DNA of 62,386 nt from Thalassolituus sp. (GTDB lineage Bacteria > Pseudomonadota > Gammaproteobacteria > Pseudomonadales > Oceanobacteraceae). The notes beneath the pieces were generated by a model, which was given only the letters and a program-made list of their open reading frames with translations, searched no databases and was not told the DNA's origin. The stretch's first letter is position 1; each line of letters opens with the position of its first letter. The translations under genes were made by a program, and so were the position numbers. Below, piece by piece: positions 1 to 62,386 of the stretch. The stretch lies in assembly GCA_006212115.1 (NCBI GenBank), contig PDUK01000011.1:1-62386 (forward strand), given 5' to 3'.

Positions 1-143
1 CCACGCTGGGCATGTTAATCGCGAATGCACCGGTAGTAATCTGGGGCCAGTGGTTAATGGACCGATTGCCTTTAGACCTTGCTCGCCGCCTCACAGCTGC
101 AGTATTTCTCGGTCTCGCAGCCTACACGCTTTTCAGTAGCTGA
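1..143 (+). CDS. C-terminal end of a TMEM165/GDT1 (UPF0016) family membrane protein, truncated by the window edge
   Basis: An open frame enters from the left edge (first whole codon at base 3) and stops with TGA at 141-143. The visible 46 residues begin TLGMLIANAPVV, run through a hydrophobic stretch, a basic segment (LARR) and a second hydrophobic helix ending LFSS. This GMLIAN-xP pattern followed by a last helix resembles the C-terminal half of the TMEM165/GDT1 family of Mn2+/Ca2+:H+ exchangers of the inner membrane. The diagnostic E-x-G-D motifs lie outside the window, so the family call rests on the tail only. Confidence 0.5.
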   Translation, partial: TLGMLIANAPVVIWGQWLMDRLPLDLARRLTAAVFLGLAAYTLFSS

Positions 144-231
144 AGCACTGATCGTTACGACAAAGTTTTCTCGTTGTACGCCGTGATTTGCGGCGGGTAT
201 AAACGCGCCTCGCTTATTTGGATGCCCGCCC

Positions 232-894
232 GTGAACGCCGTTATTAACCGTGCTACGCCTGCTCGTTGCCTGCCTTTACTGAATACCATCATGGATGCA
301 CTGCGCAGCGACGGTTATGTTGTCATCGACGACGCCCTGCCGGCAGCACTCGCAAACGCATTGCAGCAACGGGTTGCTGAGATAAAGAGAATCGGGGACC
401 TTAAACAGGCAGGCATCGGACGGCATGACGATCACACAATTGCGCGCAGTATCCGCCAGGATTCGATTCACTGGCTGGACAGATCCGAACCGTCAGAAAC
501 AGCCTGGCTCACGGCTATGGAGCATCTGCGTGGCTACGCCAACCGGGAGCTGCTGCTCGGGCTGTTTGAGTACGAGAGTCACTTTGCCTACTACCCACCG
601 GGCGCGGGTTATAAAAAGCATTACGATGCCTTCAGAGGACAATCAAATCGTATTCTCAGTACCGTCTACTACCTGAACGAACAGTGGCAGCCCGGCGATG
701 GTGGCGAACTGGCGATTTACAACGAACATAACCGGCTTCTTTCAACCGTGGCGCCAGTCTTCAATCGCCTGGTTGTTTTTCTGTCTGAGGAGTTTCCGCA
801 CGAGGTATTGCCTGCAACCAAGGAACGTTTCAGCATTGCTGGGTGGTTCCGGTTAAACAAGGGTCAGGATCTTTTCCAAACAAGGTTCCGCTGA
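232..894 (+). CDS. 2OG-Fe(II) oxygenase (prolyl 4-hydroxylase-like fold)
   Basis: A 220-residue soluble protein. The double-stranded beta-helix iron site is readable: H-x-D in HYDAF (about residue 130), the distal His in FPHEV (about 189) and the 2-oxoglutarate-binding Arg in KERFSIAGWFR. The sequence between them (STVYYLNEQW, GDGGELAIY) is typical of the P4H/Tpa1-like group that hydroxylates protein or small-molecule substrates using O2 and 2-oxoglutarate. The substrate cannot be read from sequence. The longest frame starts at GTG 232. An in-frame ATG at 292 (MDALRSDGYVV) would also leave the domain intact and neither has a convincing ribosome site, so the start is uncertain. It stands alone ahead of the chemoreceptor gene. 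Confidence 0.8.
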   Translation: MNAVINRATPARCLPLLNTIMDALRSDGYVVIDDALPAALANALQQRVAEIKRIGDLKQAGIGRHDDHTIARSIRQDSIHWLDRSEPSETAWLTAMEHLRGYANRELLLGLFEYESHFAYYPPGAGYKKHYDAFRGQSNRILSTVYYLNEQWQPGDGGELAIYNEHNRLLSTVAPVFNRLVVFLSEEFPHEVLPATKERFSIAGWFRLNKGQDLFQTRFR

Positions 895-961
895 TGCGGT
901 GGCACTCCGGTTTGTATGAACTATGCTCAAAGTAATGTAGTCCCTCTTATCGGAGAAGAAT

Positions 962-2590
962 ATGAGTTGGCGTGACCTGAGCCTGGATCTGAAGTTGCGC
1001 ATTCCGCTGTCCATCATCGGAGTGTTGCTGGTGGTACTGAGTTTCCTGCAGTTGAATACGCTGAGAGGTGTAACGGAGAACTCAGACCTCATTGAGGGCA
1101 CGTACACACCCGCACTTGATCAGGTTCTGAATGCCGACCGGGATTTGTATCAGGCACAGATCGCAGAGCGCACACTGGCCTTCGGACGAAGAGACAGCGG
1201 GCTGATTGAATCTCACTCTGAAAACCTCGATCAGGTACAGGAGCGATTGAGCGCCGTCATCGCCATGCAAGTCGACGCCAAAACCCGGACACAAGCAGAG
1301 GCCTTTCTCGTTGCTTTCTCCAAATGGCGACCAAAATCAGAAAAACTGGTAAACGATGTCAGCAGCGGCCGCCTCTCAATCGAAGAGGCACGACGCCTCA
1401 GCATGGGCAGCCTGGAACAGGAGTTTGAACAGGCTCGGGGAATCCTCGATACCGTTGGTGAAAATCTCGCGGCAACAGCGGCAGTTTTACACCAGGAAGG
1501 ATTGGACCTCAGTGCCGCGGCTAAGCAGAACCTGCTTGTCCTTGCGGGCCTGTCAGTCGCCATTATCATTGCCGTTATCATGGTGCTGCCACCACTCTTG
1601 ATTCGTCCCATCAAACGTACAACCCAAGCACTGGATAACCTGGCTCGGGGAGAAGGCGACCTCACTCGTCGACTGCCTATTGAAGGCAACGATGAAATCG
1701 GTGAGATGGCTAAAACATTCAACCGCTTCCTTGAGGGAATGCAGACCCTGGTCGCCAATGTAAAAACCGTTTCAGACGAGGTGCGCTGTACCACTAACCG
1801 ACTGGAGCAAGGTGCACAGAAAAGTCAGACGACCACCGCGCACTTCGTTAAAGAACTGGAGCACGTGACACACGCCAACCGGGAAATGGAACAAGCCATT
1901 GGCGAAGTCAGTCAGTCTTCAACACGGGTAGCGGAAGAGGCCACCACCGCAGAGCAACATGTACGTGAGATAGCGAATCAATTCCGCAGCGCGGTCACAG
2001 ACATTGCTGCCCTGGCAAGCAGTGTCAGCGAATCTGCCGGTGTTATCCGCGAGCTGGAACAGGAAACGACCGGAATCGCGTCGCTGCTGGATGTCATTAA
2101 AGGCATCGCAGAACAAACCAACCTGCTGGCACTCAACGCGGCAATCGAAGCCGCCCGCGCCGGTGAGCAAGGTCGTGGCTTTGCAGTGGTTGCCGACGAA
2201 GTACGCAGTCTAGCCAGTAAAACCCAGCAGGCGACGGAAGATATCAACAGCATGATTGACAAACTTCAGAGCGGTGTAAACCGGGCCGTACATAGCATGC
2301 AGGGTGGCGAGGAAACCGCCGAACGATCGGTGCAGACAGCACGTGCTTCAGAGTCGAATATCGGAGAAGTATCCGGTGCTCTGGTTCGCATCAAAGATCA
2401 GGTACTACAGGTTGCGTCTGCCATTGAGGAACAGACTTCTGTGATTAACGACATTAATCAGAACCTGAGCGAAGCACGTACCATGAGTCAGGAGAATGAA
2501 AACAGTACACGTCAACTGGTAGACTCAGTGAATGTACTGGAACAGAACACATCAAAAATGCGGCATAGCGTTGCTAACTTTACTGTATAG
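962..2590 (+). CDS. Methyl-accepting chemotaxis protein
   Basis: A 542-residue inner-membrane chemoreceptor. TM1 is at about 14-32, a periplasmic helical sensor at 33-188 (four-helix-bundle type by length), TM2 at about 190-214, HAMP at 215-267 and the cytoplasmic signalling domain from about 285 to the end. The invariant hairpin tip is present ([20 protein letters not shown] with [12 protein letters not shown] following), so it should couple to CheA/CheW. ATG 962 follows a clear GGAGAAGA ribosome site. The ligand is unknown. The C-terminus ends ANFTV with no NWETF-like CheR tether. The last codons are the first copy of a 24-bp tandem repeat that continues past the stop (see repeat). Confidence 0.93.
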
Positions 2591-2668
2591 AGAGCCGCGA
2601 ACTTTACTGTGTAGAGCGTCGCAAACTTCACTGTAGAAAGAGCCGCTAACTTCACGGTTTAAAGTATC
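2573..2668 (+). repeat. Four tandem copies of a 24-bp unit spanning the 3' end of the chemoreceptor gene
   Basis: Units start at 2573, 2597, 2621 and 2645, each beginning GC(T/G/A)AACTT(T/C)AC. The first holds the final codons and stop of the chemoreceptor gene. The period is 8 codons, so all copies sit in the same frame and re-encode (V/A)ANFTV, with stop codons after copies 1, 2 and 4 (copy 3 reads through). Neighbouring copies differ at several positions, so the array is not very recent. A fifth start (GCTAAAC at 2669) decays at once. Confidence 0.9.
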
Positions 2669-2683
2669 GCTAAACGTGGCGAA

Positions 2684-3064
2684 TTAAGAAGTAAAAATCA
2701 GTCCAAACCAGGACAAGGCGCTGTGTGATTTGGCAACACCATAAGTATAAAAAAATGCCAGCAGCGCCAGACCAAATACTTTCACATCTTTTTTTCTGGT
2801 GGCCACAATACCGAGGCCAACAAAAACAATAAGCCCAACTAACTTTGCGCTGACCCAGTCCGAATACAATGGATACTGATAAAGCATCACGCAGAGTATC
2901 GCAGCACAAGCGACCAGTGCGCCATAAACGCTGTGTGCCACTACATTAAAAGCTTTCGTCTGATTCCAGGCGGGTTTGAAGTTGGCGAGGGCAAAGCGAC
3001 TGACAAACAAGAGTAGCGTCAGTGCTGCAAAACCCGCGTGAGCGTGCTTAATCAAAAGATACAT
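2684..3064 (-). CDS. SirB2-family inner-membrane protein
   Basis: A protein of about 126 residues made almost wholly of four hydrophobic helices. It begins MYLLIKHAHAGFAALTL and has the HAHAG and AHSVYGALV segments typical of the SirB2 family, small membrane proteins named after a Salmonella invasion regulator but of unsettled biochemical role. I take ATG 3064 as start because SirB2 proteins begin right before this first helix. A longer frame to 3103 adds a 13-residue polar leader with no family support. It is convergent with the chemoreceptor gene and lies downstream of dtd on the same strand, 123 bases from it. Confidence 0.75.
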   Translation of the reverse strand: MYLLIKHAHAGFAALTLLLFVSRFALANFKPAWNQTKAFNVVAHSVYGALVACAAILCVMLYQYPLYSDWVSAKLVGLIVFVGLGIVATRKKDVKVFGLALLAFFYTYGVAKSHSALSWFGLIFTS

Positions 3065-3187
3065 AAACTTATTCCATTCGAAGACCAGGGCACCTCTGAA
3101 CAATTCAGTTATTCAGAGAGCCATAGGGACACGTCTTAATAATGGACAGATGATAGCGACGGTTAATGGCGCGACCCTTGACCCGGG

Positions 3188-3622
3188 TCAAACTTCCAAC
3201 CAAAAAGTAACAGGCCCGTCGTTTACCAGAGACACCTGCATATCTGCGCCAAAGCGCCCGGTCGCCGTCGATACCCTTTCCTTCGCAGCCTCACAAAAAT
3301 AATCATATAAAGCTTCGGCATCCGCTGGGCTCGCGGCAGAAGAAAAGCCCGGACGGGTTCCCTTGCGGGTATCCGCCGCGAGCGTAAACTGGGATACCAC
3401 GAGCAAGTCACCTGCGATATCAACGAGACTCAGGTTCATTTTCCCGTCATCATCGGGGAACACACGATAACGCAGCAATTTATCTAACAGGCGATTTGCC
3501 TTTTGCTTATCGTCACCCTTCTGCACCCCAAGCAGTAAAAGTAGTCCCTTCCCTGCTTCCCCAACGACCTCGCCCTCAATACTGACACTCGCGGTCGACA
3601 CCCGTTGTATTAATCCGATCAC
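3188..3622 (-). CDS. dtd: D-aminoacyl-tRNA deacylase
   Basis: 144 residues, the usual Dtd length. It hydrolyses D-aminoacyl-tRNAs (D-Tyr-tRNA and others) and so keeps D-amino acids out of protein. Both signature motifs are visible: [12 protein letters not shown] around residue 77 and the C-terminal [10 protein letters not shown] (the N-x-GPVT motif carrying the chirality-sensing Gly-cisPro pair). It starts [13 protein letters not shown], as expected. It is divergent from the DUF4124 gene with a 143-base spacer. Confidence 0.96.
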
Positions 3623-3708
3623 TTCTGAGACACCTCTGAATAAAGCACAGATGAAGGCGGCTCTCAGCGCTGCACTAACACCTGTAACAGGAACAAAATA
3701 AGGAGCGT

Positions 3709-3738
3709 TTGCCGCCGCAGGATACCCCGTTCTATACT
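3709..3738 (+). promoter_or_regulatory. Sigma-70-type promoter for the DUF4124 gene
   Basis: TTGCCG at 3709-3714, an 18-base spacer, then TATACT at 3733-3738, 28 bases before the ATG. An AGGAG ribosome site lies at about 3752-3756. Assigned by consensus match only. Confidence 0.55.
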
Positions 3739-3765
3739 CACTGAATACTGTCAGGAGAATTTGCT

Positions 3766-4311
3766 ATGCAAGGACAACAGAACACACTCAGATCGCTGTT
3801 TATGGTGGTCACTCTGCTGGTAGCGACTTCTGCCATTGCTCAAACCAAGGTCTACATTACCCGCGACGCGGATGGAAACCCGATTTTCAGTGACAGAAAA
3901 AGTGCAGGTTCTGAAACGCACGTTGTCGACGAACTGCCTTCAATGCCCGCCTTTGCGGTCCCCGCACCTATCCACCCCACAGATAAAACCAACGATGCAC
4001 AGCCTGTCCCGGCCTATACCAGTTTGAGCATTATCTCTCCGGCTGACGGTACCAGCCTGCCTCAAGGTTTAAACGGTGAAGTCCGTATTGCAGGCGTACT
4101 CACCCCCGGGCTGCAAGGCGATGATGAGATCGTGTTAAGAGACGCAGGTACAGAAATCATGCGCGGTACCCAAACCACCTTTGAGGTCACCAACCTCGAT
4201 CGAGGAGAGCACCGCCTGACCATGGAAGTGGTTACTCCAGAAGGAGACGTCGCCATCCGCAGTCAGACGATTACACTCTTCGTGCAACGCACATCCTCTC
4301 TGGCGCGCTGA
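3766..4311 (+). CDS. Exported DUF4124-type protein upstream of ntrBC
   Basis: 181 residues with a cleavable signal peptide (hydrophobic LFMVVTLLVATSAIA, cut after AIA). The mature N-terminus KVYITRDADGNPIFSDR is the DUF4124 pattern (K-x-Y-x-W/T-D-x-D/G-x-x-x-F-S-D). A proline-rich linker (about 60-80) leads to a C-terminal beta-rich segment (SIISPADGTSLPQG to QTITLFVQ) that looks like a small immunoglobulin-like domain. Genes of this kind sit before glnL/ntrB in pseudomonads. A role in nitrogen regulation has not been shown to my knowledge. Start at ATG 3766 after AGGAG. Confidence 0.75.
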   Translation: MQGQQNTLRSLFMVVTLLVATSAIAQTKVYITRDADGNPIFSDRKSAGSETHVVDELPSMPAFAVPAPIHPTDKTNDAQPVPAYTSLSIISPADGTSLPQGLNGEVRIAGVLTPGLQGDDEIVLRDAGTEIMRGTQTTFEVTNLDRGEHRLTMEVVTPEGDVAIRSQTITLFVQRTSSLAR

Positions 4312-4318
4312 AGCTGAC

Positions 4319-4348
4319 GACAGGACTCTGATCAAAACGAGTCCTGTC
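4319..4348 (+). terminator. Perfect 10-bp inverted repeat after the DUF4124 gene
   Basis: GACAGGACTC (4319-4328) and GAGTCCTGTC (4339-4348) flank a 10-base loop, 8 bases after the stop codon. There is no U-run, so it is either a weak terminator or an mRNA 3' stabiliser. The rest of 4349-4611 holds TCAAAA-rich motifs at 4360, 4374 and 4388 (14-base period) and one TGGTGCA (4479-4485), which matches an NtrC half-site. I see no gene in it. Confidence 0.4.
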
Positions 4349-4611
4349 ACAACCCTCCCATCAAAACGTTCCGATCAAAATTCTCCAGTCAAAACAAATC
4401 CAATCCCACCTCAGCCATCAAGCCCGCACCACCATCAACGCACCAAACTAACACACAAAAGACCCAAAAGGTCGATAATGGTGCATAATTAATCCGCATT
4501 TCATCTTCATTGTGCTGAGAGGCAGCATCCGCGCAGCTTCGCCGCGCCAATTATGTGCAATGTAAACTTCTGGCTCAATTATTGCTGAACAGCAAGCAAA
4601 TGGAGATCCCT

Positions 4612-5694
4612 ATGCTGGCTACCCCCCACCTGACCCAACGATTGATGGAGCACCTGAACACCGGGATTGTTCTGCTGGATGCCGAGCTGAGTATCGTGTT
4701 TATGAACCCAGCAGCAGAAGCGCTCCTGGAAGTCAGCGGCCAACGCGGCCAAGGGGTTGAGTTCACGCTTCTGGCCCGGGAATCCGAAGAAGCCACGCAT
4801 GCTTTCCGGGATGCCCTGACCAACGGTCACTCATACACCAAGCGTGAAGCCACCATTGAGTTGCATAACCAGCAACAAGCCACCCTCGATTACAGCGTCA
4901 GTCCGATTCTTCATCCAGAGTCACGTCAACCCTGCCTCTTAGTTGAGCTGCAGGGTCGCGACCGCCTGATGCGTATCAGTCGTGAAGAGCAGCTAATCGC
5001 AAAACAGGAGACCACCCGTAATCTGGTTCGCGGACTGGCTCACGAAATCAAGAATCCCTTGGGTGGAATCCGCGGAGCAGCACAGTTACTCGAGCGCGAG
5101 CTACCTACTGCTGATCTGGCAGAATACACCAACATTATTATCGAAGAGGCCGATCGCCTGCGAGATCTGGTCGACCGCATGTTGGGGCCTCGCACCTTGC
5201 CTCAGACAGAAGAGGTAAACATCCACGAAGTGCTTGAGCGTGTGTGTCAGCTAGTGGATGTTGAATCTGAACATCAGATCAAAATTCAGCGGGATTACGA
5301 TCCGTCTATTCCTGAGATGCAGGCAGACCGGGGGCAGATGGTACAGGCCCTGTTAAATGTCTGCCGCAATGCGATGCAGGCCATGCTGGAAAACCCGCAC
5401 GACGAGCGACCGCCGACTCTAGTGATGAAAACACGCTCCATTCGCCAGTTCACCATTGGACACCACCGACATCGCTTAGTTGTGCGCGTCGACATTACGG
5501 ATAATGGCCCCGGTATTCCCAGGGATATTCAGGAAAACCTGTTTTACCCTATGGTGACAGGTCGCCCTGAAGGAACAGGACTCGGGCTGTCTATTTCCCA
5601 ATCCATAATTAATCAGTGCGACGGCATTATTGAATTCGACTCGGAGCCCGGCCGCACCACATTCTCTATTTACCTACCTTTGGAAACATTATGA
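4612..5694 (+). CDS. glnL: Nitrogen regulation sensor kinase NtrB (NRII)
   Basis: A 360-residue cytoplasmic two-component kinase/phosphatase that sets the phosphorylation of NtrC in response to PII protein. N-terminal PAS domain about 8-120, HisKA with phospho-acceptor His144 in LAHEIKNPLGG, then HATPase with N-box NVCRNAMQA, G1 DNGPGIP and G2 GTGLGLS. I choose ATG 4612 (MLATPHLTQRLM) because GGAG lies 5 bases upstream and family members start here. A longer frame from 4555 lacks a ribosome site. It overlaps ntrC by 4 bases (ATGA), so the two are translationally coupled. Confidence 0.95.
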   Translation: MLATPHLTQRLMEHLNTGIVLLDAELSIVFMNPAAEALLEVSGQRGQGVEFTLLARESEEATHAFRDALTNGHSYTKREATIELHNQQQATLDYSVSPILHPESRQPCLLVELQGRDRLMRISREEQLIAKQETTRNLVRGLAHEIKNPLGGIRGAAQLLERELPTADLAEYTNIIIEEADRLRDLVDRMLGPRTLPQTEEVNIHEVLERVCQLVDVESEHQIKIQRDYDPSIPEMQADRGQMVQALLNVCRNAMQAMLENPHDERPPTLVMKTRSIRQFTIGHHRHRLVVRVDITDNGPGIPRDIQENLFYPMVTGRPEGTGLGLSISQSIINQCDGIIEFDSEPGRTTFSIYLPLETL

Positions 5695-7121
5695 GCACTG
5701 TCTGGATCATTGATGACGATAAATCTATCCGTTGGGTACTTGAAAAAGCACTGCAACAGGCAGGCATTGAAACAAAGGTATTTGAGCAGGCAGAACCTGC
5801 CTTAAACAATCTTAAAAAAGATCACCCGGACGCTATCATCACAGATATCCGTATGCCGGGCATGGATGGACTCACGCTGCTGAAACATGCCAACGAAGCC
5901 CACCCGGACCTTCCCGTTATCATTATGACCGCGCATTCGGATCTGGAGAGCGCCGTAAGCTCCTATCAAAGCGGCGCGTTTGAATACCTGCCTAAGCCGT
6001 TCGATGTAGATGAAGCAGTCAGCCTGATACAACGAGCGATTGATCATTTTGCAGAAATTTCTGCCCAAGCGCCGATTCAGGAAGCAGAACTTCCTACTCA
6101 GGAAATTATCGGTGAAGCGCCTGCGATGCAGGAAGTTTTCCGAGCCATCGGACGCCTGTCTCAGTCGAATATCACGGTATTGATCAACGGCGAATCCGGT
6201 ACCGGTAAAGAGCTGGTCGCCCATGCTCTGCACAAACACAGCCCTCGCGCACCGGAACCTTTTATTGCGCTGAATATGGCGGCGATTCCCAAGGACCTGA
6301 TTGAGTCGGAATTATTTGGTCACGAAAAAGGCTCATTTACGGGGGCCGGTGGTCAGCGCCGCGGACGTTTTGAGCAGGCCAATGGCGGCACACTGTTTCT
6401 CGACGAAATCGGTGATATGCCAGCCGATACCCAGACGCGACTGTTGCGCGTACTCGCAGACGGTGAGTTTTATCGCGTCGGCGGCACCACGCCAGTAAAA
6501 GTAAACGTACGAATTATTGCAGCAACGCACCAGGATCTTGAAGGACTGGTACGAGAGGGCAAATTCCGTGAAGATTTATTTCACCGCCTGAATGTTATTC
6601 GTATTCATCTGCCTCGATTAGCCGATCGTAGAGAAGATATCCCGAAATTGCTGTCGCACTTTTTACAACGCGCAGCGGAAGAACTGGAAGTCGAAACAAA
6701 AACACTGCGCCCGGAAACCGAAGAGTTTCTCTCCACATTAGACTGGCCCGGAAACGTTCGTCAGCTGGAAAATACCTGTCGCTGGATCACTGTCATGGCA
6801 TCCGGTCGGGAAGTGCTGGTCAAAGATCTGCCGCCTGAATTTCTGGAACAGAAAAGCGATATTCAGACATCAGGCAACTGGGAGCAGAACCTGCGTTTCT
6901 GGGCCGACCAGCAACTGGCTTCTGGTATGACAGATCTGCTCGATACTGCCGTGCCGATTTTCGAGCGAATTATGATTGAGACCGCACTGAAGCACACCGC
7001 AGGTCGTCGACGTGATGCAGCTAATTTGCTGGGATGGGGACGCAACACCCTGACCAGAAAGATCAAAGAACTGCACATGGAAACTGACGACCATCACGAC
7101 GACGAAGGTCACGAAGATTAA
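5691..7121 (+). CDS. glnG: Nitrogen regulation response regulator NtrC (NRI)
   Basis: A 476-residue sigma-54 activator. Receiver domain 1-120 with acidic pocket DDD (8-10), phospho-acceptor Asp52 and Lys102. AAA+ domain with Walker A GESGTGKE (167-174), Walker B LFLDEIGD and the sigma-54 loop written GSFTGA (214-219) instead of the usual GAFTGA. C-terminal Fis-type helix-turn-helix (RRRDAANLLGWGRNTLTRKI). An acidic, His-rich tail (DDHHDDEGHED) ends the protein. It is coupled to ntrB by a 4-base overlap and convergent with the MSHA cluster. Confidence 0.96.
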   Translation: MSTVWIIDDDKSIRWVLEKALQQAGIETKVFEQAEPALNNLKKDHPDAIITDIRMPGMDGLTLLKHANEAHPDLPVIIMTAHSDLESAVSSYQSGAFEYLPKPFDVDEAVSLIQRAIDHFAEISAQAPIQEAELPTQEIIGEAPAMQEVFRAIGRLSQSNITVLINGESGTGKELVAHALHKHSPRAPEPFIALNMAAIPKDLIESELFGHEKGSFTGAGGQRRGRFEQANGGTLFLDEIGDMPADTQTRLLRVLADGEFYRVGGTTPVKVNVRIIAATHQDLEGLVREGKFREDLFHRLNVIRIHLPRLADRREDIPKLLSHFLQRAAEELEVETKTLRPETEEFLSTLDWPGNVRQLENTCRWITVMASGREVLVKDLPPEFLEQKSDIQTSGNWEQNLRFWADQQLASGMTDLLDTAVPIFERIMIETALKHTAGRRRDAANLLGWGRNTLTRKIKELHMETDDHHDDEGHED

Positions 7122-7154
7122 CGTTAAGGCCAGCACTATCGGGTGCTAGTCTGG

Positions 7155-9776
7155 TTAATTTCTTAATTCACGACGGTAAACAATACGCTCGTGCCCGCGG
7201 TAAACACCAAAGCTCACGGTGGATGACGGAGACTCAAAGGAACCGTCACCATCGTAATCTCCACGAAGCCAGGTCGGCGCGGTATAGCTGATACCTGCGT
7301 CACCGGTGTCGGGCGCTCCCGGAACCGTCGTTGGCGCGAGCAGGCGTATACCCTCATCGCCACTACTCCCCCCTGTTAATGTCCCTGAGCTCGCTGCAAC
7401 CGCACTGATGCCGTCCACCGTCGCATTGGCACTATCCCAATCTGTGCAATCATCCAGATCATTGCGAACGTATTTGCCGTCGAGGAAGTATTCAGTCACC
7501 AACCCTACGTTCAGATCATACATTTCAGCACCGAACGTATCCTGTAACCGCATGCGACCAAAACGCATCGAAACACCACTGGTATCCGGTGAAAAATCGA
7601 GAGGCCCTGTAAAGCCCGCCTCACCATCACTCCAGCTACCAATAGAGAAAGCCAGATCAGGAACGAAAGGATTTACTTCTGCATTTAACGTTCGGGCATA
7701 GGCCATAGAGTCCAGTGCTGAAAAAACATAACGCATTTGTCCCGGCGCAATAACCGTTAGCTCCCCCTCATTAAAGTCAGTATCAGGAGAACCCGCCAGT
7801 GGGAGCAAGGTCGTATCTTTTCCCTGTGCTGTCGTATCGGTCGATGGGGTACTGACACCCGCAAAAAGCGCAGCAGCCGTCAATTTACGAAAATCATCAT
7901 CTGTATAATTCTGCGTGACTGCAGCAGGCGTTGCGGCGTTGTACGGAGAAATGGTCAACTCCGGCGCTACTCGCCAGGAGAACGGCTGACCTGTGTAAGT
8001 ATTGCCAGTGGGACAGCCGCTGTTGACACTGCCTGCATCCGTCAATGCCACATCAAAATACGCAGGAATAAAACGCCCGGTTGGCCGGCTTGAAAAAGTC
8101 TGCAAGGTGGTATCCGACAGCGTGCCAAGCGCGGCGCCGAAATACAGCGGTGGCTGCGCATCGATACTAAAAACCCCAACCTCACTCTGCGTCATACTGA
8201 CGGATGTTATGCCCGTCGCACTCATAGTATGGGTGTAGCTTCCAGGGGAGATAACACCGTTCTCCCCTCCTGACGGCGCAAGAACAGTGGCACTCAGATT
8301 AACAGGACTGACGGAAATATAATTTGGCGTCGCAGTATTACCATCGCAGAAGTCACTGTCGCTATCCGCCTGCCAGGCTACCGCCGAAATTTCGACTGGG
8401 AAAGAATCACCGGCCGTGCCAAACACACCACAGGAAGCATAAGAACCACTGCACGTGCTTCCGGTATTGATACAAAGACCAGCTGGACGAGCCACATAAT
8501 TGTCTTGCCCGACTAACGTAAGCCCAACATCACTGCCACTTCCATCGTAACGAGCAACCAGCGTTTTCTGTCCGGCATCCGAATAGCCAAGTGTCGGTAA
8601 TGTCGCGGTACCAGAGCCATCGAAATTGAGGCTCAGCGACGTCGGTGCAGCAGCACTGCCTGATACGTTCACCCCACCCAAGTCACTGACCATAGTGCCT
8701 GTTGGTGGTGAGTCGTAACGGGTATAGAAATCCACGCTCTTAGTAACATTCGAGAAAGCAGGAACGCACAGTGGCGAATTATCGCTTTGACGTACGGCCT
8801 GAATCGTCGCCGTGGCGGTACCTTTGCCCGAGAGAAAATCCGGAGTACTCACAAAAAAACCCGCGCTGGCAAACGTCAACGAACAATTGGCGGAATATCC
8901 CCCACCGTCTATCGAACACAGGTCACCACCACCAATTTTAGGCGGAGTCGAAAACGTAATTCCGATATTCGAAGTTCCGGGTGTTGTTTGTCTTAATTGA
9001 AAGGTGCCACTGCCGCCGGATAACGTACGGGTATCACCGCCAACCCAACCACTGGGCGACAGAATAATAGTGACGTCGTCGTTATAAGTTGATGTGCAAT
9101 TCGCATCCGCACAGGCATAAACGGTGACGCTATGAGGGTTGCAGGTGAGCGCAGTCGATAGATAAGAAAAGCGGAAATGATCGGGCCCCGCAGGAGGTAG
9201 GTCGGCGTTAATCACAATATCACTGACGTACCAATTATCGCCGAGTAAATCGAACAAGCTGAATCCGCCACCAGTCATCACATAGCGGATCTGAAAATTA
9301 TCGTGGTATGCATTGGATGGAAGCGAGGCAGAATAGGTGTAATTACTCCCGAGCGAAAGCAGCCCCAGAAAACCGTTATCAGCGACAAAGGTATTCAACG
9401 TCTGCCAGCCGCCGTCATCACGGCGATACTGAGCGACCAGGTTTTCACCGGGGTTGGGAGCCGCTCCAATAAACCCGAGTAATAAATTAAAAGGCACGGA
9501 TACGTCGAAACTTAAATCGACAGAATCTGCTTCTGAAAAATCATAAACCTGCGACTCAACTTCGACATATCCGTTACGCAGGTTCAGTTCACCCAGTGAA
9601 TTAATCACAGCACGAGAAGCATTAGATGTCACCCAATCCACACCCATGGTTGCGCCACCCAACAAATTAAAGAGCACAGGGACCGCACTCACCGGGCAAG
9701 ATAACAGAACGACCAGACACAACGTCGATAGAGAGCGAGCGCGATAACCTGACTGGTGCGTTCTGAAGTTATTCAT
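7155..9776 (-). CDS. mshQ: MshQ-like pilus-associated protein (DUF6701), second copy
   Basis: 873 residues, exported (signal peptide with CLVVLLSCPVSAV). It has an N-terminal beta-sandwich-like module (about 40-190, with VDLSFDVSVPF and WYVSDIVIN) and a long C-terminal DUF6701 region shared with the neighbouring copy (HFRFSYLSTALTCNP onward, ending GVYRGHERIVYRREL). MshQ closes MSHA clusters and is thought to be a minor, possibly tip-located, pilus protein. Its ATG abuts the stop codon of the upstream mshQ copy exactly. Compared with that copy it carries one N-terminal module, not two, and the module sequence is unrelated in detail. Confidence 0.85.
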   Translation of the reverse strand: MNNFRTHQSGYRARSLSTLCLVVLLSCPVSAVPVLFNLLGGATMGVDWVTSNASRAVINSLGELNLRNGYVEVESQVYDFSEADSVDLSFDVSVPFNLLLGFIGAAPNPGENLVAQYRRDDGGWQTLNTFVADNGFLGLLSLGSNYTYSASLPSNAYHDNFQIRYVMTGGGFSLFDLLGDNWYVSDIVINADLPPAGPDHFRFSYLSTALTCNPHSVTVYACADANCTSTYNDDVTIILSPSGWVGGDTRTLSGGSGTFQLRQTTPGTSNIGITFSTPPKIGGGDLCSIDGGGYSANCSLTFASAGFFVSTPDFLSGKGTATATIQAVRQSDNSPLCVPAFSNVTKSVDFYTRYDSPPTGTMVSDLGGVNVSGSAAAPTSLSLNFDGSGTATLPTLGYSDAGQKTLVARYDGSGSDVGLTLVGQDNYVARPAGLCINTGSTCSGSYASCGVFGTAGDSFPVEISAVAWQADSDSDFCDGNTATPNYISVSPVNLSATVLAPSGGENGVISPGSYTHTMSATGITSVSMTQSEVGVFSIDAQPPLYFGAALGTLSDTTLQTFSSRPTGRFIPAYFDVALTDAGSVNSGCPTGNTYTGQPFSWRVAPELTISPYNAATPAAVTQNYTDDDFRKLTAAALFAGVSTPSTDTTAQGKDTTLLPLAGSPDTDFNEGELTVIAPGQMRYVFSALDSMAYARTLNAEVNPFVPDLAFSIGSWSDGEAGFTGPLDFSPDTSGVSMRFGRMRLQDTFGAEMYDLNVGLVTEYFLDGKYVRNDLDDCTDWDSANATVDGISAVAASSGTLTGGSSGDEGIRLLAPTTVPGAPDTGDAGISYTAPTWLRGDYDGDGSFESPSSTVSFGVYRGHERIVYRRELRN

Positions 9777-12700
9777 TTAACGAACCTCTTTTCTGTATAT
9801 CACCCGTTCATGACCGCGATACACACCAAAGGTCGCCGTGGCCTCTGGGTCATCCCCAAAATTACCATCGTTATCGAAATCGCCCTCTAACCATGAAGGC
9901 GCATCATAAGTCACCGTCGCATCACCTGTATCCGGAGTACCGGGCACGGCTGTCGGCGCAGTCAGCGTTATGCCATCACTGCCACTGGTTCCTGACCCAA
10001 GCGTGCCACTGCCCGCTTGCACACTGCTCATGGCGCTGACCGTAGCGTTGGCATTGTCCCAGGTTGTGCATGAATCAAGCGTATTAGGCTGGTAAGCCCC
10101 ATTCAGAAAATACTCGGTATGAAGAGGCAGAATCAGACTGTTGGTTTCTGGGCCATAACTGTCTTCCACTATCAAGCGCCCAAAACGCATATCCACACCC
10201 GATCCATCGGCCGTGAAATCGATCTGGTTCTGCACACTGGCTTCTCCGTCGCTGATGGCCGAGCCCACCTCGAATTCCAATGCTGGCTCAAACGGATTCA
10301 CTTCAGCAGAGGCATTGCGCTGATACGTCACGGTATCCATTATCGAGAACTCGTATTGCATCTGACCCGGCGCAATCACGGTGAGTGTACCGTCGTTAAA
10401 TTGAGTCCCTGGGGCGCCTGTAAGCTGCAGGGGTGCGCCTCCCGTTCCGACGGCAGCGGCATCCTCTGTGGGGTAAGTCACACTAGGTGCGACATTGCTT
10501 GCAGTCAGCTTGCGGAAATCATCGTGGGTGTAATTCAATGTTTCTGCTTTAGGGCTGGCACCATTAAAGGCGGTGAAAACCACTTTTGGTGTAATCAACC
10601 AGTCGATGGCTTCTCCAGTGTAAGTGTTCTCACTGGGGCAGGTTGGAGACCACTCTCCGGCATCCACTAAACTTGCCTCGAAATGGTCAGGAATAAATCG
10701 TCCCGTTGCCTGACTGCTAAATGCCTGTCGTGTAGTACTTGACGTCGATCCCAACGCCGCGCCGAAATACAAAGGCGGATTCGCATCGAAGGTGAATACA
10801 CCAACTTCGCTTTGTGCCAGATTAACGACATTCACACCCGAACCCGAATGGTTATAAGCCGTAGGCGATATCACGCCGTTCACTCCCGGAGATGGCGCAA
10901 GCAAAGTAGAGCTCAGATCAACATTACCACCCGACTGATAATTCGGCGTAACGCTGTTGCCATCACAGAGATCTGAGTCAGGATCTGACTGCCATGCAAC
11001 GGCAGACACATTCATTGGGAACGACACACCCGCCGTTCCAAACACTCCCCAAGACGCGTACGGGCCGGAAAAACTGCTGCCAGTGTCCACGCACAACCCC
11101 ACTGGACGAGCGACATACGAATCACTGCCATCCATAATCAAACCAAGATCACTGCCCGTTCCCACGTAGCGGGCATGCAATGATTTTTGTCCAGCATCCA
11201 TATAATTCAGGGCAGGCAGGGTGGCGAGTCCGGTGCCGTCAAAGTTCAGAGATAAGGTCGTAGGGAGTACGCTGTTTCCGGATACGGCGGCCCCTCCAAG
11301 CGTTGTCGACATCGTTCCGGATGCCGGAATGTCATAGCTGGTCCAGAAATTCACATTCTTCGTTACGTTGGCAAATGCTGGCGTACACTCCGCCGAATTA
11401 TCGCTCTTACGAACCGCCTGGATGGTTGCATTGGTAATGGCTTTACCCGATATAAGGTCCGGCACAGACACCAGTAAACCTGAATCAGCGAACGTAAGAG
11501 AACAACCCGACGAATACGCACCGCCATCAATAGAACATTGAACGCCCCCACCACTGGCGACGGGGACTGACGAGGCAACCCCTAAGGTGACCGTTCCTGC
11601 GGTAGTGCGAGCAAACGAGAGTACATCACTGCCACCGCTAATCGTCACAGCGTTTCCGCCCACCCAGCCCGTCGGAGTGAGCACCACATCCACAGGGTCG
11701 GTATACAAACTTGAACAGGTTGCGTCTTCACACACCTGAATAGTGATGTCCTGAGGATTGCAGGTCAGCGCTGCCGAATTGTAAGACAAGCGGAAATGAT
11801 CAATCGCAGAGGACGTATCATCGCGCGTTCCGACGTAAACATTATCGATATGATAAAAATCATAGCGTCGGAAGAGTAACGTTGTGCCATCCGCCTGGTA
11901 AAACCTTAAGCGGAAATCACTGTGCATCGCGTCATCGGGTACACGAGCTTCATAGCGATATATCTCGCCAGAATTGGAAGCCGACGGATCATGAAAATCA
12001 ATCGTGCGCCAGGTTCCGTTGGCAAGATAAATCTGTACGTATACTTCCGCGGCGCTGGGATCTTCACTGTCGTAATTTCCGGGCGTAATGGCATCGGTCC
12101 CGCTAAAACTATCATCACCGTAACGAATCCAATATTCCATTTCCGCGAAAGTTTCACCCGAAAGATCAATACTACGGGTCGTGGTGGTACGTTCGCCACA
12201 ACAGGTAAACATGCTGCGTGTCCCTGTCTCAGCCGTGTGATTACTGATCTGAGAAGTGAAGTTTCCATCAAAGATCGTCACATACCAGTCTGGTAGTACC
12301 TCCCCCGGAGGAGGAGTCATTAATAAGTTACGTTCGAAGTCATCGTAAAACAGCGGGTATTTTGTTGTACCCACCTCGAAGTCAGTCACTTTAAGGTCGT
12401 CGATGTGCCAGAAATCTCTTCGTGTTGAGGCGCTGCCGGAACCATCAGCCTGATAAAATCGGAAGCGGAAGCTACTGTGCAGGCCCGCAGCCGGAATCTT
12501 CGCATACACGTTGTAAGTATCACCGCCGCTGGAGCCGCCACCCTCCCATAGTTGAAGGGCCTGCCAGCTACCGTTATCCAGCAGAACGTCGAGGCGCAGA
12601 TCATCGCCACTCGAAGGCCACTCACTGTAGTTATCCGATCCACTGCGGAGCCAAAAACTGACCTCTGCGTAATTTGATCCGCTCAGATCCATCACATCAG

Positions 12701-12974
12701 AAATCACATACACTTCATCACAGCAGATATACATACTGCGACTGCCAGAATTAGCGATATAAGTTCCAATCCCTGCCTCGCCTCGTGAACCGATAGGCGC
12801 AACAAGATAGGTGTGCGTACCACCATTTAAAGTTGAACGCTCGAAGTCATCGGACCAAAGATCAACCCTAGCGTGTACGCTTAGCGGCAGGCCTAAAATA
12901 ATCAGCGTCCAAAGGATATAGCTGGTAAAACCCAGGTAATGACGGGCGCTTTTGTGGAGAGCGATACTACTCAT
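9777..12974 (-). CDS. mshQ: MshQ-like pilus-associated protein (DUF6701), first copy with two N-terminal lectin-like modules
   Basis: 1065 residues. A signal peptide (ILWTLIILGLPLSVHA) is followed by two internally repeated modules, about 38-200 and 208-380. Each opens with (S/Y)DDFER, carries a vicinal Cys pair (YICCDE, FTCCGE) and closes with an FRFRFYQADG / FRLRFYQADG plus HIDD/HIDN strand, a MAM/LamG-like jelly-roll look. After that comes the DUF6701 region common to the next gene, ending GVYRGHERVIYRKEV. The start overlaps mshP's stop by 4 bases (ATGA). The modules could bind glycans or surfaces. That is inference from fold appearance only. Confidence 0.85.
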   Translation of the reverse strand: MSSIALHKSARHYLGFTSYILWTLIILGLPLSVHARVDLWSDDFERSTLNGGTHTYLVAPIGSRGEAGIGTYIANSGSRSMYICCDEVYVISDVMDLSGSNYAEVSFWLRSGSDNYSEWPSSGDDLRLDVLLDNGSWQALQLWEGGGSSGGDTYNVYAKIPAAGLHSSFRFRFYQADGSGSASTRRDFWHIDDLKVTDFEVGTTKYPLFYDDFERNLLMTPPPGEVLPDWYVTIFDGNFTSQISNHTAETGTRSMFTCCGERTTTTRSIDLSGETFAEMEYWIRYGDDSFSGTDAITPGNYDSEDPSAAEVYVQIYLANGTWRTIDFHDPSASNSGEIYRYEARVPDDAMHSDFRLRFYQADGTTLLFRRYDFYHIDNVYVGTRDDTSSAIDHFRLSYNSAALTCNPQDITIQVCEDATCSSLYTDPVDVVLTPTGWVGGNAVTISGGSDVLSFARTTAGTVTLGVASSVPVASGGGVQCSIDGGAYSSGCSLTFADSGLLVSVPDLISGKAITNATIQAVRKSDNSAECTPAFANVTKNVNFWTSYDIPASGTMSTTLGGAAVSGNSVLPTTLSLNFDGTGLATLPALNYMDAGQKSLHARYVGTGSDLGLIMDGSDSYVARPVGLCVDTGSSFSGPYASWGVFGTAGVSFPMNVSAVAWQSDPDSDLCDGNSVTPNYQSGGNVDLSSTLLAPSPGVNGVISPTAYNHSGSGVNVVNLAQSEVGVFTFDANPPLYFGAALGSTSSTTRQAFSSQATGRFIPDHFEASLVDAGEWSPTCPSENTYTGEAIDWLITPKVVFTAFNGASPKAETLNYTHDDFRKLTASNVAPSVTYPTEDAAAVGTGGAPLQLTGAPGTQFNDGTLTVIAPGQMQYEFSIMDTVTYQRNASAEVNPFEPALEFEVGSAISDGEASVQNQIDFTADGSGVDMRFGRLIVEDSYGPETNSLILPLHTEYFLNGAYQPNTLDSCTTWDNANATVSAMSSVQAGSGTLGSGTSGSDGITLTAPTAVPGTPDTGDATVTYDAPSWLEGDFDNDGNFGDDPEATATFGVYRGHERVIYRKEVR

Positions 12975-13396
12975 CTCGCTCGTACCTCAAGAGTTCTAGT
13001 AGCCTGATCCATCCCTGTACCGCAACTGCCAATGGAATTGAGGGTGAATAAATCCTCACCATTGATGTTCATCTGTGAACAACTGACGCTCGCTTCACAA
13101 CCTCGTAAGCCAGCGACATCAAAATCTGTTTCGAAAAACGGTGCCAATGCACACGACCTTCCAGCCGAGCCGTCCGGTGGCATTAACACATTTAATGCAG
13201 CCTCAGCTCCGGACTCTGCAGCATAAAAAGCACGCTGCCCCTGAATATGTAACGCGCCAGACTGAGCATTTGTCTGCTGCATGGAGCCCATTGCTGTGAC
13301 AATCACCGCGAGCACCGTAATGACGAACAATGCCATCGGCAAACCAAACCCCGCTTGCGATGACCGTACTCTTAATCGATCTGAATCACGGAACAT
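12971..13396 (-). CDS. mshP: MSHA biogenesis protein MshP (PilX-like)
   Basis: 141 residues. A short basic leader ends in QAGFGLPMALFVITVL, a degenerate prepilin-like N-terminus (G-F-G-L-P) followed by one hydrophobic helix. Downstream, the A-F-Y-A-A-E-S-G-A-E segment is the hallmark of PilX/MshP-type minor pilins, where the pilin Glu5 role is not kept. Four Cys residues in the C-terminal part may form disulfides. It overlaps mshO by 11 bases and mshQ by 4, consistent with one transcript. Confidence 0.85.
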   Translation of the reverse strand: MFRDSDRLRVRSSQAGFGLPMALFVITVLAVIVTAMGSMQQTNAQSGALHIQGQRAFYAAESGAEAALNVLMPPDGSAGRSCALAPFFETDFDVAGLRGCEASVSCSQMNINGEDLFTLNSIGSCGTGMDQATRTLEVRAR

Positions 13397-14213
13397 TCAC
13401 TACCCTCACCTGCTGTCCCAGGGTTAAGGTTTCACCCGTTGTGGGATGCTGCAAAATGTACTCAAACGCAACCAACCCGTTTCGCGCTAACGTGGGGTTC
13501 TGAAACCTGAAGGTCATGGAGTTGGCCTGAAGTGGGAACGCCAGGACGCTACGACCACCAGCGAAATTCGTCGGTAAGGCCGCTTTTAAATTGGCGACAT
13601 CACTGATAAACCCGTAGCCACGGTATCTATACAGGTACGCTCCATCCTGACAGATGGTCTCGGGGGCGGAAGACAAATAGTAACGACGTTCAGGAGAGTC
13701 AGCCGGAAACGTATGACCCGACGCCAGAGTCACATCCACAACGACATTACCGGCGGGAACCGAACCTATGTCCGGGGTAATCGGTCCCGGATCATTTTGA
13801 GCGTACAGGTTAGCAGAGGAAATTGGATAAACCGAAACGTAACCGCTGGCAGCCTGAGAGACCGAATATGGTGCCGCCCGGAATGACGTAATATCACTGC
13901 CCACAGAGAGATCTGTATACATAGAGGCGGCGACAACGGGCATAAACTCAACGCACAAGTTATCCGCTGTGGTTCTTATGCTGCCCGGCAAAGCGTCGCG
14001 TAACGCGCGACTGATCTGTTCGTTAACGACATAGCCCGCAGATGCGAGTTGTTGACGCCCATTGCTGGCAATAAATCCCTCACTGCTGGAACGAATAAAC
14101 TGCACTGATACGGTAGCCAATACAGTCGCGACAACCATGGTCATCACTAACTCAACCAGAGTAAAACCACGCTGCCTCAGAAGACCTTGTTTAAACAGAG
14201 GAAAAATCATCAA
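13386..14213 (-). CDS. mshO: MSHA minor pilin MshO
   Basis: 275 residues with a type IV prepilin leader cut before FTLVELVMTMVVATV (peptidase site G-F-T-L-V-E, Glu5 present). The large C-terminal head (about 240 residues) with SPERRYYLSSAPETIC and YLYRYRGYGF matches MshO in length and order. As a minor pilin it would help initiate pilus assembly in the inner membrane. The start ATG overlaps the mshD stop (ATGA). Confidence 0.88.
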   Translation of the reverse strand: MMIFPLFKQGLLRQRGFTLVELVMTMVVATVLATVSVQFIRSSSEGFIASNGRQQLASAGYVVNEQISRALRDALPGSIRTTADNLCVEFMPVVAASMYTDLSVGSDITSFRAAPYSVSQAASGYVSVYPISSANLYAQNDPGPITPDIGSVPAGNVVVDVTLASGHTFPADSPERRYYLSSAPETICQDGAYLYRYRGYGFISDVANLKAALPTNFAGGRSVLAFPLQANSMTFRFQNPTLARNGLVAFEYILQHPTTGETLTLGQQVRVVNVP

Positions 14214-14695
14214 TAATTCCCCTTATAAACAGAGAACACAGATACATCGCCAGTCGGATCTGTGATCGATATATCAACGCGCTTTGATCCACCCGCCAAT
14301 GTGCCAATACTGTTGTCGCAGGCTACATCGATCGTCACCAGAAATCCGCTATAGTCGGCGACAAGTGATGCGTCCATGGTGTCGGGGGATTCGTTGTTGA
14401 TGGCATCGTAGTCATCAACGTCATCGTAGTTATCACGCGATTCGCCATCATCGGTTATCCGACAGGCGCCAGTGTAGGTCGGGACGCCATTTGTACCAGT
14501 GTCCTCGTCATAGCGTCGCGACAGAATTTCATCAAAATAAAGTTGAGCCAGATCCAGTGAACGTGTCTGAATCATGCCGTCTGCAGATCGGCCTGTGAGT
14601 ACGCTGAATGCGCGTAGAGAAGCAACCAGGGCAAGAGAAATAATAACGATGGTGATCACCATCTCGACCAGGGACATACCGCGCATTCTTAGCAT
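14210..14695 (-). CDS. mshD: MSHA minor pilin MshD
   Basis: 161 residues. Prepilin leader MLRMRGMSLVEMVITIVIISL: cleavage would be at G-M-S-L-V-E with Glu5. The following AFSVLTGRSADGMIQTRSLDLAQLYFDEIL matches the MshD/PilV class. Acidic, Asp-rich head. It lies between mshC (15 bases away) and mshO (4-base overlap). Confidence 0.86.
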   Translation of the reverse strand: MLRMRGMSLVEMVITIVIISLALVASLRAFSVLTGRSADGMIQTRSLDLAQLYFDEILSRRYDEDTGTNGVPTYTGACRITDDGESRDNYDDVDDYDAINNESPDTMDASLVADYSGFLVTIDVACDNSIGTLAGGSKRVDISITDPTGDVSVFSVYKGNY

Positions 14696-14710
14696 AAGTG
14701 CGACTCCCCC

Positions 14711-15175
14711 TCAGGGCTGACAATTACCAATATAGGCAAAACCACTGGCTGAAATACAAAGGACGTGCGTGTTTCCGCCGGAAAACACAAACTGGTTCTG
14801 AGCGGACGTTTCCGCATTAATATCGAAGCTGACAGAGACGCTGCCGCCGTTATTAAGAGTGATACCGTTGACGGCGAGACTAGCGCCACTGCGGGTGGCT
14901 TCCCGCGTACCGAAATCCGTCGCGCCTTGAGAAACCGAATACAACCAGTCGCTTGCTGTCTGGCTGACCGTCAGCGTTACGGGCGTCGCCGACACTGCGT
15001 TAACCAATGCGCGTTTCTGCGCAAGAATGGCCACAGACACCAACTGCTCCCGTGCAGCAATCGTGCTGTAACGATCCGTGTTAAGAAACAGACTACTGGC
15101 AGAAACGGAAATAATGGCGATCAGGGTGATCACCATTATCATTTCTACCAGCGTAAAGCCGCGCAGCTTACGCAA
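14711..15175 (-). CDS. mshC: MSHA minor pilin MshC
   Basis: 154 residues. Prepilin leader MRKLRGFTLVEMIMVITLIAI with the G-F-T-L-V-E peptidase site. The GspH/FimT-like head has the pattern YSTIAAREQLVSVAILAQKRA typical of MshC. Two Cys near the C-terminus (HVLCISASGFAYIGNC) probably make the C-terminal disulfide loop. It is 7 bases downstream of the mshA stop. Confidence 0.87.
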   Translation of the reverse strand: MRKLRGFTLVEMIMVITLIAIISVSASSLFLNTDRYSTIAAREQLVSVAILAQKRALVNAVSATPVTLTVSQTASDWLYSVSQGATDFGTREATRSGASLAVNGITLNNGGSVSVSFDINAETSAQNQFVFSGGNTHVLCISASGFAYIGNCQP

Positions 15176-15182
15176 AGTAACC

Positions 15183-15650
15183 TCAGCAGCCGCCTGGGGT
15201 TACAACAACGGCTGGTGCAGCGGTAATCGGATTCTGGTTCTCAGTTGCTGCTGTCGCCGCCTTGTAGGTCACTGTACAACCTGCACCCGTGGTCAGCGTA
15301 TACGTCAGCACTGAACCGCCCGCAGTACCACCACCAGTAATCGTATAATCGCCCGCTACCTGTGCTGCAGTAGTAATACCATCCTCATCGGCAGTGGGAT
15401 AACCATTGACCATGGTGATGTCTGCACCTTCCAGGGTAACGTCAGCTCCCGGCGTACCACCATCTGCCAGCTGTTGTGCGTGTGCAATATTGGCCGCGGC
15501 ACGCAAAGCACCTGCCAGGGCATTCAGACTGGCAACCCGGGCGTCCTCACCAAAGTCTGCAAAGCGTGGCAACGCAAAGGCAGAGAGCACACCGAGAATA
15601 ACAATTACCATGATCAGTTCGATCAGTGTAAAACCTCTTTGTTTTTTCAT
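15183..15650 (-). CDS. mshA: Major MSHA-type pilin MshA
   Basis: 155 residues. Perfect type IVa prepilin N-terminus: short basic leader MKKQRG, then FTLIELIMVIVILGVLSAFALPRFADF (cleavage after Gly6, Glu5 present). The MshA-type ASLNALAGALRAAANIAHAQQL helix follows. The C-terminal pair of Cys (GAGC ... PGGC) would close the D-loop. A strong ribosome site (GGAGTCGG) precedes the ATG. The head is rich in Ala/Thr/Gly with no similarity I can recall, as expected for a surface-exposed, variable pilin. Confidence 0.92.
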   Translation of the reverse strand: MKKQRGFTLIELIMVIVILGVLSAFALPRFADFGEDARVASLNALAGALRAAANIAHAQQLADGGTPGADVTLEGADITMVNGYPTADEDGITTAAQVAGDYTITGGGTAGGSVLTYTLTTGAGCTVTYKAATAATENQNPITAAPAVVVTPGGC

Positions 15651-15667
15651 ATCCCGACTCCTGTGTG

Positions 15668-16171
15668 TTATCGGATGTTCCAGCTTACGCGGCCATCGGC
15701 CGAGCTATAGTCAATGTAAAATCTGTCGCCACTGGCTCTGTGGTAGTACCGACAATGTCCCTCTACGACTTCGATTCGGAAATCAGCGCCGGAGTCATCT
15801 CCGGTTGTCAGTGTCGGAACTTCTATATCCAGAAGACTATTCCACAGTCCCTCACAGCTACGTGTCGTCGTTACGCCTGTATCTGAATCCGTTTCAGAAT
15901 CCCGCGGAACTGGCCAACCATCTTTATTCATGGTCATCCCGCTCAGCAGAGTGCTCGTCTTGTCGGTCATCCACGCTTTCCGGTAAATCATGCCTCCGGT
16001 CTGCAATGAGCTTCCTACCGACTTAACATGTGCACGCCAGGCATCCTCGATAATGTCATCCATTTTGGGCACCAGAATCAGTATCCCGACCATCATTACC
16101 GCGAGTGCGACCGCCGACTGAAGTAGAGAAAACCCCTTGCTTCTGACTGCGATCCGTAACGTCGTTGGCAT
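15668..16171 (-). CDS. mshB: MshB-like minor pilin
   Basis: 167 residues. The prepilin leader reads VRSKGFSLLQSAVALAVMMV: G-F-S-L is a peptidase site, but position 5 is Gln instead of Glu, unusual among MSHA pilins. The NKDGWPVPR segment and the helix HVKSVGSSLQTGGMIYRKAW fit MshB, which precedes mshA in Vibrio-type clusters. The two Cys could form a loop. mshF, expected between mshG and mshB in Vibrio, is absent here. The gene lies 17 bases before mshA, behind a possible sigma-54 promoter. Confidence 0.7.
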   Translation of the reverse strand: MPTTLRIAVRSKGFSLLQSAVALAVMMVGILILVPKMDDIIEDAWRAHVKSVGSSLQTGGMIYRKAWMTDKTSTLLSGMTMNKDGWPVPRDSETDSDTGVTTTRSCEGLWNSLLDIEVPTLTTGDDSGADFRIEVVEGHCRYYHRASGDRFYIDYSSADGRVSWNIR

Positions 16172-16251
16172 ACTTAAACCTTAGTCAACAATGGGAGGAA
16201 CGGAGGGTGGATTAACGAAATAAAACATTTCGTGCATTACAAAAACGAAGC

Positions 16252-16266
16252 GCATTAAGCGGGCCA
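16252..16266 (-). promoter_or_regulatory. Candidate sigma-54 promoter in front of mshB-mshA
   Basis: Read on the minus strand, TGGCCC-N5-ATGC gives the GG-N10-GC spacing of a -24/-12 promoter, with the start expected near 16240, about 70 bases upstream of mshB. The consensus A at the fifth position is C and the first T of TTGC is A. It lies in the only sizeable gap (101 bases) inside the pilus cluster, just before the pilin genes. Confidence 0.4.
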
Positions 16267-16272
16267 ATATGT

Positions 16273-17490
16273 CTAACCTGACACCGCACCGCTTAACTCC
16301 CACACAGGCAAGAACACCCCCAATGCGAGCACCAATACCAATGCGCCTAAAAATATGAGGAGGATAGGTTCTATGGCGTCTGAGAGCTGTTTAAGCTCGT
16401 AGTCGACTTCCTCTTCATAAAAATCGGCGACCTCATCCAGCAAACGATCCACTGCACCGGTTTCTTCCCCTACGGACATCATTTGCAAGACAAGTGGTGT
16501 AAACAGGCCAGTTCGTTGTGCGGTGTTGGTCAGCCCTTCACCGCGTTGCACACCGTCTCCCATATCTGATACGGCTGAACCTATGTATCGGTTTCCAACA
16601 CTGGCCGCTACAATTGACAGGCTATTCAGGATTGGCACACCCGCTGTCAACATCATGGAAAAAGAGCGGGAAAAACGCGCAAGGGCAATACGCTCAAAAA
16701 TAGTGCCTATAAGAGGAATCTTCAGTTTGGTTCGATCCCACCAGACAGCCCCTTCGTCGGTGGCAACAAACTGTCGAAAAAATACTCCCCCTATGATCAG
16801 AGCGGCCAACAGAGTGTGCCACCAGTTCTGCATAAATTCCGACACGGTAATCAGAATGACGGTAGCAAACGGTAGATCCGCGCCCAATTTATCAAACACA
16901 GAAGAGAAGCTGGGAATGACAAACATGGTGACGACCACCATGGCAATGGTGATCGCGGTAATTACCATGATGGGATAGCGCAAAGCCGATTTAATCCGCT
17001 TTTTCGTTTCCCACTCCATCTCCAGGTGACCAACAAGGCGAATCAGTGCATCATCGAGATTACCCGTACTTTCACCAATATGAATCATGCTGACATAGAT
17101 AGCGGAAAACAGTTTCGGGTGTCGTTTAAACGCTGACGCCAGATCCGAGCCGCCTACTAACTGCTCGCTGATATCTTGCAATACTGTTCGCAATTGCTCA
17201 TTACTGGCACTCTCTGCCAGCCCCGTTAAAGCGCGGATAATTGGCACACCTGCTTTCGTCAGGGCATACAGCTGCCGGGTAAACAGGATCAGCTCTTCGG
17301 CGCCAACTTTTCGCGACCGTTGAACGGATTTCCCGTCTTTGGTCGGCATCGCCTTTTGCTGCTCGATCCTCAGAGGGGTGATGCCACGTTGCATCAATTG
17401 AGAAACGGCAACTTCGCGACTGCCAGCCTGAAGGGAGCCCTCTACCGCAGCCCCCGCATTATCGCGACCGCGATAGAGATAAATGGCCAT
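16273..17490 (-). CDS. mshG: MSHA inner-membrane platform protein MshG (GspF/PilC family)
   Basis: 405 residues. N-terminal small domain (MAIYLYRGRDNAGAAVEGSL) and two repeated GspF domains of about 120 residues, each ending in a hydrophobic segment (PIMVITAITIAMVVVTMFVIP; ILLIFLGALVLVLALGVFLP). GESTGNLDDALIRL and GEETGAVDRLLDEVADFYEEEVD are the two conserved GspF signature repeats. It anchors the assembly ATPase MshE at the membrane. Its ATG shares one base with the mshE stop (TAATG). Confidence 0.95.
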   Translation of the reverse strand: MAIYLYRGRDNAGAAVEGSLQAGSREVAVSQLMQRGITPLRIEQQKAMPTKDGKSVQRSRKVGAEELILFTRQLYALTKAGVPIIRALTGLAESASNEQLRTVLQDISEQLVGGSDLASAFKRHPKLFSAIYVSMIHIGESTGNLDDALIRLVGHLEMEWETKKRIKSALRYPIMVITAITIAMVVVTMFVIPSFSSVFDKLGADLPFATVILITVSEFMQNWWHTLLAALIIGGVFFRQFVATDEGAVWWDRTKLKIPLIGTIFERIALARFSRSFSMMLTAGVPILNSLSIVAASVGNRYIGSAVSDMGDGVQRGEGLTNTAQRTGLFTPLVLQMMSVGEETGAVDRLLDEVADFYEEEVDYELKQLSDAIEPILLIFLGALVLVLALGVFLPVWELSGAVSG

Positions 17491-19205
17491 TAAATTTCCT
17501 CACCATCCAGAGTTGCGGAGACGCGGAATACTTCATCAAGAGAGGTTAACCCCTCAGCGGCATAGTCCAGAGCGGACATCGCCAGAGGACGGAAGTACTG
17601 AGATTTGGCTGCTGCTTCGGCAAAGCCCTGAGAGTCACCTTTACGAAGGGCACCAATCATATTGCTATCCAGCTCCAGCAACTCGTAAATACCAACCCGG
17701 CCTTGATAACCGGTGTTATTACAGTGGTGGCATCCTCTTCCGCGCAGATACTGGCGACTTGCGCTACCCGGCTCCATGGTTTCAAGCCAAGCTTTTTCCT
17801 GCTCATCCGGTTCGTAGTTCTGAGTGCAATGCGGGCACAGTTTTTTGATCAATCGCTGCGCCAGTACCGCACGTAGCGAAGAAGCAACCAGGTAACTATC
17901 GACTCCCATATCCATCAAGCGTGCCGCAGCTGACTGCGCATCATTGGTATGCAATGTAGACAACACCATATGACCCGTCATTGCTGCTCTGAGACCAATC
18001 TCAGCGGTCTCATGGTCACGCATCTCACCAATAAGTACGATGTCCGGGTCCTGACGCAATGCAGCGCGCAATACCGTAGAAAACTCCAGGCCAACCTTAG
18101 TATTAACCTGCACCTGATTAATACGCGGTAAGCGATATTCAATAGGGTCTTCGGCCGTAATGATTTTCTTCTCAGCCTGATTTAACTGAGTTAACGCGGC
18201 ATACAGCGTTGTAGTTTTACCCGACCCCGTTGGCCCCGTTACCAGTATCAGACCATGTGGGCGAGCGATCAGGTACTCGAACCGTTTACGAATCTGCTCA
18301 CGCATTCCGAGCGCAGACATACTGAGTATCCCGCCGCTCTGATCAAGCAAACGCATCACCACCGACTCACCAAACTGCACTGGCATAGTCGATAAACGAA
18401 CATCAATATTTTTGTTGCGAACCCGGATATTAAATCGACCATCCTGTGGCAGGCGCTTTTCCGAAATATCGAGACCCGACATGATTTTCAAACGGGAAAC
18501 CAAGGCAGAAGCAACCCGCTTTTCTTTCATGACCTGCTCTTGTAATTCACCATCAACGCGTAAACGAATCCGCAGCTGATTTTCCTCAGGCTCGATATGT
18601 ACGTCCGATGCTTTTACCTGCACAGCGTCTTCAAACAGACTCTGCAGAAGACGCACTACCGGCGCCTCAGACGTGTCAGATGCTGACACAATTGCATTGA
18701 TATCGAAGTCGCTGCTTTGCAGCTCACCGGCCAACTCACCTGCAATCGACGCCATCTGCTCCTGACGACGATAAACATTATCGAGAATCGACAGGAGGTC
18801 GTCTTCCTGCACAAAAGCAGGCAAAACCGGACGTTTCAGAATACGCTGCAGATCATCGATCACCATAAGGTCTGTCGGATCGGCCATCCCCACCATGATG
18901 CCCGTCTGTTCTTCGGACAGAAGCAAACAGCGATAACGTCGGGCCTGAGTTTCGGGTAACTGCTGAATCAGCGCCGTATCCAATCGGAAACGGGACAAAT
19001 CGATAAAGGGGTAACCGAAATAATCGGATAAAATGCTGAGCAGTTTTACTTCTGAAACAAAGCCGAGATCGGTAATGGCTTTACCAAGCTTTTTGCCCGT
19101 CCGCTTCTGCTCAACCAACGCCATCTGAAGCTGTTTCTGATCAATCAGTTGCTTCTCGAGTAGCAGATCGCCAACCCGAACTTTGCGCCGTAATCTTGCT
19201 TCCAT
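17490..19205 (-). CDS. mshE: MSHA pilus assembly ATPase MshE (GspE/PilB family)
   Basis: 571 residues. N-terminal MshEN domain (about 10-150: RVGDLLLEKQLIDQKQL, LGKAITDLGFVSE). In Vibrio this domain type binds c-di-GMP through two 24-residue motifs, and the first motif's RxxxxLxxxxL-like spacing is visible. Then the GspE core with Walker A GPTGSGKTTT, Asp box, Walker B and the His box. A C4 zinc knuckle (LCPHC ... CHHCNNTGYQGR) is present. It powers pilus extension. No retraction ATPase (PilT) is in the window. Confidence 0.96.
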   Translation of the reverse strand: MEARLRRKVRVGDLLLEKQLIDQKQLQMALVEQKRTGKKLGKAITDLGFVSEVKLLSILSDYFGYPFIDLSRFRLDTALIQQLPETQARRYRCLLLSEEQTGIMVGMADPTDLMVIDDLQRILKRPVLPAFVQEDDLLSILDNVYRRQEQMASIAGELAGELQSSDFDINAIVSASDTSEAPVVRLLQSLFEDAVQVKASDVHIEPEENQLRIRLRVDGELQEQVMKEKRVASALVSRLKIMSGLDISEKRLPQDGRFNIRVRNKNIDVRLSTMPVQFGESVVMRLLDQSGGILSMSALGMREQIRKRFEYLIARPHGLILVTGPTGSGKTTTLYAALTQLNQAEKKIITAEDPIEYRLPRINQVQVNTKVGLEFSTVLRAALRQDPDIVLIGEMRDHETAEIGLRAAMTGHMVLSTLHTNDAQSAAARLMDMGVDSYLVASSLRAVLAQRLIKKLCPHCTQNYEPDEQEKAWLETMEPGSASRQYLRGRGCHHCNNTGYQGRVGIYELLELDSNMIGALRKGDSQGFAEAAAKSQYFRPLAMSALDYAAEGLTSLDEVFRVSATLDGEEI

Positions 19206-19208
19206 GTT

Positions 19209-20225
19209 TTACTCCAGTACCGCTTTCTGGAATGCCACCCAGTCTTGCTGCGATTCACTAAGCAGATAATTTTCTGTCAGAAACTGCAGCCCCTTACGCG
19301 CTCCCTCAAGTGCTCCTGCATCAATCTGAGCCTGAGTGCGGGCAATTGCCCACTGAGCATTGGATGGTTCCTGCTGGATCAGTTTTGTGTATTTTTCTGA
19401 CGCAGCCTGATATTGACCAAACATGTGTAACCCCGGTGCAACTGTGCTCAACCACACAGGGCTTTCGTTCCGAGCAAAGCGATCACTCAATGTAATAAAA
19501 TCATCCCGCATGCCCTGTTCGAGATAAATACGCGCCTGAAGCGCTGGATATTCCATCGCTGGCCCCAGCGTACGCGCTTCTTGTAATTGTGCGAGCGCCC
19601 GCTGCCAGTCACCATTCTGGTAGTAGGTCACTGCGCGGATGTAAAAGGTTTCAGGGTCCATTCGACGGGTGACACTCGCCCTTGCAGCAGGTGCAGCTTC
19701 TTTGCGTGACACTGGAGCAGGAGCCGATGTTACTCGAGGCGCAACCGGTTCAGGCTCTGACTGCGCCTGATTTAAAGTCACGACCTCTTCCACCAGGCTC
19801 ATATCAGATGCCACTTCAGGCTTGGGAGTCAGGTCCAGTACCACAGTTTCAGGCGTCCCCATTTCAGGGGTGTCTGTTGCTGTTGACTGTCGCTCTGAGG
19901 TAATCGCCGATGGCTTTGAGGTAATCGTCGATGGCACTGAGGTTGTCTGCTCAGGAGCAGATACCTCTGTAATTACGGGTACAACTGCAGGGTTTTCTCC
20001 CGAGGTTGGGATAACCGGTAACGCAGCGCGGTTAATAGAAATACTCGTGGTCTCAAAGTAATGGCTGAAATACAGCACCAGCGCTGCAGCGCACACAGAG
20101 ACAATCAATGCAGGCCAGATCATCAGGCGCTGGTGATTCTCCTGGTCGGCATAACCAATGATTTCGCCGTGAGCAACATTTCGTTGACCATCCAGATCTT
20201 TCAGGACTTGATGTATAAGACTCAT
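19209..20225 (-). CDS. mshN: MSHA biogenesis protein MshN (TPR)
   Basis: 338 residues. Cytoplasmic start MSLIHQVLKDLDGQRN (typical of MshN), one TM helix at about 34-51, a long Pro/Thr/Glu-rich periplasmic linker (about 75-185) and a C-terminal TPR region (YIRAVTYYQNGDWQRALAQL, YPALQARIYLEQG, QYQAASEKYTKLIQ). In other MSHA systems it follows mshM. It probably scaffolds the secretin or subunits in the periplasm. Four bases separate it from mshE. Confidence 0.86.
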   Translation of the reverse strand: MSLIHQVLKDLDGQRNVAHGEIIGYADQENHQRLMIWPALIVSVCAAALVLYFSHYFETTSISINRAALPVIPTSGENPAVVPVITEVSAPEQTTSVPSTITSKPSAITSERQSTATDTPEMGTPETVVLDLTPKPEVASDMSLVEEVVTLNQAQSEPEPVAPRVTSAPAPVSRKEAAPAARASVTRRMDPETFYIRAVTYYQNGDWQRALAQLQEARTLGPAMEYPALQARIYLEQGMRDDFITLSDRFARNESPVWLSTVAPGLHMFGQYQAASEKYTKLIQQEPSNAQWAIARTQAQIDAGALEGARKGLQFLTENYLLSESQQDWVAFQKAVLE

Positions 20226-20234
20226 ACCGCCTCC

Positions 20235-21116
20235 TTATAAACCAATGACAAGTTTCAAACGTTCATGCCAGCGGATGGGATGATGAACACTGGCGGTATC
20301 GTTAGCCGCTTGCTCCACATGCTGCGCATGCACCGCCTTCGCCCCCTGACCGAAAGCCGCCAGTAGCGACTTAGCCGCAAGTACATTTAATAAACGCGGT
20401 GTGCCGCCGCTACTTATCCAGAGAAACCGTACCGCACCTCGGGTGAATAAAGGCTCACCCCGGTAACCGGCACAGACCAGACGCTGATTCAGGTAGTGAC
20501 TGACACTTTCAGGGCTAGGAAGAGCTTCGAGATGCGCCGATGTGGTAATCCGCTGACGCAACTGGCGAAAACGCTGCTGGTCGAGAATCACGTCCAGCTC
20601 GGGCTGACCGAACAGGACGATCTGAATGAGTTTTTGACGCTCTGTTTCCAGATTGGAAATCAAGCGTAATGCTTCCAACGTTTCAGGGGGCAAGCACTGA
20701 GCTTCATCGATAACCAGAACGAGTTTGCCGCCATTCTGCGCAACGCTGAGCAGGTGATTCTGGATGTCGTTACGCAGCTCGCTAAGGCGTTGATGCCCGG
20801 ATAAACCAATCTCTGCACCGATCGCTACCCAAAGTGCGGTCGGCGACAAAGTTGGATTAGGGATGTAGGCGGTTTCTGCCTCTTCTGTAGCGAGGTAATT
20901 AAGCAGACGTCGGCATAGCAGTGTTTTCCCTGTGCCCACCTCACCGGTAACTTTAATGAAACCTTCCCCGGAAGACAGGGCATACTGAACGGATTCAAAC
21001 GCTTCGTCATGGGAAGGAAAGCCGACATAAAAACCCGTATCAGGGGTTAATGAAAATGGAGTATCAGTCAGTCCATAATGCGTCTCGCATGCCTGCTTGA
21101 TTTCGGTCACATTCAT
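20235..21116 (-). CDS. mshM: MSHA biogenesis ATPase MshM (ExeA-like AAA+)
   Basis: 293 residues. Starts with YGLTDTPFSLTPDTGFYV, the ExeA/MshM entry motif. Walker A GEVGTGKTLL (about 58-67), Walker B LVLVIDEAQCL and sensor region QIVLFGQPEL. No C-terminal peptidoglycan-binding domain, unlike ExeA of type II secretion. Likely helps secretin assembly. 9 bases before mshN. Confidence 0.92.
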   Translation of the reverse strand: MNVTEIKQACETHYGLTDTPFSLTPDTGFYVGFPSHDEAFESVQYALSSGEGFIKVTGEVGTGKTLLCRRLLNYLATEEAETAYIPNPTLSPTALWVAIGAEIGLSGHQRLSELRNDIQNHLLSVAQNGGKLVLVIDEAQCLPPETLEALRLISNLETERQKLIQIVLFGQPELDVILDQQRFRQLRQRITTSAHLEALPSPESVSHYLNQRLVCAGYRGEPLFTRGAVRFLWISSGGTPRLLNVLAAKSLLAAFGQGAKAVHAQHVEQAANDTASVHHPIRWHERLKLVIGL

Positions 21117-21117
21117 T

Positions 21118-22743
21118 TCACCACTCCGGTAGCAGGACGCGTGAATAACGACTATTTAATTGTTCGATTCTTTCCGCAGGCAACTGCGTTCCGATGATGC
21201 GAGGCTGGATTAAAATTACCAGTTCGCTCTGTACCGTTTCTTTGCGGGTCTGACGGAAAAGTCCACCCAGCAACGGAATGTCGCCCAACAGAGGAACCTT
21301 CTGCACCACGTCGTTGGTTTTATTCTGCATCAGACCACCGATAACCACGATCTGCCCTGAGCGTGCACGAATGATAGAGTCTGTCTCACGCACTGTACTT
21401 GCCGCGACAGGCAGAGAGTATTCATCGTCGTTTAACTGAATACGTTTTTGCTTCTCTTCGACTTCAGTGACACTCGGGTGGACGTGAAGCGTAATGTCTT
21501 CGTCATCGCCGATCTGAGGGGTAACATCCAGAGCGATCCCAGAGAAAAATGGCGTCAGTTCGATCTCTGGCGTATCCGATGTACCAGTCACAGTCGCAGT
21601 AGTCGTGCTGGTCACATCCGTTACGAAGTACTCATCGTTACCAACTTTAATGACCGCTTTCTGGTTATTAACCGTGGCTATGCGCGGGCTGGAAAGTACT
21701 TCGACATCGCCCTGGGTTTCCAACAAGCTAAGTGCACCGGAAAAGTTTCCGGCATCGACATTAAGACTGAATATACCGCCGAGAATATTCGGGTCGTTTA
21801 ATGACTCCGAGCTCTGCGTTGCCCATACGTCGTTTTTGCCAGTCTGAGCCGCAATGGTGCTCCAGTTAATGCCACTCTGATAACCGTCGCTCAGGGTTAC
21901 CTCGACGATTTTGGCCTCGATAAGCACCTGTTTCTGAACGGTCAGCTCGGCTTGTTCCAGATAACGCTGAACCTGAGCAAGTGTAGTAGGCATCGCCCGG
22001 GCAATGACAAGACCCGCGTGGGCGTCAACTACAACAGATGCGCCTTCTTCTGAAGCCATCATAAGTGTCAGAGTGGAACGCAGATCCTTCCAGAATTCTG
22101 ATCCCGTCAGTGTTTCAACCTCAGAGGAATTTACCTGGCTACCGTCGTATTCACCAAAAACAGAAGAGGCCACGCCTGAGCCTTCACCGTCAGTCGTCGT
22201 CATACCGCTGCTGACCTTCATACCCGAACGGCCAGAACGCATCACATTGAGGTAGTTGATAGGAAAAATACGTGTCTGCGGTGCCTTAGGTAAAATCTGC
22301 ACACCATACGCTGACTCATTAAAGTCGTAGCCGTACACATCGCGCACGGCCATAAGTGCTTCGCGCACCGTTACGTCTTTCAGGTTAAGCGTAATACGAC
22401 CGCTCACATCCGGATGCACAATCATATTCAAGCCAGTGCCATCGACCAGGCTGTTAAAAAATGCCGCAGCCGGGACTCTGTTCGCCGTGACATCGAATCT
22501 GTCTTCTGCCTTTTCAGGCAGTGCGACGGGAGGCATCAGACTACGTGGATCAATTGATGGAGCGTCTGCGACCAGCAATTTCTGTGTTGTGGGTTTCTCT
22601 TCATCCACAACCTCAGTCGACGACTTAGGCGCAGTAGCGGCACAAGAGGAAAGGAGCAGCGACATGGCAACCGACAATGCAACGACTGCAGCACGAGGCA
22701 TGGTTTTACTATTAAGTCTTTTCACAATCTGCATCCTACTCAC
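21118..22743 (-). CDS. mshL: MSHA secretin MshL
   Basis: 541 residues. Lipoprotein signal peptide (VAMSLLLSSC lipobox). An STN/N0-type domain at about 85-150 (FFNSLVDGTGLNMIVHPDVSGRITL is its core), a central N-domain and the secretin C-domain (VEVLSSPRIATVNNQKAVIKVG; GQIVVIGGLMQNK; VPLLGDIPLLGGLFR). It forms the outer-membrane ring through which the pilus exits. It overlaps mshK by 8 bases. Confidence 0.95.
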   Translation of the reverse strand: MSRMQIVKRLNSKTMPRAAVVALSVAMSLLLSSCAATAPKSSTEVVDEEKPTTQKLLVADAPSIDPRSLMPPVALPEKAEDRFDVTANRVPAAAFFNSLVDGTGLNMIVHPDVSGRITLNLKDVTVREALMAVRDVYGYDFNESAYGVQILPKAPQTRIFPINYLNVMRSGRSGMKVSSGMTTTDGEGSGVASSVFGEYDGSQVNSSEVETLTGSEFWKDLRSTLTLMMASEEGASVVVDAHAGLVIARAMPTTLAQVQRYLEQAELTVQKQVLIEAKIVEVTLSDGYQSGINWSTIAAQTGKNDVWATQSSESLNDPNILGGIFSLNVDAGNFSGALSLLETQGDVEVLSSPRIATVNNQKAVIKVGNDEYFVTDVTSTTTATVTGTSDTPEIELTPFFSGIALDVTPQIGDDEDITLHVHPSVTEVEEKQKRIQLNDDEYSLPVAASTVRETDSIIRARSGQIVVIGGLMQNKTNDVVQKVPLLGDIPLLGGLFRQTRKETVQSELVILIQPRIIGTQLPAERIEQLNSRYSRVLLPEW

Positions 22744-23056
22744 CAGAATGTTTCGTATTACTAAGTAAAGACAGTGTTTTCATTTTTTGCCTGTATTTCA
22801 GAACAACTTTGTCTGAAGTAATGCGCACGACACGCGCACCGGACACTGTATCTCCCTCTTTGACGAGCTTGCCGTTGACGATGGCTGAGGTGCCCGTCGC
22901 ACCTGTTTTAATCTGCTGAACCGCAAAACTTGTTTTGGTTGGCGCAGCTTTACGCTGTTCCACTGGAGCGAACTGAGGTGGCCTCATCGGGTCCTGACTG
23001 GCTGCCACGGAAAGACTGCTTATCAGCACTACTGTCACTGCGATATGTTTAATCAC
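22736..23056 (-). CDS. mshK: MSHA biogenesis protein MshK (PilP-like)
   Basis: 106 residues. Signal peptide (IAVTVVLISSLSVAAS), then DPMRPPQF, the opening of MshK proteins, and a small HQ-like beta domain (ATGTSAIVNGKLVKEGDTVSGARVVRI). It overlaps both neighbours (8 bases each), so it is tightly coupled between mshJ and mshL, and would link the inner-membrane PilMNO-like complex to the secretin. Confidence 0.85.
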   Translation of the reverse strand: MIKHIAVTVVLISSLSVAASQDPMRPPQFAPVEQRKAAPTKTSFAVQQIKTGATGTSAIVNGKLVKEGDTVSGARVVRITSDKVVLKYRQKMKTLSLLSNTKHSGE

Positions 23057-23714
23057 TGAGAATTTCCTCGCGCGTACTGAGGGTAAACACTTCCAGGTAC
23101 AATTCGCCGGTCGGGTAATTTTCGACGGTGTAATTAAGTGACTGCCAATACAGCTTCCAGGGCATGGAGTCGAGGCGCTGCAGATAACTCATCAATGAGG
23201 GGTAGTCCGCTTCCATACGAATTTTCATTCCGTGTCGGAATAAATCCACGTCACTGAACTCGGCCCCTAAGGCAATACTCTCGCCTTCTGTGTTTTCAAG
23301 GCTCACTAACTTCAGACTGGTGTCCTGAGTCATCATAGATTCAAGCACTGATGGCATATTTTCAGGTGCGACCAGAGTGTCGGTCAGGCTCTGAATACGC
23401 TCATCAACGACGGCCTTCTGTCCGATGACTTTCTCGATGTCATCGCGCACCGCATCATTAGGGTCTAAAACTGGGGTGCTGCGGAGTCGTTGCAAATGCG
23501 CTTCAAGACGCAGTGAGTTGGTTTCCAACTCGTTGGCCTGCATACGCTCGTTAATGGCATTGCTCCACAAAGGAGCTGCGATAAAGAAGAGGAACACAGC
23601 TGCAACCACAACATGACTGGTTACAAGGATCAGCTTGCGCTCACGCTGTGACAACGCCCGATACTTATCCAGACCAGACAGAATTCTTGGGTCCTGCCAC
23701 CAGAGTAACTTCAT
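23049..23714 (-). CDS. mshJ: MSHA biogenesis protein MshJ (PilO-like)
   Basis: 221 residues. Cytoplasmic N-terminus with YRALSQRERKLI, TM helix about 29-47, coiled coil about 50-110 and a ferredoxin-like C-terminal domain (VDLFRHGMKIRMEADYPSLMSYLQRLDSM). That is the PilO/GspM architecture. 4-base overlap with the pilN-like gene. Confidence 0.88.
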   Translation of the reverse strand: MKLLWWQDPRILSGLDKYRALSQRERKLILVTSHVVVAAVFLFFIAAPLWSNAINERMQANELETNSLRLEAHLQRLRSTPVLDPNDAVRDDIEKVIGQKAVVDERIQSLTDTLVAPENMPSVLESMMTQDTSLKLVSLENTEGESIALGAEFSDVDLFRHGMKIRMEADYPSLMSYLQRLDSMPWKLYWQSLNYTVENYPTGELYLEVFTLSTREEILSD

Positions 23715-24397
23715 AGTCGTCCCTCCCTGGCTCGACGCTGGATCTCAGCGGCAGTCAGTACGGCAGTTTGTGAGGACACCTGGTTCTCTTTCTCGCGAGG
23801 ACGAGAGTCCAGTCGGAATGTCAGCCAACGGTTGTTTTCTTCTTTGCGTACATCAACAAAACGAAATGCCTGTTCGGTAAACCCACTGCGCTTCAGCAGG
23901 TCGGAGACGTACCGGGACACCTTCGCTGGGTCATCGGTATAACCGGTAATATCGATGTGACGACCTTCTTCATAAAAGGCGAAACTTTTCAGCCACACGC
24001 CTTTTACGTCTTGCTCACCAAGCTGCGAAACCATCGTGGTAAAAGATCGGCTGCTGTCTAATTCCTGCTGCGTCAGATAACGCAGGATACGTTGTGAACT
24101 TTCCAGATCACTGCGTAATTTAGTGCGTTCATTGACCAGTGCGTCATCCAACTGCAGGGGTGGACGCTCGCTCTCGATATTCGCCACCTGCTGTTCTACC
24201 AGCGCCTGTCGTTCCGTCATGTTTTCCAGACGTTGACCTTGGTAGTACCAGTTAATCACCAGACAAAATATAGCGAACGCAGCAACACCGACATGAACGG
24301 CCGCACCAATCAGGATGAGACGTAAATCAGTGGGAATTCTTGGAGGCTGAAATTCCTCCAGATAGAAGTTCACACTTTGCTTAATTTCCCAAGTCAT
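23711..24397 (-). CDS. PilN-type MSHA protein (MshI2)
   Basis: 228 residues. Short cytoplasmic start MTWEIKQSVNFYLEEFQPPR (the V-N-[LF]-x-x-x-[EP] motif by which PilN docks on PilM), a TM helix at about 27-47, coiled coil about 52-110 and a PilN C-domain (FTTMVSQLGEQDVKGVWLKSF, HIDITGYTDDPAKVSRYV). It overlaps mshI by 17 bases. With MshI and MshJ it should form the inner-membrane alignment complex. Confidence 0.85.
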   Translation of the reverse strand: MTWEIKQSVNFYLEEFQPPRIPTDLRLILIGAAVHVGVAAFAIFCLVINWYYQGQRLENMTERQALVEQQVANIESERPPLQLDDALVNERTKLRSDLESSQRILRYLTQQELDSSRSFTTMVSQLGEQDVKGVWLKSFAFYEEGRHIDITGYTDDPAKVSRYVSDLLKRSGFTEQAFRFVDVRKEENNRWLTFRLDSRPREKENQVSSQTAVLTAAEIQRRAREGRL

Positions 24398-25325
24398 AGC
24401 TCAGTGCTCCTCCTAATGCGATGGCCAGCGAAGCGGTCAGAGGAACCTCGCTCTCCTGGCGATTAAAGGACGTCTCAAGCGACATCAAGCGAACAGGGGT
24501 ATTCACACGCTCTTCCAACTCACCCAGCGCATCGGTCACATCAACGCCATCCGGCTTCATCACCCATAACTGAGAAACGGCACCGAGGCCTAACTGACTT
24601 TCGAAATAGTCCATCGAGCGTTGCAGCTCGAGCGCGAGCACATCAATTCGGCTGTTGGGCTGCATACTCAACCCACCCTCTTCCACATTGAGCGAGCTAA
24701 GGCCAAGGTCGTCGGTGCCTAAAGAAATTTGACGGGTAAAGTAAAGCGCCCCATCCCGATACAGGTAGATAACACCACTGTTTTCCTCAAGGCGCAGAAC
24801 AGCGACGCTGTCTTCTGGCTCAATGTTGGCAAGAAGATTAAGCACAGCCATTTCATTGATGAGGATCTGTTCGAGTTGCAGGTCATGACTACGGCAGAAA
24901 TCGACGATATCCTGCAGGTAGGCACGGTCCGTGATGGCGGCGAAGGCCATACTCATTCGTCCACGATAGGCATCACCCGGTAACGGGAACGCCTGTAAGA
25001 CTTTGTCTGCAGCCGGGGCCCCAACCAGTTCGTCAATTCTGAAACTAAGCGCATCGGTTAGCTCTTCCGGTGGAACTGGCGGCGAATCCACCAACTGCAG
25101 ATCGTATTGCTCGACGTCCATGCAAACGACGGCAGGTGATCCACCAAGCCCCTGCTTATCAATCCATCCAGCTAGCTTCTCAAAGCCTTTTTCACCATCT
25201 TCTGGGACAAAACTGGAGATGACGCCACGCTGTGTTCGATGAACGGCCCAATAACGACCGTGATTGATCTCGATACCAAGACAACCCTGCGCGGTGCTTC
25301 GCTGTTTCAGCCACGGCAATTGCAT
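24381..25325 (-). CDS. mshI: MSHA biogenesis protein MshI (PilM-like)
   Basis: 314 residues of actin/hexokinase-fold PilM type: LGIEINHGRYWAVHR (phosphate-1 region), VVCMDVEQYDLQLVDSPPVPPEEL and FARQ-like TRQISLGTDDL. ATG 25325 follows GAGGG at a good distance. A GTG 12 bases earlier is possible but poorer. First gene of the pilus cluster. mshH, a GGDEF/EAL gene that precedes mshI in Vibrio and Shewanella, is not here. Confidence 0.88.
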   Translation of the reverse strand: MQLPWLKQRSTAQGCLGIEINHGRYWAVHRTQRGVISSFVPEDGEKGFEKLAGWIDKQGLGGSPAVVCMDVEQYDLQLVDSPPVPPEELTDALSFRIDELVGAPAADKVLQAFPLPGDAYRGRMSMAFAAITDRAYLQDIVDFCRSHDLQLEQILINEMAVLNLLANIEPEDSVAVLRLEENSGVIYLYRDGALYFTRQISLGTDDLGLSSLNVEEGGLSMQPNSRIDVLALELQRSMDYFESQLGLGAVSQLWVMKPDGVDVTDALGELEERVNTPVRLMSLETSFNRQESEVPLTASLAIALGGALSYDLGN

Positions 25326-25348
25326 GGCAACCCTCACACATATCCAAT

Positions 25349-25363
25349 ACTCAGAATCTGAGT
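25349..25363. promoter_or_regulatory. 15-bp palindrome upstream of the MSHA cluster
   Basis: ACTCAGA-A-TCTGAGT is a perfect 7-bp inverted repeat with a one-base centre, 24 bases from the mshI ATG, in the 197-base divergent gap to trmL. It could be an operator. No regulator can be named. Confidence 0.35.
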
Positions 25364-25409
25364 GTAGACCATGGTGGGAAAAGCGATGGTCTGAGCCGAC
25401 ACGCCTGAC

Positions 25410-25415
25410 TATAAT
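25410..25415 (+). promoter_or_regulatory. Perfect -10 hexamer upstream of trmL
   Basis: TATAAT at 25410-25415, 108 bases before the GTG of trmL. No good -35 is seen (TGGTCT lies 17 bases upstream). Confidence 0.35.
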
Positions 25416-25522
25416 GACGTCGTATCACTAGCGAAAAGGCCCAAATGGATAATATGACATCTAATTATCTGCAGCTTCGCTATCACACCACCGCTTACTA
25501 ACGCTTCATTCAGGATCTCCGC

Positions 25523-25987
25523 GTGTTCCACATCGTATTGTTCGAGCCCGAAATTCCGCCAAATACAGGCAATATCATCCGCCTATGTGCCAATACTGGC
25601 TGCCACCTGCATCTGATTGAGCCCTTGGGTTTTGATATGGAAGAAAAGGCACTCCGCCGCGCCGGTCTCGACTACAGCGAATGGGCAAACGTAAAGATAC
25701 ACGAGGACTACGCAAGCTTTCTGAGCACAGAGGAACCGCAACGACTGTATGCGCTCACCACAAAAGGCAGTACACGCCATTCTGACGTATCGTTTGTCGC
25801 AGGAGACTATCTGATGTTCGGGCCTGAGACCCGTGGTTTACCGGAGGACGTGCGCATGGGTATCCCGCACGAACAATGGCTACGCCTGCCTATGCTTGAA
25901 CACAGTCGCAGTATGAATCTATCTAACGCGGTTGCGGTGATGGTGTATGAAGCCTGGCGCCAACTTGGCTACGAGGGCGGCCGGTAA
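25523..25987 (+). CDS. trmL: tRNA (cytidine/uridine(34)-2'-O)-methyltransferase
   Basis: 154 residues, the usual TrmL length. SPOUT-fold enzyme that 2'-O-methylates the wobble base of tRNA-Leu species using SAM. Hallmarks: [19 protein letters not shown] at the start, [12 protein letters not shown] and the trefoil-knot segment [18 protein letters not shown]. Translation starts at GTG 25523 behind AGGA, which gives the family's exact N-terminus ([10 protein letters not shown]). Divergent from mshI, convergent with secB. Confidence 0.95.
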
Positions 25988-26029
25988 GTAATACCTTCGC
26001 CGTCACCTCCAGACTCACACTACACAAAC

Positions 26030-26059
26030 AAAAACGCCCCGAATCTTCGGGGCGTTTTT
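26030..26059. terminator. Bidirectional intrinsic terminator between trmL and secB
   Basis: AAAAACGCCCCGA (26030-26042), loop ATCT, then TCGGGGCGTTTTT (26047-26059): a 13-bp perfect stem with an A-run on one side and a T-run on the other, so it works for both convergent genes. Confidence 0.95.
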
Positions 26060-26079
26060 GTTATCAGAACGAACAGGGC

Positions 26080-26547
26080 TTAGTGAGTAGGTTGCTCACC
26101 GGCCTGTTGAGCCTGTGCTTCTTTAACACGCTGCTGGTAAAGCGCGTCAAAGTTGATCGGAGCCAGCATCAACGCTGGGAAACCGCCTTTAATCACCAGG
26201 TTATCTACATTCTCGCGTAGATATGGGAAAAGAATATTTGGACACATGGCACCCAGCATTGGGCCCATTTGCTGCTCTGGAATGTTGGCAGCAACGAACA
26301 GACCGCACTGTACCAGCTCAACCAGGAAGGCCGTTTCGCCGTCGTTTTTGGCAGTCACGGTTACCTTAACAGCCACTTCGTAGTGCTGCTCATCGATTTT
26401 GCGACCGTTTGTGTTCAGGTCGAGCTTCACCTCAGGCTTCCATGGCTTAGTGAAGGCCGCAGGAGAGTTAGGCGCTTCAAATGAAACGTCTTTGGTGTAG
26501 ATACGCTGCAATGCGAACTGAGCCTGTTCTTTGTTTTCTTCAGCCAT
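26080..26547 (-). CDS. secB: Protein-export chaperone SecB
   Basis: 155 residues. Cytosolic tetrameric chaperone that keeps preproteins unfolded for SecA. Recognised by FALQRIYTKDVSFEAPNSP near the N-terminus, QCGLF and the C-terminal region CPNILFPYLRENVDNLVIKGGFP followed by LAPINFDALY. Typical C-terminal Gln/Ala tail. It lies 21 bases after the rhodanese gene. The glutaredoxin gene that often sits between these two in pseudomonads is absent. Confidence 0.97.
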   Translation of the reverse strand: MAEENKEQAQFALQRIYTKDVSFEAPNSPAAFTKPWKPEVKLDLNTNGRKIDEQHYEVAVKVTVTAKNDGETAFLVELVQCGLFVAANIPEQQMGPMLGAMCPNILFPYLRENVDNLVIKGGFPALMLAPINFDALYQQRVKEAQAQQAGEQPTH

Positions 26548-26568
26548 TTTTACAATTCCTGTTAACTG

Positions 26569-26982
26569 TTATTTTTTTACCACGGGCAGATTCTGGCTAT
26601 TCCATTCCATCATGCCGCCTTTCATACGAACAGTATTAAAGCCCTGCTCGCGCAGCATCTTACCTGCCGCCCCGACCGTCTGACCTGACTTACATACCAG
26701 TACGATAGGTTGCTTACGATACTTCTCAAGTTCGCCGGTGCGACTGGACAAACTTGCGAACGGGATATTGATGGCGTTAACCAGGTGACCCGTTTTGAAA
26801 TCGGCCTTTTCACGGATATCCAGTACGATCGCATTCTCGCGGTTAATCATCGTGGTCGCTTCAGTGGTGGAAACGCTCTGGCCGTTACGACGGTTGTTGT
26901 CCCACAGCAGGGCAACCAGAAACACAACCCAGATGGCCACCAGCCACCAATACTTGATGGCAAACTCTATATACTGATCCAT
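26569..26982 (-). CDS. Membrane-anchored rhodanese-domain protein
   Basis: 137 residues from the preferred start MDQYIEFAIKYWW (ATG 26982). A longer frame to 27120 would run into the gpmA promoter area and lacks family support. One TM helix at about 8-27, then a single rhodanese domain (NAIVLDIREKADFKTGHLVNAINIP, active-site Cys in VLVCKSGQTVG, ending GGMMEW). Anchored sulfurtransferase next to secB in many gammaproteobacteria. The substrate is not known. Confidence 0.88.
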   Translation of the reverse strand: MDQYIEFAIKYWWLVAIWVVFLVALLWDNNRRNGQSVSTTEATTMINRENAIVLDIREKADFKTGHLVNAINIPFASLSSRTGELEKYRKQPIVLVCKSGQTVGAAGKMLREQGFNTVRMKGGMMEWNSQNLPVVKK

Positions 26983-27090
26983 TAATCTGTCTACTGTCTT
27001 TAACAATGGAGGCCGGAGTATAACGCCAGAGCCGCCCCTACTCCACCGTACGCCTGTGAATAATTCGCATACACCGAGCCTGCTCTGAGG

Positions 27091-27099
27091 TGATATACT
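27091..27099 (+). promoter_or_regulatory. Extended -10 promoter for gpmA
   Basis: TGA-TATACT at 27091-27099, a TGN-extended -10 element, 48 bases before the gpmA ATG. No clear -35. Confidence 0.45.
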
Positions 27100-27146
27100 C
27101 CCGCGAAATTCCAAAATCATCCTCTCTACACAGAACAGGAGTTACG

Positions 27147-27896
27147 ATGTACAAGCTCGTACTGCTACGACACGGTGAAAGTGTCTGGAACAAAGAAAAC
27201 CGCTTCACTGGCTGGAAAGACGTTGATCTGACTGAAACCGGTGAACAGCAAGCCCGTATGGCTGGCAAACTGATGAAGGAAGCAGGACTGGAGTTTGATA
27301 CCGTCTACTGCTCTGTACTCAAGCGCGCCCTGCGTACACTGAACATCGCTCTTGAAGAGATGGATCGCCTGTACCTGCCCGTTGAAAAGAGCTGGCGTCT
27401 GAATGAGCGTCACTACGGTGCTCTGACTGGCCTGAACAAAGCCGAAACCGCTGAAAAGCACGGTGAAGAGCAAGTGAAGATCTGGCGTCGCAGCTTCGAC
27501 ACGCCGCCTCCGTTCGTTGAAGAAGATAACGAATTCTTCCCGGGTCACGATCCGCGTTACGCCACTATCGATAAAAACATCCTGCCACGTGGTGAGTCTC
27601 TGGCTCTGACTATCGATCGTGTAATGCCTTTCTGGCACGACACCATCCGCCCAAGCATTCTGTCTGGCAAGCGTGTACTGATTACCGCACACGGCAACAG
27701 CCTGCGCTCACTGGTGAAATACCTGGACGACATGGACAACGACAGCATCCTCGCACTGAACATCCCAACGGGTGTGCCTCTGGTGTACGAACTAGATGAA
27801 AACCTGAAGCCAATCAAGAGCGGATACCTGGGTGATCCGGAAGAGATCAAGGCGATGGTTGACGCAGTAGCCAATCAGGGCGCTAAGTCCTCCTGA
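27147..27896 (+). CDS. gpmA: 2,3-bisphosphoglycerate-dependent phosphoglycerate mutase
   Basis: 249 residues. Interconverts 3- and 2-phosphoglycerate. Phospho-His motif [20 protein letters not shown] at residues 4-23, [12 protein letters not shown] and the second catalytic His in [18 protein letters not shown] 27147 has an AGGAG ribosome site. Upstream in-frame codons have none. In Pseudomonas the same locus holds the unrelated cofactor-independent gpmI, so the enzyme type differs while the neighbours (secB side, envC, ctpA) are kept. Confidence 0.97.
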
Positions 27897-27915
27897 TTGA
27901 TACGTCCTGTTCAGC

Positions 27916-29046
27916 ATGAAAATGATGTTGCTGCGCTCGACGCTACTCCTGATGATCAGTCTGTGCCTACCGGCATGGGCTGATGATCAGACACGGCTTG
28001 ATGAAGTAAAAGCCGAAATCAAAAAGCTTCAGAGCTGGCTCAGTGACGCCCGCGAAGAACATGATGAACTGCAACAAAAGCTGCGCAAATCCGATCAGGA
28101 TATTGCCGCTCTGCTCAAGGAAATTGAGCAAACCCGCGCACGATTGCGTGAGGAGCAGACCCGGCTAAAAAAGCTCCAGGCGGAGCAGGCTCAGGTTCGT
28201 CAGCTCCGTAATCGCCACCAGACATTACTGAGCCAACAAATCCGCGAAGCCCGTCAGATGGGTGACGAAGCAGCGCTACGCTTCTGGCTCACTCAGGATG
28301 ATCCCGCACAGAATCAGAGAATGACGCGCTACTTTGGCTACTTCAATCGCGCACGTCTCAAGAACCTGACAGAAACCATCGCCGAACTGCAACGGCTCGA
28401 CAATCTCGAAGTACTTATTGCTGAACAGCAGCAGGCTCTGCAAGAGACCGACGCCCGTCTGACTCGCGAGAATAACAAGCTGGCTTCACGCCGCAGCGAA
28501 CAACAGACACTGCTCGCTAAGCTGAATCGCCAGATGACAAGCGAAAGCCAGCGCCTGAAGCAGAGAGAAGCCGACCGTAAACGCCTCGAATCACTACTAG
28601 CCGAAGTCGAAACCCTGGTCAGTAACAGTCCTCGTCATAACGACGAAGTCCCGTTCAAACACATGCGCGGAAAATTACCACGCCCTCTGAACGGGCCGGT
28701 GCTCGCCGCCTTTGGCAATCGCAATGGTCCCAATGCCCGTTGGGAAGGCTGGAAAATCGGTACTCGTGAGGGAGCTGATGTCACTGCCGTTCATCACGGA
28801 CGCGTGGTTTTCTCCGAATGGCTACGAGGATTTGGATTATTACTTATCCTCGACCACGGTGACGGTTACCTGAGCCTCTATGCCCACAATCAAACGCTTC
28901 TACGCGATGTCGGTAGTTGGGTTAACGGCGGAGAAATAATTGCCACAGCAGGAAAAAGTGGCGGCCAACAAAGTGCGGCCCTGTACTTTGAAATACGTCA
29001 TAAAGGACGCCCGCAAGATCCTGCTGCCTGGCTCCGAAGAGGCTGA
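27916..29046 (+). CDS. envC: EnvC-like murein hydrolase activator
   Basis: 376 residues. Signal peptide (LLLMISLCLPAWA), long coiled coil from about 25 to 235 (RLDEVKAEIKKLQSWL onward) and a C-terminal LytM/M23 domain (RPLNGPVLAAFGNRN ... YLSLYAHNQTL). The metal ligands are degenerate: the first His is replaced (GWKIGTREGADV) and the last HxH reads LYFEIRH. As in EnvC, it should activate amidases at the division septum without cutting itself. 19 bases after gpmA, likely co-transcribed. Confidence 0.92.
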   Translation: MKMMLLRSTLLLMISLCLPAWADDQTRLDEVKAEIKKLQSWLSDAREEHDELQQKLRKSDQDIAALLKEIEQTRARLREEQTRLKKLQAEQAQVRQLRNRHQTLLSQQIREARQMGDEAALRFWLTQDDPAQNQRMTRYFGYFNRARLKNLTETIAELQRLDNLEVLIAEQQQALQETDARLTRENNKLASRRSEQQTLLAKLNRQMTSESQRLKQREADRKRLESLLAEVETLVSNSPRHNDEVPFKHMRGKLPRPLNGPVLAAFGNRNGPNARWEGWKIGTREGADVTAVHHGRVVFSEWLRGFGLLLILDHGDGYLSLYAHNQTLLRDVGSWVNGGEIIATAGKSGGQQSAALYFEIRHKGRPQDPAAWLRRG

Positions 29047-29142
29047 GGCTGAATTCCCAAAGTCGGTTGTAAAAACGGCCTTTCTTAACAGTTACCGGCT
29101 TTTGTGCCATGCTTGACGCTCAACGTCACTGAGCGAGTGAAC

Positions 29143-30510
29143 ATGCTACGGAAACATCTGCGTCACCCCCTGATTGCCGGTATGGCGATCAGTCTGTCTT
29201 TTTCTATTTCAGGTCATGCTTCAGAAGCCACGTCACCCGACTCGACCGAAGCCAGCAGTGACGAAAATGCGATTCAGATCCAGCAAGAACTTCCACTTCA
29301 GGACTTGCGGACTTTCACCGAAATTTTCGAACGTATCCGCAGCTCCTACGTTGAAGAAGTCGACGACGAAACACTCTTCAACAATGCTATTAAAGGTATG
29401 TTGAATTCACTCGATCCACATTCGGCCTACCTACAAGAAGAGGACTTCTCTGACCTCCAGGAAAATACCTCGGGTAAGTTTGGTGGACTGGGTATCGAAG
29501 TGGGTATGGAAAACGGCTTAGTACGCGTGATTACGCCAATTGATGACACCCCTGCAGAAAGAGCGGGCATCCGTGCTGGAGACCTGATTGTCAGTCTCGA
29601 TGGGGAAGCCGTCATGGGACTCAGTCTGGGTGATGCGGTCGAACGAATGCGTGGCGAACCGGGTACACCAATTACCATCGAAGTACGTCGTAAGGGCGAA
29701 CAGGAACTGCTCAGTTTCACTATTGAACGAGCTGAAATCAAAGTGGCCAGCGTTCGAACTGAAATGCTTGATAGCAACATCGGCTATGTTCGCCTGACCC
29801 AATTTCAGGAGAATACCGGTAACGAACTCAAAAGCGCACTGCAGAAATGGAAAGAGACCACCGAGTTAAATGGTCTGATTCTCGATATGCGAAACAACCC
29901 GGGCGGTGTCTTGCAAGCCGCCGTCGGTGTTGTCGATACCTTTATCTCCGAAGGGCTGATCGTTTACACAGAGGGACGCTCCCCTCTTTCTGACGTCCGC
30001 TATCACGCAAGCAGTGACACCTTAATGCCGGATATCCCGATCGTGGTATTGGTTAATGGTGGCTCGGCATCGGCCTCGGAAATTGTTGCGGGTGCTCTGC
30101 AGGATCATGGACGGGCGGTTATTGTAGGTACCCGTTCATTTGGTAAAGGCTCTGTTCAGACCGTATTACCGGTATCAGACACCGCAGCGGTTAAGCTGAC
30201 TACGGCGCGCTACTTCACGCCAGACGGTCGCTCAATCCAGGCTCAGGGCATTGCACCCGACATCGTCGTCGAGCAGAGTGAAGTCACACCAAATGAACAA
30301 CGCTACTACAAAGAATCAGATTTGCCGGGGCACCTGGAAAACCCAGATGGTGAGAACACATCCAGTACAGCTGATGCCAACGATGACGACACCAACAAGA
30401 GTGACGATCTGATCAGCCGCGATTTCCAGCTGTACGAGGCGCACACCCTGTTGCGTGGCGTTGCCATATTGGCACCCGCATCGAAAAAGCCGGCTAAGTC
30501 AGAACAGTAA
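29143..30510 (+). CDS. ctpA: Carboxy-terminal processing protease, S41 family
   Basis: 455 residues. Signal peptide (GMAISLSFSISGHA), N-terminal helical region, PDZ domain about 100-190 (GLGIEVGMENGLVRVITPIDDTPAERAGI) and S41 protease core with the Ser of NGGSASASEIVAGAL and the Lys of GTRSFGKGSVQT (Ser-Lys dyad). Periplasmic serine protease that trims or degrades envelope proteins, often murein hydrolases, which fits its place after envC. I prefer ATG 29143 to ATG 29104 because it begins directly at the signal peptide. Acidic Asp/Ser linker near the C-terminus. Confidence 0.94.
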   Translation: MLRKHLRHPLIAGMAISLSFSISGHASEATSPDSTEASSDENAIQIQQELPLQDLRTFTEIFERIRSSYVEEVDDETLFNNAIKGMLNSLDPHSAYLQEEDFSDLQENTSGKFGGLGIEVGMENGLVRVITPIDDTPAERAGIRAGDLIVSLDGEAVMGLSLGDAVERMRGEPGTPITIEVRRKGEQELLSFTIERAEIKVASVRTEMLDSNIGYVRLTQFQENTGNELKSALQKWKETTELNGLILDMRNNPGGVLQAAVGVVDTFISEGLIVYTEGRSPLSDVRYHASSDTLMPDIPIVVLVNGGSASASEIVAGALQDHGRAVIVGTRSFGKGSVQTVLPVSDTAAVKLTTARYFTPDGRSIQAQGIAPDIVVEQSEVTPNEQRYYKESDLPGHLENPDGENTSSTADANDDDTNKSDDLISRDFQLYEAHTLLRGVAILAPASKKPAKSEQ

Positions 30511-30521
30511 CTGGGGCTCGA

Positions 30522-31349
30522 GTGGGTCAGACAATACAACGATGGCTCACCCTGCTGTGCCTGTTAACAGCAAGCCAGGTGTTTGCTCAGCCAACGCTCG
30601 TCATCATCATTGACGACGTGGGCAACAATGGCCCGCTGGGCGAGCGAGCGGTGAACTTACCCGGCCCCGTCACACTTGCGTTTCTGCCGCACACCCCTCA
30701 CGCGGCAAGACTGGCTCGTAAAGCAGCGGACTCGAATAAGGGCATTATGTTGCACGCTCCTATGGCCAACGCTACGGGGGCCGCGCTGGGCCCCGGCGCT
30801 CTCACCGAGGACATGTCCCCCGAGGAACTGCAACAAACCATCCACGACAGCATTAATGCCATCCCTTTCGTGCAGGGCGTTAACAATCATATGGGTAGCA
30901 GACTCACCGCCAACCAAACCGCTATGAGCGCCATTATGCCGGTCATTCAGCAACATCATCTGTATTTTATTGATAGCCTGACCAACCCCGCCAGTGTTGC
31001 TCAGTCAGAAGCCAGATCGTTGGGCATTGCCACTGATCGTAGGGACGTATTTCTCGATAACGACCGCTCTCTTGAAGGGCTGTTTCAGCAGTTTGAACGT
31101 GCTATCAATATTGCCGAGCGTACCGGCAGCGTCATATTGATTGGTCACCCTTACCCAGAAACACTCGATTTTCTCGAAACGGTTTTACCGCCGCTGATTG
31201 CCAATGACAATGTCCGACTTATTCCCGCAGATGAACACCTGAAAAATAACGCCTGGCTGACAAAAGAGAACGCGACACCGTACCCGGTATCGCGTTTGCA
31301 AATGCAGTTGATACTGCCCAGCTCTGATATGAAAAAAGCGAAGCACTGA
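30522..31349 (+). CDS. yibQ: Divergent polysaccharide deacetylase family protein (YibQ)
   Basis: 275 residues. Signal peptide (LTLLCLLTASQVFA), then the family opening TLVIIIDDVGNN with the metal-site Asp pair, FLPHTPHAARLA, MLHAPMAN, NHMGSRLTANQTAM and ILIGHPYPETLDFL. A periplasmic (beta/alpha) barrel of DUF610 type, found after envC-ctpA in many proteobacteria. The carbohydrate substrate is unproven. Starts at GTG 30522, 11 bases after ctpA. A weak hairpin followed by T6 lies just after the stop. Confidence 0.9.
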   Translation: MGQTIQRWLTLLCLLTASQVFAQPTLVIIIDDVGNNGPLGERAVNLPGPVTLAFLPHTPHAARLARKAADSNKGIMLHAPMANATGAALGPGALTEDMSPEELQQTIHDSINAIPFVQGVNNHMGSRLTANQTAMSAIMPVIQQHHLYFIDSLTNPASVAQSEARSLGIATDRRDVFLDNDRSLEGLFQQFERAINIAERTGSVILIGHPYPETLDFLETVLPPLIANDNVRLIPADEHLKNNAWLTKENATPYPVSRLQMQLILPSSDMKKAKH

Positions 31350-31432
31350 TATCGCTCGAGCTGATAATTTTTTAAGCATGCTTGTTCAATTTCTACAGGC
31401 AAGGAAGTGTACAGGCAAGAGATTCTCCAGAC

Positions 31433-32905
31433 TCACAGCGCCTCAACAAAATTGATTAACTGCTGACGATCTTGCTTATCAAGCTCAACAAATGCATTTC
31501 GTGACCTGAGGGCCTCGCCACCATGCCATATAATGGCTTCTTCAACAGAACGTGCACGGCCGTCATGCAGCAGTGACAATGTTTTCCCAGTATTTTTCTG
31601 TAGACCGATTCCCCACAAAGGCGCAGTACGCCACTCATGACCTGATGCTGCATAATCAGGACGATTATCTGCCAATCCATTGCCCATATCGTGAAGAAGA
31701 AGATCGCTATATGGCCAGATTTTCTGGCCTGCTAAATGGACTGCTGACGCATCATCTGAAGTAACAAAAGAAGGTTGGTGACACTGCTGACAACCTATCG
31801 AATGAAACAGCTGCTCCCCTGCCTCATGGTCTTTACTTAATCGCGCGGCGGGCACTCCGGTATGACGAAGAAATTCGACAGTTAAGGTCAACAGGTCATC
31901 AGGGAGCTCTACACCATCCTGATTATTACCAGTTGGCTGTTTTAAACATAAAGGCTGAGCTTCGGTACAAGGCTGAACCGGAAACAAGGTGTTCGAAATT
32001 CCAATATCATCTGCAAACGCTGCGGCCACAGTCGTCTCTATATCAGGACGATTTGCCTTCCAGCCAAAACGCCCGTAGGAAACGGCCCCATCCGAGACGC
32101 TCCAAACCTGGTTAACTCTTCCTGATATGCCATCTTGATTTAAATCTTCAGGATCTGCGAGTCGATCAATATCAGATTGCCTGATAGCTTCAATTAAACC
32201 GACACCAAACATAGCCGGAGCCTGTCGCAAACTGAATAGTGTTTCCGGATGCATAGGGCCATAGGCAATATCCCGTAAATCAATACGTGGACGCCCTAAT
32301 GTGACCACTGTGTTATCCGGATATTTGAACGGTGTCTCTTCCCAGATAACACGAAGGTCAGCTTCAGCACGGAGATCGCCGGGCCCGGTAGGTAGCCCTA
32401 ACTGACTCTTTAATCCCGTCGCCTGAGTCTGAACCTGATGGCCATAGGTGGGCTCAGGCACGGAACCTGACTCAATACTTTCTCCGGGGATACTTAGCCG
32501 TACAAAGGCCGTAAAAACGGGCTCAGAATCATCGGTTGGCAGAGTGCCACGCCCTCCTTCGATATGGCACCCAAGACAACTACGCGCATTGAAGAGCGGC
32601 CCCAGACCGTCACGCGCCGATGTACTCGCAGGCGCGGTCACCCAAGGCTGATGAGCCAGTGCTCGCCCTGCGTAAAAATCCGATTTTTGCTGCGCACTCA
32701 GTGATGTCACAGGCATGTCAAAACGGACAAGATGACTTGTGCCAAACGTCGCCAGACCACCAGCAAGCCTTTGTTCGGCCAGCGTGTCAGAGTCCTCGCA
32801 TGACGCCAACAATACACTCGATAACAGCAAGAATACTCGCCATGAAAACGCAAAAAGCCGGCACAATGCCGGCTTCTTGTGATGCAGCTCCTGCTTACTG
32901 ATCAC
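31433..32905 (-). CDS. Di-heme oxidoreductase-like lipoprotein (DUF1111)
   Basis: About 490 residues if started at GTG 32905. Lipobox LLLSSVLLASC, then a CXXCH heme site CLGCH (mid N-terminal half) and a second CQQCH near FVTSDDASAVH. GKTLSLLHDGRARSVEEAIIWHGGEA near the C-terminus is typical of the DUF1111 'thiol oxidoreductase'/di-heme peroxidase-like family. Start codon unclear: no ATG lies in a sensible place. GTG 32905 overlaps the imelysin stop, and a TTG about 50 bases further in would give an ideal lipoprotein leader (LCRLFAFSWRV...). An intrinsic-terminator hairpin sits inside this stretch. Partner of imelysin-type proteins in iron-regulated loci. Confidence 0.82.
   Translation of the reverse strand: MISKQELHHKKPALCRLFAFSWRVFLLLSSVLLASCEDSDTLAEQRLAGGLATFGTSHLVRFDMPVTSLSAQQKSDFYAGRALAHQPWVTAPASTSARDGLGPLFNARSCLGCHIEGGRGTLPTDDSEPVFTAFVRLSIPGESIESGSVPEPTYGHQVQTQATGLKSQLGLPTGPGDLRAEADLRVIWEETPFKYPDNTVVTLGRPRIDLRDIAYGPMHPETLFSLRQAPAMFGVGLIEAIRQSDIDRLADPEDLNQDGISGRVNQVWSVSDGAVSYGRFGWKANRPDIETTVAAAFADDIGISNTLFPVQPCTEAQPLCLKQPTGNNQDGVELPDDLLTLTVEFLRHTGVPAARLSKDHEAGEQLFHSIGCQQCHQPSFVTSDDASAVHLAGQKIWPYSDLLLHDMGNGLADNRPDYAASGHEWRTAPLWGIGLQKNTGKTLSLLHDGRARSVEEAIIWHGGEALRSRNAFVELDKQDRQQLINFVEAL
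32852..32875 (-). terminator. Hairpin with U-run after the imelysin gene, inside the start of the di-heme gene
   Basis: On the minus strand AAGCCGGCA-TTG-TGCCGGCTT forms a 9-bp stem with a 3-base loop followed by TTTTT overall (TTTTTG). It starts 20 bases after the imelysin stop. It should end most transcripts after imelysin and let a fraction through into the di-heme gene. Confidence 0.75.
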
Positions 32906-34430
32906 AACGAGCCGTAGGGTCCGCGGTGTCACAGGCAGAAACATCAGGATCGACAACCACCTCGTTAATACCCACCGCTTCGGCAATCTCGCTGATAATG
33001 GCTGCTTGTGCATTCAATGCGAGAATGGTTTGCGCAATTGGGCTATCCAACTCAGCATTCGCGGCCATTATCTGAACATCAAAAGGCTGCCCTGAACGCG
33101 CCAACGTATCGATTTCAGTGTATTGCTCTTCTGTAGCAGACAGAGCAACCGTCAGGCGAACTGCCAGTTCCCCCTCTCCGGAGTCTTTCAGCCAATCGTC
33201 GATGCCATAGCCATCAACCGCATTTGCTGTCTCATCATCGAGCCCGTCAAGAGTACTGTCATAGCCAGCATACGAACCAAAATAGCTGTTCGAAATGCCC
33301 TCAGCGTTCAACCAGATATCCCGGTGGGTGTTATCCGAGAAGCAAGAATGTTCATCCTCTTGGGAGTTAGCAGTAAATGCAATCTGCATGCGCTCGCCAG
33401 CCAGCTCACCTTCGGAAAGCGTACCCATACCAGTGAAAATCTCGGTTAACCGGGTAAGCGCCTGCTCCTTTGTGTCTACCGTTGTGAACGCAGTACGATA
33501 ATCTGCACCATCCGCCCATCCGTCTCGTACGGATTCAAGATCGGCAATCAGCTTATCAACAGCAACTTCAAGAAACTTGTGACGTCGGTGCGATTCAATG
33601 CTGGAGTCATACGCGGCGTCGACATCGTCATCCGACTCTGCGGTTGCGGCGTCGTAACTCGGCTGAAAATCTTCAATAGGTCGATCACCACCCTTGTCGT
33701 AGAATGAGTCATCTTCCGTTGCGTCTTCTGCATCCAATACCTTGATCGCTTCCTGACGGTCCGTACCGTCAGTCGTCTCTGCGTCGTCATTCAGATCCTG
33801 ACCCCAAAGCAAAAACTCAATTGCATGGTATCCAGATATGACGTCATGTTCGTCTTCCGCCGTGGCGGAGTTTTCCAGCAGGTCTGCGTTAATCTCGATA
33901 CTGGTATCACCAATAATGTTGGTTTTCGGCATAGTTGCGTTGTAGTTGTCGCTATCTACTGCGCCACCACCATTGATCCCAACGCCATTCCCCGTCACCC
34001 CAATCTGGCTATCACCAAAATCGGTATCGTTAACCTGAACGTAGTCGATCAAAGCTTCGCCGAGAGGCCATGCATTAATGGCATCCTGGGGGCCGTTGGC
34101 ACTACCATAATCCGTTGAATCAATCGGACTGTTGCGGAAGCGATAAACCTCCGTCTGGCCGTATGGCTCGCGCGCAACCAGCCAAGCTCTCTTCGCGGCC
34201 TGCAAGTTGATCTCACTCGGGTCTGCCCGGAAGGTTGCCAGCGCTGACTTCAGTGCCTGTGCCGCCACAACAGAATCAGAATACGCGGCGTAAGCGATGT
34301 CCGCGTTAGTGGTCAGTACTTTACGAACATTTTCCAGATCCAGAATATCGCTGGTGCTGCTTTTATCGCTGCCACCACAAGCGGCCAGAGAACAGGTCGC
34401 GACCACGATGGCCAGACGAGAAAACTTCAT
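32895..34430 (-). CDS. Imelysin-family (M75/IrpA-like) lipoprotein
   Basis: 511 residues. Lipobox SLAACGG. Imelysin fold with the GxHxxE motif in SGYHAIEFLLWGQDLN (about residue 200) and RHKFLEVAVDKLI later. Acidic, Asp-rich inserts (EDATEDDSFYDKGG; AESDDDVDAAYDSS) separate the two halves. The family is named after a peptidase, but most members act in iron uptake or sensing at the envelope (IrpA, EfeO-like). A Fur-box-like site directly upstream and the di-heme partner downstream support iron regulation. Length is above the usual 350-430 residues because of the acidic inserts. Confidence 0.88.
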   Translation of the reverse strand: MKFSRLAIVVATCSLAACGGSDKSSTSDILDLENVRKVLTTNADIAYAAYSDSVVAAQALKSALATFRADPSEINLQAAKRAWLVAREPYGQTEVYRFRNSPIDSTDYGSANGPQDAINAWPLGEALIDYVQVNDTDFGDSQIGVTGNGVGINGGGAVDSDNYNATMPKTNIIGDTSIEINADLLENSATAEDEHDVISGYHAIEFLLWGQDLNDDAETTDGTDRQEAIKVLDAEDATEDDSFYDKGGDRPIEDFQPSYDAATAESDDDVDAAYDSSIESHRRHKFLEVAVDKLIADLESVRDGWADGADYRTAFTTVDTKEQALTRLTEIFTGMGTLSEGELAGERMQIAFTANSQEDEHSCFSDNTHRDIWLNAEGISNSYFGSYAGYDSTLDGLDDETANAVDGYGIDDWLKDSGEGELAVRLTVALSATEEQYTEIDTLARSGQPFDVQIMAANAELDSPIAQTILALNAQAAIISEIAEAVGINEVVVDPDVSACDTADPTARCDQ

Positions 34431-34456
34431 ATGAGACTCCAGTATCCATATGCATT

Positions 34457-34475
34457 GAGAATGCTAATAATTATA
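34457..34475 (-). promoter_or_regulatory. Fur-box-like site upstream of the imelysin gene
   Basis: GAGAATGCTAATAATTATA matches the 19-bp Fur consensus (GATAATGATAATCATTATC) at 15 positions and ends 27 bases before the imelysin ATG. The rest of the 259-base gap (34431-34689) holds an ACTGGC-TAGT-GCCAGT hairpin (34635-34650) and a GCCT-CGCA-AGGC hairpin downstream of the CorA-type gene, with no U-run. Confidence 0.65.
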
Positions 34476-34689
34476 TTTCTCTACAAATACATTGCTGCCT
34501 CAAGCGCCCCGGAATCAGAGCAGCAGCAACCACACAGAGAGGACACCTCAGCTTAAAATACTGAGAATGATTTGCAAACTAAATTCCGACTGTTTGAATG
34601 CGCAATACGCGCTTGAAAGAGCAGCGACGCACAGACTGGCTAGTGCCAGTTCGTACGCCACGCTTTGCCTCGCAAGGCCTCACACGAGC

Positions 34690-35658
34690 TTAAAGCCAGC
34701 GGATTTTGCGGAACAGCGCTAACAAGCCAACCGCGATACTGCCCATTGCCGCAAGCAGGATGAAATAGCCATTTTCTATTTTAAGCTCAGGAATGTATTC
34801 GAAGTTCATTCCGTATAGCCCCGCCAAAAAACCCAGTGGTACGAAAATCGCCGTAATCACCGTCAGGACCTGCATGGTGCGGTTCAGCTGGTGAGAGGCA
34901 ATCGATATATAACCGTCGATCAGGTCACCACTGATACTGTAAAAAATCTCAGCAAGGGTATAGAGACGATCAAACCGGTCGTGCAGGTCAGTGATCGCAT
35001 GTCCCATGGTGTCGTCTTTGCAGTTCAGAGCGATGTATTCCTCCGAACGCAGTTCATCAGTGATATTCCGGTGATAGTTAAATAAACGGCGCAGCTTAAC
35101 CAGGCGCGTACGGTAGGTAACCAGCTCGCGCATGATGTCGTCGTTACCGTTGCTCATCAACGAATCTTCGATGTCACTCAGACGCTCCTCAAACTTCAAT
35201 AACGCATCCAGATAGAGACCCGCCGAGGTATGCATGATACGCAGTGCCAGGTATCCCGGACCTTGCTTAAGCAACGCTGCACCCTGATCAGTGAAGAGCT
35301 TTTCGATGCTCACAGCTGGCTTAGGGTGACGAGTCACCAGAAAGTCGTCGCTAACAAAGAATGCAATATTCTGCGACTGGTGCTCCAGCTCTTCGTTGAA
35401 GCTGGCGATACCTCGATACAGCACGAAGGTAAATCCATCGAACTCTTCGAGTTTGGGAGGGTGACGATCACGCTGAGCATCCTGAACCGCAAGCGCATGA
35501 AGCCCCATGCTCTCCAGCAGTTTACGTTCGCCAGCGACGTCTTCTTCCTGAATATCCAGCCAGAACTTTCCCTGGCGATGGCGTTGCCATTCGATTAACA
35601 GCTCGGTACCACCGGTGCGTACACCACCTTCACCACTGTCCAACATGCATCTGATCAT
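34690..35658 (-). CDS. CorA-family divalent cation transporter
   Basis: 322 residues. Large cytoplasmic N-domain with long helices (about 20-255), then two TM helices. The GMN signature sits at the end of TM1 (FLAGLYGMNFEYIPEL) and the chain ends with basic FRKIRWL. The family moves Mg2+, Co2+, Ni2+ or, in the ZntB branch, Zn2+. The sequence LTVITAIFVPLGFLAGLYGMNF fits either branch, so I give no gene symbol. ATG 35658 follows AGGAAGACCT. Downstream of polB on the same strand (37-base gap). Confidence 0.9.
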   Translation of the reverse strand: MIRCMLDSGEGGVRTGGTELLIEWQRHRQGKFWLDIQEEDVAGERKLLESMGLHALAVQDAQRDRHPPKLEEFDGFTFVLYRGIASFNEELEHQSQNIAFFVSDDFLVTRHPKPAVSIEKLFTDQGAALLKQGPGYLALRIMHTSAGLYLDALLKFEERLSDIEDSLMSNGNDDIMRELVTYRTRLVKLRRLFNYHRNITDELRSEEYIALNCKDDTMGHAITDLHDRFDRLYTLAEIFYSISGDLIDGYISIASHQLNRTMQVLTVITAIFVPLGFLAGLYGMNFEYIPELKIENGYFILLAAMGSIAVGLLALFRKIRWL

Positions 35659-35695
35659 AGGTCTTCCTGTTGTAGCGCAGATCGCTCAAGCGATA

Positions 35696-38083
35696 TCAGA
35701 ACAGCGTCTGTTGCTGCCTGATAATTTCTGCAAAATCATGTCCGGTAAACTGGAATATAGAGTCCGCTACCGGCTGTAATTGTTTTTCTAAGTAATGCTG
35801 ATAATCCAGAGTCGAGGTAGTCAGTTCAATCGGCTCCGGACCACCCAACGTAATCACATAACTGACCCACCCACCGCGCGTTTCATATCGGGCTGGGCGA
35901 TTCTGCGACTCCAGCCACCGATCCATAACCGCCGCAGCCTTGGCGTGCGGCGGCCGGCTACGTTGGTAATGCGGTAACGGTCTACGTAAGCGTTTACGGT
36001 ATATCAGCAACGTATCGCGCTGGCCATCAAAAAGCGCCTGAACCTCACTTTTGAGCCAGTCGAGCCAGGGCTCATCGGCAAATACCCGGCGATACAATTC
36101 TTTCTGAAACGCACGAGCCAGAGGCGTCCAGTCACTTCGCACTGCTTCGAGCCCCTTAAAAACAAGCTCGTTATCCTTCGCCCTGATACCGGCATAACGC
36201 TTTTTGCTGCCCGTGTCCGCACCTCGTATCGAGGGCATAAAGAACTGGCGATAATGCGTTTCGTATTCCAGTTCCAGATAGCTTTTGAGTCCAAACTCCC
36301 GGTTCAGTTCATTTGTGAGCCAAAGATTAATATCAACCACCAGCTGCTGGCCAAGGGCGTCCGCCTCGGTATCGCTGAGTGAGTGGTCAACCCAGACAAA
36401 CACCGAGTCAGTGTCACCATAAATAACCTGATAACCGCGTTCAGCAATATATGCGGTCGTTCGCTGAATAATGTCGTGGCCGCGTTTTGTGATCGAGGCG
36501 GATAGGCGCGTGTCGTAAAAGCGACACCCTTCCGATCCCAGTACGCCGTAACACGAGGCCATGATAATTTTAATCGCCTGTGATAACGGCGTATTACCTG
36601 CTTTCTTCGCTCTTTCTCTCAGGTCACCAAGATGCTCAATCAGGTCCGGAAGAATGTGTTCTTGTCGATGAAACTGCCCGCCAAAATAACCAGGAATTAA
36701 GTCCGTACTGACAGGGCTATCCGCATCGAGCATACCGACGATCAACCCCAGCGGATCAATCCGGAAAGTTCGGATAATAGAGGGATATAGACTTTTAAAA
36801 TCCAGTACGAGTACGTGACGATAAATCCCCGGTCTGGAATCCATCACGTAACCACCGGGGCTTTTCTCCGAGGAGTATCCATCACCTAGATTCGGTGCAA
36901 CCCATCCAGCACGATGCAACCGCGGCAGATACATGTATTCGAATGCAGCGACCGAACCGCCCATCCGGTCCATCAGCAAGCCGGTCATTCGTGATCGTTC
37001 GATCAGAAAACTGAACATGTCAGTATGCTCAAAGATACGCCAGACCAGTTCACAGTCTTTCAGGTTGTACGCGGCAAGTTGTGACTTATCCTCGAGAAAT
37101 AATCGCTCGATATCCTGTCCGCGCTCGTCACCATGAAGGAGCTTACCCTCTCCCAAGAGGTTCGCCGCGACATCGTCCAACGCAAAACTTTCAAACTGCC
37201 AGGTTGCTGTACGCAAACACTCAATACCGTCGAGAACCACCCGCCCCGGTGTATGCAGAAAAATCCTGTCCGGGTTTTGTGAGGACGTCCGCCAGTCTAA
37301 TGTCTCGCCATTTCGTCCAAGTGCAAAGGGCATCCCATACTCTTCAAACTTACGCCGCAAAAAGGCCATATCGAACTGAATAAAATTCCAACCGATGATG
37401 ACATCCGGGTCATATTCGCTAATGACCTCGAGAAAGCGGGACAGAAGCGTACATTCGTCAGACACGGCTTCAAACCCGTCACCCGGCGCATCACTGACCA
37501 TGAGTACACGCTCAAAATCCGGCGCAAAAAAAGCAATAGAGAAGAGTCGATCCGGCTCGTTATTACGGGGAAACGACGTCTCAATGTCGATCGACAGATA
37601 ACGCAGTGAGGGAATGTATTCGCCGGGAGTCAGGTGTACGGTCGGTAACGTCGGATGCGGGGCCGGAGTTCTGGTAGCGGCTGGTGTAATGGTCGCCGCG
37701 ACCGTGTGTATCTCTGCAGACCCGGCAATGAAACGTTCCATCAGGTAGCGGTCAGTCGGACGCACATCCAGTTCAAACACAGCGATGCTCTGATCACTGA
37801 GCACGTTGCGCCAGCGGTAAAGATAGGAGGATGGCAGGTAACAAGCCGTGGCGATCTCACCCGAGAAGAGTCTCAGTTCCAGATCTTTGAGAGTCACAGG
37901 CCAGCCCAACGCGGTAATCACCTGTTCCGCCCGCTTACGATCAGAGGTCGCAATAAAACAGACACAAGGGCTGGAAATCTGAGTGCACACTGGCCCATCA
38001 GGTGTCGACCACCAGAAAGTAAGCAGCGTCGTATCGCCCTCGTCGTGCCAGCGACTGCTAAGCAAAAAACCGGGAGTGACCAC
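35696..38083 (-). CDS. polB: DNA polymerase II (family B)
   Basis: About 795 residues (E. coli enzyme 783). Proofreading exonuclease motifs SIDIET (Exo I), GWNFIQFDMAFL (Exo II), YNLKDCELVW (Exo III); polymerase motifs A DFKSLYPSIIRTF, B KIIMASCYGVLGS, C YGDTDSVFV: all catalytic Asp/Glu present. SOS/translesion and restart polymerase. Start chosen at GTG 38083 (VVTPGFLLSSRW, aligning with the E. coli N-terminus; GGA 7 bases upstream). GTG 38101 is the alternative. A longer frame to 38167 would overlap the divergent pentapeptide gene. Confidence 0.95.
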   Translation of the reverse strand: MVTPGFLLSSRWHDEGDTTLLTFWWSTPDGPVCTQISSPCVCFIATSDRKRAEQVITALGWPVTLKDLELRLFSGEIATACYLPSSYLYRWRNVLSDQSIAVFELDVRPTDRYLMERFIAGSAEIHTVAATITPAATRTPAPHPTLPTVHLTPGEYIPSLRYLSIDIETSFPRNNEPDRLFSIAFFAPDFERVLMVSDAPGDGFEAVSDECTLLSRFLEVISEYDPDVIIGWNFIQFDMAFLRRKFEEYGMPFALGRNGETLDWRTSSQNPDRIFLHTPGRVVLDGIECLRTATWQFESFALDDVAANLLGEGKLLHGDERGQDIERLFLEDKSQLAAYNLKDCELVWRIFEHTDMFSFLIERSRMTGLLMDRMGGSVAAFEYMYLPRLHRAGWVAPNLGDGYSSEKSPGGYVMDSRPGIYRHVLVLDFKSLYPSIIRTFRIDPLGLIVGMLDADSPVSTDLIPGYFGGQFHRQEHILPDLIEHLGDLRERAKKAGNTPLSQAIKIIMASCYGVLGSEGCRFYDTRLSASITKRGHDIIQRTTAYIAERGYQVIYGDTDSVFVWVDHSLSDTEADALGQQLVVDINLWLTNELNREFGLKSYLELEYETHYRQFFMPSIRGADTGSKKRYAGIRAKDNELVFKGLEAVRSDWTPLARAFQKELYRRVFADEPWLDWLKSEVQALFDGQRDTLLIYRKRLRRPLPHYQRSRPPHAKAAAVMDRWLESQNRPARYETRGGWVSYVITLGGPEPIELTTSTLDYQHYLEKQLQPVADSIFQFTGHDFAEIIRQQQTLF

Positions 38084-38152
38084 GTTATCCAGAGATGCCA
38101 CGAAACCTGTGTCTATACTGAGAAAAATGAAGTGTATTTCAGGAGTCTGACA

Positions 38153-38500
38153 ATGACCACACCTCAAATCAGCCAGGACCCAATGTACCTGATGCTGCGT
38201 GACGATAATGTCGACGGTTTCAATGCTGCACGCGAGTCAGGACAAGCCTGCGACCTGACCGGATGCGACCTCCGCGGCCTGGATCTGAGAAAGCTTAATC
38301 TCGCAGGTATGGACCTGACCGACGCCTATTTCAGAGGCTCAGACCTCCGCGGGATCGACTTCCGGGGCTGTAACCTCGACGGTGCCAGTCTCGCTGATGC
38401 TAAAGTCAGTGGGTGCTATTTCCCTGCAGAAATTCAGGCGGAGGAAATTCGCTTATCGGTCAGTCTGGGGACTCGGTTGCGCCACCTTAGTGCGCCTTAA
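38153..38500 (+). CDS. Pentapeptide-repeat protein
   Basis: 115 residues. The central part is built of A(D/N)Lxx-type pentapeptides: CDLTG CDLRG LDLRK LNLAG MDLTD AYFRG SDLRG IDFRG CNLDG ASLAD, about ten repeats forming roughly two and a half turns of a right-handed quadrilateral beta-helix. Some such proteins mimic DNA and bind gyrase, but this one is short and its role is unknown. ATG 38153 follows AGGAG. A TATACT -10 lies at 38114-38119. Divergent from polB, a neighbourhood also seen in other gammaproteobacteria. Confidence 0.88.
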   Translation: MTTPQISQDPMYLMLRDDNVDGFNAARESGQACDLTGCDLRGLDLRKLNLAGMDLTDAYFRGSDLRGIDFRGCNLDGASLADAKVSGCYFPAEIQAEEIRLSVSLGTRLRHLSAP

Positions 38501-38610
38501 AATAATCTGTGACTCAGTTATCACTGAGCCACTCTGGCGGCTTACATCCTGTATGAATCAGGTAAAGTAGTGTCATTGTTGAATTGCTCAGAGAAGCAAG
38601 AGAGGCCGCC

Positions 38611-39396
38611 ATGTATCAAAACGGAATGGAACCAAGTTCGGGGTTCGAAGCCATTTCCCCACGCTTGCATAAGCTGATGCGCGATATGCTTGAAGACTTT
38701 GAATTCCATCAGGCTCCGGTGACCTTTGAGGCGGTAGACGACCTTTACGAGCAGTTCGACGAGGACACCCTGTTTCTCGTTCGTGATGGCATCATCAACC
38801 TGTGTAGTAATGAGACCAGCCTGCTCTCTTGCGAAGAAGGCGATCTAATTGGCATCAGCCAATCGTTCCACCTTCCCTCGCCGACCCTCGCTACCGACGG
38901 TTATGTCGAGCTCCAGCCAATCAACCGGGATGATTTCCTGCTCCATGTCTACGCCGACAAGCGACGTCAGCACGCCTGGAGCCACTATCTCGTGACGTTA
39001 AATTCCTTGCTTACCGAACGACTGGCGGCAGCCTCGAAAGATCAACTTAAACCCACTGCCGGATTCCTCAACTTCTCTGCTGGCGAAACCATTATTCAAC
39101 AAGGCGATGATGCCGATATGGTTTACACCATCATCAGCGGTAACGCCGACATTATCGTTGATGGCGTCTCGGTGGGCGAACTTGGCGAAGACGAAGTCTT
39201 TGGTGCTATGGCCGTGTTCACCGGTGAAAAACGCTCCGCATCCATTATTGCTATCACGCCATGCACTGTGATGGCGGTTCCGCAAAAAGACTTTACCATC
39301 CTGATCGAAGCCCAGCCTCAGGCAGCGGTTAACCTTATTGAGAACCTCGCGCGGCGTATCACCATGATGAACCAGCAGGTGTTAGAACAGCATTGA
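38611..39396 (+). CDS. Protein with tandem cyclic-nucleotide-binding domains
   Basis: 261 residues. The second half is a clear cNMP-binding domain (GETIIQQGDDADMVYTIISGNADIIVDG ... GELGEDEVFGAMAVFTGEKRSASI): the phosphate cassette reads FGAMAVFTGEKRSASI with the expected Arg. The first half looks like a degenerate copy (DDLYEQFDEDTLFLVRDG ... CEEGDLIGISQSF). No helix-turn-helix or kinase domain follows, so it is not a Crp-type regulator. ATG 38611 has AGAGAGG upstream. A TTG-start extension is not needed. The stem-loop CTCAGT-TATC-ACTGAG (38513-38528) lies in the leader region. Confidence 0.85.
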   Translation: MYQNGMEPSSGFEAISPRLHKLMRDMLEDFEFHQAPVTFEAVDDLYEQFDEDTLFLVRDGIINLCSNETSLLSCEEGDLIGISQSFHLPSPTLATDGYVELQPINRDDFLLHVYADKRRQHAWSHYLVTLNSLLTERLAAASKDQLKPTAGFLNFSAGETIIQQGDDADMVYTIISGNADIIVDGVSVGELGEDEVFGAMAVFTGEKRSASIIAITPCTVMAVPQKDFTILIEAQPQAAVNLIENLARRITMMNQQVLEQH

Positions 39397-39420
39397 AAGA
39401 CTGACGATCTCTTTACAAAA

Positions 39421-39439
39421 CTAAATGATAATAATTATT
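39421..39439 (+). promoter_or_regulatory. Fur-box-like site overlapping the sRNA promoter
   Basis: CTAAATGATAATAATTATT matches the 19-bp Fur consensus at 14 positions, with the core ATGATAATNATTAT intact. Its 3' end overlaps the -35 box of the promoter that follows, a classic repressing position. Confidence 0.7.
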
Positions 39440-39466
39440 GACTGCATTAAGGCGCTTGCCTAGTAT
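39438..39466 (+). promoter_or_regulatory. Sigma-70 promoter of the iron-type sRNA
   Basis: TTGACT (39438-39443), exactly 17 bases, TAGTAT (39461-39466). Start expected about 39473. No open reading frame with a ribosome site follows before the terminator at 39574. Confidence 0.8.
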
Positions 39467-39472
39467 GGTTCC

Positions 39473-39600
39473 TGTCGCTGGCTCATCACCAGCGGTGTTC
39501 AGCATTCTGACATGGTCTGAATGATGATCTCTCTCATCACTGGCCGAGAGGCCAGGCTAATCACGGTTGCTTTGCCCCTCTTTTAGAGGGGCGTTTTTTT
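39473..39600 (+). ncRNA. Putative Fur-controlled small RNA (about 128 nt)
   Basis: Bounded by the promoter above and a strong terminator. It folds by eye into a row of hairpins: SL1 CGCTGG/CCAGCG (39476-39494) with loop CTCATCA; SL2 TTCAG/CTGAA (39498-39521); SL3 TGATGA/TCATCA (39522-39539); SL4 CTGGCC-GAGA-GGCCAG (39540-39555), a GNRA tetraloop; an 18-nt single-stranded linker (39556-39573); then the terminator. The octamer CTCATCAC occurs twice (39482, 39533), once in the SL1 loop. Layout and control match iron-sparing sRNAs (RyhB in enterics, PrrF in pseudomonads). I do not see RyhB's core. The GNRA hairpin plus linker reminds me of PrrF, from memory only. Confidence 0.75.
39574..39600 (+). 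terminator. Intrinsic terminator of the iron-type sRNA
   Basis: GCCCCTCT (39574-39581), loop TTT, AGAGGGGC (39585-39592), then G and seven T. Hfq-type sRNA terminators look like this. Confidence 0.93.
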
Positions 39601-39703
39601 ATCTGCGACTCGTACTTCTGCTTTCTTTGCTCTACAAAGCACACTCAGCACGCTAACCTGAGCACATCTCAACTAACGTCAGTCATTCTATCTTCAGTCA
39701 TTT

Positions 39704-40039
39704 ATGAAAACTGCGCGGCGACTTTGCCAACTAACCGATGTTCCAGATGGCCACTCCAAAGGGTTTGAAATTGAAGGACAGGCTATTTTTGTTGTTCATC
39801 AACGTGGCCGTGTGTTTGCCTATCGCAATGTATGCCCGCATCTGAACGTCCCGATGGAATGGCAACCTGATGAATTTCTGGATAGCGATAAACGCATGAT
39901 TCAGTGCGCGGTACATGGCGCACTGTTCTTAATTGAGAGTGGCTACTGCGTATCAGGCCCCTGTACCGGCCAATCTCTGACGACAGTGCTCTGCGAAGTT
40001 AGGGGCGATGACATCTGGGTCACGTACGACCCAGACTAA
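39704..40039 (+). CDS. Rieske [2Fe-2S] domain protein
   Basis: 111 residues forming one Rieske domain. Cluster ligands: CPH in YRNVCPHLNVP and CxxH in MIQCAVHGALF. This is the C-x-H...C-x-x-H set. It is close to NirD/ferredoxin-component-like soluble Rieske proteins. No oxygenase or nitrite reductase subunit lies beside it, so its electron partner is unknown. Convergent with sfsA. It follows the iron-type sRNA by about 100 bases, and being an Fe-S protein it is a conceivable but unproven target. Confidence 0.9.
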   Translation: MKTARRLCQLTDVPDGHSKGFEIEGQAIFVVHQRGRVFAYRNVCPHLNVPMEWQPDEFLDSDKRMIQCAVHGALFLIESGYCVSGPCTGQSLTTVLCEVRGDDIWVTYDPD

Positions 40040-40052
40040 ACCGGTATTCCCA

Positions 40053-40775
40053 TCAAACGATCACAGGCAAAACACCGGCCGTTTCAAAGCCGGAGTCATC
40101 ATCTTCGAAGTTCACTGCAATCGCGAGTACTTCCACTCCACTGGACATGACCTCACGAAGTGTTTCCCCGTATTTTTTATCGATATGGTCAGCGACCGTC
40201 ACTTCCCGAATGCCCTCGTGAGGTACGCAAAACACCAATACAGCGCGATCGCCCTCTTGTTTCAGAGCCTGCAAACGCCGCAGATGTTTTCGCCCACGAT
40301 CAGTAACAGCATCGGGGAAGCACCCCAGACCGTTGTCTTCCTCAAGAAGCGTGACGCTCTTTACCTCAATCCAGCAACGGCTACCGTCCGGCAACATCTG
40401 GCAGAAATCCAGGCGGCCGTCCTCAACCTTAGGCTCTCGCTGCAACGACTCGTAATGCTCCAACCCAGAAACAGTGCGGGACTCGAGGGCTTCGCCAATC
40501 AACTGGTTTGGTCGCGCCGTATTAATACACACCCGGTACTTGCCATCGACCTCGACCCACTCCCAGGTGTAACGGTACTTACGCTTGGGGTTCGGCTTGG
40601 GATACCAGCTATCGGAAATCCAGACACGGCTACCCGGCTCAGCACATCGTTTCATCGAACCCGTGTTAGGGCAATGAACGGTCACTTCCGTACCATCGCT
40701 GAGCCTGATGTCCGCCAGAAATCGCTTGTAACGTTTGATCAGAGTGCCTTCGATAAGTGGCAAGTCGTATTTCAT
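40053..40775 (-). CDS. sfsA: SfsA sugar-fermentation-stimulation family protein
   Basis: 240 residues. Signatures: RYKRFLADIRL near the start, HCPNTGSMKRC, PKRKYRYTWEWVEV and the nuclease-like core CWIEVKSVTLLEE followed by FPDAVTDRGRKHLRRL. The family has an OB-fold plus an endonuclease-like domain, and nuclease or regulator roles have both been proposed. ATG 40775 overlaps the aminotransferase stop by 4 bases (ATGA), behind GGAGG. The aminotransferase-sfsA order is also known from Pseudomonas, upstream of dksA. Confidence 0.94.
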   Translation of the reverse strand: MKYDLPLIEGTLIKRYKRFLADIRLSDGTEVTVHCPNTGSMKRCAEPGSRVWISDSWYPKPNPKRKYRYTWEWVEVDGKYRVCINTARPNQLIGEALESRTVSGLEHYESLQREPKVEDGRLDFCQMLPDGSRCWIEVKSVTLLEEDNGLGCFPDAVTDRGRKHLRRLQALKQEGDRAVLVFCVPHEGIREVTVADHIDKKYGETLREVMSSGVEVLAIAVNFEDDDSGFETAGVLPVIV

Positions 40776-41959
40776 TCTGCCTCCTCCCGGCAATACGCGG
40801 GCAGCCAGTTGGCAAGGCGGGCCATCGCTTCTTTCAGTCGAGGTAATTCGGTCGTGAACGCAAAACGTACGTGTTCTCGTGCGCGATGATCGCCAAAATC
40901 GATACCGGGCGTAATGGCGACACCGGTCTCCCTCAACACGCGAGAGCAGAATGCCAGGCTGTCCTGAGTAAACTGGCTGGCATCGGCGTATACATAAAAT
41001 GCCCCCTCGGGCACCACATGAATCTTGAATCCAAGCTCCGGCAGAGCCGTCAGCAGATAGTCGCGACGGCGTTCCAGTATCTGACGACGCTCCTCCAGAA
41101 TCGCCATTACATCCGGGGTAAACGCACCTAACGCGGCATACTGAGCGGGAGTCGGCGGCGCAAGAAATAGATTCTGCGCCAGAGTGTCCATTGTCGGTAC
41201 CAGATCATCAGGCACAATGGTCCAGCCCAGACGCCATCCAGTCATACCGAAAAACTTCGAGAAACTGTTCAACACCACGGCGTCATTAGCGACCGATAAG
41301 ACCGTTTCGGCGGAACCCGAACTGCCGTAGTTTAAGCCTTGATAGATTTCATCAACCCAGAGTTCGCCCCCTTGCTGGGTTACCGCATCCGACAAATCTG
41401 CTAGTTCCGGCAGGGACAACATGGTTCCCGTTGGGTTGGCTGGCGTTGCCACCAGCGCAGCTCGCGTTTTTGCGTGCCAATGATCGTTCACATCTTGTGC
41501 GGTCAGCTGGTATTTCTGTTCGGGCCCAGCGGGAATCAACTGACCATGCGCCTCAAACACACGGGCAAAATGACGATTGCACGGGTATCCGGGGTCAGCC
41601 AACATCAGATTATCGCCTGGGCTCAGTCGTGCAGCGGTCAGGAGTAGCAAAGCACCGGAAGCCCCCGGCGTCAGCACGACTCGCTCGGGTGAGAGCGCCA
41701 CACCAAACCGGGTATCGTAGTACTGTGCGATTCTTTCCCGCAGCTCTGGCAACCCCAACGCAGGGGTATAACCGGTACGCCCTGCCCGCAAAGCCGCAAC
41801 ACCCGCCTCCGTAATGGGCTCGGGAGTACTGAAATCCGGCTCACCTACCTCCATATGAATGATGTCTTTGCCCGCCGCCTGAAGTGCCTGAGCCTCAGCC
41901 AGGATCGCCATGACCTGAAAGGGTCTGATTTCGCGACTTCGCTGTGAAGTTGATGACAT
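40772..41959 (-). CDS. PLP-dependent class I/II aminotransferase
   Basis: 395 residues of AspC-like fold type I. MEVGEPDFSTPEP is the N-terminal substrate loop, GYTPALGLPELRERIA follows, ATPANPTG holds the cofactor Asn, DEIYQGLNY the Asp/Tyr, SFSKFFGMTGWRLGW the Schiff-base Lys, and the carboxylate-binding Arg is in HVRFAF. The amino donor and acceptor are unknown. Start at ATG 41959. An upstream TTG adds three residues only. Coupled to sfsA. Confidence 0.9.
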   Translation of the reverse strand: MSSTSQRSREIRPFQVMAILAEAQALQAAGKDIIHMEVGEPDFSTPEPITEAGVAALRAGRTGYTPALGLPELRERIAQYYDTRFGVALSPERVVLTPGASGALLLLTAARLSPGDNLMLADPGYPCNRHFARVFEAHGQLIPAGPEQKYQLTAQDVNDHWHAKTRAALVATPANPTGTMLSLPELADLSDAVTQQGGELWVDEIYQGLNYGSSGSAETVLSVANDAVVLNSFSKFFGMTGWRLGWTIVPDDLVPTMDTLAQNLFLAPPTPAQYAALGAFTPDVMAILEERRQILERRRDYLLTALPELGFKIHVVPEGAFYVYADASQFTQDSLAFCSRVLRETGVAITPGIDFGDHRAREHVRFAFTTELPRLKEAMARLANWLPAYCREEAE

Positions 41960-42167
41960 AGTTCTCAATTTTTGTCATGAATATGGGCTATTGTGCCAGA
42001 TCGCCCCTGTATTAGGGCGAATCAGTAATCACAAAAGCACACATAAAAGTATTGGCGCTGGCGATGTTATCTGATAGTTTGCCGGGCTTGAAAATTCCGC
42101 GTGTTGGGTTAACCGCAAGGAAACCCTGTTACGTTGCAATAATTTGAACAGGTGAGGCACGAGATAT

Positions 42168-42602
42168 ATGCCGCAAGAGAAAAAAGAATTTGCCCTGTCG
42201 GATTTTACTCCATACGACCTGAAAGACGGCGAGGAGTACATGAACGATGCACAGCAAGAGCACTTCCGCACCATTCTTGGCAATTGGAAACAAGAGCTGA
42301 TGGAAGAAGTGGATCGTACTAAAGAACACATGCAGACGGAGCTCAACAACTACGCAGATCCTAACGATCGCGCCAGTCAGGAAGAAGAGTTCAGTCTTGA
42401 ACTGCGTACCCGTGACCGCGAGCGTAAGCTGCTGAAGAAAATCCAGAAGACTCTGGACCTGATCGACAAAGACGATTACGGCTACTGCAATGCTTGTGGC
42501 GTGGAGATTGGTATTCGTCGCCTCGAAGCACGTCCTACAGCCGATCTTTGCATTGATTGCAAAACGCTGTCTGAGATCAAAGAACGTCAACTCGGCGTTT
42601 AA
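42168..42602 (+). CDS. dksA: RNA polymerase-binding transcription factor DksA
   Basis: 144 residues. Coiled coil about 35-110 with the tip Asp pair region NNYADPNDRASQEE and C4 zinc finger CNACGVEIG ... CIDC. It inserts in the RNA polymerase secondary channel and works with ppGpp in the stringent response. ATG 42168 lies behind GAGATAT. It is followed by gluQ, as in most gammaproteobacteria. The 208-base leader region contains a CGCCC...GGGCG hairpin near 42002. Confidence 0.97.
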   Translation: MPQEKKEFALSDFTPYDLKDGEEYMNDAQQEHFRTILGNWKQELMEEVDRTKEHMQTELNNYADPNDRASQEEEFSLELRTRDRERKLLKKIQKTLDLIDKDDYGYCNACGVEIGIRRLEARPTADLCIDCKTLSEIKERQLGV

Positions 42603-42614
42603 TTCCACTGAGTG

Positions 42615-42643
42615 GGTGAGGCTTCGCACGAAGCCCGCTCACC
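42615..42643 (+). other. Strong hairpin between dksA and gluQ
   Basis: GGTGAG-GCTTC-GCAC-GAAGC-CCG-CTCACC: an outer 6-bp stem and an inner 5-bp stem with a 4-base loop, starting 13 bases after the dksA stop. No U-run, so more likely a processing or attenuation element than a full terminator. Confidence 0.5.
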
Positions 42644-42662
42644 AGCTGGTGCTGGTTCGACC

Positions 42663-43541
42663 ATGAATAATTACGTCGGACGCTTTGCTCCCTCGCCCAC
42701 TGGGCCCCTGCACTTTGGCTCTCTGTTGGCTGCTCTGGCCAGTTATCTCGACGCCCGCCATCACAGTGGTCAGTGGTTAGTCCGTATCGAAGATCTCGAT
42801 CCACCTCGGGAAGATCCAACCGCGACGGACAGCATACTGTCGATTCTTGATACCTACGGCCTCCACTGGGATGGCGACGTTGTCTATCAGAGCCAGCGAA
42901 GCGAACTCTATCAGGCCGCCCTCGAGCGCCTGCGTGATCAGGGCGATGCCTTTCCATGTGCATGCTCGCGAAAACAATTAGCCGGGCAACTTCATCACGG
43001 TGTCTGCGCCACTCCGAACAACAGCGACCACGCATGGCGTTTCTTGTGTCCTACAGGGGATATCACACTGACAGATGGCCTTCAGGACAACCACTGTTAC
43101 AACCTGGCGGATGAAATCGGGGATTTTGTGATTCGTCGCCGCGATAGCCTCTGGTCATACCAGCTGGCGGTTGTCATTGATGATGCCGCGCAGAACATCA
43201 CTCATGTGGTGCGAGGCATCGACCTTATCGACTCCACTGTGCGCCAACACCTGATCCAGAACACCCTCAACCTGCACGTTCCGGCCTACAGCCATATCCC
43301 GGTAGCCGTTGAATCAAATGGCCAGAAGTTAAGTAAACAGAATCTCGCCCTGCCGCTGTCAGCAGCGCACGCCAGCGACACCCTCTGGCAAGCCTTACAG
43401 TGGCTACGACAATCACCACCCGATGAGCTACGCACAGAAACTGTTTCAAATCTGCTCACATGGGCAACCGAACACTGGCAGATCGAGGCACTGCGTGGCC
43501 TGCGAAGCCTACCCGCACCCACGCCATTTCAGCGCACCTGA
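42663..43541 (+). CDS. gluQ: Glutamyl-Q tRNA(Asp) synthetase
   Basis: 292 residues. A glutamyl-tRNA synthetase catalytic core without an anticodon-binding domain. It loads glutamate on queuosine-34 of tRNA-Asp. GRFAPSPTGPLHFGSL (HIGH-type motif), Cys-rich zinc site (PCACSRKQL ... HGVC), VVRGIDLIDST and KLSKQN (KMSKS-type). Start ATG 42663 (MNNYVGRFAPSP) matches family length. The upstream in-frame start at 42612 would read through the hairpin. Confidence 0.95.
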   Translation: MNNYVGRFAPSPTGPLHFGSLLAALASYLDARHHSGQWLVRIEDLDPPREDPTATDSILSILDTYGLHWDGDVVYQSQRSELYQAALERLRDQGDAFPCACSRKQLAGQLHHGVCATPNNSDHAWRFLCPTGDITLTDGLQDNHCYNLADEIGDFVIRRRDSLWSYQLAVVIDDAAQNITHVVRGIDLIDSTVRQHLIQNTLNLHVPAYSHIPVAVESNGQKLSKQNLALPLSAAHASDTLWQALQWLRQSPPDELRTETVSNLLTWATEHWQIEALRGLRSLPAPTPFQRT

Positions 43542-43585
43542 TAGGTGTGCTAATCTCACCGCAATCGATTGATTCAGAGCACTGC

Positions 43586-43765
43586 ATGTACGATTACCGA
43601 CTCAGCCTGCTAATGCTGGTAGGCATCTATCTTATTTCGCCGGTCATGATGGACTGGTGGTTGGATGATCGTGCCGCGTGGTACCGCCCTTTTGGTATCT
43701 GGGCGCTGCTGATTGCACTCTACATCTGGTTTAACAGCAAACAGCAGGACAACGATGACATTTAG
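43586..43765 (+). CDS. CbrX-like small membrane protein
   Basis: 59 residues, starting MYDYRLSLLMLVGIYLISP, two TM helices (about 5-22 and 37-50) and a polar tail SKQQDNDDI. It overlaps the cbrA start by 11 bases. In Pseudomonas a small frame called cbrX occupies the same place and helps cbrA translation by coupling. Position and size match, but I cannot check sequence homology. Confidence 0.75.
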   Translation: MYDYRLSLLMLVGIYLISPVMMDWWLDDRAAWYRPFGIWALLIALYIWFNSKQQDNDDI

Positions 43766-46694
43766 CCTGAGTCAACTGGCACTGCTGGGTGTCGGTTATC
43801 TGTTATCTCTCTTTCTCGCGGCCTACGCCGTTGAACGCAATTGGTTACCGCGTGCCTGGGTGCGCCACCCACTGGTGTACGTCTTATCCTTGGGTGTCTA
43901 TGCCAGCGCCTGGGCCTTCTACGGCTCAGTAGGTCTGGCAAACCAGTACGGATACGGCTTTCTGGCTTATTACATGGGCATATCCGGTGCCTTTGTCATG
44001 TCGCCGATTCTGCTGCGGCCAATTCTTCAGATCACCCGGACCTACCAACTAAGTTCCCTCGCCGATCTCCTGGCCTTCCGCTATCGCTCGCGCTGGGCCG
44101 GCATTACAGTGTCCATCATTATGCTGGCCGTTGTCGTGCCGATGCTGACACTCCAGATTACCGCCATCGGCGACACGCTTTACCTGCTTAACCGTGAATG
44201 GCCGGTAGAGAATCTTGCACTGGCCTACTGCCTGATCATGATCCTGTTTGCCATCCTGTTTGGCGCGCGACATGTGTCCCCACGCGAGAAACACGAAGGG
44301 CTGGTTTTCGCGATCGCATTTGAGTCTGTTCTCAAGTTGGTGGCTATCCTGATTCTTGGTGGCGTTGTCTTGTTTGGTGTATTCCCTGAAGTAGGCGGAC
44401 TGGAGCAATGGCTGTCAGACAATCAGGCACAACTGGCCCGCGAACAGGTGCGTCTGCAGGACGGTCCATGGCGAACCTTGCTGCTGATGTTCTTCGCCGC
44501 CGCGGTAGCCATGCCGCACATGTTCCATATGGCGTTTACCGAGAACACCAACCCGGCCGCTCTGCGTCAGGCAAGCTGGGGATTCCCGCTGTTCCTGTTG
44601 ATTATGAGCCTGTCGGTGCCCCCGATTCTGTGGGCGGGCTACTACCTCAACGTTGATAGCGACCCTTCGTATTTCGCACTGGGAATTGGTCTGGCGCTTG
44701 AGTCTGAATTTCTGACTGTACTGATTTTCGTTGGTGGCCTGGCCGCTGCGTCCGGCATCATTATCGTGACTACATTGTCGACGGCGGCAATGTTCCTGAA
44801 CCATCTGGTGCTGCCCGTCTACAAACCGGCACCACGCTATGATTTCTACCGTTGGTTGCTATGGATGCGGCGATCCCTGATTGGCGTCATTCTGTTGTTG
44901 GCCTATGGTTTCTACCGTATTGTCGGCTCTGATCTGGACCTCAGCCAATTAGGTATTCTGGGCTTTGTCGCCTGTTCTCAATTCCTGCCCGGCATTCTCG
45001 GATTGTTGTACTGGCCTCAATCCAACCGCAAAGGATTTATTACTGGACTGGTCGTCGGCACCATCACCTGGATCTACGGTCTGCTACTGCCCTTCTGCGA
45101 ACTGGCTCTAGGCTGGGAAGTCCCCTTCTTCCTGCCGCCAACCGACGAAGGTAACTGGCACCTCTCAGCGATCACCGCGATCGGTATTAACTTCTTACTG
45201 TTCGTTATTGTCAGCCTCAGCACCAAGCGCAGCTCTGAAGAGCAAGCCGCTGCTGACGCCTGCTCTATTGATAACGTATCCCGGCCATCGCGCTTGCCGC
45301 TGCAGGCTAGCAACACCAATGAAGTTATCAATGCACTGACTCCATCGCTGGGTCGTTACGTCGCAGAACGAGAGGTGTACCAGGCACTGACCGACCTCGA
45401 GTTGCCCTCCTATGAGGACCGGCCTTATGCACTTCGTCGACTGCGCGCTCGGCTCGAGGCAAACCTGTCTGGTCTGATGGGCCCCACCGTCGCACACGAT
45501 CTGGTAAATCGTTACCTGCCGTTCCAGAAAGACGTGGAACTGACCGAAGACCTCTTTCAACTGGAGCAACGCCTCGAAGGTTTTCAGAGCCGCTTTGGTG
45601 GTCTCGCGAGTGAGCTGGATAACCTGCGTCGTTACCACAGGCAAACACTCGAGCGTCTGCCGATGGGCGTTTGCTCACTGGCGCCGGATGGTGAAGTTCT
45701 GATGTGGAATCAGGTCATGTCGCAGCTGACTGGCATCGGATCACTGGATGTTACCGGCTCACACCTGAGTCGCCTGCCGTCTCCTTGGGGCCCAATGCTG
45801 AGTGACTTCCTGACCAGCGACGCCATGCACAAACACAAGCACCGAGTTGACAGCGCAGGTCGCCCACGCTGGTTTGGTATGCACAAAGCAGTATTGCAAT
45901 CGAGCGGCAGCCAGCCCGGCGGTACCGTTATTCTGATGGAAGATCAGACCGAGACTCAGCTGCTGGAAGAAGAATTGATGCACAGTGAGCGACTGGCCTC
46001 TATTGGTCGGCTGGCGGCGGGGGTCGCACACGAAATTGGTAACCCGATTACCGGTATCGACTGCCTTGCTCAAAGTATGCGGTATGAGACCGATAATCCC
46101 GAATTACTTGAGATGGCCGATCAGATTCAGGAACAAACCAAGCGTGTTACCCGAATTGTTCAATCCTTGATGAACTTCTCGCACGCAGGCCATCACAGTA
46201 CTGATCATGATCCAGTCGATACGACCTACTGTGTAAACGAAGCCATTCAGCTGCTGAAGCTCAGTAAACGCAGCCAGGACATCGACTTTATTAACGATTG
46301 TCCGCCAGAGTTGATGACACTCGGCGATGCACAGCGGCTTGTTCAGGTGTTTATCAACCTGCTTGGTAACGCCCGCGACGCCTCCGAAGCTGGCAGTACC
46401 ATCTGGGTACAGGGTGACATGGACGAGCAACAGATACGCATACGGATTATTGATGACGGCCACGGCATTCCGGCCGAAACCCTGGATCATATTTTCGAGC
46501 CTTTCTTCACTACGAAGGACGTAGGCAAAGGAACGGGGCTGGGGTTATCCCTGGTATACAGCATCATTGAAGAACACTACGGACACATCGCCATCGACAG
46601 TCCGTTAGCGAGTGGACGCGGAACCTGTGTTACAGTCAGTCTTCCGCGTTACGAAGCCACCGAATCTACAGAACTTACGGAACAACCTTCATGA
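43755..46694 (+). CDS. cbrA: Sensor kinase CbrA (transporter-kinase fusion)
   Basis: 979 residues. The N-terminal half is a 12-13 helix SSF/SLC5 sodium-solute symporter domain ([20 protein letters not shown] is its start; [14 protein letters not shown] a conserved loop). Then a linker with a PAS domain (about 640-740, [22 protein letters not shown]), HisKA ([16 protein letters not shown]) and HATPase ([24 protein letters not shown]). CbrA transports and senses amino acids such as histidine in Pseudomonas and phosphorylates CbrB when preferred carbon is scarce. Start ATG 43755 after AGGA, overlapping cbrX. 4-base overlap with cbrB. Confidence 0.95.
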
Positions 46695-48094
46695 GTCATA
46701 TTCTGGTCGTCGAAGACGAAGCCATTATCCGCAATGCGGTGCGTCGCCTGTTGCTTCGCCATCAGCACGAAGTGACCGAGGCAGACTCCGTGGATGCGGC
46801 TAAAGCGCTCGACCTGACCAGCTACGATATGATCATCAGTGACCTGAGACTGCCCGGCGGTCACGGTACCGACCTGATCGAACTGGCAGGCAAGGTGCCC
46901 GTACTGATCATGACCAGCTACGCCAGCCTTCGTTCTGCAGTAGATGCCATGAAGCTCGGTGCAGTGGACTACATAGCCAAACCGTTTGATCACGACGAAA
47001 TGATCGAAGCGGTAAAACGCATACTTGCGAACCGTGAAGCTAACGAAACCAACTCCAGCACCGACGTAGAAGAGCTTCCTGCGCCGGTTCCGTCCTCCGA
47101 AACGGGCATCATTGGTAGTTGTGAACCCATGCAGCTGCTATTTCGTAAAATCGCCAAAGTTGCCCCTACCGATGCCACCGTACTGATTCAAGGTGAGTCG
47201 GGTACCGGTAAAGAACTGGTGGCGAAAGCGATTCACAACCAAAGCCGTCGCGCTAACCAGCCTCTTATCTCCGTTAACTGCGCCGCCATCCCCGAGACTC
47301 TGATCGAATCTGAACTATTTGGTCACGAGAAAGGCGCGTTTACCGGTGCAACTGCGCAACGTCAGGGCCTGGTCGAAGCTGCAGACGGCGGCACATTATT
47401 CCTCGACGAAATCGGCGAACTGCCACTGGAAGCGCAGGCGCGTCTGCTTAGGGTCCTGCAGGAAGGCGAAATTCGTCGCGTTGGTTCGGTTCAGAGCCAG
47501 AAAGTAAACGTGCGTCTGGTCGCGGCAACGCACCGCAACCTTAAAGAACTTTCGTCACAGGGCGAGTTCCGCGAAGACCTTTACTATCGTCTCAACGTCA
47601 TGGAGTTGCACCTGCCTCCGTTACGGGACCGTGGTGAAGACGTCATTGAGATTGCAACTGCGATGCTAGCACGCGCTTGTGAAAAGATGGCTCAGGCGCC
47701 CATGCATTTTAACGCTGACGCTCTCAAAGCCATTCGTGACTACCACTGGCCAGGTAACGTGAGGGAACTGGAAAACGCCGTAGAGCGTTCGGTGATTCTG
47801 GCTGAGTCCGACGAAGTTGCGCCAGACCTGCTGGGTATTGAGGTCAGTCCAGATCGCTACCTCAGCGAAACCATGCGTAACAATCTGATCGAGAACAACC
47901 CGTACCAGCCCACTGAGCAAAACGAAGAGCAACAGGACGACCTGTCACTGGACGACTACTTCGTGCACTTCGTACTCGAAAACGAAGCCGCAATGACAGA
48001 AACAGAACTGGCCAAAAAACTGGGTATCTCACGAAAATCATTGTGGGAGCGCCGTAACCGCCTTGGAATCCCCCGCAAGAAAGGCGGTCGCTAA
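46691..48094 (+). CDS. cbrB: Response regulator CbrB (NtrC family, sigma-54 activator)
   Basis: 467 residues. Receiver with acidic EDE (8-10) and phospho-acceptor Asp51, AAA+ domain with GESGTGKE (168-175) and an intact GAFTGA loop (215-220), Fis-type HTH ([24 protein letters not shown]). It activates sigma-54 promoters, above all those of CrcZ-type sRNAs. Here three such promoters follow directly downstream. ATGA overlap with cbrA. Confidence 0.96.
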
Positions 48095-48111
48095 GCACCG
48101 CCCTCCTTCTA

Positions 48112-48170
48112 CGTTACAGAGTGTTACCTCTGCATCCAATTTGTTACCAACTGGCTCACACTTCGTAACA
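48112..48170 (+). promoter_or_regulatory. CbrB-type activator sites of sRNA unit 1
   Basis: GTTAC half-sites at 48113, 48123 and 48143 (10- and 20-base phasing) and an inverted GTAACA at 48165-48170. TGTTAC/GTAACA are the half-sites I recall for CbrB in Pseudomonas. The inverted site lies 80 bases upstream of the -24 box. Confidence 0.65.
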
Positions 48171-48181
48171 CTTTAGTCTAA

Positions 48182-48201
48182 GTGTCTATAATAATAGACA
48201 C
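48182..48201 (+). terminator. Probable cbrB terminator
   Basis: GTGTCTAT-AATA-ATAGACAC is a perfect 8-bp stem, followed by CTGTATTTTT. It lies 87 bases after the cbrB stop and between the activator sites and promoter of unit 1, so it may also be a DNA operator. Confidence 0.5.
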
Positions 48202-48212
48202 CTGTATTTTTA

Positions 48213-48225
48213 TAAGTCTTTGTTT
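48213..48225 (-). promoter_or_regulatory. IHF-type site of sRNA unit 1
   Basis: TAAGTCTTTGTTT matches the reverse IHF consensus YAANNNNTTGATW with one mismatch. 19 bases separate it from the -24 box. Confidence 0.5.
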
Positions 48226-48244
48226 TTAATAGAAATTAAGAACC

Positions 48245-48260
48245 TGGCACGCGTTTCGCT
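48245..48260 (+). promoter_or_regulatory. Sigma-54 promoter P1
   Basis: TGGCAC-N5-TCGCT with GG-N10-GC spacing. Start expected about 48271. Confidence 0.85.
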
Positions 48261-48270
48261 TAATAGACAT

Positions 48271-48527
48271 TACTGATCTGGTGTCCATCAATAAAAATAA
48301 CAAAGAGACACCACGACAGTGGGAGGCGCACCAATAAAAATAACAAAGCGCCAGCAATTCCCGACCTCATAACAAGAATGACAATGGCCACCATTGTTAG
48401 TTTCGAATGAGCAGAAGCAGAATAAGAATAAAAACAGACGGTCTGCCCATTCAAAACGACAATGACACCTGTGGCAGCACAGAATAATAAGAATACGCCC
48501 CTGAAGAGCCGCCTACGCGGCTTTTTT
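48271..48527 (+). ncRNA. CrcZ-like small RNA, unit 1 (about 257 nt)
   Basis: Runs from the sigma-54 start to the terminator at 48507-48527. A-rich (AANAANAA-type) motifs at 48290-48305, 48333-48348 (identical 16-mers AATAAAAATAACAAAG), 48370-48385, 48420-48435 and 48481-48495. The first sits in a 21-nt loop closed by TGGTGTC/GACACCA (48279-48285/48307-48313), the second in an 18-nt loop closed by GGCGC/GCGCC (48325-48329/48348-48352), the fourth in a loop closed by GAATG-GCAG/CTGC-CATTC. In Pseudomonas such motifs bind Hfq/Crc and lift catabolite repression. Position right after cbrB matches crcZ. Confidence 0.88.
48507..48527 (+). terminator. Terminator of sRNA unit 1
   Basis: AGCCGC-CTAC-GCGGCT then TTTTT. 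Confidence 0.93.
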
Positions 48528-48562
48528 ATTGTCTCTCGTTCGTGTCTCCGCTCTCCGCCAGG

Positions 48563-48652
48563 GTTACATCTCTGTTACCTACGACCAAAGTGTTACCTCC
48601 TGCTCCCCCAACTGTTACCAATAGACATGTGTCAGCGTAATGTTACGTAACA
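48563..48652 (+). promoter_or_regulatory. CbrB-type activator sites of sRNA unit 2
   Basis: GTTAC at 48563, 48574, 48592, 48614 and 48642. The last is fused with GTAAC into the perfect palindrome TGTTACGTAACA (48641-48652). GTAAC lies 79 bases upstream of the -24 box. The richest of the three clusters. Confidence 0.68.
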
Positions 48653-48693
48653 CTTTCTGTAAAAATGCGCCTAAAATCCAACCAGCAAAACAC

Positions 48694-48706
48694 TAAGCCA
48701 TTGATT
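48694..48706 (-). promoter_or_regulatory. IHF-type site of sRNA unit 2
   Basis: TAAGCCATTGATT is a perfect match to YAANNNNTTGATW, 19 bases before the -24 box. The stretch CTAAGCCATTGAT is shared with unit 3. Confidence 0.7.
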
Positions 48707-48725
48707 TGTATACATTTTAAAAAAT

Positions 48726-48741
48726 TGGCACGGTCTTGGCA
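48726..48741 (+). promoter_or_regulatory. Sigma-54 promoter P2
   Basis: TGGCAC-N5-TGGCA with GG-N10-GC spacing. Start expected about 48752. Confidence 0.88.
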
Positions 48742-48751
48742 TTACTATACA

Positions 48752-48970
48752 TACAACAGCACGACACTGATAAAAATAACAAAGTCGGCTGTATGAACCT
48801 GCTACTGAAATGAAAACAATAAAAATAATGAGCGGGTTCGAGAAGTACGGAAGAACAAAAAGAAGAGCTTAGAAGAAAAAGACAGTCAGGCCACTAACAA
48901 TAAAAATAATACAGGCGTCCACGATAAGACTGCACGAAAGAATCCAGAAAGCCGCATCAGCGGCTTTTTT
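48752..48970 (+). ncRNA. CrcZ-like small RNA, unit 2 (about 219 nt)
   Basis: Three A-rich motifs, each in a hairpin loop. 48770-48783 lies within an 18-nt loop closed by CGAC/GTCG and ACAGC/GCTGT. 48813-48829 lies in a 27-nt loop closed by the 9-bp stem GAACCTGCT/AGCGGGTTC (48795-48803/48831-48839, one GU). 48893-48911 lies in a loop closed by GCC/GGC and CAGTC/GACTG. A purine-rich stretch (48851-48881, rich in AGAAG and AAAAAG) lies between the second and third. No ribosome site or convincing frame. Confidence 0.88.
48949..48970 (+). terminator. Terminator of sRNA unit 2
   Basis: AAGCCGC-ATCA-GCGGCTT then TTTT. Confidence 0.93.
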
Positions 48971-49044
48971 ATTGCCTGAAATTTGTGATCGGCGCCTCTG
49001 AGTACTCCCTACCCGTAACTCGCCTGACTGAACGTTTACTCAGT

Positions 49045-49101
49045 GTTACGTTTCCTGAAGTTTGTTACCTATGGGTTACACATTACGTAATCTTTCGTAA
49101 C
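49045..49101 (+). promoter_or_regulatory. CbrB-type activator sites of sRNA unit 3
   Basis: GTTAC at 49045, 49064 and 49075, the palindrome ATTACGTAAT at 49082-49091 and GTAAC at 49097-49101, 81 bases upstream of the -24 box. The 49075-to-49097 offset (22) equals the 48143-to-48165 offset in unit 1. Confidence 0.66.
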
Positions 49102-49145
49102 GCTCTGATTAACAAACGCCCTAAGGAAGCGAACAAAAAAAACGC

Positions 49146-49158
49146 TAAGCCATTGATA
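49146..49158 (-). promoter_or_regulatory. IHF-type site of sRNA unit 3
   Basis: TAAGCCATTGATA is a perfect match to YAANNNNTTGATW, again 19 bases before the -24 box. Confidence 0.7.
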
Positions 49159-49177
49159 AATAACGATTTTAAAAAGT

Positions 49178-49193
49178 TGGCACGCCATTAGCT
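49178..49193 (+). promoter_or_regulatory. Sigma-54 promoter P3
   Basis: TGGCAC-N5-TAGCT with GG-N10-GC spacing. Start expected about 49204. Confidence 0.85.
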
Positions 49194-49203
49194 TTATCTA
49201 GTT

Positions 49204-49512
49204 CAGAGAGCAACGCTACTGATAAAAATAATAAAAGCGAAGCCTCGGATGATCCTGGATCGAAGTGCACTAATAACAATAACAAAGTGCTTCAGACAGG
49301 ATCAGGTAGTGAAGACAGGCAAACAACAATAATAACAATGCCTGAGTGACAAATGTTTTGAATGCGCATCAAGCGCCGATAACAATAACAAGAAATGAGG
49401 CAGGGGATGCCCATTCAAAACATCTGTCAACATCGTAGCCGGGCACAATAACAATAACATCCGGCACGAACCTGACTCCAAAGCCGCCCTGTTGACCCAG
49501 CGCGGCTTTTTC
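49204..49512 (+). ncRNA. CrcZ-like small RNA, unit 3 (about 309 nt)
   Basis: Five A-rich motifs, all in loops: 49221-49235 (stem CGCT/AGCG); 49271-49286 (GCAC/GTGC, enclosed by GATCCTG/CAGGATC); 49322-49338 (6-bp CAGGCA/TGCCTG with a pure AAC/AAT loop); 49378-49391 (GCC/GGC inside GCATC/GATGC inside a near-perfect 18-bp stem, 49347-49364/49412-49429); 49443-49460 (GCCGG/CCGGC). This is the most motif-rich of the three and the closest to the textbook CrcZ picture of repeated CA-motif loops. Confidence 0.9.
49481..49512 (+). terminator. Terminator of sRNA unit 3
   Basis: AAGCCGC ... GCGGCTT with an inner CTG/CAG pair, then TTTTCTTTG. A longer loop than in units 1 and 2 but the same outer stem sequence. 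Confidence 0.85.
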
Positions 49513-49561
49513 TTTGTTCTGATTTTGCCTCAGGGCCAGATCCGGCCAACACATACTGTTC

Positions 49562-49597
49562 AGGCACCTCTGAACAACTCATGGGTGCCTTTATTTT
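49562..49597 (+). terminator. Second hairpin between sRNA unit 3 and pcnB
   Basis: AGGCACC (49562-49568) and GGTGCCT (49584-49590) close a 15-base loop, followed by TTATTTTG. Either a back-up terminator or part of the pcnB leader. Confidence 0.55.
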
Positions 49598-49657
49598 GTG
49601 TCCGACCCGCCTTAACGGTAAACTCGCTCGCAGATTAACCAGAGAAACACTTTCATC

Positions 49658-51019
49658 GTGACCCTGATCAACCGAGTCAAAAAGCTGTTTAGCCAGAAAG
49701 CCGATGCTAATGACGTGCAGTTACGCGTCATTCCACGCGACGAGCATTCCATTTCCCGCACGAATATCAGCGAACCCGCTCTCAAGGTGCTGTATCGGCT
49801 GCGAAAAGCGGGCTATGGCGCCTACCTCGTTGGCGGCGGCGTGCGTGACAACCTGCTGGGTTTGTCGCCCAAGGACTTTGACGTTGCAACGGATGCGACA
49901 CCGGAACAGGTCAATGGGCTGTTTCGTAACTCGCGCCTGATTGGTCGACGGTTTAAGTTGGTTCACGTTGTATTTGGACGCGAAGTTATTGAGGTCGCCA
50001 CCTTCCGTGCGCCACCTTCTGAAGAGCATTCCGACAAGGTCTCCCGTCAGGGCGATCAGGGCATGATTCTGCGTGATAACGTCTACGGTAACAAAGACGA
50101 AGACGCCATGCGTCGTGACTTCACTATCAACGCGCTGTACTACAACATCGATGACTTCAGTGTGCATTCCTACGCTGGCGGATGGGAAGACATCCAGGCT
50201 CGACAGATTCGACTGATTGGTGACCCTGCAACCCGCTACCGTGAAGATCCGGTGCGCATGCTGCGCGCGATACGTTTCGCAGTAAAACTCGGCTTTGATA
50301 TCGAAGAAAAGACCGCGGCCCCGATTCGTGACATGGCCCCGCTGATGACCCAGATTCCAGCGGCCCGACTATTTGAAGAGTCGTTGAAACTGATTCTTGC
50401 CGGCAGCGCGCTCGACACCATGCGCATGCTGCGTGAATACAACTTATTCGAGCCACTGTTCCCTGCTGCCGAACAGCGCATGCAGGACGACGAGTACGCG
50501 GTGTCTCTGATCGAGAACACCATGCGTAACACCGACGCCCGCATTCAGTCGGGTAAGTCGGTAACACCCTATTTCTTCCTAGCTGCACTGCTGTGGCCGC
50601 AACTGAATAAGGTGCGCCAGAAATACGAAGACGACGGCATGGCGCCGCACCCTGCTCTCCAGAAAGCCGCAGACAAAGTACTGCGGGATCAGGTAAAAGC
50701 CACCGCGATTCCGAAGCGTTTCTCGATCCCGATGCGTGAGATCTGGGAGCTGCAGCTAAGACTTCCTAAAATACGCAGTCGTAAAGCACCTGAGCTGACT
50801 CAGCATCCACGCTTCCGTGCGGCCTACGACTTCCTGTTGTTACGTCAGCAGTCTGGCGAAGAGTTGCAGGAGCTATGTGACTTCTGGACTGAGATTCAGG
50901 TTGATCATCCACCCGCCACTTCTCATAGCCAGAACCGCCACAACGACGGCGGAGATCAGCGCGGTGATGGGCAACGACGCAGACGCCCTCGTCGCCGTCG
51001 GAATAACAGCCGCAACTGA
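49658..51019 (+). CDS. pcnB: Poly(A) polymerase I
   Basis: 453 residues. Class II nucleotidyltransferase: GGGVRDNLLGLSPKDFDVATDA holds the G[GS] and DxD motifs, then RRFKLVHV, MRRDFTINALYYN and RYREDPVRMLRAIRFAVKLGF. The C-terminal RPRRRRNNSRN tail is strongly basic, as in PcnB and unlike CCA-adding enzymes. It adds poly(A) to RNA 3' ends and so speeds decay, including of sRNAs. Start GTG 49658. In Pseudomonas pcnB also follows crcZ. Confidence 0.94.
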   Translation: MTLINRVKKLFSQKADANDVQLRVIPRDEHSISRTNISEPALKVLYRLRKAGYGAYLVGGGVRDNLLGLSPKDFDVATDATPEQVNGLFRNSRLIGRRFKLVHVVFGREVIEVATFRAPPSEEHSDKVSRQGDQGMILRDNVYGNKDEDAMRRDFTINALYYNIDDFSVHSYAGGWEDIQARQIRLIGDPATRYREDPVRMLRAIRFAVKLGFDIEEKTAAPIRDMAPLMTQIPAARLFEESLKLILAGSALDTMRMLREYNLFEPLFPAAEQRMQDDEYAVSLIENTMRNTDARIQSGKSVTPYFFLAALLWPQLNKVRQKYEDDGMAPHPALQKAADKVLRDQVKATAIPKRFSIPMREIWELQLRLPKIRSRKAPELTQHPRFRAAYDFLLLRQQSGEELQELCDFWTEIQVDHPPATSHSQNRHNDGGDQRGDGQRRRRPRRRRNNSRN

Positions 51020-51024
51020 TCCCA

Positions 51025-51519
51025 ATGACAACCGCATACATTGGCCTCGGCGCGAACATCGACGATCCGATCATACAGATCGAGATCGCCCTTCGTGCGT
51101 TGCATGCACTGAGTGATACCCAGCTGACAGCCTGGTCGTCTTTTTATGGCAGTGCCCCGTTAGGACCAGAAGACCAGCCGGACTTTATCAACGCCGTGGC
51201 CCAGATCGAAACTGAGCTATCTCCTTTGTCTTTGCTGGATGCCCTGCAACAGATCGAGCAAACTCAGGGGCGCATTAAGCGACGCCACTGGGGAGAGCGC
51301 TGCATCGACCTTGATATCCTGCTGTTTGGCAACGAAACACTCCGTTCTGAGCGTTTAAACCTGCCCCATCACGAACTGACCAAACGCTCGTTTGTGGTCT
51401 CGCCACTACTGGAAATAGCCCCCGATCTGGTTCTTCCAGACGGGCAACCACTCAGCGATGTCCAGCCCGAATTTGACGGCGACCTGCACACGCTACACCG
51501 CCCTGTTATTGACTTATAA
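51025..51519 (+). CDS. folK: HPPK, 2-amino-4-hydroxy-6-hydroxymethyldihydropteridine diphosphokinase
   Basis: 164 residues. AYIGLGANIDDP at the start, SSFYGSAPLGPEDQPDFINAV and the ATP-site motif GERCIDLDILLFG. Folate pathway enzyme that pyrophosphorylates 6-hydroxymethyl-dihydropterin. 5 bases after pcnB. Confidence 0.95.
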   Translation: MTTAYIGLGANIDDPIIQIEIALRALHALSDTQLTAWSSFYGSAPLGPEDQPDFINAVAQIETELSPLSLLDALQQIEQTQGRIKRRHWGERCIDLDILLFGNETLRSERLNLPHHELTKRSFVVSPLLEIAPDLVLPDGQPLSDVQPEFDGDLHTLHRPVIDL

Positions 51520-51579
51520 CCCACAATCCGCACCATACGCCCCATACCCGCGTATCGGGATTACCGGAGAACATACCGA

Positions 51580-52389
51580 ATGAGCGCAATCAGCATCCGC
51601 ACCTTACAAGCGATGAAAGACAAAGGTCAGAAGTTTTCAGTACTGACCGCGTACGATGCCACCTTTGCCCAATTGGCCGCAGACGCAGGTGTCGAGTCCC
51701 TGCTTGTGGGTGATTCGTTAGGTAACGTTATTCAGGGGCAGACCAGCACGGTTCCCGTCACCCTGGAAGAAATGGTTTACCACACGGCAGCCGTTGCACG
51801 CGGTAACGCCCGTGCGGAACGTCCGGCCCTGATCATGACCGATCTGCCATTTATGACTTACGGCGATGTCGCGACAGGCGTCGAAAGCGCTCGTGCTGTC
51901 ATGCAAGCCGGTGCGCACATGGTTAAAGTCGAGGGTGATGACTGGTTGGTACCTCTCGTCGAAAGCCTCGCACGCCAGGGCGTACCTGTGTGCGCACACC
52001 TTGGTTTGACCCCACAGGCCGTTAATAAGATGGGGGGCTACCGGGTACAAGGCCGGGACGAAGATAAAGCGGATGCCATGGTTAAGCATTCTGTCGCACT
52101 TGCAGAAGCGGGTGCAGACATCATTTTGCTTGAGTGCGTCCCATCACCGCTGGCAAAACGCATTACCGAAGCCGTGAAGGTCCCTGTTGTTGGTATCGGT
52201 GCCGGTTCCGATACCGATGCACAGGTGTTGGTGTGTTACGACATGCTGGGCCTGAATACCCAGCACGTCCCTAAGTTCGTGAAAAACTACATGACCGAAG
52301 GCCGCTCTGTCGCTGAAGCCCTGAAGGCCTACGCCGACGAAGTACGAGATGGCGTTTTCCCCGGTCCGGAACACGGATTTGAAGCATGA
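51580..52389 (+). CDS. panB: 3-methyl-2-oxobutanoate hydroxymethyltransferase
   Basis: 269 residues. Pantothenate pathway step 1 (ketopantoate synthesis). VLTAYDATFAQLAADAGVESLLVGDSLG, HLGLTPQAVNKMGGYRVQGR and VVGIGAGSDTDAQVLVCYDMLGL are all family motifs. Metal ligands Asp45 region and Glu in KVEGDDW are present. Overlaps panC by 4 bases (ATGA). Confidence 0.97.
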   Translation: MSAISIRTLQAMKDKGQKFSVLTAYDATFAQLAADAGVESLLVGDSLGNVIQGQTSTVPVTLEEMVYHTAAVARGNARAERPALIMTDLPFMTYGDVATGVESARAVMQAGAHMVKVEGDDWLVPLVESLARQGVPVCAHLGLTPQAVNKMGGYRVQGRDEDKADAMVKHSVALAEAGADIILLECVPSPLAKRITEAVKVPVVGIGAGSDTDAQVLVCYDMLGLNTQHVPKFVKNYMTEGRSVAEALKAYADEVRDGVFPGPEHGFEA

Positions 52390-53246
52390 TTACCGTCCAT
52401 ACCGTCGCTGAACTGCGCGAGCACGTCCGTACAGCCCGTCAGGCGGGAAAACGCATTGGTTTTGTTCCGACAATGGGCAACCTGCATGCGGGCCATATCA
52501 GCCTGATTGATAGTGCGAACAGCGAGACCGACTACGTCGTTAGCAGCGTCTTCGTAAACCCACTGCAATTCAACGACCAAAGCGACCTACAGCGTTACCC
52601 ACGCACATTGCCGCAAGATCAGGAGAAGCTCAGTGCCGCAGACTGCGACCTGCTGTTTGCTCCTGATGTCGACGAGATGTACCCCAACGGTCAGGCCGAA
52701 CAGAGCATCGTGCATGTTCCGGTGGTCTCCAAAGGTTTATGCGGTGGCAGCCGTCCCGGCCATTTCGATGGTGTATCTACCGTCGTCACCAAACTCTTCA
52801 ATCAGGTACTGCCGGATGCGGCGTTTTTTGGTGAAAAAGACTTCCAGCAAGTCGCTGTGATCAAAAAGATGGTCAACGACCTGTGTATGCCTATCGAGGT
52901 CGTTACCGTGCCAACGGCGCGAGCAGAAGACGGCCTCGCTCTGAGTTCACGAAATGGCTACCTGTCAGACGAAGAGCGCCAGCTGGCAACTGGACTGTAC
53001 AAGACATTAAACGAGATCGCCGAGGCGCTTAACCACGGTGAGCAACTGGACAAGACACTCGCACAAGCTAGTCTTCGCCTTGAAGAACGTGGCTTCCGCC
53101 CAGATTACGTGGAAGTGAGGGCCGCAGCAGACCTGAGCCCAGCGGCACCGGGGGTTTCTGAGGTGGTCATCCTCGGCGCAGCATTTTTAGGCAATGCGCG
53201 CCTTATTGATAATCTGGTCGTAACATTGAATCGCGGGATTGTTTAG
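52386..53246 (+). CDS. panC: Pantothenate synthetase
   Basis: 286 residues. Condenses pantoate and beta-alanine with ATP. FVPTMGNLHAGHISLID (HIGH-type), SSVFVNPLQF, FGEKDFQQ and ALSSRNGYL (KMSKS-like). Coupled to panB. Confidence 0.97.
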   Translation: MITVHTVAELREHVRTARQAGKRIGFVPTMGNLHAGHISLIDSANSETDYVVSSVFVNPLQFNDQSDLQRYPRTLPQDQEKLSAADCDLLFAPDVDEMYPNGQAEQSIVHVPVVSKGLCGGSRPGHFDGVSTVVTKLFNQVLPDAAFFGEKDFQQVAVIKKMVNDLCMPIEVVTVPTARAEDGLALSSRNGYLSDEERQLATGLYKTLNEIAEALNHGEQLDKTLAQASLRLEERGFRPDYVEVRAAADLSPAAPGVSEVVILGAAFLGNARLIDNLVVTLNRGIV

Positions 53247-53365
53247 GGCATACTTCCGCGCCTTACGCCTATAGGCCAGAAAATGAACAGTTCAGACAGC
53301 CGCCAGAAACACGTGTTTCGACGCGGATTTGGATTGTCCGAACAGAGAACTTGAAGGGTTTACCC

Positions 53366-53748
53366 ATGCAAACCATCATGCTGAAAGCCAAGCTTCACCA
53401 GGCACGTGTGTGACTCACTCTGTGCTGAATTATGAAGGCTCTTGCGCCATTGACGGCAAGCTGCTCGAACTCACGGGCATGCGTGAGTTTGAACAAATCC
53501 AGATTTACAATATTGATAACGGTCAACGTTTCACCACTTATATCATTCGTGGCGAAGACGACTCAGGCATTATCTCTGTCAACGGAGCAGCTGCACACCA
53601 CGCCAGTGTTGGCGACCGCATCATTATCTGTGCCTACGGTAACTACAGCGAAGAAGAGCTGGCTACCTTCAAGCCAAAAATGGTGTACATGAACGAAGAC
53701 AACACTGTCAGCCACACCAGCTTCGACATTCCGGTTCAGGTGGCCTGA
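53366..53748 (+). pseudogene. panD: Aspartate 1-decarboxylase gene with an apparent 2-nt frameshift
   Basis: PanD makes beta-alanine for pantothenate. The ATG at 53366 (GAAGGG upstream) gives [15 protein letters not shown] with active-site Lys9, then TGA at 53411. The remainder ([15 protein letters not shown] with the Gly-Ser self-cleavage site, to FDIPVQVA) is intact in another frame. Removing one GT from the run GTGTGTG (53406-53412) restores a 126-residue protein, the normal length. The stop overlaps an in-frame GTG (53410) of the second part as GTGA, so re-initiation is possible. Sequencing error, real lesion or split gene cannot be told apart here. Confidence 0.85.
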
Positions 53749-53778
53749 TCTTCCGATCACAGCCTAACTGACCACAAA

Positions 53779-53804
53779 GGCCGCCCATCGGGCGGTCTTT
53801 TTTT
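53779..53804 (+). terminator. Terminator after panD
   Basis: GGCCGCCC-ATC-GGGCGGTC (one GU) followed by T7. Ends the pcnB-folK-panBCD run. Confidence 0.92.
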
Positions 53805-53831
53805 GCCCGCTGTTTGCCAGAGCCGTATACT
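53803..53831 (+). promoter_or_regulatory. Sigma-70 promoter of pgi
   Basis: TTGCCC (53803-53808), 17 bases, TATACT (53826-53831), 35 bases before the ATG. Confidence 0.6.
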
Positions 53832-53866
53832 CGACGCAATAGATACGGAAAAACTCAGGAAAACCA

Positions 53867-55525
53867 ATGGGATACACAGGAAGCCTGACCCAGTCAGCAG
53901 CGTGGAAAGACCTACAGGAACATCACAAGCGCATTCATGATCATCACATGCGCGACTGGTTTAACCAAGACCCCAATCGCTTTGACACCTTTCAACTTGA
54001 AGCGGCTGGCCTGACCCTCGACTACTCCAAAAACCGTATTACCGAAGACACCATGGCCTTACTGCTGGGGCTGGCACGAGAGCAGGACCTGCCCTCGAAA
54101 ATCGGTGCCATGTTCAATGGCGAAACCATCAATCGTAGTGAAAACCGCCCGGCACTCCATACTGCCTTACGCAACTTCGGCGATCGCGACATCATGGTCG
54201 ACGGCGAGAACATCATGCCGGAAGTACGGGAAACCGTGCATCGCATGGAAGAATTCTGCTGGAAGATCCGCCGTAATCAGTGGCGCGGTTACACCAACAA
54301 ACCTTTCACAGACGTGGTCTCCATCGGTATTGGTGGCTCCTTCCTCGGGCCTAAGCTGGCATCCAGTGCACTCAAGCCCTACTGGGACAGCCGACTGAAT
54401 ATCCACTACCTCGCCAACATTGATGGTTCTCATATTACCGAGATCCTCAAGCGACTCGATCCAGCGACCACCCTGTTTATTATTCAGTCCAAGTCATTTG
54501 GTACTCAGGAAACCCTGAAGAATGCCAATGCCTGCCGACAGTGGTTCCTTGATAACGGCGGTACAGAAGGCGACCTGTGTAAGCACTTCACCGCAGTCTC
54601 TTCCAACGTGGAGAAAGCCACCGCGTTTGGGATTTCAGAAGAAAACATCTTCCCTATGTGGGATTGGGTAGGTGGCCGTTACTCACTTTGGTCGGCCATC
54701 GGTTTGCCGCTGGCACTCGCCATTGGCATTGATAACTTCCGCGAGCTGCTGCGTGGTGCCTACGAAATGGACGAACATTTCCGTACTGCTCCACTGGAAC
54801 ACAACATGCCCGTGATCATGGCATTACTTGGGGTGTGGTACGTGAACTTCTTCGGCGTCAATTCGCACGCTATCCTGCCCTACGACCATTACCTGCGCTC
54901 GTTGCCAGCTCACCTGCAACAGCTGGACATGGAAAGTAACGGTAAGAGCGTCACGATTGATGGCAGCAAGGTTAACTACAACACAGGTCCAGTGATCTGG
55001 GGCGGCGTAGGTACCAATGGCCAGCACGCGTTCCACCAGCTGCTGCACCAGGGCACGCACTTTTCGCCGTGTGACTTCATCATGCCGATGAACAGCCACA
55101 ACCCGATTGATAACTTCCACGCCATGCTGGTGTCCAACTGCCTGTCACAGAGCCAGGCGCTCCTGCAGGGCAAGTCGGAAGAAGACGCCATTGCAGAGCT
55201 GACCGCAGGCGGAATGAGCAAAGCCGAAGCCATGGTGCTGGCACCACACAAAGTCATTCCGGGTAACCGTCCATCCAACACTATCTATTTCCCGAAATCG
55301 ACACCACAAGTCGTAGGTGCATTGATTGCCCTGTACGAGCACAAAGTGGCCGCGCAAGGCATGATCTGGGGCGTCAATTCATTTGACCAATGGGGCGTTG
55401 AGTTGGGCAAACAGCTTGGCAACAAAGTATTGGATGCACTGGAAGCTCAGAATGCTCCAGACGGATTCGATGGCTCGACCAACGGCCTGATTAACGCCTT
55501 CCACCGCATGCAGAAGCTTCTGTGA
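53867..55525 (+). CDS. pgi: Glucose-6-phosphate isomerase
   Basis: 552 residues. Interconverts glucose-6-P and fructose-6-[19 protein letters not shown], the first PGI signature-like [53 protein letters not shown] (catalytic His) and [14 protein letters not shown] (second signature, Lys). Its own promoter lies in the gap after panD. A TGCCAGCA/TGCTGGCA hairpin lies about 50 bases after the stop. Confidence 0.97.
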
Positions 55526-55717
55526 CTCCGCAAACAAGCTTGGTACGTGGCTAAATACCCCCATGTAGGCTCTCTGCCAGCATCCCTGCTGGCAAAGGCT
55601 ACTCACCACGCACCGAATCTATTATTAACTACCCAGAGTGCTTTTCGGCGCAGAACGTCTGACTCCCCTTGAGTGATGACATGATAGTCTGGTGGGCAAA
55701 CATATGGAGATGCTTGG

Positions 55718-56287
55718 ATGACCACTTATATAGCAGCTAGGGACTTGGCTGGTCTGCCGTTTGGCACACATCAATTTATCGTTGTAGTTATCACTGAACG
55801 AGAAAATTTCCCTCTTCCTCGCTTGAACCGCAAGACTATCTCGCCGAAATACCTGGGGCCCGGCAAGATCGGCTATGTCATTGGCGCCCAAAACAGAGGG
55901 AACCTACAAGTCGAATTCTTTGAAAAAAATGATTATCTGGCGACGAAAGAGTTTTTCGATAAATCTCTTGTATCTTGGTACAAATCAGATTTCGATACCG
56001 AGATGATCGAAGTAGTCTTTTCAGAAAAAAATGAAGCGGGAGCGCTTCGCAAGCTCTACGATTTAGTGGACAACTACAATATTAACCAGAGCTATGACGC
56101 TATTAACTACCCAAAGGCTGGACTGGGGTACAACAGTAATAGCTGGGCACAAACAGCACTGGAATTAGCAAGCGGCATCAAACCCAGTAACCTGAAGGGT
56201 CTCGATATCTCACATGAGAAGCGCATCCCGAAGACGTTTTTCGAACCAATTTGCCCCGTCAAACCCCGTCCGAAGATAAATCAATGA
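55718..56287 (+). CDS. Unrecognised protein, upstream member of a coupled pair
   Basis: 189 residues, soluble, no signal peptide. I do not recognise the family. The region NYPKAGLGYNSNSWAQTALELA looks like the Asn/Cys-Ser-x-[FW] stretch found in some papain/NlpC-like or effector domains, but no catalytic Cys-His pair can be assigned: the only Cys is near the C-terminus (EPICPVKPRPK). A/T-richer than pgi and mtnA on either side, which suggests acquisition. Its stop overlaps the next gene's start by 4 bases (ATGA). Confidence 0.65.
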   Translation: MTTYIAARDLAGLPFGTHQFIVVVITERENFPLPRLNRKTISPKYLGPGKIGYVIGAQNRGNLQVEFFEKNDYLATKEFFDKSLVSWYKSDFDTEMIEVVFSEKNEAGALRKLYDLVDNYNINQSYDAINYPKAGLGYNSNSWAQTALELASGIKPSNLKGLDISHEKRIPKTFFEPICPVKPRPKINQ

Positions 56288-56589
56288 TGACAGCAACCCA
56301 CCTCTACATAAAAGCTTGGACGCTGCTATTGGCCCTGATAGGGGGGTCAGTCTTAATCGATTTTATTTTAAGGACATCAGCAGATGACTTTTACCAATCA
56401 GGTTTGAGCGAACCGTTATGGTTTGGAGCCCATATAATTGCTTTTACGGGATTTTTAGCCCTCCTCATTCCTCATCTATGGCAACAACGTAACTGGCTAG
56501 CTGGACTAGTTAACGGAGTCGCAGCGCTCTTTCTATACCTCGTGATAATCTATGGCTACATTCTGGGCCTAGGAATGGACTCCCTGTGA
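56284..56589 (+). CDS. Small unrecognised membrane protein, downstream member of a coupled pair
   Basis: 101 residues from MMTATHLYIKAWTL. Three hydrophobic helices (about 8-24, 44-61, 70-92) with little else. It starts inside the stop codon of the upstream gene. A soluble protein followed by a coupled membrane protein is a layout seen in toxin/immunity pairs, but nothing else supports that here. Confidence 0.6.
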   Translation: MMTATHLYIKAWTLLLALIGGSVLIDFILRTSADDFYQSGLSEPLWFGAHIIAFTGFLALLIPHLWQQRNWLAGLVNGVAALFLYLVIIYGYILGLGMDSL

Positions 56590-56764
56590 GTCTTTTGCTC
56601 ACGGGGTCTCCCACATGCCCGGGGGAGCTGAGCATACAAGGACGTACTTGCTGCCTGTTTGGAGTGCCGTCTAGCGGGCTAAACACCTATGAGCCTTATT
56701 AACGACAACGCACCGCTAACCAGTGTAAAATGCGCCGCTTCGAAACACCGGCCCGGTATTCACT
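56590..56764 (+). other. Structured segment between the membrane gene and mtnA
   Basis: Starts with a hairpin CCCTGTGAG/CTCACGGGG (56582-56606, one GU) overlapping the stop codon, then CTCCC...GGGAG pairing and a GGACG...CGTC pairing near 56640-56672. No U-run and no SAM-riboswitch core that I can recognise. It may be a terminator, a leader or an accessory-region scar. Confidence 0.3.
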
Positions 56765-57769
56765 ATGACAGCGCACTCTTCCTCCTTTAAAGCGATCGAA
56801 TGGCATGGCCAGTCTTTGCACCTGCTGGATCAGCGTGTGCTGCCTCACACTCACATCGTGCATGAATACACCACCGCTGCAGACGTCGCAGATGCGATCC
56901 GCGATATGGTCGTGCGTGGTGCCCCTGCGATCGGCATTACCGCAGCCTACGGATACGCATTGGATGCACTCAATGGCCGTGATCTGAGTGCTGCCTACAA
57001 AGTTCTGGCGGAATCCCGCCCCACAGCGGTTAACCTGTTCTGGGCGCTGGAGCGCATGGCGGGGCTGGGTACAGAAGACCCACACGCACTGGTGGCAGAA
57101 GCGAAAAAGATTCACGAAGAAGACATCGCCGCTAACTTGGCCATGGGTCAGTTCGGCGCTTCACTGATTCAAGAAGGCAGCCGGGTGTACACCCACTGCA
57201 ACACAGGGGCACTGGCCACCGGTGGACACGGTACCGCGTTGGGCATCATCCGCTCGGCCTATGCTGATGGCAAACTTACTCAGGTGTACGCAGGTGAAAC
57301 CCGACCTTGGCTACAGGGCGCGCGCCTGACTGCATGGGAGCTGATGCAGGACAATATTCCGGTCAAACTGGTGTGTGACGGCGCAGCAGCGCAACTGTTC
57401 CGTGCTAAGGGCGCAGACTGGGTGATCGTGGGTGCCGACCGCATCACCGCCAACGGCGACGTTGCCAACAAAATCGGTACTTACAGTCTCGCAGTATTGG
57501 CCAAGCACCACGGCATGAAAGTCATGGTGGCAGCACCGACCACGACCTTCGATCTGACTCTCGACAGCGGCAACGCCATCCCGATTGAGCAACGCCCAAT
57601 GTCAGAAGTGACATCTCTTAACGGCCAGCCGATTGCACCAGAAGGCTGCGAGGCGATTAATCCATCATTTGATGTCACCCCTGCGGAGCTCATCGACGCC
57701 ATCGTGACCGAGAAAGGATTCGTCGAAAATCCAACGGTCGAAAATATCGCCATCATGGTAAATAGCTGA
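56765..57769 (+). CDS. mtnA: S-methyl-5-thioribose-1-phosphate isomerase
   Basis: 334 residues. Methionine salvage: converts MTR-1-P to MTRu-1-[18 protein letters not shown] near the start, [18 protein letters not shown] with the catalytic Cys, [16 protein letters not shown] and [19 protein letters not shown] with the catalytic Asp. First gene of a four-gene mtn run. Confidence 0.97.
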
Positions 57770-57790
57770 GCGCTGGATAGGTAATAGCCG

Positions 57791-58435
57791 ATGACCGCAT
57801 CCAATAAACCTGCATTCAATAAAGCTGACTTCCAGAAAGCCGCCGAAGAACTCTGCCGCTACGGCCGCATTCTTTATGGCAACAACTGGTCACCTGCCAC
57901 CAGCTCGAATTACTCAGTGCGCCTCAACGACGACGTCTGCGCCCTTACCAGCTCAGGCAAGCACAAAGGTGAACTGACGCCGGGGGACATTCTGGCGGTG
58001 AACATGCAGGGCGAGCCATTGTCAGAAGGAAAGCCTTCTGCCGAAACCGGCCTCCACACGCAGCTGTACCGCCGCGACAACCATATCGGCGCAGTGTTGC
58101 ATACGCACTCACCGACCGCAGTGCTACTGTCGCAGATATGGAAAGACGACGCCTTGAGTATGACAGGCTGGGAGCTGCAAAAAGCCTTCGCCGGAGAAAC
58201 CACCCACGAAGGCACAGTAACCTTCCCGATCTTTCCCAATGATCAGGACATCGACCGCCTTGCCGGGCAGGTAGAGCAACACATGCAACAACACGGACAA
58301 GGCCACGCCTATCTGATCCGTGGGCATGGCGTGTACACCTGGGGCAAAGACCTTGCCGAGTGTTACCGCCACCTGGAAGCCATCGAACACCTGTTAGGCT
58401 ACCAGCTCGAACTATTAAAAATACGCCAACCGTGA
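57791..58435 (+). CDS. mtnB: Methylthioribulose-1-phosphate dehydratase
   Basis: 214 residues, class II aldolase fold. NNWSPATSSNYSVRL, SGKHKGELTPGDI, VLHTHSPTAVLLSQ (zinc His pair) and RGHGVYTWGKDLAECYRHLEAIE. Produces 2,3-diketo-5-methylthiopentyl-1-P for MtnC. 21 bases after mtnA. Confidence 0.96.
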   Translation: MTASNKPAFNKADFQKAAEELCRYGRILYGNNWSPATSSNYSVRLNDDVCALTSSGKHKGELTPGDILAVNMQGEPLSEGKPSAETGLHTQLYRRDNHIGAVLHTHSPTAVLLSQIWKDDALSMTGWELQKAFAGETTHEGTVTFPIFPNDQDIDRLAGQVEQHMQQHGQGHAYLIRGHGVYTWGKDLAECYRHLEAIEHLLGYQLELLKIRQP

Positions 58436-58442
58436 GGCCCGT

Positions 58443-58988
58443 ATGAGCGTACTCCGCGTCTACACTGACAGTGACATTACGAACCTGTTATTCACCACCG
58501 ACGACCCAAAGAAAATGGCAGCGCGACTGGCCGAAGCCGGTGTCCGTTTCGAACAGTGGAAAACCGACGCCGACCTTGAGCCCGGCGCCTCGCATGAGGA
58601 CGTCATCTCAGCGTATCGACAAGACATCGACAGACTGATCGCCGAAGACGGCTACCAGACCGTCGATGTAGTCAGCCTCAGCGCCGACCACCCGCAGAAA
58701 AAGGAATTCCGTCAGAAGTTCCTGAGCGAACATACCCACAGCGAAGACGAAGTACGCTTCTTTGTTGGTGGCGAAGGGTTATTCACCCTGCACATAGGCA
58801 AAAAAGTCTACGAAGTGCTGTGTACTGAAGGCGACCTGATCAGCGTACCCGCGAACACCACACACTGGTTCGACATGGGGCCTAACCCGAACTTCATCGC
58901 CATCCGTTTGTTCAACAACCCGGAAGGCTGGGTCGCGAACTTCACCGGCAGCGATATCGCTACCCGCTTTAATCGTCTGGAAAACTGA
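58443..58988 (+). CDS. mtnD: Acireductone dioxygenase
   Basis: 181 residues, cupin. Metal ligands H-x-H-x3-E in EHTHSEDEVRFFV and the distal His in NTTHWFDMG. With Fe2+ it yields the methionine precursor, with Ni2+ an off-pathway product. GAGG ribosome site before ATG 58443. 7 bases after mtnB. Confidence 0.97.
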   Translation: MSVLRVYTDSDITNLLFTTDDPKKMAARLAEAGVRFEQWKTDADLEPGASHEDVISAYRQDIDRLIAEDGYQTVDVVSLSADHPQKKEFRQKFLSEHTHSEDEVRFFVGGEGLFTLHIGKKVYEVLCTEGDLISVPANTTHWFDMGPNPNFIAIRLFNNPEGWVANFTGSDIATRFNRLEN

Positions 58989-58995
58989 TTCCGCC

Positions 58996-59703
58996 ATGCA
59001 GAACGTCAAACTGATCCTGACCGATATTGAGGGCACCACGTCCTCGATCTCTTTCGTAAAAGACGTACTTTTCCCGTACGCGGCAGAGCACCTGCCTGCG
59101 TTTGTAAAAGCCAACCTTAGCGACGAAAAAGTACAGACCGCCCTGCAACAAACAGCAGAGCTTGCAGCAGAAGACGGCGACGTAATTAATGCAGAAGACA
59201 CTGATGCACTCATCGCCAAACTGCTGCAATGGATCAGCGAAGACCGCAAAGCCACCCCACTCAAAGCCCTGCAAGGTCTGATCTGGAAAACCGGATATGA
59301 AAATAGCGACTACCAAGCCCATATGTACCCGGACGCCACCGAATACCTGAAAAAATGGCACGACAACGGCCTGCCGCTTTACGTGTATTCCTCAGGCTCG
59401 GTAAAAGCCCAGGAACTCTTCTTCGGCTACTCGCAGGATGGCAACCTGCTGCCTTTATTTAAAGGGCACTTCGATACTCTTGTGGGCGGCAAACGCGAGA
59501 CTCAGTCTTACCTGAATATTCTGGCCGAACTGCAGAAAACATATTCGGATTTAAATGCCTCAGACGTGCTGTTTTTATCGGACATCAAAGAAGAACTGGA
59601 TGCCGCAAAAGACGCCGGAATGCAGACGATATGGCTGGTGAGAGAGGATGACATACCGGCGGATGCCGAGCATAGAGCCGTGAAGAGTTTTGCGGAGATC
59701 TGA
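58996..59703 (+). CDS. mtnC: Acireductone synthase (enolase-phosphatase)
   Basis: 235 residues, HAD family. LILTDIEGTTSSISFVKDVLFPYA is motif I with the nucleophile Asp, VYSSGSVKAQ motif II, and VLFLSDIKEELDAAKDAGMQTIWLVR motif III/IV. Enolises and dephosphorylates the MtnB product to acireductone for MtnD. The order A-B-D-C covers the middle of the pathway. mtnN/mtnP, a kinase and the final aminotransferase are not in the window. No gene is seen in 59704-59962. Confidence 0.97.
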   Translation: MQNVKLILTDIEGTTSSISFVKDVLFPYAAEHLPAFVKANLSDEKVQTALQQTAELAAEDGDVINAEDTDALIAKLLQWISEDRKATPLKALQGLIWKTGYENSDYQAHMYPDATEYLKKWHDNGLPLYVYSSGSVKAQELFFGYSQDGNLLPLFKGHFDTLVGGKRETQSYLNILAELQKTYSDLNASDVLFLSDIKEELDAAKDAGMQTIWLVREDDIPADAEHRAVKSFAEI

Positions 59704-59940
59704 GTTTCCTCTGCCGGTTTGAGGTACCCACTGCGCACCCTACCGCGCACTCCTGAAGGAGGGGTCATATCCCCGATAACCAAATCTGCAAGATACCTCT
59801 TTCGCATTCATAAGTATGGCTTAGACAATCCTAATCGGCAGGCCCCACAGCCGTGGATACAATGGCAAATCGTGCTCGAAGGGCGCGTACGGTCTACCAA
59901 ACCACTTAAATCAATAAACCAATTGTGGTAGTTTTGCCTG

Positions 59941-60919
59941 AATACTCCAAGAAGCAAGGATCATGCTGAAGCGCCTCTTTTCGTCCATCAAACGGCCATA
60001 TATTCCTGGCATCAATAGCCCAGAGAATATATCCGTAGACCTATCTAGAAGCACACTATCTTTCAAGCTACTACCGAACCAAGATTTTGAAGGTTTCGGA
60101 GAGAGAGTCGCACCTGTATCCACTCTGAATGTCTATAACCCGCAGGCATTTCAGCGCGATCTATACGGGCTCTTCTCTAACCAGTCTTTATATAGCCGCC
60201 GATGGGAATTGTACGGTGTGCTATGGGACCCTCAGCCTATAGGTAGTATCCGAGCAAATGCTCACCTGATGCGTGCAGATACTCTTCCAGATAGTATGAG
60301 CTGTTTGAATCCAGACCAATTTGAACAAGTTATCAACCGATACTTATTTAATCACGGCCCTGAACAGCCTGAATACGGTGTACGATTAGCTCCGGTCAAT
60401 TGGCAAGTATACAAAACTCACGATACCCCTTGGGTGTACTGTGAGGAGCGCGATAGAAATCTGGTTGATGAGGTTGCCTGGCATGCTTTTGCATTCGCAC
60501 CACTCGATGACAACCTTTTTGTACTGGCTACCTTCTACTGTATTAACTCCGATCAGAAAGACATCATCAACGAACACTTCAGGAACATAATCAGCCGGAT
60601 TATATCTACTTTTGATTTGAAGTACGGTCCAGAGATTCTAGATAAAATTTTACGTTTGCAAAATGAAACTGAAAGATGGGCCTACACGGAACACCGCGAT
60701 CCCGAAGCCTGGGTTTATCCTTGGGCGTGGCATCGAGGATCACGTGAACATGGGCAGCCTCCAGTAGTGATTACAGAATGGGAAACCCCTCCACCTGTGT
60801 ACAAAATATAAGTATTTAAAACGACTCAACTTATGAATGGGCAATACTCCAAGAAGCAAGGATCATGCTGAAGCGCCTCTTTTCGTCCACCAAACGGCCA
60901 TACATTCCTGGCATCAATA
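59941..60919 (+). repeat. Near-identical 77-bp direct repeats at the starts of two paralogous genes
   Basis: 59941-60017 and 60843-60919 differ at about two positions. Each covers the ribosome site, start codon and first 18 or so codons. Identity then falls sharply through the gene middles and rises again in the last 150 bases. Confidence 0.85.
59963..60811 (+). CDS. Unrecognised protein, paralogue 1 of a tandem family
   Basis: 282 residues starting MLKRLFSSIKRPYIPGIN behind AAGCAAGG. Soluble, rich in Trp/Tyr (VNWQVYKTHDTPW, WAYTEHRDPEAWVYPWAWHRG), ending with ITEWETPPPVYKI. I know no domain that fits. Its closest visible relative is the next gene. Tandem copies with conserved ends and a divergent middle are common among immunity and polymorphic-toxin-related genes, but no toxin is seen here. 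The codon and base composition is A/T-richer than the mtn genes. Confidence 0.7.
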   Translation: MLKRLFSSIKRPYIPGINSPENISVDLSRSTLSFKLLPNQDFEGFGERVAPVSTLNVYNPQAFQRDLYGLFSNQSLYSRRWELYGVLWDPQPIGSIRANAHLMRADTLPDSMSCLNPDQFEQVINRYLFNHGPEQPEYGVRLAPVNWQVYKTHDTPWVYCEERDRNLVDEVAWHAFAFAPLDDNLFVLATFYCINSDQKDIINEHFRNIISRIISTFDLKYGPEILDKILRLQNETERWAYTEHRDPEAWVYPWAWHRGSREHGQPPVVITEWETPPPVYKI

Positions 60920-61713
60920 AGCCTGAAGCGTTCTCGATGGACTTGTCGGGCAATTCGCTGTCTTTTCTTCTCCCCCCGCATCATAACTTTCACGGCTTTG
61001 AAGAAAGAGCGGATCACGTCCTGGCCCCTAATATATACGACGTAAGTTCCTATCACGACGACCCTTATGGGCTCTTCTCTCATCGTGTTTTACTTAGCCG
61101 CAGGATGGAGTTTTTCGGCGTTCCCTGGGATACCCAGCCGATAGGCAGTATCACTACAGGAGTACTGATATACCGCGCTGATCACCTACCTAAGGGCCTG
61201 AGTTGCTTAAATCCGCAACAGTTCGAACAGATAATTACTCGGTTCCTGTTTCAACATGGCCCTGAAAATCCGCAATATGGTGTTCGGCTGGCTCCAGTGA
61301 ACTGGCAGGTATACAAAACCCACGACACTCCTTGGATATACTGCGAAGAACGCGACAAAAACCCAAAGGACGAAGTCGCTTGGTATGGCTTCGCTTTCGC
61401 CCCATTGGATGATTCACTTTTTGTTCTCGTGAACTTCAGCTGCCTGAACTCGGATCGAAAAGAAATCATCAATGAGCACCTCAGAGCCATGATGAATCGC
61501 ATAATATCGACGTTCGACCTGAAATATCGTCCTGAGATTCAAGCGAAGATTTTACGTTTGCAAAGTAAAGCTGAAAGATGGGCTTACACAGAACAACGCG
61601 CGCCCGAAGACTGGGTGTACCCATGGGCGTGGCATCGCGGATCACGTGAACATGGGCAACCTCCAGTAGTAATTACAGAATGGGAAACCGCTCCACCAGA
61701 GTACAAACTATAG
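60865..61713 (+). CDS. Unrecognised protein, paralogue 2 of a tandem family
   Basis: 282 residues, exactly the length of paralogue 1. The same start MLKRLFSSTKRPYIPGIN, the same ribosome site and the conserved blocks GPENPQYGVRLAPVNWQV, YKTHDTPWIYCEERD, FDLKYRPEIQAKILRLQ and HRGSREHGQPPVVITEWE. The segment from about residue 20 to 110 has drifted the most. Lies 53 bases after paralogue 1. Confidence 0.7.
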   Translation: MLKRLFSSTKRPYIPGINKPEAFSMDLSGNSLSFLLPPHHNFHGFEERADHVLAPNIYDVSSYHDDPYGLFSHRVLLSRRMEFFGVPWDTQPIGSITTGVLIYRADHLPKGLSCLNPQQFEQIITRFLFQHGPENPQYGVRLAPVNWQVYKTHDTPWIYCEERDKNPKDEVAWYGFAFAPLDDSLFVLVNFSCLNSDRKEIINEHLRAMMNRIISTFDLKYRPEIQAKILRLQSKAERWAYTEQRAPEDWVYPWAWHRGSREHGQPPVVITEWETAPPEYKL

Positions 61714-61844
61714 TAATCAGAAAGGACTCAAACGATGAACAGTAGAGATTCACAACCTTTCTCAAAGATAACAACTTTCAAGGAGCAGCTAGCGCACCTT
61801 GGTTCGACTGCAACCTGATCTGCGATAGCCAACAGCCGCTAAAC

Positions 61845-62386
61845 ATGTCCTATCCTATTTTTGGCAAACTCCGTTTCCCCAGTTTAAAGAGCGCCCCAAA
61901 ACGCTCTTTCAATCTTTCGGATATAAAAGTTTCGATAGAGTTGAATTCTGTGTTGACCAAATGGGGCGAACAACAAAATTTCCCCGATAACATCAACGTA
62001 TTTGATCAGGAACAGTATCAGCACGATGGCGATTCAATCGGGTATCACAGTTATTTCAGAACAAGGTGGGATATCAAGGGCAGGGTTCTAAGGCAATCAG
62101 AAAAGTCTCATATTTACGTGAACCTAGCTATCGCAAAAGGAAGCAAAGATCTGAACTTCTTTATCCCCGAACAGCTCGGAGAAACTATAACATCGGAGAA
62201 TCAAAAACGATTTGATGATGATTCTTATTACTTAAATGTCACCGCATTGAGAGAATTCCAACAAGTTTCTATAAACGATACTGACTACTTATTCTATGTA
62301 AATGACATCGAATACTGTGCGACTGCTGACTCCCAAGACTATGTATGGATAACACCGATCACAGAAAACCACTATCTACAGTTCAC
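61845..62386 (+). CDS. Unrecognised protein, possibly a distant third paralogue, truncated by the window edge
   Basis: Open from ATG 61845 (MSYPIFGKLRFPSLKSAPK) to the right edge, 180 codons visible. No known domain. A loose alignment with the two preceding genes can be drawn (Y-x-x-Y/F-x-x-R-x-W-x-I/L-x-G ... F-I-P-E-Q-L-G-E-T-I against SRRWELYGV ... LNPDQFEQVI), at the same distance from the start, so a remote relationship is plausible. A/T-rich like them. The start codon has no clear ribosome site. Confidence 0.5.
   Translation, partial: MSYPIFGKLRFPSLKSAPKRSFNLSDIKVSIELNSVLTKWGEQQNFPDNINVFDQEQYQHDGDSIGYHSYFRTRWDIKGRVLRQSEKSHIYVNLAIAKGSKDLNFFIPEQLGETITSENQKRFDDDSYYLNVTALREFQQVSINDTDYLFYVNDIEYCATADSQDYVWITPITENHYLQF

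Follow-up and report, generated by a model that had tools for sequence, protein, structure and literature searches.

The CbrAB-CrcZ-Hfq/Crc circuit is described as exclusive to Pseudomonadaceae in the available portions of two reports (PMC8871633, PMC6296734). CrcZ of Pseudomonas is encoded by one gene of ~400 nt, located between cbrB and pcnB at 18 of the 20 loci examined, with a sigma-54 promoter, TGTTAC/GTAACA sites and A-rich Hfq motifs. The same place and the same elements are common to a locus of Thalassolituus sp., but in this host family the single gene has as counterpart two to four shorter tandem units. The locus lies in a window of 62,386 nucleotides (the whole stretch of DNA analysed). 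The host is a congener of Thalassolituus oleivorans, a species that emerges after oil spills according to the accessible part of PMC3630401, and its family lies outside Pseudomonadaceae.

The window very probably carries three CrcZ-like units in tandem, every one equipped with predicted CbrB sites, a sigma-54 promoter and a terminator. Their predicted RNAs, with A-rich motifs mostly in loops, would likely form a joint decoy titrating the Hfq-Crc repressor. The circuit would thereby extend beyond Pseudomonadaceae to the family of T. oleivorans.

Organization of the cbrB-pcnB interval

The units lie directly between cbrB and pcnB, in an interval of 1563 nt (~1.56 kb; 48095-49657) that has no convincing small ORF, the longest lying fully within it having 68 aa. 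CbrA, with SLC5-STAC and kinase domains, adjoins the sigma-54 response regulator CbrB (Table 1). Residues 1-591 of CbrA match the SLC5-STAC structure of Pseudomonas CbrXA (10ED, E 6e-210) and residues 1-466 of CbrB are 65% identical to a Pseudomonas fildesensis protein. The IHF-like sites of units 1-3 were called with the IHF consensus.

Table 1. Features of the CrcZ-like array and its flanking genes (positions in the window).
Feature	Position	Strand	Remarks
cbrA, sensor kinase	43755..46694	+	SLC5-STAC part, PAS, HisKA, HATPase
cbrB, NtrC-type sigma-54 activator	46691..48094	+	Response_reg + Sigma54_activat
Unit 1 CbrB-type site cluster	48112..48170	+	four GTTAC/GTAAC; promoter-proximal site centre ~-105
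Unit 1 IHF-like site	48213..48225	-	one mismatch
Unit 1 -24/-12 promoter TGGCACGCGTTTCGCT	48245..48260	+	11/12 consensus match
Unit 1 predicted sRNA	48272..48527	+	terminator 48505-48527; A-rich motifs 3 strict, 5 relaxed; fold z -5.9
Unit 2 CbrB-type site cluster	48562..48652	+	six GTTAC/GTAAC; proximal site centre ~-104
Unit 2 IHF-like site	48694..48706	-	perfect
Unit 2 -24/-12 promoter TGGCACGGTCTTGGCA	48726..48741	+	11/12 consensus match
Unit 2 predicted sRNA	48753..48970	+	terminator 48948-48970; three strict A-rich motifs; fold z -3.3
Unit 3 CbrB-type site cluster	49014..49102	+	five GTTAC/GTAAC; proximal site centre ~-106
Unit 3 IHF-like site	49146..49158	-	perfect
Unit 3 -24/-12 promoter TGGCACGCCATTAGCT	49178..49193	+	11/12 consensus match
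Unit 3 predicted sRNA	49205..49512	+	terminator 49480-49512; five A-rich motifs, all in predicted hairpin loops; fold z -6.9
Second terminator-like hairpin, 5' of pcnB	49562..49597	+	
pcnB, poly(A) polymerase	49658..51019	+	TIGR01942 above cut-off

By sequence match, a sigma-54 promoter preceded by CbrB half-sites (TGTTAC/GTAACA, as given in part of PMC6296734) is found in 3/3 units. The three GG-N10-GC promoters are scored against TGGCACGN4TTGCW, and sites with the same core in the rest of the window reach 10/12 at most. When the interval is compared to 1000 dinucleotide shuffles, promoters of at least 9/12 number 3 versus a shuffle mean of 0.14 (maximum 2), AAYAAYAA 18 versus 0.55 (maximum 4) and TGTTAC/GTAACA 10 versus 1.1 (maximum 5), while the reverse strand of the interval has no promoter and no AAYAAYAA. 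These values, far above the shuffles, bear out the activator-site cluster and -24/-12 promoter that the original prediction assigned to every unit. In P. putida the activator sites are ordered F,R,R, as far as the available description goes, whereas those of the host are mostly forward with a reverse site closest to the promoter.

A composite detector (promoter of at least 9/12, activator site and one A-rich motif) gives 4 matches per 1.52 million strand-bases of control loci; with two A-rich motifs required, it finds exactly one unit at 20/20 Pseudomonadaceae CrcZ loci. The detector promoter begins there 27 nt upstream of the Rfam 5' end, and the same 27-nt ruler sets the predicted starts of Table 1, at most 1 nt from those first proposed (48271, 48752 and 49204).

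Besides a terminator, the CrcZ-like units contain multiple A-rich Hfq motifs of the ARN/CA kind. Motif counts of 5, 3 and 5 had been put forward for units 1, 2 and 3; strict clusters number 3, 3 and 5 and the relaxed motif AANAANAA 5, 5 and 5. The intrinsic terminator expected in each unit is recovered by a consensus scan in unit 1. Neither that scan nor its repeat over 48900-49660 lists the terminators of units 2 and 3, which are called from hairpin scripts, folding and conservation. Read-through from cbrB or leaky terminators might make nested long RNAs the main product of the array, with precedents in the consulted parts of the literature for cbrB-crcZ of Azotobacter vinelandii (PMC6292655) and for the tandem PrrF genes that yield PrrH in P. 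aeruginosa (PMC4211561). Such an output appears improbable, as every unit features its own promoter and a conserved hairpin-plus-U terminator.

Homology, copy number and lineages of the units

The CrcZ covariance model RF01675, whose use had been recommended as a check, does not accept the units: none is found at the gathering score (95 bits) and the best reaches 13.1 bits. The model is insensitive at these loci, and its matches of 9-13 bits carry no weight, since 9 of 14 unrelated control genomes also show weak matches at E <= 10. Homology to the Pseudomonas CrcZ sequence is found with profile R1, built solely from units of the host family, without Pseudomonas. R1 recovers the Rfam-defined CrcZ at 20/20 Pseudomonadaceae loci, over the promoter and 5' part, and makes the promoter and first hairpin of Pseudomonas CrcZ alignable to the host units. 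Place, half-sites, promoters, A-rich motifs, terminators and R1 homology together uphold the assignment of three tandem CrcZ-like genes.

The array is not peculiar to the host genome but conserved in its family. In the proposed search of related genomes, the 40 of the family that retain pcnB at the locus have two units (24 genomes), three (14) or four (2); every member in which the locus is visible intact has two to four. T. oleivorans MIL-1, of the host genus, has three. Left out of these counts are G037 and G041, whose contigs stop close to cbrB, G005, truncated within the interval, and G015, without pcnB there, and six distant loci (L241-L246) were scanned with profile R1 only. In other families with pcnB in place, two units are found in 4/29 genomes, a set that excludes ten genomes without pcnB on the examined stretch (0, 1 or 2 units). 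Pseudomonadaceae cbrB-pcnB loci have one unit each (18/18), and a Pseudomonadaceae MAG locus (L008) has cbrB but neither pcnB nor a unit.

As stated in the original prediction, additional copies in Pseudomonas reside at separate loci: this holds in the 99 Pseudomonadaceae genomes searched, 43 of which have two to five RF01675 matches, the nearest pair on one contig being ~6.0 kb apart. CrcY and CrcX likewise provide several CbrB-driven decoys per genome in Pseudomonadaceae, but dispersed, whereas the strong copies of the Thalassolituus genus are all at cbrB. Among the 150 candidates scored per genome, copies away from cbrB score at most 21.1 bits in nine genus genomes, a search whose sensitivity is limited because only these candidates were scored and the incomplete array of G005 itself reaches only 25 bits. 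Genus g3 has additional matches of 24-30 bits.

The units of the window are 48-57% identical to each other, which is near background. Unit 1 has orthologues in five congeners (68-82%) and unit 2 in three (72-73%), with background similarity in the two others of the five. Across genera, the pcnB-proximal unit forms a lineage of its own, with 669 of 806 best matches against 339 expected. Base pairs altered on both sides number 12 in unit 3 versus 6.6 in shuffles and 7 in unit 1 versus 2.3, with 0/500 shuffles as high in either case; further pair types are slightly above shuffles in unit 3 (13/500 as high) and not above them in unit 1 (291/500 as high). Unit 2 is the weakest, given its background orthology in two of five congeners and an unfavourable covariation term. 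The units are old: they have position-specific orthologues, and the stems of units 1 and 3 covary. Although the window comes from a fragmented assembly of 224 contigs, the idea that units 2 and 3 arose as debris of duplication or as an artefact of assembly is already contradicted and can practically be dismissed: the arrangement recurs in other genomes, including a single-contig one of 3,920,328 bp, unit 3 shows covariation, and a recent duplicate looks otherwise (units 3 and 4 of G003, 93% alike).

The divergence of the units, each keeping its own orthologues, and the distinct pcnB-proximal lineage are also compatible with sub-functionalisation, the units having differing Hfq/Crc affinity or extra partners and encoding different responses rather than redundant doses. 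A large hairpin common to units 1 and 3 and missing from unit 2 points in the same direction; both its arms occur in seven genus loci and two genus g8 loci (L125, L129) among those scanned, too few for a general feature. Specialised units are nevertheless rather unlikely, since promoter logic and first A-rich hairpin are kept alike across units, the loop peak described below is family-wide, and a copy number ranging from 2 to 4 is compatible with dose tuning.

A-rich loops and the Hfq-Crc repressor

Hfq and RpoN are encoded in 9/9 genus genomes. In the four genus genomes inspected crc is also present, between rph-like and pyrE-like genes, and Pseudomonas Crc is the best PDB match of its product in the two genomes tested; its NCBIfam label, exodeoxyribonuclease III, counts against this identity. 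The listing for each of the nine genus genomes includes a PF03372 match that was grouped with Crc on its profile range. Two other PF03372 proteins, L223, next to a dsbA-like gene, and the xthA-like L206, next to a thiI-like gene, were rejected as Crc by sequence and neighbours.

Strict A-rich clusters number 11 in the window array and 72 in 20 Pseudomonadaceae CrcZ loci (~3.6 each). Predicted hairpin loops contain 164 of 218 clusters in tandem units versus 14 of 72 in Pseudomonas CrcZ. In the window taken singly, stem closure of A-rich clusters (0.45 versus 0.23 with swapped flanks, maximum 0.55) is not beyond the control. Across the family, the length of A-rich loops peaks at 18 nt (51 versus 4.3 with swapped flanks), with the A-R-N triplets of the loops in phase with the stem. 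The available part of PMC6422490 gives 18 nt as the capacity of the Hfq distal face. The loop peak, a new observation, would thus be the footprint of one Hfq hexamer. It is quite possible, if still tentative, that the array is a modular Hfq-counting decoy: each hairpin would present one loop of six A-R-N triplets that fits the 18-nt circle of one hexamer's distal face, and, in a family with marine oil degraders among its members, catabolite repression strength would be set in evolution by gain and loss of loops and of whole CbrB/sigma-54-driven tandem units. The 18-nt rule is a concrete structural prediction for Hfq and Crc loading on decoy RNAs and could help explain catabolic gene control in bacteria of the host family.

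In the joint decoy reading, scarcity of good carbon would activate CbrA-CbrB, and CbrB with sigma-54, probably also with IHF, would fire all three promoters. Each A-rich loop would draw one Hfq hexamer, with Crc, from mRNA leaders, freeing these for translation of catabolic genes; by likely soaking up Hfq-Crc, the decoys would help the use of poorer foods. In 0.8 Mb of T. oleivorans (662 crudely predicted genes), 20 A-rich motifs lie at -40..+19 of gene starts, versus 8.6 per 60 nt of upstream flank and 3 downstream, a modest enrichment only. With two to four separate units, a given signal would elicit more promoter output and supply more binding sites, so that catabolite repression is likely dosed through copy number. 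The array might relieve Hfq/Crc repression in a graded or dose-amplified way, and genomes with 2, 3 and 4 units offer a natural copy-number series for decoy dose versus catabolite repression.

Comparison with other sibling sRNAs

PrrF1/PrrF2, OmrA/OmrB and AbcR1/2 are also related sRNA genes that lie next to each other and may be redundant, according to the consulted part of PMC4211561. These siblings base-pair with mRNAs, whereas the likely target of the array is a protein, and the array differs from them in having two to four units controlled by a sigma-54 activator whose gene adjoins them. Csr/Rsm decoys are multi-copy protein-titrating RNAs with motifs in loops, as in the array, and bind CsrA/RsmA by GGA loops. 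The loops of the array are instead ARN loops of ~18 nt, likely for Hfq, and its units are in tandem, while the Csr/Rsm RNAs are tabulated as 2-3 distal siblings in the available part of PMC4211561.

Organization of the cbrB-pcnB interval

The window carries in order dksA, gluQRS, a 59-aa reading frame, cbrA, cbrB, a non-coding interval, pcnB and folK, in an assembly of 3.28 Mb that is 84.5% complete. Over residues 1-591 CbrA aligns with structure 10ED, the SLC5-STAC part of Pseudomonas CbrXA (E 6e-210), and CbrB shares 65% identity with its Pseudomonas fildesensis counterpart. The 59-aa frame, which has no Pfam match, occupies the position of cbrX as described in P. putida.

Coordinates of features at the window locus and of the separated units in genome G015
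Feature	Sequence	Positions	Remark
59-aa reading frame	window	43586-43765	overlaps cbrA start
cbrB-pcnB non-coding interval	window	48095-49657	1563 nt
Unit 1, predicted RNA	window	48272-48527	
Large hairpin, unit 1	window	48404-48457	arms GAATG...CATTCAAAAC
Unit 2, predicted RNA	window	48753-48970	
Unit 3, predicted RNA	window	49205-49512	
Large hairpin, unit 3	window	49347-49429	arms GAATG...CATTCAAAAC
GGA in large hairpin, unit 3	window	49405-49407	invariant in 8/8 aligned unit-3 sequences
G015, first unit	C1	386388-386487	
G015, second unit	C1	398084-398162	opposite strand to the first, ~11.6 kb apart

A sequence scan finds the same elements in each of the three units: clustered GTTAC/GTAAC half-sites and a promoter of the form GG-N10-GC, together with A-rich motifs and a hairpin of terminator type. 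All three promoters, predicted to depend on sigma-54, score 11/12, and other sites with the same core in the rest of the window reach at most 10/12. The interval counts of promoters (3 versus a shuffle mean of 0.14), AAYAAYAA (18 versus 0.55) and TGTTAC/GTAACA (10 versus 1.1) were reached in none of 1000 interval shuffles, which bears out the original prediction of three complete units. The promoter-proximal CbrB-type half-sites are centred at -105, -104 and -106 in units 1, 2 and 3. CbrB subsites TGTTAC/GTAACA of P. putida are described as spaced by 20-25 bp in the order F, R, R, and crcZ as IHF-dependent (PMC6296734); the window sites differ in being mostly forward, with the reverse site closest to the promoter. 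IHF-like sites between activator sites and promoter are perfect in units 2 and 3 and have one mismatch in unit 1. The predicted RNAs of units 1 to 3 fold more favourably than their shuffles, with z-scores of -5.9, -3.3 and -6.9. A consensus terminator scan reported the unit 1 terminator as the sole one, units 2 and 3 being absent from its output.

In the covariance-model check proposed with the original prediction, the Rfam CrcZ model (RF01675) did not accept the window units. R1, a sequence-only profile from 64 units of the family Oceanobacteraceae that spans promoter to first hairpins and matches the window itself by construction, recovers 20/20 of the CrcZ loci that Rfam defines in Pseudomonadaceae (E between 1.7e-11 and 2.4e-4). 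By profile comparison the units are therefore homologous to CrcZ, although they score below the Rfam threshold. Those 20 are among the 25/26 loci outside the family where R1 aligns over a long stretch at the promoter; the one missed is that of Gilvimarinus gilvus.

A-rich loops and proposed mechanism

In minimum-energy folds, 8 of the 11 strict A-rich clusters of the window are predicted to lie in hairpin loops (18, 24, 21, 18, 18, 17, 21 and 16 nt), a position predicted for 164/218 family clusters (units with a terminator found) versus 14/72 in Pseudomonadaceae CrcZ. Stems of at least 5 bp close 53% of 364 family clusters versus 14% with swapped flanks; the window alone stays within its control (45% versus 23%, maximum 55%). 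Closure also exceeds the swapped-flank control in other families of the order (20% versus 6%) and in Pseudomonadaceae (28% versus 11%), so the trait is shared, and is much stronger in the family. Family loop sizes peak at 18 nt (51/193 closed clusters versus 4.3 expected from swapped flanks); the mode stays at 18 nt with one genome per genus (11/41), and the 51 hairpins have 35 distinct stems. Pseudomonadaceae closed loops are of 19 nt in 11/20. Within triplets 2-6 of the 18-nt loops the frequency of A is 84% at the first position, 98% at the second and 45% at the third, of which only the triplet phase relative to the stem is informative because A-A-N belongs to the cluster-finding criterion; the first triplet fits the pattern more poorly. 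Kinship among genomes inflates all these loop counts. The Hfq distal face is reported to accommodate six A-R-N triplets, 18 nt, on a circular path, and CrcZ was proposed to bear Hfq-Crc like beads on a string (PMC6422490).

Hfq and RpoN are encoded in 9/9 genomes of the window's genus, and Hfq of the window genome matches that of P. aeruginosa almost exactly across 75 residues. In the four genomes inspected the Crc gene, judging from the sequences, adjoins a pyrE-like gene. P. aeruginosa Crc is the best PDB match in 2/2 proteins tested (window genome, G006); the NCBIfam exonuclease III model also scores above its cut-off, as expected for that superfamily. Over 0.8 Mb of G006, 20 A-rich motifs lie at gene starts versus 8.6 in the upstream and 3 in the downstream flank, a modest enrichment with crudely predicted starts.

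By analogy with accounts of Pseudomonas (PMC4063720, PMC6422490), poor carbon supply would activate CbrB, which together with sigma-54 and IHF would drive transcription of all units, whose loops would bind Hfq with Crc and release catabolic mRNAs. Separate promoters would make the output additive, and separate terminators would yield short products.

Lineage and structure of individual units

The main rival to equivalent doses is that the units are sub-functionalised. Different window units are 48-57% identical to each other. Unit 1 shares 68-82% identity with the corresponding unit of five congeners, and its closest sequence in G006 is unit 2 (61%). Identity of unit 2 is 72-73% in three congeners and 52 and 42% (background) in two; unit 3 reaches 79% in three congeners, with values of 58-66% for G002 and G003. 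Across genera a last unit finds its best match in the last unit of the other genome in 669/806 comparisons (339 expected), and in 467/806 with the first 150 nt alone. Units 3 and 4 of G003 (locus L121), with 93% RNA identity and an identical 156-nt promoter region, are by their sequence the product of a recent duplication in tandem that took in an entire unit: changes in copy number are ongoing.

The stems of units 3 and 1 covary: base pairs with both sides changed number 12 in unit 3 (6.6 shuffled) and 7 in unit 1 (2.3 shuffled), with 0/500 shuffles as high in either case and slid controls giving at most 5 and 3, although the structures derive from the same alignments and three sequences are near-identical, which favours these structures. 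For unit 3 the number of additional pair types is equalled by 13/500 shuffles; for unit 1, with 291/500 as high, it does not exceed them. The unit 2 fold has 8 both-side-changed pairs but an unfavourable covariation term. Units 1 and 3 have a large hairpin in common, both arms of which recur at seven loci of the genus and at two loci of genus g8; its GGA in unit 3 resembles CsrA/RsmA sites.

Distribution in Oceanobacteraceae and beyond

A CbrB-like protein (E <= 1e-100) is present in 89/93 related genomes, with identity down to 48%. In the family sample of 44 genomes pcnB is in place in 40, leaving out G005 (interval cut by contig end), G015 (no pcnB there), G037 and G041 (loci not fetched). 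These 40 carry two (24), three (14) or four units (2) and none has a single one; in G039 R1 picks up a third unit. The tandem array is real but not unique to the window's genome. In G015 no pcnB was found after cbrB, and the array was apparently split through rearrangement.

Every R1 match above 30 bits in the nine genus genomes sits at cbrB, the maximum elsewhere being 21.1 bits. Genus g3 (G010, G021, G025, G029, G033, G039, G043) has additional unlinked matches of 24-30 bits covering promoter and first hairpin, possibly a CrcY-like copy, an array fragment or a sigma-54 leader.

Other families of the order, outside Pseudomonadaceae, also encode CbrB-like proteins, and the CrcZ-like units there mostly stand alone. 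Outside the family, 29 genomes have pcnB in place; 20 of them have one unit, five none and four two. CbrAB is called exclusive to Pseudomonadaceae in PMC8871633 and PMC6296734. R1 matches 26/44 loci outside the family, four of them twice; the CbrB-like proteins and CrcZ-like units, as recognized by similarity, speak against this confinement. A marine metatranscriptome study mentioning CbrB and Marinobacter reports cbrAB transcripts, the passages concerned naming no owner (PMC5073097). None of the papers searched combines CrcZ with Oceanospirill*, and no title or abstract among the matches listed describes a tandem crcZ array, many subscription papers lying outside the search.

RF01675 matches 94/99 Pseudomonadaceae genomes, 91 above cut-off. 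At E <= 1e-5 it has no match in G130, G104, G121, G133 and G145, the last four being all sampled genomes of genus g67. In L008, a locus from a Pseudomonadaceae MAG, cbrB is followed by neither pcnB nor a CrcZ-like unit. The composite detector finds a single unit within 1.5 kb around each of 20 Pseudomonadaceae CrcZ genes, 18 of which sit between cbrB and pcnB. Two to five RF01675 copies occur in 43/99 genomes, and the nearest pair on one contig is ~6.0 kb apart (G101), copies on separate contigs being unplaceable and weak matches lost to strict filters. The original prediction placed the extra copies of Pseudomonas at separate loci, and this spacing agrees. In A. vinelandii crcY is reported at a separate location between convergent genes (PMC6292655).
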